From Desulfonatronovibrio sp. (lineage in GTDB: Bacteria > Desulfobacterota > Desulfovibrionia > Desulfovibrionales > Desulfonatronovibrionaceae), in NCBI GenBank assembly GCA_003557865.1, contig PWNK01000157.1:1-34488 (forward strand): a DNA stretch of 34,488 nt, written 5' to 3'. The translations under genes were made by a program, and so were the position numbers. Below the pieces are notes generated by a model that saw only the letters and a program-made list of their open reading frames with translations, did not search any database and was not told the origin of the DNA. Shown piece after piece: positions 1 through 34,488 of this stretch (its first letter is position 1; each line of letters begins with the position of its first letter).

Positions 1-83
1 GACCCCGGCCTGCGCCGGGGTGACGGAATGGAGTGCCGCGGTGGCGAGTTCTCTCGGTCGTCACCCCGGCGCAGGCCGGGGTC
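1..83. repeat. REP-like inverted repeat (25-bp perfect arms, each arm itself a GC-rich hairpin)
   Basis: Left arm 1-25 gaccccggcctgcgccggggtgacg is the exact reverse complement of right arm 59-83; each arm contains ccccggc-ctgc-gccgggg. Confidence 0.85.
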
Positions 84-288
84 CAGGTGTTTTCTTTTGG
101 TTCCATTGCCGGGAACTATTGAGAAGTTACCCTTTTTTGATACAACCAGAGTAACGGATGAATCAATCTTTGGCACGGCCATGTAAAAAATGGCACACTT
201 AACCAGTGGAGGAATGATCGTCATGTACACCGGGGCCAGATGCCAGAAATATGTTCCGGCCAGGGCCTGAGGTCAGGGACAATCGGCT

Positions 289-2337
289 ATGAACAGTATT
301 AAAAGCCAGCTTTCAGCAATAGGTATTGTGCCTATTGTGCTCTTTCTGATTCTGATCATGTTTTATCTCATCCCCGTGATCAAAGAATCCATTTATCAGG
401 AAAAGCACACCCAGACCACAGAAATGACCAGCACCGCCCTGGGGATTCTCAGGCACTATCATCAGCTGGAGGAAGCAGGCTCCCTGAGCAGGGAAGAGGC
501 CCAGGAGAGATCCAGGCAGGTCATTAAATCCATGACCTTCGGCAGGGATGGGCTTGACTATTTCTGGATCAACGACTTTCAGCCCAGGATGATCATGCAT
601 CCCTTCAGACCTGATCTGGAAGGGGAAGATCTGTCCGACTTTCAGGATCCGCAGGGGGTGCATCTTTTCCTGGAATTTGTGGCCGTGGCTGAGGATAAAG
701 GCTCGGGACACGTTACTTATCACTGGCAGTATTACGATGAACAGGACAGGATAGAACCCAAGCTGTCCTACGTGGCGGAATTCGAACCCTGGCAGTGGAT
801 CGTGGGCACAGGGGTCTATGTCAATGATGTCGACGCCATTGCCGGACATATCCGCGGCACGGTACTTTTCTGGACCCTGAGCATTGTCGCGGTGATAGTT
901 GTTGTTGTGCTTCTGATTATTCTGGGCATTCTAAGGCCGCTACTGAAGACGGTTTCTTTCGCCAATGCCGTGGCAGCAGGTAACCTGGATGAAAAGCTGG
1001 AAATCAGCCCCAGGGGGGAGATTGGCGTCTTGTCTTTCGCGCTGAACAAGATGGTGGCCAATCTCAAGGACATGGTGCGCAAAGAACAGGCCGTAAGCGC
1101 CCAGGCACGGGAACAGACCAGGAAAGCCAGGGATGCCGCCCGGGAAGCGGAGGTCGCCAGGCAGCAGGCTGAAGAAGCCGGGGCCCAGACACGTAAGGCC
1201 ATGGACGCCTTAAAGCAGAGCGAGGAAAAGCTGCATGCCCTTTTTGCCTCCATGACCGAAGTTGTCGTTCTGCACGAACTGATTTTTGATCACAGCGGCC
1301 GGCCTGTCAACTACAGGATAAACGACTGTAACCATGCCTTTTCTCGTGTCACCGGCATCAGCAGAGAAGACATCAAGGGAAAACTGGCAACTGAAGCCTA
1401 TCAGGTTGATACCCCCCCGTATTTCCAGAAGTACATCCAGGTTGCCATGACCGGTGAGCCGTGCCAGTTTGAAGTTTACTACGCCCCCATTGACAAGTAT
1501 CTTTCAATATCTGCGGTCTCCCCTGGAAGAAACAAGTTTGCCACAATTTCAACAGACATTACAGCCATCAAGAAAATGCAGCAGCTGATAGCCGCCAAGA
1601 ACAAAGAGCTGGAACAAGTGGTGTATATTGCTTCACACGATTTACGTTCACCTTTGGTCAACGTGGACGGGTACAGCAGGGAACTGGGGTATGCAGCCAA
1701 AGACCTGGACAGAATTCTGGAGAAGAAGCATGATTCAATGGATGAGCTCAAGTCCGCATTAAAAGAACCTCTAAGGGGGATTTCCGAGGCCCTGCATTAT
1801 ATCCGAAGCAGTACAACCCAGATGGACGCGCTGCTCAAGGGCCTTCTCAAGCTTTCCCGCTCCGGCAGGGCGGCATTGAACATCCAGACGCTGAATATGA
1901 ATGAGCTGATGGACAAAGTTGTTTCAGCCATGGAGTTCCAGATTGTGGAATCCGGGGTTGACGTTCATGTGGGGGACCTGCCTCCCTGTCGGGGGGACTC
2001 AGTTCAGGTGACCCAGGTTTTTTCCAATCTTTTGGGGAACGCCCTGAAATTTCTGGATCCGGCCCGCCCCGGCATGGTCAGAATCAGCGGACACGCGGAG
2101 CATGGTCGCTGTGTGTATTGCGTGGAGGATAACGGTATTGGGATTGATCCGGCCCACCAGCAGAATATATTCGAGGTTTTTCACCGTCTTGATCCTGGGG
2201 GAAAAGAGGGTGAAGGCCTGGGACTGACAATTGTCCGTCAGGTTCTGGAGAGGCTTGCAGGTGATGTCTGGGTTGAATCGGAACCCGGACTGGGGACGCG
2301 CTTTTTTGTGTCTCTGCCTCCTGTTTATGACAGATAA
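289..2337 (+). CDS. Sensor histidine kinase (N-terminal TM + Cache-type sensor, HAMP, PAS, HisKA/HATPase_c)
   Basis: 682-aa ORF; Cache-like segment (GRDGLDYFWINDFQPRMIMHP...WIVGTGVYVNDVD), H-box VVYIASHDLRSPLVNV, N-box LLGNALKF, G-boxes VEDNGIGID and GEGLGLTIVRQV. Confidence 0.93.
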   Translation: MNSIKSQLSAIGIVPIVLFLILIMFYLIPVIKESIYQEKHTQTTEMTSTALGILRHYHQLEEAGSLSREEAQERSRQVIKSMTFGRDGLDYFWINDFQPRMIMHPFRPDLEGEDLSDFQDPQGVHLFLEFVAVAEDKGSGHVTYHWQYYDEQDRIEPKLSYVAEFEPWQWIVGTGVYVNDVDAIAGHIRGTVLFWTLSIVAVIVVVVLLIILGILRPLLKTVSFANAVAAGNLDEKLEISPRGEIGVLSFALNKMVANLKDMVRKEQAVSAQAREQTRKARDAAREAEVARQQAEEAGAQTRKAMDALKQSEEKLHALFASMTEVVVLHELIFDHSGRPVNYRINDCNHAFSRVTGISREDIKGKLATEAYQVDTPPYFQKYIQVAMTGEPCQFEVYYAPIDKYLSISAVSPGRNKFATISTDITAIKKMQQLIAAKNKELEQVVYIASHDLRSPLVNVDGYSRELGYAAKDLDRILEKKHDSMDELKSALKEPLRGISEALHYIRSSTTQMDALLKGLLKLSRSGRAALNIQTLNMNELMDKVVSAMEFQIVESGVDVHVGDLPPCRGDSVQVTQVFSNLLGNALKFLDPARPGMVRISGHAEHGRCVYCVEDNGIGIDPAHQQNIFEVFHRLDPGGKEGEGLGLTIVRQVLERLAGDVWVESEPGLGTRFFVSLPPVYDR

Positions 2338-2340
2338 TTG

Positions 2341-2530
2341 GTTTTCATCCGGAAACGGTTCTTTTGCTTTTGGCGGCGTCAATGTGCACAATTATTAGGT
2401 CAGCGTATCAAGGTACAGTCTGCTCATAATTGATTGCTTTTTCTGCCAAAAGAAAAAACTTCTTGTTTCCGGAAAGAAAACAGGCAGCTTTGGCATCCGG
2501 AAAGAAAGACTTTCCTTATGTAAACTCATT
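2341..2530 (+). repeat. Dispersed ~190-bp structured repeat, copy 1
   Basis: Closely similar along its length to 8480-8669; inverted arms 2341-2374 and 2445-2481, then a second hairpin 2494-2520 (one arm partly decayed). Confidence 0.85.
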
Positions 2531-2549
2531 AAATCAGAAGGGCAGCAAA

Positions 2550-2996
2550 GTGAAACAGGAAGTTGTAATTCTTATTGCTGAAGATGACGAGGGACATGCC
2601 GGGCTTATCAGGAAAAATCTGACCAGGGCCGGTATTGTTAATGAAGTGCTGCACTTCAGGGACGGCCAGGAAATACTGGATTTTCTTTTTAAGAGAGGCC
2701 AGGGCATAAAAAGAGAATCAGGCAGAGCCTATATTCTGCTGCTTGATATCCGCATGCCCAAGCTGGACGGGGTGGAAGTTCTGGAGAGGGTCAAATCTGA
2801 TTCCGAACTGCGCAAGATGCCGGTGATCATGGTCACTACCACAGATGATCCCAGAGAGGTGAGCAGGTGTCATGCCCTGGGATGCAGCAGCTATATTACC
2901 AAACCCATAGAGTATGAAGGGTTTGTCAATGCCATCAGGCAGCTCGGGCTTTTCCTGAGCGTGGTCCAGGTGCCCACTGTCAACGGAGATGGCTAA
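2550..2996 (+). CDS. Single-domain response regulator (Rcp1/CheY-like)
   Basis: ILIAEDDEGHAGLIRKNL...LLLDIRMPKLDGVEVL...PVIMVTTTDD...YITKPIEYEGF. Start placed at GTG 2550 because the upstream extension of the listed ORF lies in the dispersed repeat. Confidence 0.88.
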   Translation: MKQEVVILIAEDDEGHAGLIRKNLTRAGIVNEVLHFRDGQEILDFLFKRGQGIKRESGRAYILLLDIRMPKLDGVEVLERVKSDSELRKMPVIMVTTTDDPREVSRCHALGCSSYITKPIEYEGFVNAIRQLGLFLSVVQVPTVNGDG

Positions 2997-2999
2997 GAG

Positions 3000-5114
3000 A
3001 TGCAGAACGTGCAAGAGATGAATCATTTTTCAGAAACCGGCAGTGTCAGGTCAGTGCTCATTGTGGAAGACGATGAGGGGCTGAGGAAACTTATTGAAAA
3101 AACGCTGCATAGATCCGGGTTTCAGGCGGCGGGGGTGTCCACAGGGGCGGAAGCCCTTGAGCATGTCCGCAGAAATCAGCATCTGGTTCTGCTCGTGGAC
3201 CAGAAGCTCCCGGATACCACCGGCAGCGAACTGGTGACCTCCCTGGTGGAGCAGGGTCTGGAGGTTCCCTTCATTTTCATGACCGGACAGGGTGATGAAC
3301 GTCTGGCTGTGGAAATGATGAAACTCGGTGCTGATGATTACCTGGTCAAAGACATTAACCTCATGGAACTGCTGCCTGGATCATTTGAGCGTCTTTTCAG
3401 CAAGCTGGAAACAGAGCAGCGTCTTCAAGCCGCTGAAAATGCCCTTCGGGAAAGTGAAAGCAAATACCGTGAGCTGGTGGAGAATTCCAACAGCATTATC
3501 CTGAGAATGGATAAAGAGGGCCGCCTGCTTTACTTTAATAAATACGCGGAAAGCTTCTTCGGATATTCCAGGGAGGAAGTGCTGGGCAAAAACGTTGTGG
3601 GGACCATTGTGCCTCCGCTGGACAGCCACAACCGGGACCTTTCGGCCATGATCAGGGATATCGCGGTTCATCCTGAAAGATACGCCAGCAATGAGAATGA
3701 AAATATGCGCAGGGACGGGAGTCGTGTCTGGGTATCCTGGAGCAACCGGGTGGTGGTTGGCGACAGAGGCATGGCCCAGATCCTGTGCATCGGCAATGAC
3801 GTCACCGCCAGAAAAAAGGCTGAGCAGGAACTTGTTCAGGCCAAGGTACAGGCTGAAGCGGCCAGCAGGGCCAAATCAGAATTTCTGGCCAATATGTCCC
3901 ATGAAATACGCACTCCCTTAAACGGTATCATGGGCGTGATGCAGATTTTGAAGATGACTGAGCTGGACAGCGAGCAGCAAAGGCTTGTTGAGCTTTCCAT
4001 TACTTCAGCTGATCGCCTGACAAGGCTCTTATCGGATATCCTGGACCTGTCCCGGGTCGAGGCCGGAAAAATGGATATTCATGAAGCTGAATTCGAGGTC
4101 AGGGAAGTCTGTGATTCTGTCTCAGAACTGTTCGCGGTCACAGCCGGGGACAAGGAGATTGTTCTGGAGTGCAGCATTGATCCTGATTTTCCCTGTCAGG
4201 TGCTGGGTGACGCTGCCAGGGTGCGTCAGATCCTGTTTAATCTGGTGGGAAATGCCCTCAAGTTTACCCCAAAAGGACGGGTCCGGGTTGACATCGTGTC
4301 TTTTGCGGCAGGCAAGAGCGGACAGTTACGGGCCCTGTTCTCCGTCTCGGACACAGGCATCGGCATTGCTGATGATGAGATTGGGAACCTGTTTTATCCC
4401 TTTTCCCAGGCCAACGGATCATATACCCGCGTTTATCAGGGCGCTGGGCTTGGACTGGCCATTGTCAGGCGGCTTGTTGAGCTTATGGGCGGCAATATTG
4501 CCGTTGAAAGCACTGTTGGCAAAGGAACCACCGTACATGTCGTGCTCCCGTTCAGTCTTCCTTCGGCCATGCCCGCCTCCGCTGCCCGAACTGCTGACAG
4601 GGGAGCAAAGAAAAAGCAGGCATTGCGCGTCCTGCTGGTGGAGGATGACCCGTCCAATTCCCTGCCTACGCGCAAGCTTCTGGAAAATGCCGGGCACAGC
4701 ACGGTCCTGGCCGAGGACGGGCAGGAGGCTGTTGAACTTTTCCGGACCGGGGACTTCGACTGCGTCCTTATGGATATTCAAATGCCGGTCATGGACGGCA
4801 TTGAAGCCACACGGCACATCCGCGCCGCAGAGGACACAGGACAGAGGACAAAAGACCCGGAACGGAAAACAGATGAAGAAATGGCAGGGGTTGATTCTGT
4901 TCGTCAACAGTCATCCGGTCTCCCCCATCAGACACGCAGGCGCACCCCCATCATCGCCCTGACCGCCTATGCCATGGCCGGCGACAGGGAGAAGTTCATG
5001 GCGGCGGGCATGGACGATTATCTGGTCAAGCCGGTGGGCATGCAGGATCTGGAGATGGCCCTGTCAAGGATTTGTGATGCGCCGCAAAAGCCGGTTTCTG
5101 GGAGGGGAAAATAG
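3000..5114 (+). CDS. Hybrid sensor histidine kinase/response regulator (REC-PAS-HisKA-HATPase-REC)
   Basis: VLIVEDDEGLRKL N-terminal REC; PAS ENSNSIILRMDKEGRLLYFN; H-box FLANMSHEIRTPLNGIMG; HATPase DTGIGIADD, GAGLGLAIVRRLVELMGG; C-terminal REC VLLVEDDPSN...VLMDIQMPVMDG. Confidence 0.94.
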   Translation: MQNVQEMNHFSETGSVRSVLIVEDDEGLRKLIEKTLHRSGFQAAGVSTGAEALEHVRRNQHLVLLVDQKLPDTTGSELVTSLVEQGLEVPFIFMTGQGDERLAVEMMKLGADDYLVKDINLMELLPGSFERLFSKLETEQRLQAAENALRESESKYRELVENSNSIILRMDKEGRLLYFNKYAESFFGYSREEVLGKNVVGTIVPPLDSHNRDLSAMIRDIAVHPERYASNENENMRRDGSRVWVSWSNRVVVGDRGMAQILCIGNDVTARKKAEQELVQAKVQAEAASRAKSEFLANMSHEIRTPLNGIMGVMQILKMTELDSEQQRLVELSITSADRLTRLLSDILDLSRVEAGKMDIHEAEFEVREVCDSVSELFAVTAGDKEIVLECSIDPDFPCQVLGDAARVRQILFNLVGNALKFTPKGRVRVDIVSFAAGKSGQLRALFSVSDTGIGIADDEIGNLFYPFSQANGSYTRVYQGAGLGLAIVRRLVELMGGNIAVESTVGKGTTVHVVLPFSLPSAMPASAARTADRGAKKKQALRVLLVEDDPSNSLPTRKLLENAGHSTVLAEDGQEAVELFRTGDFDCVLMDIQMPVMDGIEATRHIRAAEDTGQRTKDPERKTDEEMAGVDSVRQQSSGLPHQTRRRTPIIALTAYAMAGDREKFMAAGMDDYLVKPVGMQDLEMALSRICDAPQKPVSGRGK

Positions 5115-5227
5115 CAGGGAAGCGTTCCAGTCCGGCCCGTATTCAGGAGCGGCTCCGGGCTGAACAGTTTCGGAGGCCATTGACCGGCAGTTAATGGCAA
5201 TCTTTCGCGCAGCTTAATAGGTCACAA

Positions 5228-6688
5228 TCAATCCGGTTTCCCGGTAAGAATATAAACGCCCATTGGTTCAGCCCTGCCCTGCAGGGTCTGTTTCCCGGCG
5301 TACTGCAGACTGGAGGGCAGCGGCTTGATCTCTCCAGCTGTTACTTCGCTCAAGGCCAGCCTGGTATTGATTATCCTGGTCAGGGCTTCAAGTCTGGCTG
5401 CGGTATTGACCGCATCACCAATAACTGTGAATTCCATCCTGGCCGGGGAACCGATGTTCCCGGCCACCACCTGTCCGCTGTGGATCCCGATGCTGTTTTC
5501 CAGCCTGACATCTTGACCAAGCCCGAGCTTCTGGTTCAGATCATCGCACCTGGTGATCATTTCAAGGCCGGCGTTCAAAGCATTGAGATAATCGTTGCCG
5601 GTGGGTGCAGGGTGCCCAAAGACAGCCATGATCTTGTCTCCCACAAACTTGTCCACGATTCCTGAATTCTGTTCAACTACTTTGACCATGGCCGTGAAAT
5701 AATCATTCAGGAGGGCCACCAGCACTTTTGGCGGCAGTTTTTCGCTGATGGTGGTGAAATTTCTCAGGTCACAAAAAACTATCGTCGTCCAGGCAACTTC
5801 CCCCCCAAGTTTAAGGTCTTTTGAGAGCATGCTGGAGAGGACCCCCCTGGGCATAAGCTTGCCCATGGTGTTCTTCAATAGTTCTTTTTCCCTGAGCTCC
5901 TTGACCATCTGGTTGAAATGCCTGGTCAGCCAGGCCAGTTCGTCTTTACCCCGGACAGCAAGCCTGGTTTCCAGATCACCTTTGATCACCTGCTCAAAAC
6001 CTTCCTGCAGGGACCTGATGGGTCGGAGCATGGCTCTGGTCAGGATAAGCGTCAGAATAGTAGCCAGAATTACGGCGATCATCAGGGAGAGTATCCCGGC
6101 AGTCCTGATGCCTTTCAGCTTTTCATCAAACCGGTCCAGACACATGTCAATTCCCAGCAGGCCGACCTCACGGCCCTGAGAATCGTAAACAGGAGCGTAG
6201 CCGGATATGGTCCACCCCCATTGATCCTGATGAGGGTGGTCATCTGATGACGGCTGGATAAAACCCCTGAGCAGGGACTGGGGTGGATCGGGATATACCG
6301 CTCCCACCGGTTCGGGCATTTCCTGCTCGGAAATGGTGCCGTCACCGGTATCATCGCTTGCCGGGGAGTCCACAACGAACACTACCTCACCGTCTTTCTG
6401 ACGCATGGTGTAGGCATAGAGAAAATCCCGGTTGGTCTGGGTGATATAGTAGAGCACCCGCTGGATTCTTTTGTATTCCAGGGTGGTCGAGTGTTCAGGT
6501 CTAATGATCAGTTCAAGGTCGTCCCCGGAAATGGTCCTGGAAAAGGCCATGGCCGCAGTTTTGAGCTGATCCTTGACCGCGTCGAGCATGGCGTCCTTGG
6601 CCTGGAAGTAGAAAAAGGATCCGGTGGCGCCGGAGATGGTAAAGGCCACCGAAAACATGAGGATGAAAATCTTAAAGCTTATCCGCAC
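5228..6688 (-). CDS. Class III adenylate/guanylate cyclase with periplasmic sensor and HAMP domain
   Basis: TM-Cache-like-TM-HAMP followed by TIVFCDLRNFTTISEKL...GDKIMAVFG...GIHSGQVVAGNIGSPARMEFTVIGDAVNTAARLE. Confidence 0.93.
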   Translation of the reverse strand: MRISFKIFILMFSVAFTISGATGSFFYFQAKDAMLDAVKDQLKTAAMAFSRTISGDDLELIIRPEHSTTLEYKRIQRVLYYITQTNRDFLYAYTMRQKDGEVVFVVDSPASDDTGDGTISEQEMPEPVGAVYPDPPQSLLRGFIQPSSDDHPHQDQWGWTISGYAPVYDSQGREVGLLGIDMCLDRFDEKLKGIRTAGILSLMIAVILATILTLILTRAMLRPIRSLQEGFEQVIKGDLETRLAVRGKDELAWLTRHFNQMVKELREKELLKNTMGKLMPRGVLSSMLSKDLKLGGEVAWTTIVFCDLRNFTTISEKLPPKVLVALLNDYFTAMVKVVEQNSGIVDKFVGDKIMAVFGHPAPTGNDYLNALNAGLEMITRCDDLNQKLGLGQDVRLENSIGIHSGQVVAGNIGSPARMEFTVIGDAVNTAARLEALTRIINTRLALSEVTAGEIKPLPSSLQYAGKQTLQGRAEPMGVYILTGKPD

Positions 6689-6843
6689 GGCAAGCCTCCT
6701 GGGCTGGAAAAATACTCCAGATGGGAAAAGCGGATTACTCCTTATGTCAGACTCAAGTCAGTATTGCAATAAAAAACAGAAAATTAATTATTATTGTTGA
6801 CAAGCAATGTCTGGTCCTATAGTTTTTATCTCTTCGGATAATC

Positions 6844-6919
<76 letters not shown>

Positions 6920-6929
6920 GAAATTTCAA

Positions 6930-6962
6930 GGGGTTAGGCGTAAGGCTTAACCCCTTTTTTTG
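6930..6962 (+). terminator. Intrinsic terminator downstream of tRNA-Ala
   Basis: ggggttaggcgtaaggcttaacccc followed by a T tract. Confidence 0.8.
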
Positions 6963-7219
6963 TGAATGTGGACAGATTATCCCCAAAATAATCCTGAAAG
7001 TTTAATGCCGCCTGGATCCACCCGGCCAGTCCCCTTTCTTGCCAATGTGCCCGGTACTGTGTAGGAAAGCCTTACAGCTGAGCACGGCTTTAATAAACAG
7101 GATAAATGTAACTACTCACTACTCACCATAACCCAGGCGGTCCATTAACCCTGAGGTTAACCAAAATGCATGGTGAATACTTGCGGATAAAGTGACACAA
7201 TAACCAGGAGAGATGAGTC

Positions 7220-7981
7220 ATGTCTGAAACAATCCGTATCATGCCCTGCCTGGATATGCAGGACGGCCGGGTGGTCAAGGGAGTTCATTTCGTTGATATC
7301 AAAGACGCCGGTGATCCTGTTGAGTGCGCCAGGGCGTACTGCCAGGACGGTGCCGACGAACTGGCCCTGCTGGACATAACCGCCACGGTGGAGGGCAGAG
7401 GTACAATGCTCGATGCCGTGAGGCGGGTATCAAAGGTGGCCACTGTTCCTTTTACCGTGGGCGGAGGCATTAATGATCTCTCTTCAGCCCAGGCCGTGCT
7501 GAGAGCGGGCGCGGACAAGGTCTCCCTGAGCAGCGCAGCTTTCAAAAATCCGGATCTTATCCCGCAGCTGGTCAAGGAGCTGGGCCGGGAAAAAGTTACT
7601 GTGGCCATTGACGTGGACAGAAACCAGGCCATGCCTTCAGGATACGAGGTCTATATAAACGGAGGACGCACAGCCACCGGCACCGATGCCATAGAATGGG
7701 CCAAACGGGTTGACGGCATGGGCGTTCCGGTTATTCTGCCCACAAGCAAGGCCGGGGATGGATCGCAAAGCGGGTATGATCTTCCAGTGATACGGGCCAT
7801 GAAGGCCTCTGTTGCGGCCGAGATCGTGGCCTCGGGCGGGGCTGGAAAACTGGATCATTTTTATGATGCTGTCCAGGCGGGTGCCACTATCCTGCTGGCA
7901 GCGTCCATGTTCCATTTCGGCATGATCCGTATCCAGGAGCTGAAGCAGTACCTAAGGAATCGAGGGTTGCCGGTGGCGTGA
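7220..7981 (+). CDS. hisF: Imidazole glycerol phosphate synthase cyclase subunit HisF
   Basis: IRIMPCLDMQDGRVVKGVHFVDIKDAGDPVE...LDITATVEGR...PFTVGGGI...ADKVSLSSAAFKNP; SD ggagag upstream of ATG. Confidence 0.95.
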   Translation: MSETIRIMPCLDMQDGRVVKGVHFVDIKDAGDPVECARAYCQDGADELALLDITATVEGRGTMLDAVRRVSKVATVPFTVGGGINDLSSAQAVLRAGADKVSLSSAAFKNPDLIPQLVKELGREKVTVAIDVDRNQAMPSGYEVYINGGRTATGTDAIEWAKRVDGMGVPVILPTSKAGDGSQSGYDLPVIRAMKASVAAEIVASGGAGKLDHFYDAVQAGATILLAASMFHFGMIRIQELKQYLRNRGLPVA

Positions 7982-7993
7982 CCCATCCCGTAC

Positions 7994-8383
7994 TCAGACC
8001 GCATCTGGATCATTTTCGGCCCGGGCCGGCCTTTTCCAGGGAAGATGCCCGTTGAGTTCGATTTCCAGGGAAAAGCTGAGGAAGGTCCGGATGACCACAA
8101 GCAGTCCCAGTACGGCTATGTGTCTCAGTTCAAAACCGTGGGTGGTGGTCATGATTATATCGCCGGCCACCAGAAGTTCGAGTCCCAGAAGGATGGCCTT
8201 GCCCATTCCTCTGCGGTACTTTCCGTAGAACGGGTTCATTTCTCCCTGTTGCCATGAACGGTAAAGAAAAAGCCAGGTAGTGGCCAGAACTCCGACACAG
8301 ATCACGGCTACTCCCAAAATTTCCATGAACAGGGCCGCATGGTACATGGCAGCCTTCAACAGTCCGTCAGTATTGCCCATCAT
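7994..8383 (-). CDS. DUF1622-like membrane protein
   Basis: ~129 aa with several hydrophobic helices and ...LLGLELLVAGDIIMTTT...VLGLLVVIRTFLSFSLEIELNGHLPW, which resembles DUF1622. Confidence 0.8.
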   Translation of the reverse strand: MMGNTDGLLKAAMYHAALFMEILGVAVICVGVLATTWLFLYRSWQQGEMNPFYGKYRRGMGKAILLGLELLVAGDIIMTTTHGFELRHIAVLGLLVVIRTFLSFSLEIELNGHLPWKRPARAENDPDAV

Positions 8384-8479
8384 TTGATTCTCCTTGAATA
8401 TGTACCCCAGAAAAAGAGTGCAGGCATCTATCCAGCCCTTGTCCTGCAGGTCAGTAAAACCTTGCCTGACAGTTCATTA

Positions 8480-8669
8480 GTTTTCATCCGGAAACGGTTC
8501 TTTTTCCTTTTGGCGGCGTCAATGTGCACAATAATTCGTCAACGTATTAAGATACGCCTCTTGATAATTGTTTGATTTCCTTGCCAAAAGAAAAAACTCC
8601 TCGTTTCCGGAAAGAAAACCAACAGTTTCTGCATCCGGAAAGAAAGACTTTCCGGATGGAAACTCATTA
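8480..8669 (+). repeat. Dispersed ~190-bp structured repeat, copy 2
   Basis: Same element as 2341-2530; inverted arms 8480-8514 and 8583-8619; perfect 11-bp hairpin catccggaaag-aaaga-ctttccggatg at 8632-8658. Confidence 0.87.
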
Positions 8670-8760
8670 TTGTGTTGACTCCAGATCTTAATTGGAGTTA
8701 ACTTGGAAATCGGAACTATTACCATATCAAAACCCTATAAAAATTGCCAAAAGGACCAAT

Positions 8761-9255
8761 ATGAAAACGGGAAAAAAAATTATCTTCTGGATCTGCGCCC
8801 TATTTTTATCAGTGGGCTTCTGGGGGACAGCGGATGCTGGTGCCCAAAGCAATGTTGTGGAGACAATCAGTCCGGCCGGGGTGGAGAAGCTGATTCAGTC
8901 TGATAGCTGTCCGGTGATCATTTCCATAGTTACCTCCAGGTGCCGTGCCTGCCGCCAGGAAATGCCGGTTTACCAGGAAATGTATGAGCAGTACAGGGAT
9001 CAGGGTCTGAAAATATTTCTGGTTAGCATCGATTTCGGCTATCCTCAACACATTCAGAGCCTTGTTGATCAGATGAACCTGACCTATCCAGTGTTCTGGG
9101 GAGGAGACGAGGTCATGCATGCCTTTGATGTTTCCCTGGTTCCCTACAAGATGGTCGTCCAGAACGGGGAAATTGTGGAGACGGTAATAGGGGCCTGGTC
9201 AGAACAGGAAATACGCCAAAAGATTGCCGAGCTTTTACAGATCTGTGCGCAGTAA
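8761..9255 (+). CDS. Exported thioredoxin-fold (TlpA/thioredoxin-like) protein
   Basis: Signal-peptide-like N-terminus MKTGKKIIFWICALFLSVGFWG; VIISIVTSRCRACRQEMPVYQEMYEQY (CxxC) and cis-Pro region VSLVPYKMVVQNGEIV. Start revised from the listed ORF (8692) to ATG 8761. Confidence 0.85.
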   Translation: MKTGKKIIFWICALFLSVGFWGTADAGAQSNVVETISPAGVEKLIQSDSCPVIISIVTSRCRACRQEMPVYQEMYEQYRDQGLKIFLVSIDFGYPQHIQSLVDQMNLTYPVFWGGDEVMHAFDVSLVPYKMVVQNGEIVETVIGAWSEQEIRQKIAELLQICAQ

Positions 9256-9285
9256 GCCTGTTTACGGGAGGATTTAGGAGTGCAT

Positions 9286-9429
9286 ATGGAAAAGAGTGGA
9301 TTCAAAAAATCATATTTCCTGCTTATTCTCTTTCTCTTGCTTCTGGTCCTGGGAATCAACCTGGGTGAGGTTGAGGTTGTTTTTGAAAAGGGTATTACCA
9401 TCTGTCTCAGCTGTATAGGCATTGAGTGA
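9286..9429 (+). CDS. Small CXXC-motif membrane peptide, CD1871A-family-like
   Basis: Not in the supplied ORF track (47 aa): MEKSGFKKSYFLLILFLLLLVLGINLGEVEVVFEKGITICLSCIGIE; SD-like gggaggatttaggag upstream; GEVxVVFxKxxxICLxCIGI pattern; stop overlaps the next gene. Confidence 0.78.
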   Translation: MEKSGFKKSYFLLILFLLLLVLGINLGEVEVVFEKGITICLSCIGIE

Positions 9430-10313
9430 TGCTTGATATCCGGCGCTGGATTCAAATAGTTTCCACGGTTCTCAGCAACGCCTGGCTGCTCTTTCCTTTT
9501 ACCAAAACCATATACCAGGGAAAGCTTAAAAGTGTCTGCGTACCGGGGCTGAACTGCTACTCCTGTCCCGCGGCAGTGGGCTCCTGCCCCCTGGGGGCCA
9601 TGCAGACCTTTTTTGCCAACATCAGGCCCTCTCTGGGAACAGGCAATTTTCACCTGGGTCTTTACGTTATCGGCTTTCTCGGTCTTCTGGGCAGCCTGGT
9701 GGGCAGGATGCCCTGCGCCTGGCTCTGCCCCTTCGGGTTCATGCAGGAGCTGATCCACAAGATTCCCTCCCCGAAAATTGAAATCCCCCAGATTCTGACA
9801 TGGCTCAAGTATGTGATGCTTGTATTCCTGGTGATCCTGCTGCCCCTGTTTGTGGTTGACCTTTTCGGCTACGGCGACAACTGGTTCTGCAAGTATGTCT
9901 GTCCGGCGGGAACGTTACAGGCCGGCATTCCCATGATTATTCTGCAGCCCCAGCTGCGGGGACTTTTGGGAACTGTTTTTGCCTTCAAGCTGGTGATCCT
10001 TGCCGCGCTTCTTGTGGCTATGGTTTTCATCAGGCGGCCGTTCTGCCGCACTCTGTGCCCTCTGGGAGCCATCTACTCCTTTTTCAATAAGGCCAGCGTC
10101 TTCAGGATGGTCCACCATCCTGACAATTGCGTCCTGTGCAAGCAGTGCTACCGGCACTGTCCCATGGGGGTCCGGTTTTACCAGGGAGCCAACCAGAAAG
10201 ACTGCATCCGCTGCCTGCAGTGTCTTCGCAAATCCTGCAAATTCGGGGCTATCAGCTATGAGGTGGCCGGGGCTGTTCCGGTGGAAAAGAAACAGCCGGT
10301 CAAGGAGTCATGA
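9429..10313 (+). CDS. 4Fe-4S-binding polytopic membrane protein (NapH/YccM-like)
   Basis: CVPGLNCYSCPAAVGSCPLGAMQ, CAWLCPFGFMQEL, CKYVCPAGTLQAG, CRTLCPLGAIYSFFN, CVLCKQCYRHCPMG, CIRCLQCLRKSCKFGAI. GTG at 9426 is an alternative start. Confidence 0.9.
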   Translation: MLDIRRWIQIVSTVLSNAWLLFPFTKTIYQGKLKSVCVPGLNCYSCPAAVGSCPLGAMQTFFANIRPSLGTGNFHLGLYVIGFLGLLGSLVGRMPCAWLCPFGFMQELIHKIPSPKIEIPQILTWLKYVMLVFLVILLPLFVVDLFGYGDNWFCKYVCPAGTLQAGIPMIILQPQLRGLLGTVFAFKLVILAALLVAMVFIRRPFCRTLCPLGAIYSFFNKASVFRMVHHPDNCVLCKQCYRHCPMGVRFYQGANQKDCIRCLQCLRKSCKFGAISYEVAGAVPVEKKQPVKES

Positions 10314-10382
10314 GGGGCCTGCTGCTGATGTCCGTCCAGGCCCGGATTTTTTTTATAATTTTCATTTTTTTTAAAAATATAG

Positions 10383-10412
10383 TTGACAAAGGGGAAAAAA
10401 CAAAACTATATC
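10383..10412 (+). promoter_or_regulatory. Putative sigma70-type promoter of the aromatic operon (TTGACA-18-TATATC) with AT-rich upstream element
   Basis: TTGACA at 10383-10388, TATATC at 10407-10412, preceded by tttcattttttttaaaaatatag. Predicted +1 falls around 10418-10420. Confidence 0.6.
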
Positions 10413-10418
10413 CAACTC

Positions 10419-10511
10419 ATGTTCAATGATACTCTAAACTTCAGCCACGCCGATTTCTATTTTTGGTATTTTTATTTTAACAGGGCCTGTGGTCTGGAGG
10501 GAGAGGTTTAG
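10419..10511 (+). CDS. Leader peptide with an all-aromatic codon run (putative attenuator leader)
   Basis: atg ttc aat gat act cta aac ttc agc cac gcc gat ttc tat ttt tgg tat ttt tat ttt aac agg gcc tgt ggt ctg gag gga gag gtt tag = MFNDTLNFSHADFYFWYFYFNRACGLEGEV*. Absent from the ORF track (30 aa). Confidence 0.85.
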   Translation: MFNDTLNFSHADFYFWYFYFNRACGLEGEV

Positions 10512-10542
10512 TCTAACTACAACTGGTTTAAACTCAAAATCC

Positions 10543-10578
10543 AAAGGGCCGCAGGCAAAAGCCGGCGGCCCTTTTTTT
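10543..10578 (+). terminator. Intrinsic terminator in the leader of the aromatic operon (attenuator terminator)
   Basis: aaaGGGCCGCaGGC-aaaa-GCCgGCGGCCCttttttt: 7-bp GC stem, one A/G mismatch, 3 bp, AAAA loop, 7 T; lies ~57 nt before the first structural gene start. Confidence 0.88.
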
Positions 10579-10634
10579 GTTTTTCAGTGCCGGGCCGCCG
10601 CAGTCCTGGACCCTTGAAACCAAGGAGGAGAAAA

Positions 10635-11435
10635 ATGCACCTGGGAAAAGCAATCAGACTGGAGAGGATTTTCAACCGCAACACCGGAAGGACCATTATT
10701 GTCCCCCTGGACCACGGAGTGACAGTAGGGCCTATTTATGGTCTGGTGGATCTGCGGGCCACAGTTGGAAAAATCGCCGAGGGAGGCGCCAACGCGGTGG
10801 TCATGCACAAGGGCCTGGCCAGGTGTGGGCACAGGGGTGAGGGCAGTGATGTGGGACTTATTGTCCATCTCTCGGCAAGCACTTCAATATCCCCCTATCC
10901 CAATGCCAAAACTCTTGTGGCCACGGTGGAAGACGCCATCAAGCTCGGTGCTGACGCTGTTTCGGTTCATGTGAACCTCGGGGATGAAACCGAGCGAGAT
11001 ATGCTCCGGGACATGGGTGCAGTGGCTTCCAGGGCCAATGAATGGGGCATGCCTCTTCTGGCCATGGTTTACGCCAGAGGGCCTAAGGTCAAGGATGAGT
11101 TCGATATGGATGTTGTCAGCCACTGCGCCAGGGTCGGTGAAGAACTGGGGGCTGATGTGGTCAAGGTCCCTTATACCGGTGAAATGGACAGTTTTTCCAA
11201 GGTGGTGGAATCATGCTGCATCCCGGTGGTTATTGCCGGGGGCCCCAAGCTGGAAAACGGACTGGATCTGATTCAGATGGTGCACGATGCCATAGCTGCC
11301 GGGGGAGCGGGGCTGTCCATCGGGCGCAATATCTTTCAGCACGACAACCCGTCCCTGATAATCAGGACCCTAAATGAAGTTGTGCACAATGATATGGAGA
11401 TTGATGAGGCCATGGAGATGCTGGAGAAGGGATAG
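10635..11435 (+). CDS. 2-amino-3,7-dideoxy-D-threo-hept-6-ulosonate (ADTH) synthase / class I FBA-like aldolase (AroA')
   Basis: [37 protein letters not shown]...DVVKVPYTG...VVIAGGPK...[12 protein letters not shown]; followed by DHQ synthase II. SD aaggaggag at 10622-10630. Confidence 0.88.
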
Positions 11436-11691
11436 CCCGAGCCCGTAAATGATTTATCTCATGGTCTGCCGGTTTTTTATCTTTTATGGTATCATAGATT
11501 TGAAATGAATTGCCGGGCAGTTAATAATCTTTAGCTGCGCACAAAGATTGTTTACATTTTCCGGGATTCTGAATTACCGGGATATCAGCGGTTTTAAGGG
11601 CATGATTTTTTTATCTTTAACATTTTTCCCCGCCACAACGTGGCCGATCTTTAACTCTTAACTCGCAAGAGTTGACAGGCTGAACCCAGAA

Positions 11692-12666
11692 ATGAGCAGA
11701 AAAATATTCTTTAAAGCTGTCCCTTTTGACAAGAGCATGGTTACCCTGGCCCTGGAATCAGGCGTTGACGCCGTAATTGCAAAAAAAGAAGATCTGGAAA
11801 AGATTTCAGCACTTGGCAGGACTGAAGTCCTGGATGTTGACGGTTTCAGCTTTATGAACATCAAGCGTAAGGAAGATGAGCAAGCTGTTGTGGACTTGAT
11901 CAGTTCCGGGAAAAAAGTTGTTATTTCCCGGGATGTTGAAATCATACCAGTGGAAAACATCCTGGCCCAGACCCCGGATGTGGGCATGGAGGTGGACTCT
12001 GTTTCGGGACTGGAAACGGCCATGGGCATTCTGGAAAAGGGTGTCGGCTATCTGGTGGTGGACAAGGCAAGCGCCCCGGAGCTCAAGGCAATGGTCAGCA
12101 AGGTGAAGCAGGATCAGGGCGGGGTTGATCTGGTTTCGGGAAAAATAACCGCCATTTCACCCATCGGCCTGGGGCACAGGGTCTGCGTGGACACCATCTC
12201 CCTGCTCAAAACAGGACAGGGCATGCTGGTGGGCAACTCAAGCGCGTTCACTTTCCTGGTCAACGCCGAGACGGAATCCAATCCTTATGTGGCGGCCAGG
12301 CCTTTCAGGATCAACGCGGGCGCGGTTCATTCCTATGCCTGTCTGCCCCAGGACAGAACAGCATATCTGGAAGAGCTCTCTCCAGGCAGGGAGGTGCTCA
12401 TCGCCACCAGTGAGGGAGGCAGTTTTTCCGCGGTGGTGGGCAGAATTAAAACCGAAATCAGGCCCATGCTGCTGATTAGCGCTGAATTTGAAGGGAGCAC
12501 CGGCAGCATTGTCCTGCAGAACGCGGAAACCATCAGGCTTGTGGGCAGCGACAGACAGCCGGTTAGTGTTGTCCAGCTCAAGGTGGGCGATGAAGTCCTG
12601 TGTAAAACGGATCAGGCCGGCAGACATTTTGGAATGCGAATTCAGGAAGATATCCGGGAAAAATAG
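11692..12666 (+). CDS. 3-dehydroquinate synthase II (archaeal-type, AroB')
   Basis: VKQDQGGVDLVSGKITAISPIGLGHRVCVDTISLLKTGQGMLVGNSSAFTFLVNAETESNPYVAARPFRINAGAVHSYACLPQDRTAYLEEL, characteristic of DHQ synthase II. Confidence 0.93.
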   Translation: MSRKIFFKAVPFDKSMVTLALESGVDAVIAKKEDLEKISALGRTEVLDVDGFSFMNIKRKEDEQAVVDLISSGKKVVISRDVEIIPVENILAQTPDVGMEVDSVSGLETAMGILEKGVGYLVVDKASAPELKAMVSKVKQDQGGVDLVSGKITAISPIGLGHRVCVDTISLLKTGQGMLVGNSSAFTFLVNAETESNPYVAARPFRINAGAVHSYACLPQDRTAYLEELSPGREVLIATSEGGSFSAVVGRIKTEIRPMLLISAEFEGSTGSIVLQNAETIRLVGSDRQPVSVVQLKVGDEVLCKTDQAGRHFGMRIQEDIREK

Positions 12667-12668
12667 AC

Positions 12669-13757
12669 ATGGACCAGGAACACAATCTGGAAAGGATCCG
12701 GGAACAGATAAGCTCCATTGATGAGGGCGTACTCGAGCTTTTGAACAGAAGGGCCTCTCTCAGCCTGCAGGTGGGCCGGATAAAATCCAGGTTTCAGGAC
12801 AGCGTGTTCAAGCCTTTCAGGGAAAAGGAAGTCCTCAATGGCCTGGCGGGAAAAAACAGGGGCCCTCTTCCTGAGGAGCACCTGCGAGCGGTTTACAGGG
12901 AGATTCTCTCATCATCAAGAAGCCTGCAGCAGAAACAAAGAGTGGTATATCTTGGTCCGGAAGGGACCTTCTCCTACTTTGCAGGAGTTGAGTACCTGGG
13001 GCACAGTGCTGATTTCTTTTCCAGGAACAGTCTGGAGGACGTCTTCAGGGCCGTGGACAGCCGGGAAGCTGAACTGGGAATTATTCCCCTTGAAAACTCT
13101 TTGCAGGGCAGCGTGGGGCAGAGCTTGGATCTGTTTCTCAAGTTCGAGGTGTTTATCCATGCCGAGGTTTTCTGCCGCATCAGCCACGCCCTGCTCAGCA
13201 ATGAAAAAACACTGGCTGAGATTAAAAAGGTTTATTCCCATCCGCAGGCCCTGCAGCAATGTTCAGTCTGGCTCAGGACCAATCTTCCCGGGGTGCCCAT
13301 AATTCCGGATGAAAGTACTGCCTCGGCAGCCAGAAGGGCCGCGGGAGAAACCGGAGCCGCAGCCCTGGGGCACCGGAAGCTGGCCGGGATATTTCATCTG
13401 GATATCCTTGAACAGGGCCTGGAGGACGTGCCGGACAACTGGACGAGATTTCTGGTCATCAGCGCGTCTCCCCCTGAAACCGGCAGCCGCGAAAAAACAT
13501 CGCTGCTGTTTACGGTCATGGATAAGCCCGGTTCACTGGTCAAAGCCCTGAATGTTCTCTCCAGAAAGGGAATCAATATGAAGAAGCTGGAATCAAGACC
13601 CATGCGCGTGGAAAAGTGGAGATATGTGTTTTTTACCGATGTGGAATGCGACCTGACCTCTGAAGAATACGCGGATGTGCTCAGAGAGCTTGAAGAAAAC
13701 TGTCATTTCCTGAGGATTCTGGGAAGCTACCCGCATGGTCCTCAGATTACCGCTTAA
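12669..13757 (+). CDS. pheA: Bifunctional chorismate mutase / prephenate dehydratase
   Basis: AroQ-type N-terminus (IREQISSIDEGVLELLNRRASLSLQVGRIKSR); VVYLGPEGTFSYFAG, PLENSLQGSVGQSLDLF; ACT-domain ESRPMRVEKWRYVFFTDVE. Confidence 0.95.
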   Translation: MDQEHNLERIREQISSIDEGVLELLNRRASLSLQVGRIKSRFQDSVFKPFREKEVLNGLAGKNRGPLPEEHLRAVYREILSSSRSLQQKQRVVYLGPEGTFSYFAGVEYLGHSADFFSRNSLEDVFRAVDSREAELGIIPLENSLQGSVGQSLDLFLKFEVFIHAEVFCRISHALLSNEKTLAEIKKVYSHPQALQQCSVWLRTNLPGVPIIPDESTASAARRAAGETGAAALGHRKLAGIFHLDILEQGLEDVPDNWTRFLVISASPPETGSREKTSLLFTVMDKPGSLVKALNVLSRKGINMKKLESRPMRVEKWRYVFFTDVECDLTSEEYADVLRELEENCHFLRILGSYPHGPQITA

Positions 13758-13778
13758 GGAAATAATGTTGGTGCACAG

Positions 13779-15128
13779 ATGAATAATGCTTTTGCCCCCA
13801 TCGTCCTCAGGGCCCCTTCATCCAAGTCCATGTCCCACAGGGCCCTGCTGGCTGCCGGGCTGGCCAGCGGGGAATCAAGACTGAAAAGTGTTCTCTTCAG
13901 TGATGATCTGTCCCATACCAGGATGTGTCTCACGGCCATGGGTGCTGAAATACAGGATTCAGGACCTGATCTGCTGGTCAGGGGAATCAGCGGCAAAATA
14001 TCTTCCGGTCCCGGGGGGAGAGTCATGCTGGATGTGGGGGAGTCAGGAACAACCTGCAGGCTTTTGGCTGCCATTGTGGCCGCTGGAGAGGGAGAGTTTG
14101 AGATTTTCGGCCGGGGAAGAATGCATCAGCGCCCCATAAAAAGTCTTGACGCCGCCTTAAGTCCCCTGGGAGTCAGGTTCAGGTACCTGGGCAGGGATGG
14201 ATGCCCTCCGGTGATCATCTCCTCAAGCGGACTGCCCGGGGGAGAGATGAGCATTTCACTGGATGACAGCAGCCAGTATTTATCAGGGATCCTTCTGGCC
14301 TCCACCATGGCCCGGGATACGCTGGTCATAAACATTGCCGGACAAAAGGTGGTTTCATGGCCTTACGTCAACCTGACCCTGCAGATCCTGGAAGAATTCC
14401 GCTGCCCGGTAAAGATTCAGATCCTGGAAGGAAAGACCTGGAAGGAAGTAAGTGACCGGGAGGTTGTTAAGGTTCAGCCTGGAAAACTGAGGTTCATAGT
14501 CAGCCCCAAAGTGTTGCCGGCCAGAGAATATGAGGTGGAAGGAGATTTCAGCAATGCTTCATATCTGCTTTCCGCAGGAGCAGCCGGAAATATGCCTGTC
14601 CTGGTCGAGGGTCTAAATATCCGTTCAAGACAGGGGGACAAGGCCATTCTTGACATCCTGACTAAAATGGGCGCCGCGGTAGAAAGAGCTCAAGACGGGA
14701 TCCTGGTTCAGGGCAAAAAACTCAAAGGTGTTGATCTGGATATGGGGGCAAGCCCGGATCTTGTCCCCACAGTGGCGGTCCTGGCCTCAATGGCTGAGGG
14801 AAGGACCATGATCACCAACGTGGCTCATCTTAAAATCAAGGAAAGTGACAGATTAAGCGGGGTGTGCACTGAAATTGCCAGAACCGGATGCAGCTGTGAA
14901 CTTCTGGATGACGGACTGGTGATTCATCCGGCCAGGATTAAGCCTGCTCAAAGGATAGAGTTTTTAACATACGGTGATCACCGCATGGCCATGAGCCTGT
15001 CCCTTTACGAACTGGCCGGTGTTCATGTGCTCCTGGATAATCCTGGCTGTGTAAACAAATCTTTTCCGGATTTCTGGAATGAATGGGCAAAAATCAGATC
15101 CGCTCATGGATACGCAGTTAATGCATAA
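13779..15128 (+). CDS. aroA: 3-phosphoshikimate 1-carboxyvinyltransferase (EPSP synthase)
   Basis: APSSKSMSHRALLAAGLASGES...DVGESGTTCRLLA...LKIKESDRLSG...TYGDHRMAMSLSL. Confidence 0.95.
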   Translation: MNNAFAPIVLRAPSSKSMSHRALLAAGLASGESRLKSVLFSDDLSHTRMCLTAMGAEIQDSGPDLLVRGISGKISSGPGGRVMLDVGESGTTCRLLAAIVAAGEGEFEIFGRGRMHQRPIKSLDAALSPLGVRFRYLGRDGCPPVIISSSGLPGGEMSISLDDSSQYLSGILLASTMARDTLVINIAGQKVVSWPYVNLTLQILEEFRCPVKIQILEGKTWKEVSDREVVKVQPGKLRFIVSPKVLPAREYEVEGDFSNASYLLSAGAAGNMPVLVEGLNIRSRQGDKAILDILTKMGAAVERAQDGILVQGKKLKGVDLDMGASPDLVPTVAVLASMAEGRTMITNVAHLKIKESDRLSGVCTEIARTGCSCELLDDGLVIHPARIKPAQRIEFLTYGDHRMAMSLSLYELAGVHVLLDNPGCVNKSFPDFWNEWAKIRSAHGYAVNA

Positions 15129-15888
15129 GATTGCCATAGTCGGGGGGCGGGGCCGTATGGGGCTCATGCTGGGCAAGAGGTTTTCCCATGCCGGAGCGGA
15201 GGTTCTCTGCCTTGACCAGCCCCTTCCTCTGGAAGGACTTGAGAGTCTGCTTGCTTCAGTAAAGTTTGTTCTGCTTGCGGTGCCTATTTCCGTAATGGGA
15301 CAGGTGGTGGAGGCTGTGGCTCCCAGGATGACCCCGGGGACAATTCTGGCGGATATCTGTTCAGTCAAGGTTGTGCCCATGATGAAGATGGAAAACGCGT
15401 ATTCAGGACCGGTTCTTGGAACCCATCCCCTCTTCGGCCCGGAACCCGGGTCCGGTGAAGTGCTCAAGGTTGCCCTTTGCCCCGGAAATCGATCGGACTT
15501 ATCAGTGGTGGCCATGGCAGAGGATCTTTTTGCCCGGGCAGGCATGAAAACATTCATCACCAGCGCTGATGAGCATGACCAGGCCATGGCCTGCATCCAG
15601 AGCCTGAATTTTGTGACCACGGTCTCCTATTTCGCCAGTCTCCCGGAAGATCTTGACCTGGAGAAGTTTGCCACGCCCTCATTCATGCGCAGGGTAAGCT
15701 CTGCCCGGAAAATGCTCAATGAAGACGCCGTCCTTTTTTCATCCCTGGCTGAGGACAATCCATATACCGGCCAGATGATCCGCCGGTTCAAATCTTTTCT
15801 CAACCTCAGCGCGGCAGGAGAGATGGAGCTTCTCCAGGACAAGGCCCTCTGGTGGTGGCGCAATGAGAAAAATCCCGGGGGACAGTAG
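15121..15888 (+). CDS. tyrA: Prephenate dehydrogenase
   Basis: MHKIAIVGGRGRMGLMLGKRFSHAGAEV...LLAVPISVMGQVVEAVAPRMTPGTILADICSVKVVPMMKM...VLGTHPLFGPEPGS; start ATG 15121 overlaps the aroA stop. Confidence 0.9.
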   Translation: MHKIAIVGGRGRMGLMLGKRFSHAGAEVLCLDQPLPLEGLESLLASVKFVLLAVPISVMGQVVEAVAPRMTPGTILADICSVKVVPMMKMENAYSGPVLGTHPLFGPEPGSGEVLKVALCPGNRSDLSVVAMAEDLFARAGMKTFITSADEHDQAMACIQSLNFVTTVSYFASLPEDLDLEKFATPSFMRRVSSARKMLNEDAVLFSSLAEDNPYTGQMIRRFKSFLNLSAAGEMELLQDKALWWWRNEKNPGGQ

Positions 15889-15915
15889 TCTTTGAAGGCT
15901 TATTTTATGCAGCGC

Positions 15916-15953
15916 AAAAAGCCGTGTCCTCCGGGAAGGACACGGCTTTTTTT
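15916..15953 (+). terminator. Intrinsic terminator between tyrA and trpE
   Basis: aaaaagccgtgtcct-ccggga-aggacacggctttttttg: perfect stem with T tract. Confidence 0.88.
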
Positions 15954-16038
15954 GTTTCTCTTGTCTGTCAAACCGGGCTAATCAGTGGCTCTCGGCTACC
16001 AGGGCTCAAAGCGCCTCGCCGTGTTTCCAAAGATATTA

Positions 16039-16067
16039 TTTCAATAAAACAGGACTGACTGTATAAA
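16039..16067 (+). promoter_or_regulatory. Possible internal promoter for trpE (TTTCAA-17-TATAAA)
   Basis: TATAAA at 16062-16067 with 17-nt spacer to TTTCAA at 16039-16044, immediately after the tyrA terminator; -35 match is weak. Confidence 0.4.
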
Positions 16068-16098
16068 CGTTGATCCACAGCATAAAGGAGTATGTATC

Positions 16099-17508
16099 AT
16101 GATCAGATTGAAGCAGAAGGGAACATGCCTCCCGGCGGACACCCAGACTCCGGTTTCACTGTATCTGGGTTTTGTGGGCCGGGAAAAGGGCGTTCTGCTG
16201 GAAAGTTCCGAAGTTGACGGAAGGTTGGGGCGCTACAGCCTGCTTGCCTGGGACTTCAGAATGCAGCTTGGGTGCCTAGACGGGAAGCTGACGGTCAAGG
16301 TCCTGGACCACCGCCTGGACAAGCTCAAGGAGCTGGAAGGAACTGAGTTTACCGCAGGGCTGCGCCGGGTGCTGCAGGAGATTGAGATTGAACCGGACAC
16401 GGAATTTGACCTGCCTCCCATGACCCGAGCCCTTTACGGCTATCTGGGCTACGGCCTGAGCGGCCTGCTGGAGCCCAGCCTTGGGCAGGCCCTGCCCTTG
16501 AAAGAGACTGAAGCTCAGCTTGTGCTCCCGGGCCGGGTTCTTCTTTTTGATCACCTTCACTACCATTGTTTCTATCTTTGTCTTGATACCGATACATCAT
16601 TGCCCAAACCCAAACCCTCCAGGGCCAAATCTGATTTCAAGATAGGCAAGATAAGCACAAGGCCGGAACAGAAGCAGTTTCAGGACAGGGTAGTCAAGAC
16701 CAAAGAGCTCATCAGGCAGGGCGAGGCCATTCAGGTGGTTCTCTCCACCCGTTTTGAAGCCGCGTTCAAAGGGGATCCTTTTCTGGTCTACAGACACCTG
16801 CGGAGGATAAACCCTTCCCCGTGTACCTTTTATCTGAAGCTTGAGGATATAACCCTCATGGGATCTTCACCGGAGCTCATGGTCAAGTGCGGGCAGAACG
16901 TTCTGCAGCTCAGGCCCATTGCCGGGACAAGACCCAGGGGAGAAACCGAGAAAGAGGATCAGGCGCTGGCGGATGAACTGCTGGGCGATGAAAAGGAGCG
17001 GGCGGAACATGTCATGCTGGTTGATCTGGGACGCAATGACCTGGGCAGGATAGCTGAGTCAGGAAGCGTTGAAGTTGATAAATTCATGCAGGTGGAACGT
17101 TTCTCCCATGTCATGCACATGACCTCCTACCTGTCAGCCAGGCTGAAAAAGGACCTGGACGTTATCCATATCCTCAAGGCCTCTTTCCCGGCGGGAACGG
17201 TTTCCGGGGCTCCCAAGATCAGGGCCATGCAGATCATTTCAGAAATGGAAGATATCCCCCGTGGACCATATGCCGGAGCCATCGGCTGGATTGGGCTGGA
17301 CCGGGGGGCAGTGAACATGGATACCGGGATAACCATCAGGAGTCTTTGGATCAGGGATGGAAAGATCAGCTGGCAGGCCGGTGCCGGCGTGGTTTTTGAT
17401 TCTGTCCCCCGGAAAGAGTGGGAGGAATGCGCCAACAAGGCCAAGGCTATCCGCAAGGCCTTGAGCTATACAGGAGGTACGGATGATTTTGCTCATCGAC
17501 AACTATGA
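16099..17508 (+). CDS. trpE: Anthranilate synthase component I
   Basis: PSPCTFYLKLEDITLMGSSPELMVK...LRPIAGTRPRGETEKED...LVDLGRNDLGRIAESGSVEVDKFMQVERFSHVMHMTSYLSARL...SFPAGTVSGAPKIRAMQIISEME; SD aaaggag. Confidence 0.95.
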   Translation: MIRLKQKGTCLPADTQTPVSLYLGFVGREKGVLLESSEVDGRLGRYSLLAWDFRMQLGCLDGKLTVKVLDHRLDKLKELEGTEFTAGLRRVLQEIEIEPDTEFDLPPMTRALYGYLGYGLSGLLEPSLGQALPLKETEAQLVLPGRVLLFDHLHYHCFYLCLDTDTSLPKPKPSRAKSDFKIGKISTRPEQKQFQDRVVKTKELIRQGEAIQVVLSTRFEAAFKGDPFLVYRHLRRINPSPCTFYLKLEDITLMGSSPELMVKCGQNVLQLRPIAGTRPRGETEKEDQALADELLGDEKERAEHVMLVDLGRNDLGRIAESGSVEVDKFMQVERFSHVMHMTSYLSARLKKDLDVIHILKASFPAGTVSGAPKIRAMQIISEMEDIPRGPYAGAIGWIGLDRGAVNMDTGITIRSLWIRDGKISWQAGAGVVFDSVPRKEWEECANKAKAIRKALSYTGGTDDFAHRQL

Positions 17509-18055
17509 TTCCTTTACTTTCAACCTGGTTCAGGTGCTTCAAAAAATGGGTGTGGACCCGGTTGTTGTTAGAAACAATGACCCCTTTGTGTTTGAAGCTC
17601 TTGAAGGAGAGCTCGAGGCCGCGGTCATTTCGCCGGGTCCCGGAAGGCCTGAGCATGCCGGGCTCTGTCTTGAATTCCTGCACAGGCTGGACCCGACTGT
17701 TCCTGTTCTGGGGGTCTGTCTCGGCCATCAGGTCCTGGGTCATTTAGCCGGGGCAAAGGTCAGGGTGGCGGACAGGATCATGCACGGCAAGACCAGCATG
17801 GTTCACCATGAACAGCAGGGCATATTCAGCGGGGTCCCAAACCCCTTTGAGGTCTGCCGGTATCACTCCCTTGTGGTTGAACCAGAGGATCAAAGGGGAT
17901 TCAAGGTTACGGCCTGGACCGAAGAAAAGGAGGTCATGGGCCTGGAGTACGCTGATCGCGCCTGGATGGGGGTTCAGTTTCATCCAGAGTCGATCCTGAC
18001 GCCCATGGGCCCGGTTATTGTCAAGAATTTTCTTGGTATGGCGGGGATCAGATAA
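17483..18055 (+). CDS. trpG: Anthranilate synthase component II (glutamine amidotransferase)
   Basis: MILLIDNYDSFTFNLVQ...ISPGPGRPEHAGLCL...PVLGVCLGHQ...GVQFHPESILTPMG. Confidence 0.95.
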   Translation: MILLIDNYDSFTFNLVQVLQKMGVDPVVVRNNDPFVFEALEGELEAAVISPGPGRPEHAGLCLEFLHRLDPTVPVLGVCLGHQVLGHLAGAKVRVADRIMHGKTSMVHHEQQGIFSGVPNPFEVCRYHSLVVEPEDQRGFKVTAWTEEKEVMGLEYADRAWMGVQFHPESILTPMGPVIVKNFLGMAGIR

Positions 18056-18079
18056 CAGATTGTTAAGAGGGGAACCAGC

Positions 18080-19072
18080 ATGAACATTCAAAGATCACTA
18101 AACAGGATCTGCAGCGGGCAGAACCTTGAATACCCGGAAAGCCTTGATCTTTTCAGGGCCCTTTTTGAAGGTCGGCTGACAGCGGCCCAGAGCGGCGCAT
18201 TGCTGATGGGACTGAGATTAAAGGGTGAAACAGGGGATGAACTGGGAGCCGCGGTGGAGGTGGCCCTGGAACGGGCCAGACTGGTCAGCGGAATAAAGGG
18301 GCAGCGCATTGACACCTGCGGCACGGGTGGAGACGGAAGGAGCAGCTTCAACTGTTCCACAGCAGTAGCCTTTTTTCTGGCTGATGCCGGGGTCAGGGTG
18401 GTCAAGCACGGCAACCGGGCTGTTTCCAGTTCCTGCGGCAGCGCGGACGTGGTAGAAGCCCTGGGACTGCCACTGCTCAGTGAACCTTCCCTGGTTGAAC
18501 CTGAGCTGAGAAGGACCAATTTCGCTTTTCTGTTTGCTCCGCATTTTCATCCAAGCTTTGCGGGTATTGCCCCCCTGCGCAAGGAACTGGGCATCAGGAG
18601 CATATTCAACCTCATGGGACCGCTTCTTAATCCGGCCAGACCCACGCACCAGATCCTGGGAGTGCCCGGAGAATCATTCATGCCCATTGTGGCCTGGGTT
18701 CTGCAGAAAAATGATGTCCATTCAGCCGCTGTGATTCACGGGGCTGAAGGATTTGACGAGCTGACGCCATGCGGTGTGAACAAGGTTGTTTTTGTGCGTG
18801 AGGGAAAACTCATCCCTGGTCTCATTGAGCCGGAAGAGATGGGTTTCTCCCGGTGTTCCCCCGGGGATATGGCCTGCAAGGATAAAGAAGAGGCTCTTTC
18901 CAGACAGAGGGAAGTCCTTTCCGGCTCCGGACCTCGGGCCATGCAGGACATGGTATCCCTGAACCTGGGGCTGGCCATCCACCTTCTCGAACCCGGCCGG
19001 AACCTCAGGGAGTGCATGGCTCAGGCCAGGGAGATGGTCCGGTCCGGCCTGAAGAATATAAAGGTCTGCTGA
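18080..19072 (+). CDS. trpD: Anthranilate phosphoribosyltransferase
   Basis: DTCGTGGDGRSSFNCSTAVAFFLADAGVRVVKHGNRAVSSSCGSADVVEALG...GIRSIFNLMGPLLNPARP. Confidence 0.95.
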   Translation: MNIQRSLNRICSGQNLEYPESLDLFRALFEGRLTAAQSGALLMGLRLKGETGDELGAAVEVALERARLVSGIKGQRIDTCGTGGDGRSSFNCSTAVAFFLADAGVRVVKHGNRAVSSSCGSADVVEALGLPLLSEPSLVEPELRRTNFAFLFAPHFHPSFAGIAPLRKELGIRSIFNLMGPLLNPARPTHQILGVPGESFMPIVAWVLQKNDVHSAAVIHGAEGFDELTPCGVNKVVFVREGKLIPGLIEPEEMGFSRCSPGDMACKDKEEALSRQREVLSGSGPRAMQDMVSLNLGLAIHLLEPGRNLRECMAQAREMVRSGLKNIKVC

Positions 19073-19073
19073 G

Positions 19074-19847
19074 ATGGATAATGAAATGCTCAAGAAATTC
19101 ATTGACGCTAAAAAACAGGAGATACTTGAATTAAAGCGGCAAGAGGCTGGGCAGGGTCTGCCAAAGCCTTACCCTGGACACAGGCCTGAACTGGTAAAGG
19201 CCCTGTCCCGGCCGGGACCTTCGGTGATTGCCGAATATAAAAGGGCCTCGCCCTCCAGAGGAGTGATAAATACCGCCCTGTCAGCCGGTGATGCTGCGAA
19301 AATGTTTGTCAGGGGCGGAGCCAGGGCTTTTTCAGTGCTCACTGAGCACAAGTTTTTCCAGGGAGATCTGGATTTCCTGGGTGCCTTTGCCGGGCATGGT
19401 CTGCCGGTGCTGCGCAAGGATTTTCTTTTTCACCCCCTGCAGGTCAGGCAGACAGCGTCTACCCCGGCCTCAGCCCTGCTGTTTATCGTCAGGATTATCC
19501 AGGACAGGCACCTCTTAAAGGAGCTGGTAAAGATCAGCCAGGGACTGGGTCTGGAGCCGGTGGTGGAAATTTTCAACCACCAGGAACTGGAACAGGCCAG
19601 GTTCTCCGGGGCCAGGATCATCCTGGTCAACAACAGGGACCTGGACAGTATGAAGATTGACCTGAATACCGGTAAAGAGCTGATAGGTGAGAAAGACAGC
19701 CTGGAAACATGGATTTGCGCCAGCGGACTGGATAGTAAATACCAGGTTTATGAGTTTTACCATCTCGGTTTTGAAGCGTTTTTAATCGGAACGGGCATCA
19801 TGTCCAGTGATGATCCTGAAGATAAGTTAAGAGAGTTCAGCTCATGA
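19074..19847 (+). CDS. trpC: Indole-3-glycerol phosphate synthase
   Basis: VIAEYKRASPSRGVIN...SVLTEHKFFQGDLDFL...LPVLRKDFLFHPLQV...ILVNNRDLDSMKIDL; start ATG 19074 overlaps the trpD stop. Confidence 0.93.
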   Translation: MDNEMLKKFIDAKKQEILELKRQEAGQGLPKPYPGHRPELVKALSRPGPSVIAEYKRASPSRGVINTALSAGDAAKMFVRGGARAFSVLTEHKFFQGDLDFLGAFAGHGLPVLRKDFLFHPLQVRQTASTPASALLFIVRIIQDRHLLKELVKISQGLGLEPVVEIFNHQELEQARFSGARIILVNNRDLDSMKIDLNTGKELIGEKDSLETWICASGLDSKYQVYEFYHLGFEAFLIGTGIMSSDDPEDKLREFSS

Positions 19848-20473
19848 GCGGGCTGCTCATAAAGGTCTGCGGTCTGACTCTTGAAAGTGACCTGCTTTTC
19901 TGCCAGGAGAGCGGAGTTGATTTGACCGGCTTTATTTTCCATCCTGAAAGTCCCAGGTTTGTCAGCCCGGATATGGTCGGGTCCTGGAAAAAGAAAAGGG
20001 AAATCAGGGTAGGAGTATTTGTAAGACATTCTCCGGCTGAGATAATAAAGATCATTGACCGGGCTGAGCTTGATCTGGTCCAGCTGCATGGGGAACAGAA
20101 GCCTGAAGACTGTATGGCAGTGGGAAAAGACAGGGTAATCCGGGCATTCTGGCCGGAACGCTTTAACAGCTTGGAAGATTTTCAGATGGAACTGGAGCTG
20201 TTCAGGGATACCTGCCGTTATTTTCTTTTTGACTCCGGCAAAAGCGCCGGAGGCCACGGAAGAAGGATCACCAGTCCATGGATAAGAGGAATTGACAGCC
20301 CCAGACCATTTTTTCTGGCAGGGGGACTGGGACCGGACAATGCTGGAAAGGCCCTGAACATGGGAATGGCAGGAATTGACCTCAATTCAGGGGTTGAAAA
20401 GAATCCGGGCCGTAAGGACTGGAAAAAAATTGAGCAGGTTATAAATATCTTGAGAGTAAAAAGTAAAAAATAA
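19844..20473 (+). CDS. trpF: Phosphoribosylanthranilate isomerase
   Basis: LIKVCGLTLESDLLFCQESGVDLTGFIFHPESPRFV...DLVQLHGEQ...FDSGKSAGGHGRRI...FLAGGLGPDNAGKAL...IDLNSGVEKNPGRKD. Confidence 0.93.
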   Translation: MSGLLIKVCGLTLESDLLFCQESGVDLTGFIFHPESPRFVSPDMVGSWKKKREIRVGVFVRHSPAEIIKIIDRAELDLVQLHGEQKPEDCMAVGKDRVIRAFWPERFNSLEDFQMELELFRDTCRYFLFDSGKSAGGHGRRITSPWIRGIDSPRPFFLAGGLGPDNAGKALNMGMAGIDLNSGVEKNPGRKDWKKIEQVINILRVKSKK

Positions 20474-20622
20474 GTAACAGTTTAGCCATTCACATGTAGC
20501 ACTGGGACTGGCTCTCCCGGGACCCACTTGGCCATAAAATATGAATACAACTTCAAAATGCAGCTCAGGTTGGTGCCGGGGTGCCTGTCCCCTGCTTCCT
20601 TAAAAAAGGGCTAAACTGTTAC
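20474..20622. repeat. ~149-bp element with 14-bp perfect terminal inverted repeats, between trpF and trpB
   Basis: gtaacagtttagcc (20474-20487) and ggctaaactgttac (20609-20622) are exact reverse complements; interior carries gggactggctctcccggg and gtgccggggtgcctgtcccc. Confidence 0.75.
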
Positions 20623-20758
20623 AAAAATAAAATAACAGCAAGCCCGGGAAATCAAGTTGTACGGTTATGGAGCGGACATGGAGAAACTTGCATATAGTCA
20701 ATAAAAACAGATAAATGTCAAAATATGACTGTCAGTAAAATATTGTCGGGAGACGAAA

Positions 20759-21928
20759 ATGAGAAAAGGATATTTCGGAGAATTCGGAGGACAGTTTGTG
20801 CCCGAGCTTCTGGTCCCGCCCCTGACCGAGCTGGAAAAGGCCATGCAGGATATCATGGACGGCCCGCAGTTCAGGAAAGAGCTGGACCAGCTGTTCAGTG
20901 AGTTTGTGGGCAGGCCCACCCCCATCTGCAGATGCGCCAACCTCTCCCGGGATCTGGGGTTTGATTTATGGCTCAAAAGGGAAGACCTGGCTCATACCGG
21001 TGCACACAAAATCAATAATACTGTCGGCCAGGGCCTGCTGGCCAGGTATATGGGCAAGAAGTGCCTGCTGGCCGAAACCGGGGCCGGCCAGCACGGGGTG
21101 GCCACGGCCACGGCAGCCGCGGTCCTGGGTCTGGAGTGCATCGTGTTCATGGGCGCATTGGATGTCAAAAGACAAAGCCACAATGTGCGGAGGATGGAGC
21201 TTCTGGGGGCAAAGGTGGAGCCGGTGCAAAGCGGAACCAGGACTCTCAAGGATGCCATAAACGCGGCGCTCAGATACTGGATTGGACATCAGCAGGACAC
21301 CCACTACTGCCTGGGTTCGGCTGTGGGTCCTCATCCTTTCCCCTTGCTGGTCAGAAAGCTGCAGTCAGTAATCGGCCGGGAGGCCAGAAGCCAGTTTATG
21401 GAAAAAACCGGGAGGCTTCCGGATTATGTGGTTGCCTGTGTTGGCGGCGGATCCAACGCCGTGGGCATTTTTCACCCTTTTGCCAGGGACCCCCATGTAA
21501 ATCTGGTTGGAGTTGAAGCTGGAGGGGAGGGTACCCCTGGGTGCCACCACTCCGCCACTTTGTGCAGGGGCAGTTTCGGAGTTCTGCACGGAACCCGGAC
21601 TTATCTTCTCCAGACAGAGGAAGGTCAGATCATGCCCTCTCATTCCGTGGCTCCCGGTCTTGACTATCCAGGGGTAGGACCCGAGCATGCCCACCTGAAG
21701 GAAAGCGGCCGGGCCACATATGAAGTGATTTATGACCAACAGGCCCTGGAGGCGTTTTATCTGTTGTCCGGCAGGGAAGGCATCATCCCGGCTCTGGAAA
21801 GCTCCCACGCCCTGGCCTGGGTTATCGCCCGGAAAAACAGGATAAAACCTGAAAGCATGGTCCTGGTCAATCTTTCCGGGCGGGGGGATAAGGATCTGGA
21901 TATTGTCCGGGAGATTGAAGCACAATGA
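20759..21928 (+). CDS. trpB: Tryptophan synthase beta chain
   Basis: [22 protein letters not shown]...[30 protein letters not shown]...[19 protein letters not shown]...[15 protein letters not shown]...[11 protein letters not shown]. Confidence 0.97.
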
Positions 21929-22028
21929 CATGGCCGGCGGCAGAGTGCAGCTCGTCTGGATTATCCCCGAAAACTGCAGGGATATGGATCAAAATAACCA
22001 AGTTCACGGATTCAGTGGAGATACTGTC

Positions 22029-22799
22029 ATGAAAAAAGAAAACCTTCTCACCCAGCGGATCAATGAGGCGGTGCGAAGAGGTCGCAAGGCTTTGATTCCT
22101 TTTGTTCCCGCAGGGTTTCCCAGCAAGGATGCGTTCTGGGATATTATTTTGGAGCTGGATGATTCAGGAGCGGATATAATTGAAATTGGAGTCCCCTTTT
22201 CTGATCCGGTAGCTGACGGGCCCATTGTGGAAAGTGCGTCCATCAGGTGTCTTGAACAGGGAGTAAGTCTCTCGTGGATAATGAGCGAGCTGTTGAAATA
22301 CAGGGAGAAGCTGAGAGCGGGTATTGTGCTCATGGGTTATTATAACCCCTTTCTGCAGTACGGTCTGAGAAGGCTCTCGACGGAAGCAGAAAAAGCAGGG
22401 GTGAACGGGCTGATCATTCCGGACCTGATTCTGGAAGAGGTCCGTCCCCATCTGGAGCTGTTCGGGGACTTCCATCTGTCTTTTACCCCCCTGGTGGGAC
22501 TTAATACTTCCAAAGAACGCATGCGGGAATACTCCGGCATAAGTCCGGCCTTTGTCTATCTGGTGTCGGTTCTTGGCATTACCGGAACCAGGGCCAGCGC
22601 TGACCGTCTGCTGCGGGCAAAGCTGGCTGAGGTTAAAGAAGCCTTTGACTGTCCTGTAGCCCTGGGCTTTGGACTCAGCTCCAGGGCTCAGCTTGATCCC
22701 ATAGCTGATCTGGTGGATGCCGTGGTCTTTGGCAGTGCCCTTATTGAACATCTTGACTCGGGCCGAAAGGCTTCAGAATTTATGAAGGCCTGGAAGTAA
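22029..22799 (+). CDS. trpA: Tryptophan synthase alpha chain
   Basis: LIPFVPAGFPSKDAFWDIILELDDSGADIIEIGVPFSDPVADGPIVESASIRCLEQGVSL...VLMGYYNPFLQYGL...GLIIPDLILEE. Start ATG 22029 preferred over the listed GTG at 21903, whose extension overlaps trpB. Confidence 0.95.
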   Translation: MKKENLLTQRINEAVRRGRKALIPFVPAGFPSKDAFWDIILELDDSGADIIEIGVPFSDPVADGPIVESASIRCLEQGVSLSWIMSELLKYREKLRAGIVLMGYYNPFLQYGLRRLSTEAEKAGVNGLIIPDLILEEVRPHLELFGDFHLSFTPLVGLNTSKERMREYSGISPAFVYLVSVLGITGTRASADRLLRAKLAEVKEAFDCPVALGFGLSSRAQLDPIADLVDAVVFGSALIEHLDSGRKASEFMKAWK

Positions 22800-23070
22800 G
22801 ACGTCCCTGCAAATGTTTTTTTGCAAAGGCAGAGGACTTAAGGCGGAAGACAGATGCCCCGGCGTCCAGCATCCCTGTGTACCGGGAAAGGTTAGTGGGT
22901 TATGAAGTGCTGTTTTCTTGAACCAAGCCTTGTTCTTGGACCTTTGGCCGCCGCCCCTGAACAGGGATCAGCTTGAAGATATTAATTCCCCGGCTCTTTC
23001 CCGGTTTTGCTTGGCACCAAAAGTTTGAAAAGAAGTATCTGTTCACCACATTTCTCTACTTTCAGATAAA

Positions 23071-23241
23071 GCCTGCATCCTAATTTGTTTTCGCCATTGC
23101 TGCTTGTTTGACCAGCCATGAGCCCGTTAGTCAAAATCATGGACAAGGAAAACCTCAAAGCTACTTGAATAAATTAATGGTTTTGACTTACGGGCTCATG
23201 CTGGGAGTTTGCAGCAACAGAAAACAAATTAGGATGCAGGC
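23071..23241. repeat. 171-bp long near-palindrome (MITE-like or structured RNA candidate)
   Basis: gcctgcatcctaatttgttttc (23071-23092) is the exact reverse complement of gaaaacaaattaggatgcaggc (23220-23241); inner arms catgagcccgttagtcaaaa / ttttgacttacgggctcatg differ at one position. Confidence 0.85.
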
Positions 23242-23280
23242 TGACATCGCAGCATGGTGAATAGTTACGAAAAGAATAAA

Positions 23281-23316
23281 AAACCCCGGACGACTGAGGT
23301 CGAGCCGGGGTTTTTT
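23281..23316 (-). terminator. Intrinsic terminator downstream of rpmB (T tracts on both sides)
   Basis: aaaccccgg acgactgaggtcgag ccggggtttttt. Confidence 0.8.
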
Positions 23317-23339
23317 CAAAAAGAAGTGAAAAAGTCCGG

Positions 23340-23540
23340 TCAATTCACTGCAGGCTTGGCAACAGCTCCTGAACGCAGGCATCTGGTACAGACGTCTATC
23401 CTGGTGATCCTGCCATGACTGTTCCTGGTTCTGACTCTCTGCAGATTGGGAAGAAACCTTCTTTTGCTGCGGTTATTGGCATGGCTGACATTGTTGCCGA
23501 CCTGCGGCTTTTTCCCGCAGACAGCGCATAGTTTACTCAT
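23340..23540 (-). CDS. rpmB: 50S ribosomal protein L28
   Basis: [64 protein letters not shown]; start revised to ATG at 23540. Confidence 0.96.
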
Positions 23541-23708
23541 AATAAATCCCTCCTGGTCCGTGCAAATCATCCCTGGCGGGATTTTGCAATGCTTGATTTA
23601 GAAATAAAGCTGGTTTTGTATCCTGAAAATTAAAAGATGGCAAGAGTAAAAATCTTGACATCAACCCGGGTTGCAAGCTAATGCTCGCTCTTGCACTTGG
23701 GATTTAAT

Positions 23709-24236
23709 ATGCATGAACAGTGGTTGCCCATATCAGACATCCCGGTCCAAGGCCGGGAGTTTTATTTTGAAGATGACCGGGAATGGGCCGGACTTTGCTT
23801 TGAGCTTGGTGAAGATTACAGCCCCTTGGCAGGGATGACCGCCGTACTGACAGTTTTTCCTCAAAAGCAGGGTGTTTATTTCAAGGGTTTCATCACAGGG
23901 CTGATAGAATCTCCATGTTTCCGCTGCCTTGAGGCCGGACAGGTTTATGTTGATCATCACTTTGATGTTTTTGAGGACTTTGAAGAATACCGCCAAGAGT
24001 CGCTGGCTGCGGGAATCCTCAAATTCGAAAACGGCTCATGGTCGGTCAATATCCTTCAGGTTATCCGGGAGCAGCTGGTCCTGGCCTTGCCGAATAAAAT
24101 ATTGTGCAGCCCTGACTGCCTTGGACTGTGCCCGGCCTGCGGCGAAAACATGAATCTGGACATGTGCAGATGCGAGACAGATGCCGGCGACCCCAGGCTG
24201 CAAATACTTCGCAATTTAAAAATAAAAACGAATTAA
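23709..24236 (+). CDS. YceD/DUF177 family protein
   Basis: CFRCLEAGQVYVDHHFDVF...VIREQLVLALPNKILCSPDCLGLCPACGENMN; located immediately upstream of rpmF. Confidence 0.88.
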   Translation: MHEQWLPISDIPVQGREFYFEDDREWAGLCFELGEDYSPLAGMTAVLTVFPQKQGVYFKGFITGLIESPCFRCLEAGQVYVDHHFDVFEDFEEYRQESLAAGILKFENGSWSVNILQVIREQLVLALPNKILCSPDCLGLCPACGENMNLDMCRCETDAGDPRLQILRNLKIKTN

Positions 24237-24247
24237 TGAGGTAAAAA

Positions 24248-24436
24248 ATGGCGTTACCCAAAAAGAAAACTTCCAAATCCAAAAAAGGCATGCGCAGGTC
24301 ACACGATCATGTTCCCACACCAAACTACATCTATTGCGAATGCGGTGAAGCCACGCTTCCGCACAGAGTGTGTCCCGACTGCGTGATATACAAAGGACGC
24401 CAGTATTTAAGGCCACAGCAGGATGCAGCCAGCTAA
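24248..24436 (+). CDS. rpmF: 50S ribosomal protein L32
   Basis: MALPKKKTSKSKKGMRRSHDHVPTPNYIYCECGEATLPHRVCPDCVIYKGRQYL. Confidence 0.96.
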   Translation: MALPKKKTSKSKKGMRRSHDHVPTPNYIYCECGEATLPHRVCPDCVIYKGRQYLRPQQDAAS

Positions 24437-25478
24437 GCCCAGGATCGTTGTTGACGCCATGGGCGGAGACTTTGGTCCGGAGGTTGTAGTTCCTGGAGCC
24501 CTGTCTGCCGCCAGGAAAGACAACCTTAACCTGCTCCTGGTTGGTAATGAGCAGGAAATTGAAAAAGCTCTGGCCAGCCAGAAACATAAGAACATCGACA
24601 TTGAAATTGCCCACGCTCCAGAAGTAGTGGGAATGTCGGAAAAGCCATCTGACGTTCTTCGAAAGAAGAAGAACTCATCCATTCAGGTTGCCTTCAGTCT
24701 GGTCCGGGAGGGCAAGGGGCAGGGAGTAGTCAGCGCCGGTAATTCCGGGGCGTCCCTGGCCTGCGGGATGTTTACCCTGGGGCGGATTAAGGGGGTTGAG
24801 AGGCCTGCCCTGGCTTCCATTCTGCCTTCAGAAAAAGGCCCGGTTATTCTAATTGATGTCGGGGCCAACGTGGAGTGCAAGTCCTACCACCTTGTCCAGT
24901 TCGGACTCATGGCCGATGTTTTCGCCAGAAGCGTGCTTCATGTCCAGAAGCCAAAAATCGGGATACTGACCATCGGTGAAGAGGATGACAAAGGGAACAA
25001 CCTGGTACGGGAAACAGTCAAGCTGTTCAAAATGTCCTCTCTGAACTTCGTGGGTAATATTGAAGGCCGGGATTTTTTCACTGGAAAGGCGGATGTCATT
25101 GTCTGTGATGGATTCGTGGGAAATGTATCCCTGAAGCTTATGGAAGGTCTGGCCATTTCCCTGTTCAAAATTCTCAAGGAAGAAGTAAACAAAAGCTGGC
25201 TGGCCAGACTGGGATTTCTACTTGGAATAGGGGCTCTTAAAAGGTTCAGCCGGCGCATCGATTACGCTGAATACGGGGGCGCTCCTCTGCTGGGGCTGAA
25301 CGGTATCGGCATTGTCTGCCATGGATCTTCCAATTCAAAGGCCATTGGAAATGCGGTGCTCATGGCCGGGGAGTTCATCAGAAACGGCGCCAATCAGCTG
25401 CTCATTGACGGGCTTGGTGCCAACAAGGACATCAGCATTTTCGGCAAAAAGGCTCTTCCCGGGCTTGCTTCCAGGTGA
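24423..25478 (+). CDS. plsX: Phosphate acyltransferase PlsX
   Basis: IVVDAMGGDFGPEVVVPGAL...VSAGNSGASLACGMFTLGRIKGVERPALASILPS...LIDVGANVECK...LIDGLGANKDISIFGKKA. Confidence 0.95.
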   Translation: MQPAKPRIVVDAMGGDFGPEVVVPGALSAARKDNLNLLLVGNEQEIEKALASQKHKNIDIEIAHAPEVVGMSEKPSDVLRKKKNSSIQVAFSLVREGKGQGVVSAGNSGASLACGMFTLGRIKGVERPALASILPSEKGPVILIDVGANVECKSYHLVQFGLMADVFARSVLHVQKPKIGILTIGEEDDKGNNLVRETVKLFKMSSLNFVGNIEGRDFFTGKADVIVCDGFVGNVSLKLMEGLAISLFKILKEEVNKSWLARLGFLLGIGALKRFSRRIDYAEYGGAPLLGLNGIGIVCHGSSNSKAIGNAVLMAGEFIRNGANQLLIDGLGANKDISIFGKKALPGLASR

Positions 25479-25702
25479 TTCTTTTTGCCCCGGGTTCCGG
25501 AGAACATTCAATATACAGCTTCAGACTGATATATTTGCAGCGATCTTTTACATATATTGAAGGTTGAGAGTTTAAGGTGAAAGGTTACAGCAAGCCGGAT
25601 GAAGCAGAAGGTTAAGTCGATTGCCCATGCGGGAATTCATAGCCTTGCTGCTGGTAAGTAGCAGCAGGACGATCCAGGACAACTTTTGACTGTCAAGTGC
25701 AT

Positions 25703-26698
25703 ATGAAAAACAGCTGCTATATTGCCGGCTTCAGCTACTTCGTACCGGAAGGCGTACTGACCAACAGGGATCTTGAAAGGTTTGTGGACACCAATGATGA
25801 GTGGATTGTCTCCAGGACCGGTATCAGACAAAGACATGTTGCAGGCGGTCAGACCTGCTCAGACCTGGCTTATGAAGCATCCAGGACAGCCCTGCAGAGA
25901 TCCGGCCTGGAACCCGGAGATATTACCCACATAATTACCGCCACCTTCACTCCCGACGCATATGTTCCCAACGCCGCCTGCGTAATCATGGAAAAGCTGG
26001 GTATCAGAGGAATTCCGGCCATGGATATCAATGCCGCCTGCACGGGTTTTGTCTACGGCATCGAGCTGGCCAGGGGACTCTGCCAGTTGTCCTCTGGTTC
26101 AAGAATTCTTCTGGTGGCTTCTGAGGTGGTCACCTCCAGAATAAATTTTAAGGACAGAAGCACATCCGTTCTTTTCGGGGACGGAGCCGGTGCCTGCGTG
26201 CTTACCAGGGAGTCCCCGGGAGGGGGTATTCCCGCTGGATACATTGAGGACGTGCTTCTCAGGGCGGATGGTTCTCTTGGTCCTCTGCTGACGGTCAAAG
26301 GAGGCGGCTCGGGTTATCCTCTGGTGCTGGGGGAGACGGTGGGGGATGATTTTTTCGTCCAGATGGAGGGGCGTGAAGTATTCAAGCATGCGGTCAGATC
26401 CATGCGGGATGTATCAATGGATATTCTCAAGAAAAACAATATAACTGCTGATGACATAGACCTGTTCATACCCCATCAGGCCAACATCAGGATCATAGAA
26501 GCCCTGGCCAAGCTGATGCATGTCAAAGAAGAAAAGATTTTTGTCAATGTTCATGAATACGGCAATACATCGGCAGCTTCAGTGCCCATTGCCCTGGCCG
26601 ACGCATGGGAAAAAGGAAGGATCAGGCCGGGACAGCTGGTGCTGATGGTGGCCTTTGGGGGAGGGTTCACCTGGGGAGCAACCCTGATCCGTTTTTAA
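25703..26698 (+). CDS. fabH: Beta-ketoacyl-ACP synthase III
   Basis: SRTGIRQRHVAGGQTCSDLAYEAS...AMDINAACTGFVYGIELA...VLFGDGAGACVL...LFIPHQANIRIIEALAKL...YGNTSAASVPIALADAWEKG...FGGGFTWGATLIRF. Confidence 0.95.
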   Translation: MKNSCYIAGFSYFVPEGVLTNRDLERFVDTNDEWIVSRTGIRQRHVAGGQTCSDLAYEASRTALQRSGLEPGDITHIITATFTPDAYVPNAACVIMEKLGIRGIPAMDINAACTGFVYGIELARGLCQLSSGSRILLVASEVVTSRINFKDRSTSVLFGDGAGACVLTRESPGGGIPAGYIEDVLLRADGSLGPLLTVKGGGSGYPLVLGETVGDDFFVQMEGREVFKHAVRSMRDVSMDILKKNNITADDIDLFIPHQANIRIIEALAKLMHVKEEKIFVNVHEYGNTSAASVPIALADAWEKGRIRPGQLVLMVAFGGGFTWGATLIRF

Positions 26699-26723
26699 TT
26701 GTAATATGTGCGGAGGGTAAATC

Positions 26724-27467
26724 ATGCCTGATACTGTTAAAACAGCCCTTGTGACCGGGGGCTCCCGGGGGATAGGCCGGGCCTGCGCGGTCCGCCTGGC
26801 CAAATCAGGGTACCAGGTGTATGTCACCTATGTCAGCAGGCCTGAGCCGGCTCGGGAAACATGCAGGATAATTGAAGAAAAAGGAGGCCGGGCGGCCTGT
26901 TTTCCCCTGGATATCGGAGACAGTCAGGCCATAGTTGACTTTTTCAAGGAAAAGATCAAAGACCGGGTTTTTCTGGATGTGCTGGTGAACAATGCCGGCA
27001 TGACCATGGATGGTCTTCTGGTCCGAATGGGCCAGGAGCAGTGGGAAAAGGTCATCAGGATCAATTTGAGCGGATCATTCTTCTGCCTGCAGCAGGCCGC
27101 GAAAATCATGATGCGTCAGAAAACAGGAAGAATCGTAAACATCACCTCTGTCACCGCCCAGTCCGGCAACCCTGGGCAGGCAAACTATACCGCGTCCAAG
27201 GCAGGCCTGATTGGACTGACCAAAACCGCGGCCTTGGAGCTTGCCCCCAGAAACATAACTGTAAATGCTGTGGCTCCGGGATTCATTGAAACCGACATGA
27301 CCTCCGGGCTGAACCAGCAGATAAGGGAAAAGTATCTGGAAATGATCCCGCTCAAAAGATTTGGCTCATCAGGGGATGTTGCGGAAACTGTTGCCTTTCT
27401 GGCATCATCCGGGGCATCTTACATAACAGGTCAGGTTATTGGAGTTAACGGCGGGATGTACATTTAG
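26724..27467 (+). CDS. fabG: 3-oxoacyl-ACP reductase
   Basis: ALVTGGSRGIGRACAVRLAKSGYQV...LVNNAGMTMDGLLVRM...IVNITSVTAQSGNPGQANYTASKAGLIGLTKTAALELAPRNITVNAVAPGFIETDMT. Confidence 0.95.
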   Translation: MPDTVKTALVTGGSRGIGRACAVRLAKSGYQVYVTYVSRPEPARETCRIIEEKGGRAACFPLDIGDSQAIVDFFKEKIKDRVFLDVLVNNAGMTMDGLLVRMGQEQWEKVIRINLSGSFFCLQQAAKIMMRQKTGRIVNITSVTAQSGNPGQANYTASKAGLIGLTKTAALELAPRNITVNAVAPGFIETDMTSGLNQQIREKYLEMIPLKRFGSSGDVAETVAFLASSGASYITGQVIGVNGGMYI

Positions 27468-27619
27468 CCGGATCATAAAATGACTGCAATTTGCATGCGG
27501 GGTGCATCAAAATCAAAGCCCAGGGCAGAATCACAAAGGCTTTGGTTTGAGCGGGTCTGAAAATTACAGCAGATAATAACTGTTAACAGCTAAACGGATA
27601 TCAAAGAATAAGAAGGAGA

Positions 27620-27856
27620 ATGAAAATGTCAGTTGAGCAGAAAGTTAAAGAAATCGTTATGGAGCAGCTCGGTATTTCCGCGGATGAGGTCAAGGGTGAA
27701 TCAAAGTTTGTGGAAGACCTTGGCGCTGACTCCCTGGATCTGACCGAACTTATCATGGCCATGGAAGAGGAGTTCGATATAGAGATTGATGATGAAAAGG
27801 CTCAGGAGATTCTGACTGTCCAGGCGGCCATAGATTTTATCAAGGCCAATCAGTAG
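27620..27856 (+). CDS. acpP: Acyl carrier protein
   Basis: [72 protein letters not shown] (DSL motif). Confidence 0.97.
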
Positions 27857-28202
27857 GCTGTCCTTTCCAAGACGGTTTTCCAAGTGATCAGGGTATGACC
27901 GGCTCGTGCCCCTGAGCTTCCTTTGTCTGTGACTTTGTCCGTCTCGGTTCTCTTTCATGAGCAGACGCCTGCCCGTTTTTCTGGTTCCATGCAGGGCATG
28001 TCTTCCGGAAGCTATATTCAGTAATCCAAACCTTGGGTTATGGGCTTTCCAGCCTTGATGAACATCAGACCGGGCCCAGACAAAGCTCAGCGCCTTCAAG
28101 GCCTGCCAAGATCAAATGCCTGGCCCGGCTCTCGCAAGTCATGGGCTGCGGGTTGAACAGGATGACCAGTCGATTATAACTCAACTCATAACCAAGGTTA
28201 TT

Positions 28203-29453
28203 ATGCAAGCACAAATGCCCCGAGTTGTGGTTACCGGGCTTTCCGCCATTACCCCCATAGGCAAAGATCTGGAAAGCAGCTGGCAGTCTCTGCTGTCAGG
28301 CAGAAGCGGTGTGGCGGAACTCACGCGTTTCGACTGTTCAAATTACGCCACAAAGATAGCCGCTGAAGTCAAGGATTTTGACACCAGTCCCTTCATGAGT
28401 GTCAAGGAGGCCCGGCGAATGGACAGGTTCTGTCATTTTGCCGTGGCTTCAGCCAAAATGCTCATGCAACACAGCGGCCTGGACAGGGATCAGATGGATA
28501 TGAGCCGGTGCGGGGCAATTATTGGCTGTGGCCTGGGAGGGCTTGAGACAATTGAGGATTTTCATACCAAGCTTCTCCAGTCAGGTCCCAAAAGGATTTC
28601 TCCCTTTTATATTCCGCTGCTTATCGCCAACATGGCCGCCGGGCAGATATCCATGGTCACCGGGGCCAGAGGTCCCAATCTGGCTACTACTTCAGCCTGT
28701 GCTTCAGGTCTGCATGGCATTGGGTATGCTTTCTCTGATATCAGGCTTGGCCGGGCCCAAGCCATGATCTGCGGAGGTGTTGAATCGACCATCACCCCCA
28801 TGGCTGTATCAGGGTTTAACGCCATGAAGGCGCTTTCCACCAGTAATGAATCCCCGGAAAAAGCCAGCCGGCCTTTTGATCTTCATCGCAACGGCTTTGT
28901 CATCGGGGAGGGCAGCGGCCTGCTGCTGCTTGAAACACTGGACAGCGCCCTGGAAAGGGGAGCGACAATTTATGCTGAAGTGGTAGGTTTCGGGGCCTCG
29001 GCAGACGCTTTTCACATGACCGCTCCGGATGAATCCGGGCAGGGCATGGCCCTGGCCATGAAGCAGGCCCTTAACGAAGCCGGTGTTGCCCCGGAACAGG
29101 TTGAACATATAAACGCCCACGGTACGTCCACCAAGCTCAACGATGCCTCTGAAACCCGCGCCGTCAAGGAAGTTTTCGGCAGGCATGCCTACGATATGCT
29201 CCTGACTGCCAACAAATCCATGATCGGGCACAGCCTGGGTGCTGCCGGGGGAATTGAGAGCGTATTCAGCGTCCTGAGCCTCTATTACTCTAAGATTCCT
29301 GGGACCATCAACCTTGAAACACCAGATCCTGAATGTGACCTTGATTATTGCGCCCATGGGACAGTTTCCCGGAAAATAAGGTTTGCCCTGTGCAATTCTT
29401 TTGGTTTCGGAGGCACAAACGCCTCCATCCTTTTTAAAGAATTTGAAAAATAA
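28203..29453 (+). CDS. fabF: Beta-ketoacyl-ACP synthase II
   Basis: MPRVVVTGLSAITPIGKDLESSWQSLLSGRSGV...TTSACASGLHGIGYA...HINAHGTSTKLNDASE...MIGHSLGAAGGIESVFSVL...NSFGFGGTNASILF. Start placed near 28203/28215 rather than the listed 28116. Confidence 0.95.
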   Translation: MQAQMPRVVVTGLSAITPIGKDLESSWQSLLSGRSGVAELTRFDCSNYATKIAAEVKDFDTSPFMSVKEARRMDRFCHFAVASAKMLMQHSGLDRDQMDMSRCGAIIGCGLGGLETIEDFHTKLLQSGPKRISPFYIPLLIANMAAGQISMVTGARGPNLATTSACASGLHGIGYAFSDIRLGRAQAMICGGVESTITPMAVSGFNAMKALSTSNESPEKASRPFDLHRNGFVIGEGSGLLLLETLDSALERGATIYAEVVGFGASADAFHMTAPDESGQGMALAMKQALNEAGVAPEQVEHINAHGTSTKLNDASETRAVKEVFGRHAYDMLLTANKSMIGHSLGAAGGIESVFSVLSLYYSKIPGTINLETPDPECDLDYCAHGTVSRKIRFALCNSFGFGGTNASILFKEFEK

Positions 29454-29477
29454 TTTAAAAATATAACCAGGACCGTG

Positions 29478-30728
29478 ATGACCATGAATATGCAGGAACT
29501 CAAAAGTCTAGACCCTGAAGTATACAGGGCCATAGAGCTGGAGGAACAGAGGCAGCTGTTCAAGCTGGAGCTTATTGCCTCGGAGAATTTTACTTCCCCG
29601 GCTGTCCGCCAGGCCATGGGGAGCGTCATGACCCATAAATACGCAGAAGGATACCCTGGGAAAAGATATTACGGGGGATGCGAATATGTGGACCTGGCAG
29701 AGGATCTGGCCAGAGACAGGGCCAGGGAAATCTTCCAGGCCGAATATGCCAATGTCCAGCCTCACTCAGGATCCCAGGCCAATATGGGAGTATATTTCGG
29801 TTTTCTCAAGCCGGGGGACACTGTTCTGGGTATGGATCTTTCCCATGGGGGTCATCTGACTCACGGCAGCCCGGTCAATTTTTCAGGAAAGCTGTATAAT
29901 GTTGTCTTTTACGGTGTCCAAAAGGAGACCGGGCATATTGATTACCACCAGGTGGAAGCCATGGCAATGGAACACAGGCCGGCCATGATAATTGCTGGAG
30001 CCAGCGCTTATCCCCGGAGCATCGACTTCAGACGTTTCCGGGAGATCGCGGACCAGGCAGGGGCCAGGCTCATGGTGGACATGGCCCATATAGCGGGGCT
30101 TATTGCCGCCGGACTGCACCCTTCGCCGGTGGGTCAGGCCCACTTCATTACCACCACCACCCACAAGACCCTGCGTGGTCCCAGGGGAGGAATGATCCTC
30201 AGTTCAGAGGAGTTTGGCAGGACCCTTAATTCCCAGATTTTTCCGGGAATTCAGGGAGGGCCGCTGATGCATGTCATTGCGGCCAAGGCAGTGGCTTTTG
30301 GTGAGGCGCTCAAGCCTGAGTTCTCCAGGTATCAGAAAACAGTCGTGGACAATGCCGTCAGGATGGCCGCGTTATTGACCGAAGCCGGTTTTGACCTGGT
30401 TTCAGGAGGCACGGACAACCATCTCATACTAATTGATCTGACCAATCAGAATATTACCGGCAAGGATGCTGAAGTGGCCCTGGATAAAGCCGGGATCACG
30501 GTCAACAAAAATACCGTGCCCTTTGAGACTAAATCGCCCTTTGTCACTTCAGGCATCAGACTGGGAACTCCTGCACTGACCACCAGAGGAATGAATCCCG
30601 AGCACATGGAAAATATTGTTTCCTGGATAATCGACGCTCTCAGCAGCTATGAAGATGACCAACGTCTGAAAAGAATCAGTCAGGAAGTGAAAAAGTTCGC
30701 TGAACAGTTTCCTCTTTTCGCGTGGTGA
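29478..30728 (+). CDS. glyA: Serine hydroxymethyltransferase
   Basis: [42 protein letters not shown]...[11 protein letters not shown]...[17 protein letters not shown]...[16 protein letters not shown]. Confidence 0.96.
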
Positions 30729-30755
30729 TCATCAGCATAAATCAAGTTTTTAGAC

Positions 30756-31265
30756 ATGGGACACGGCTGGATAACCCGGCCGTGGATGACTGTGGGGACG
30801 CCCTTGAATCAGCAAAGACTTTCCTGGGATGAATACTACATGCGCATCACCCACATGGTGTCTGAGCGCTCCACCTGTCTGAGAAGAAAGGTAGGGGCCC
30901 TGGCAGTCAAGGACAAGCGCATCCTGGCCACCGGCTATAATGGCCCCCCTGCCGGACTGAGACATTGTCATGAAACAGGATGCATCCGTGAAAAAATGGG
31001 AATTCCCTCGGGACAGCGTCATGAACTCTGCCGGGGGCTGCACGCCGAGCAGAATATAATTATCCAGGCCGCGGTCCACGGGATAAGCATTTCCGGTTCC
31101 AGCATCTACTGCACCACCCAGCCCTGCCTGATCTGCACCAAAATGCTCATAAACTGTAAAGTGGAAAACATCTACTTCTCAGAGGGGTATCCTGACGATC
31201 TTGCCCGGGATATGCTCTTAGAAGCAGGAGTAAATTTCAGGCTGATGTCCCGTGAACCTGAGTGA
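30756..31265 (+). CDS. dCMP deaminase-like cytidine deaminase (ComEB-like)
   Basis: [50 protein letters not shown]...[43 protein letters not shown]; start uncertain (30756 or 30786). Confidence 0.9.
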
Positions 31266-32382
31266 ATTTATGCTTAGAGCCGTTGCCCTGGCGGAAAAGG
31301 GCAAGGGCAGAACCCAGCCTAATCCCTGTGTTGGTGCCCTGATAATTGCCGGTGAAGAAATTGTCGGCCGTGGATACCACCGGTCTTTCGGGGCGGATCA
31401 CGCAGAAGTGGAAGCAATTAAAGACGCTCTTTCCAAAGGCTATGACCTGTCAGGATGCACCCTGCTGGTCACCCTGGAACCATGCAACCACCAAGGCAAA
31501 ACACCTCCCTGCACCAGGGCCATCCTGAAATCTGGAATCAGAAGGGTGGTCATAGGAGCCATGGATCCCAACAGGGAGGTTTCCGGAGGAGGCGCCCGGT
31601 TTCTGGCCGGTTCAGGGGTCAAGGTTGCCGCGGGGATTGAAGAACAGGCCTGTCTGGATCTGATTGCCGACTTTATTGTCTGGCAGCGGACCACAAGATC
31701 GTACCTCTATCTTAAAATGGCTTCAACCCTGGATGGAAGAATCGCTACCAGGGAAGGGCATTCCAGGTGGGTTACCTGCGACGCTTCCAGGAAAAAGGTC
31801 CATCAGCTGCGTTCCATGGTGGGGGCGGTTATTATTGGCGGCAATACCTTTTACCGGGATAATCCCAGGCTTACCTGCAGAGGGCTTGAAAACAGGCATC
31901 AGCCACTGAGCATAGTGGTTACTTCAAGGCTGCCTGAGACGGACATGGACTTTTTTCTGCTCAGGCAAAGGCCGGAACAGACAGTTTTCTGGACAGATCA
32001 TAAAACATCTAATTCAGCCGCGGCCCAGAGACTCAATGACCTGGGGTGTCAGGTTGTGGGCCTTGACTCAGATCACAGGGGACTGGATCTATGCCGGGGA
32101 CTTGTCTGGCTCCGGCAGGATAAAAAGATTTACAGTGCCATGTGCGAGGGTGGAGGCATGCTGGGCATGAGTTTTATTCAGGCCAATCTTGCCGATGAGC
32201 TGTGGCATTTCATAGCCTTGAAAATCCTGGGGGATGATCAGGCTGTTCCGGTGTACAGCGGCCGGCGTCCCAGGTTCATGCATGAAGCAATACCATTGCG
32301 TGTCAGCCGGACCATGATCATTGGCGATGACCTCTGGCTGAGGCTTTTTCCACAGGAGAGGCCATTGCCGGAAGGCAGTTAA
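31252..32382 (+). CDS. ribD: Bifunctional diaminohydroxyphosphoribosylaminopyrimidine deaminase / 5-amino-6-(5-phosphoribosylamino)uracil reductase
   Basis: [25 protein letters not shown]...[10 protein letters not shown]...[22 protein letters not shown]...[25 protein letters not shown]. Confidence 0.95.
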
Positions 32383-32468
32383 ATGGTTATGGGTAAAGTT
32401 CTTGTTCTGAGCCCGGCCCATACAGGTCTGACTCAAGCCTGTATTTCCTGGGGATGAAAACAAAACAG

Positions 32469-33143
32469 ATGTTTACAGGAATTATTCAGACTACGGGTGT
32501 TGTTTCCAGCCTGGAAATAAAAGGCCCTGAAACCAGGATGCGCATTGCACCGATCCGTCCGTTTCAGGCTTTGAGCCGCGGGGAGAGCATAGCAGTCAAC
32601 GGAGTCTGCCTGACTGTTGAAGATTTCACAAGGGAATGGTTCCATGTCTACGCTTCCAGCCAGACTATGAAGGTCACCAATCTCGGTTTTCTGAAGCAGG
32701 GGCAGAAGGTTAACCTGGAAAGAGCTCTGAGTATGGGGGATCGTCTGGGGGGCCATCTTGTATCCGGGCATGTGGACTGTCTGGCAGCTGTGATTTCCGC
32801 TGAAGACGACGGAGAATCCAGGATCTATCACCTCTCTTTCCCGGAGGAATATTCAGGCCAGATAATTGACAAGGGATCTGTAGCCCTGGACGGGATCAGC
32901 CTGACAGTTATCAGTTGCGGGCCAGATAATCTCAAGGTAAACATAATCCCGGCCACCAGGAAAGAAACAACCGTTTCACAGTGGAAAATGGGTGCCAAGG
33001 TGAATATGGAAACGGATATGATCGGAAAGTATGTGCAAAAGACGCTCAGATCAGGAGCCGGTCAGGTTAAAGACCGCAAACCAGGGAGCGGGATTACCGG
33101 AGATTTTTTGAGGGAGCACGGCTTTTTTCCGGGAGGAAATTAA
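32469..33143 (+). CDS. ribE: Riboflavin synthase, alpha chain
   Basis: MFTGIIQTTGVVSSLE...SIAVNGVCLTVEDF...LGGHLVSGHVDC...KGSVALDGISLTVISCG...VNMETDMIGKYVQK. Confidence 0.95.
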   Translation: MFTGIIQTTGVVSSLEIKGPETRMRIAPIRPFQALSRGESIAVNGVCLTVEDFTREWFHVYASSQTMKVTNLGFLKQGQKVNLERALSMGDRLGGHLVSGHVDCLAAVISAEDDGESRIYHLSFPEEYSGQIIDKGSVALDGISLTVISCGPDNLKVNIIPATRKETTVSQWKMGAKVNMETDMIGKYVQKTLRSGAGQVKDRKPGSGITGDFLREHGFFPGGN

Positions 33144-33397
33144 ATGCTCGCTAATATGTTGTAATTTTCGGCTTTTACCCGGATAGCTATTTAAGTTCAA
33201 AGTCATTGAAAATTATCAGGGTTGTTGATGTGGATGTTGAGAACCATGGCAATGGGTTTATATAATAAAGGGAATGCAGAAGAGCATTTGATTGTCAAGG
33301 CGATCAACAGGTTGTATTTTTGGGATTAATCAGTCAGATACAGGGAAGAATTCCATTTACCGGTGCTGCTGACACAATTGAAAAATGAGGATGAAAA

Positions 33398-34488
33398 ATG
33401 TCCATTTGCCGAATTGAGGAAGCTATTGAGGAAATTAAGCAGGGCAGGATGGTCATCCTGGTGGATGACGAGGACCGTGAAAATGAGGGTGATCTGACCA
33501 TTGCCGCGGAAAAAGTCACCCCTGAGGTCATAAATTTCATGGCCAAGCATGGCCGCGGCCTTATCTGCCTGGCTTTGGCCCCTGAGTGGGTGGACAGACT
33601 TGGCCTGCCTCTGATGGCCACCAAGAACACCTCCAAGTTCGGGACGGCCTTTACCGTATCCATTGAGGCGGCCAAAGGGGTAACCACCGGCATCTCAGCT
33701 TACGACAGGTCTACGACTATTCTCACTGCCATCCAGGATGATGTTGCTCCGGAGGACATATCCACCCCGGGCCATGTCTTTCCTCTGAGGGCCAAAAAGG
33801 GAGGGGTGCTGGTCAGGGCAGGGCAGACCGAAGGCAGCGTGGATCTGGCCCGACTGGCCGGCTTCAAGCCCGGAGCCGTAATCTGCGAGATCATGCGCGA
33901 CGACGGAAATATGGCCCGGATGCCTGATCTGCAGAAATTCGCCCAGGAACACGGCATCAGGATATGCACCATAGAGGATCTGATCCGCTACCGGGCCAGG
34001 TTTGACTCCATGGTCAAAAGGGTTGCCGAGTCCAGCCTGCCCACCTGTTTCGGGGATTTCAGGGCCATAGCCTTTGAAAGCCAGACTGATAATCATACCC
34101 ATATCGCATTGGTCAAGGGTAAAATTGAAAAGGATGAACCCATTCTTGTCCGGGTGCACAGTCAATGCCTGACAGGAGACGTGTTCGGTTCTCTTCGCTG
34201 CGACTGCGGCAATCAGCTCAGGGCTGCCATGCAGATGGTGGACAGGGAAGGCAAGGGGGTTATACTCTACATGAGCCAGGAAGGAAGAGGGATAGGTCTG
34301 GCCAACAAGATTAAGGCCTATAACCTCCAGGACAAGGGCAAGGATACTGTTGAGGCCAACGAAGCTCTGGGCTTTGCTCCTGATCTGCGCGATTACGGTA
34401 TAGGGGCACAGATTCTGGCTGATCTGGGGCTGAGCACCATCCGTCTGCTGACGAATAATCCCCGCAAGATCGTGGGACTGGATGGTTA
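33398..34488 (+). CDS. ribBA: Bifunctional 3,4-dihydroxy-2-butanone-4-phosphate synthase / GTP cyclohydrolase II (3' truncated by window)
   Basis: Translated from ATG 33398: [40 protein letters not shown]...; later [21 protein letters not shown] and [37 protein letters not shown]; open at the window end, so absent from the ORF track. Confidence 0.95.

Follow-up and report, generated by a model that had tools for sequence, protein, structure and literature searches.

The classical attenuators are those of trpL and pheL in E. coli and of hisL in Salmonella. Multivalent attenuation is established for the branched-chain amino acids, in the leaders of ilvGMEDA and ilvBN, and is found in the thr leaders too. 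The DAHP synthase isozymes AroF, AroG and AroH of E. coli are controlled by TyrR and TrpR, and in mycobacteria leaderless polycysteine short ORFs act as attenuators. In the published surveys, ilvGMEDA, ilvBN and thr of E. coli are named among the attenuated operons (PMC1183508), attenuators for His, Leu, Thr, Trp, Ile/Val and Phe are described as probably gamma-proteobacterial in origin (Sun 2013, PMC3766115), and control of Tyr at the RNA level is attributed to T-boxes (Seliverstov 2005, PMC1262725). In the open-access literature searched, including these last two papers and Rodionov 2004 (PMC545781), there is no description of a multivalent leader for aromatic amino acids (F+Y+W), nor of a Tyr-only or tyrA-tail attenuator.

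The window analysed here is a stretch of 34,488 nucleotides from a Desulfonatronovibrio species. Its closest named relative is L290, a Desulfonatronovibrio MAG (sulfate-reducing order Desulfovibrionales), whose ADTH synthase is 94% identical to that of the window. A sequence-only reading had proposed that a leader peptide ahead of the aromatic amino acid genes senses Phe, Tyr and Trp by attenuation. The analysis bears this out, in that the anatomy is present, is conserved across the order, and has a codon specificity that follows the genes. Positions 10383–10578 are thus very likely to form an F/Y/W-sensing ribosome-mediated attenuator, with a second, Trp-only attenuator gating trpEGDCFBA. All features of the window described below are on the forward strand.

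The genes listed for the region in that reading were all recovered with NCBIfam profiles, and follow the leader in the order ADTH synthase–DHQS II–pheA–aroA–tyrA–trpEGDCFBA. ADTH synthase (2-amino-3,7-dideoxy-D-threo-hept-6-ulosonate synthase, 10635–11435) matches TIGR01949 with 398.5 bits, over the cut-off, and DHQS II (3-dehydroquinate synthase II, 11692–12666) matches NF002628 with 471.9 bits against a cut-off of 508. The matches of pheA (chorismate mutase/prephenate dehydratase, 12669–13757, NF008865) and aroA (13779–15128, TIGR01356) are over their cut-offs; that of tyrA (prephenate dehydrogenase, 15079–15888, start uncertain) to NF008400 is below it, at 119.6 bits. The genes trpE-trpG-trpD-trpC-trpF-trpB-trpA, again identified with NCBIfam, extend from 16099 to 22799. 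The gene order agrees with the single operon that had been assumed, but the trp set is separated from the rest by a second intrinsic terminator at 15916–15951. Two of the intergenic gaps are unusually long, between ADTH synthase and DHQS II (11436–11691) and between trpF and trpB (20474–20758), and no inverted repeats were found in them. Three related loci (L073, L080 and L092) have tandem ADTH synthase copies, with a second match after the first and approximately 1.65–1.8 kb from ADTH synthase to the start of DHQS II; there, the leader examined is that of the first copy.

The predicted promoter of the head leader, TTGACA-N18-TATATC, is at 10383–10412, and the predicted transcription start follows from it. 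The leader ORF, MFNDTLNFSHADFYFWYFYFNRACGLEGEV*, occupies 10419–10511, with its ATG at 10419, the A of which sits 7 nt past the −10 box, and its TAG stop at 10509–10511. Across the set of leaders described below, TTGAC is found 35–42 nt upstream of the leader ATG in 103 of 169, with a sharp peak at 36–38 nt, and a Shine-Dalgarno-like motif precedes 57 of the 169 leaders, compared to 166 of 184 ADTH synthase genes. This promoter consensus suggests that most of the order probably makes the leader mRNA in leaderless form; normal 5′ UTRs seem to precede the leader in genus g12 and the other classes. The control codons, Phe-Tyr-Phe-Trp-Tyr-Phe-Tyr-Phe (TTC TAT TTT TGG TAT TTT TAT TTT), are at 10455–10478.

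The intrinsic terminator (segments 3:4 and T tract, 10543–10578) is recognised in the sequence, by folding and in the alignment. Its hairpin, AAAGGGCCGCAGGC-AAAA-GCCGGCGGCCCTTT, covers 10543–10574, the T tract runs on to 10578, and the calculated strength with flanks is −25.7 kcal/mol. Direct reading of the sequence places the ORF, the aromatic run and the terminator exactly where they were originally described. A generic promoter and terminator scan of the window picked up neither the head promoter nor the head terminator, the latter apparently because of an internal A10553·G10564 mismatch in its stem; both were identified by eye and by folding. The mismatched A10553 is paired in the antiterminator.

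The antiterminator 5′ strand, segment 2 (GCCUGUGGUCU, 10485–10495), lies within the leader ORF, directly after the run, and pairs over about 11 bp with 10546–10556 in the 5′ arm of the terminator, so that the two structures are mutually exclusive. Over 164 loci the segment 2:3 duplex has a mean energy of −22.9 kcal/mol and a mean z of −3.3. In an alignment of 40 distinct leaders made with MAFFT from sequence only, with no structure fitted, 94.3% of the 2:3 cells are paired, compared to 36–43% when the segments are slid; for the terminator 3:4 cells the figure is 98.8%, with two-sided changes at 5 pairs. In 10 of the 40 leaders, both partners of the pair formed by alignment columns 19 and 94 have changed. 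Column 94 is A10553, the terminator mismatch, and its covariation with segment 2 despite that mismatch speaks for selection acting on the antiterminator as such.

The RNA, ending at the loop of the terminator, was also folded with the footprint of a ribosome placed at different positions. In silico, the extent of 2:3 pairing is 0.87 for a ribosome that has the first aromatic codon in its A site and 0.83 for one at the Trp codon, but 0.38 for one at the stop. A difference of more than 0.3 between stall and stop is seen at 107 loci as predicted, and at 0 in reverse. A ribosome stalled on the last two codons of the run would itself cover segment 2; it is therefore roughly the first six codons that are informative, and F, Y and W all occur among them. 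Segment 1 (CUUCAGCCAC, 10439–10448) pairs with segment 2 in the centroid fold when the ribosome is absent. This pairing is strong in the window, with a z of −4.3, but over the set its mean z is a weak −0.95, which gives no clear support for it as a conserved feature. The head region combines an ORF rich in product codons with a terminator ahead of the first gene and an antiterminator that excludes it; the position of the ribosome selects the hairpin in silico, and the codons stand for several products of the pathway under control.

An arrangement of this kind is rare by chance. Dinucleotide shuffling of the 460 nt upstream gave 8 of 8 aromatic codons in an ATG ORF at the same distance in 0 of 5000 shuffles, and a mixed F/Y/W window of 6 of 8 in 3 of 5000. 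We gathered 184 ADTH synthase upstream regions from the order Desulfovibrionales and from other classes of the phylum, and counted as a leader any ORF having an aromatic run with at least 4 of 8 aromatic codons. The run predicted to be conserved in orthologous leaders was found in 169 of them, 164 of these also having a detected terminator, and no leader was found in the other 15; at least 6 of 8 aromatic codons are present at 158 of the 184 loci, compared to 0.1% in shuffles. Identity across five species of the window's own genus is 98% for the run and terminator, compared to 63% for the codons ahead of the run and 58% between terminator and gene. Among leaders sharing the same peptide run, synonymous F/Y codons vary at 82 of the 1278 positions compared. 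Of 150 genomes in the order, 32 contain the DNA pattern for F-Y-F-W-[FY] plus two further codons, each at a single site, and by position 29 of the 32 sites are immediately upstream of ADTH synthase. The site in G046 is on a different contig from its ADTH synthase, to which it may belong, and those in G027 and G054 are elsewhere.

The codons in the leader correspond to the genes behind it. ADTH synthase copies linked to DHQS II have F+Y+W leaders in 108 of 116 cases. Solitary paralogues have Phe-type (16) or Tyr-type (5) leaders, none of them with W; of the two remaining solitary copies, one has an ambiguous F/Y leader and the other is interrupted by the contig end. The Phe-only leaders on solitary paralogues (L032–L034, L041, L045, L050, L051, L055, L068, L069 and L074) and the Tyr-only leaders (L104, L105, L107, L109 and L110) suggest a specialisation of isozymes reminiscent of E. 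coli AroG and AroF.

The Trp codon is absent from the aro leader in all five well-assembled genomes that lack trpD (G039, G052, G104, G119 and G149), compared to 3 of 109 genomes with trpD (G051, G090 and G136). The leader of G051 is frame-broken, in a 43%-complete assembly that has stops in trpD as well. No trpD was found in five more genomes that do carry W, their assemblies being incomplete or highly fragmented. There are only two independent losses of trp, the chorismate-to-Trp genes, on the ADTH synthase tree, both accompanied by W loss, and two further W losses without trp loss, and across the order the association between trp and W is thus suggestive rather than statistically independent proof. 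The presence of trpB alone was ruled out as a mark of Trp synthesis, since 3 of the 5 well-assembled trpD-less genomes retain it. These stand-alone trpB genes (G039:C33, G052:C1 and G119:C1) perhaps serve indole salvage.

A rule that W is present only if trp is in the same operon fails, because genus g12 keeps W and has trp elsewhere. The rule that W is present only if the genome makes Trp fits the order better, with G090 and G136 as exceptions; in other classes some leaders have no W despite trpD elsewhere in the genome, and the rule is therefore not general there. In g12 a Trp-only leader of its own precedes the unlinked trp operon (MNVFSNTISNSFKGWWWRIQLRGGDVRA is an example), and has a terminator and antiterminator in the same layout. 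The WWWRxxxxRGGDVRA-like ends of these leaders (L230–L235) resemble the TyrA tail WWWRSHTERGGVRPS of L152, and the g12 trp leader may be derived from a tyrA end.

A separate leader ahead of trpE was sought in the window and not found; the signal sits in tyrA. The tail of tyrA, ending in KALWWWRNEKNPGGQ*, appears to be the leader of a second attenuator. It contains three Trp codons, TGG TGG TGG (15850–15858), present as WWW in 55 of 62 tyrA genes followed by trpE, and then segment 2′ (UCCCGGGGGACA, 15873–15884), the putative antiterminator 5′ strand, which pairs with 15925–15936. The second intrinsic terminator, in the gap between tyrA and trpE (15916–15957), has a perfect 15-bp stem (15916–15930/15937–15951) followed by a T tract. 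In most related loci a G-rich stretch complementary to the 5′ arm of the second terminator comes after WWW, close to the tyrA stop.

It could be argued that only the head attenuator is real, the tyrA–trpE hairpin being an ordinary terminator, with trp transcribed from its own promoter and the complementarity in the tail a by-product. The hairpin is indeed strong and perfect, with a T tract, the gaps to trpE vary from approximately 85 to 530 nt, and WW(W) occurs in TyrA with no trp genes behind it (WWW in 4 of 6), so that WWW may partly be a feature of the protein that was later co-opted. It is the G-rich segment and the terminator, rather than WWW, that track trp: a terminator is found within 130 nt of tyrA at 49 of 62 trp-linked loci, and at 0 of 6 where trpE does not follow, trp being absent or unlinked. 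Two of these terminators, at L390 and L409, are probably spurious matches inside trpE; they were excluded from the duplex and folding set, leaving 47 distinct loci. For these the duplex of segment 2′ with the terminator has a mean energy of −22.6 kcal/mol and a mean z of −3.0, well above shuffles, with z below −2 in 37 of the 47, and the complementary segment keeps a nearly constant distance from WWW and from the tyrA stop, which it precedes by a median of 13 nt. Against this evidence an ordinary terminator is unlikely. In silico, 2:3 pairing at the second switch averages 0.91 over the 47 loci for a ribosome whose A site holds the first W codon, and 0.00 for one that has arrived at the tyrA stop. 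A second, Trp-only attenuator for trpEGDCFBA, with the end of tyrA as its leader, is therefore probable, and is kept in the majority of operons in the order that have linked trp genes.

Two other explanations concern the head leader. The ORF could encode a functional small hydrophobic protein, its aromatic run being conserved for the sake of the protein, and the start, the run and a RACGLEG-like C-terminal tail are all conserved in the peptide. The tail is, however, accounted for by the pairing of segment 2, and there are 63 distinct run sequences across the order, so that it is the composition which is kept and not the peptide sequence. Together with the switch of paralogue leaders to F-only or Y-only, and the departure of W with the trp genes, this makes a functional protein very improbable. 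We give equally little weight to a conserved U-rich RNA element, binding a protein or a metabolite, in which the F and Y codons would be incidental to a TTTTTATTTT tract. Although the run is T-rich in low-GC species, the amino acids are retained in high-GC species, for example as TTT TAC TTT TGG TAC TGG TTT, where TAC and TTC are used too. The run is moreover confined to one frame of an ORF, and Phe-, Tyr- and Trp-only variants exist. Finally, the Rfam search of the window matched only a tRNA, with no attenuator, riboswitch, amino-acid leader (such as Trp_leader) or T-box at the gathering threshold, and eight relatives gave zero matches.

On the attenuator reading, the head leader would sense charged tRNA-Phe, tRNA-Tyr and tRNA-Trp together. 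With all three plentiful, the ribosome would reach the leader stop and cover segment 2, allowing the head terminator to form; with any one of them short, it would stall in the run, segments 2 and 3 would pair, and transcription would read through into ADTH synthase, DHQS II, pheA, aroA and tyrA. At the second gate, Trp shortage would stall the ribosome on WWW of tyrA, and segment 2′, left uncovered, could then break up the 15916–15951 terminator. Under Trp sufficiency the ribosome would go on to the tyrA stop and cover segment 2′, and transcription would stop before trpE. Because the second gate would need Trp shortage, a shortage of Phe or Tyr alone would open only the head, and a shortage of Trp would open both. 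The earlier proposal that starvation for any one amino acid opens all branches together is not supported as it stands, since trpE to trpA lie behind the second conserved terminator with its antiterminator in the tyrA end. The whole probably forms a two-tier circuit, in which the F/Y/W head leader, the Trp gate in the WWW tail of tyrA and the Phe-only and Tyr-only leaders of the isozymes control the entire pathway by codon composition.

Such a circuit would extend classical attenuation to leaders that sense all three aromatic amino acids together, in a phylum from which attenuators of this kind seem hardly to have been described, with a leader codon composition that tracks gene content, isozyme role and pathway loss. 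If true, the use of the tail of a structural gene as a leader peptide would be an unusual way to split an operon into separately controlled sections.

The head leader resembles trpL and pheL of E. coli and hisL of Salmonella in having a short ORF with product codons, competing hairpins and a terminator before the first gene. Those leaders each sense one amino acid, whereas this one has codons for all three aromatics; it also differs in heading an operon of the ADTH/DHQS II route, in having a probably leaderless mRNA, and in having its control codons just 3′ of segment 1. The probable lack of a 5′ UTR is shared with the mycobacterial polycysteine ORFs, also short leaderless attenuator ORFs, although those respond to cysteine and belong to another phylum. 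The separate tuning of first-step isozymes to Tyr, Phe and Trp has its counterpart in AroF, AroG and AroH, where it is achieved with repressor proteins rather than by leader codon composition. In integrating several end products of a branched pathway in one leader, the head leader is like those of ilvGMEDA, ilvBN and thr, which respond to the branched-chain amino acids or to Thr and Ile, where here the response would be to the aromatic amino acids.
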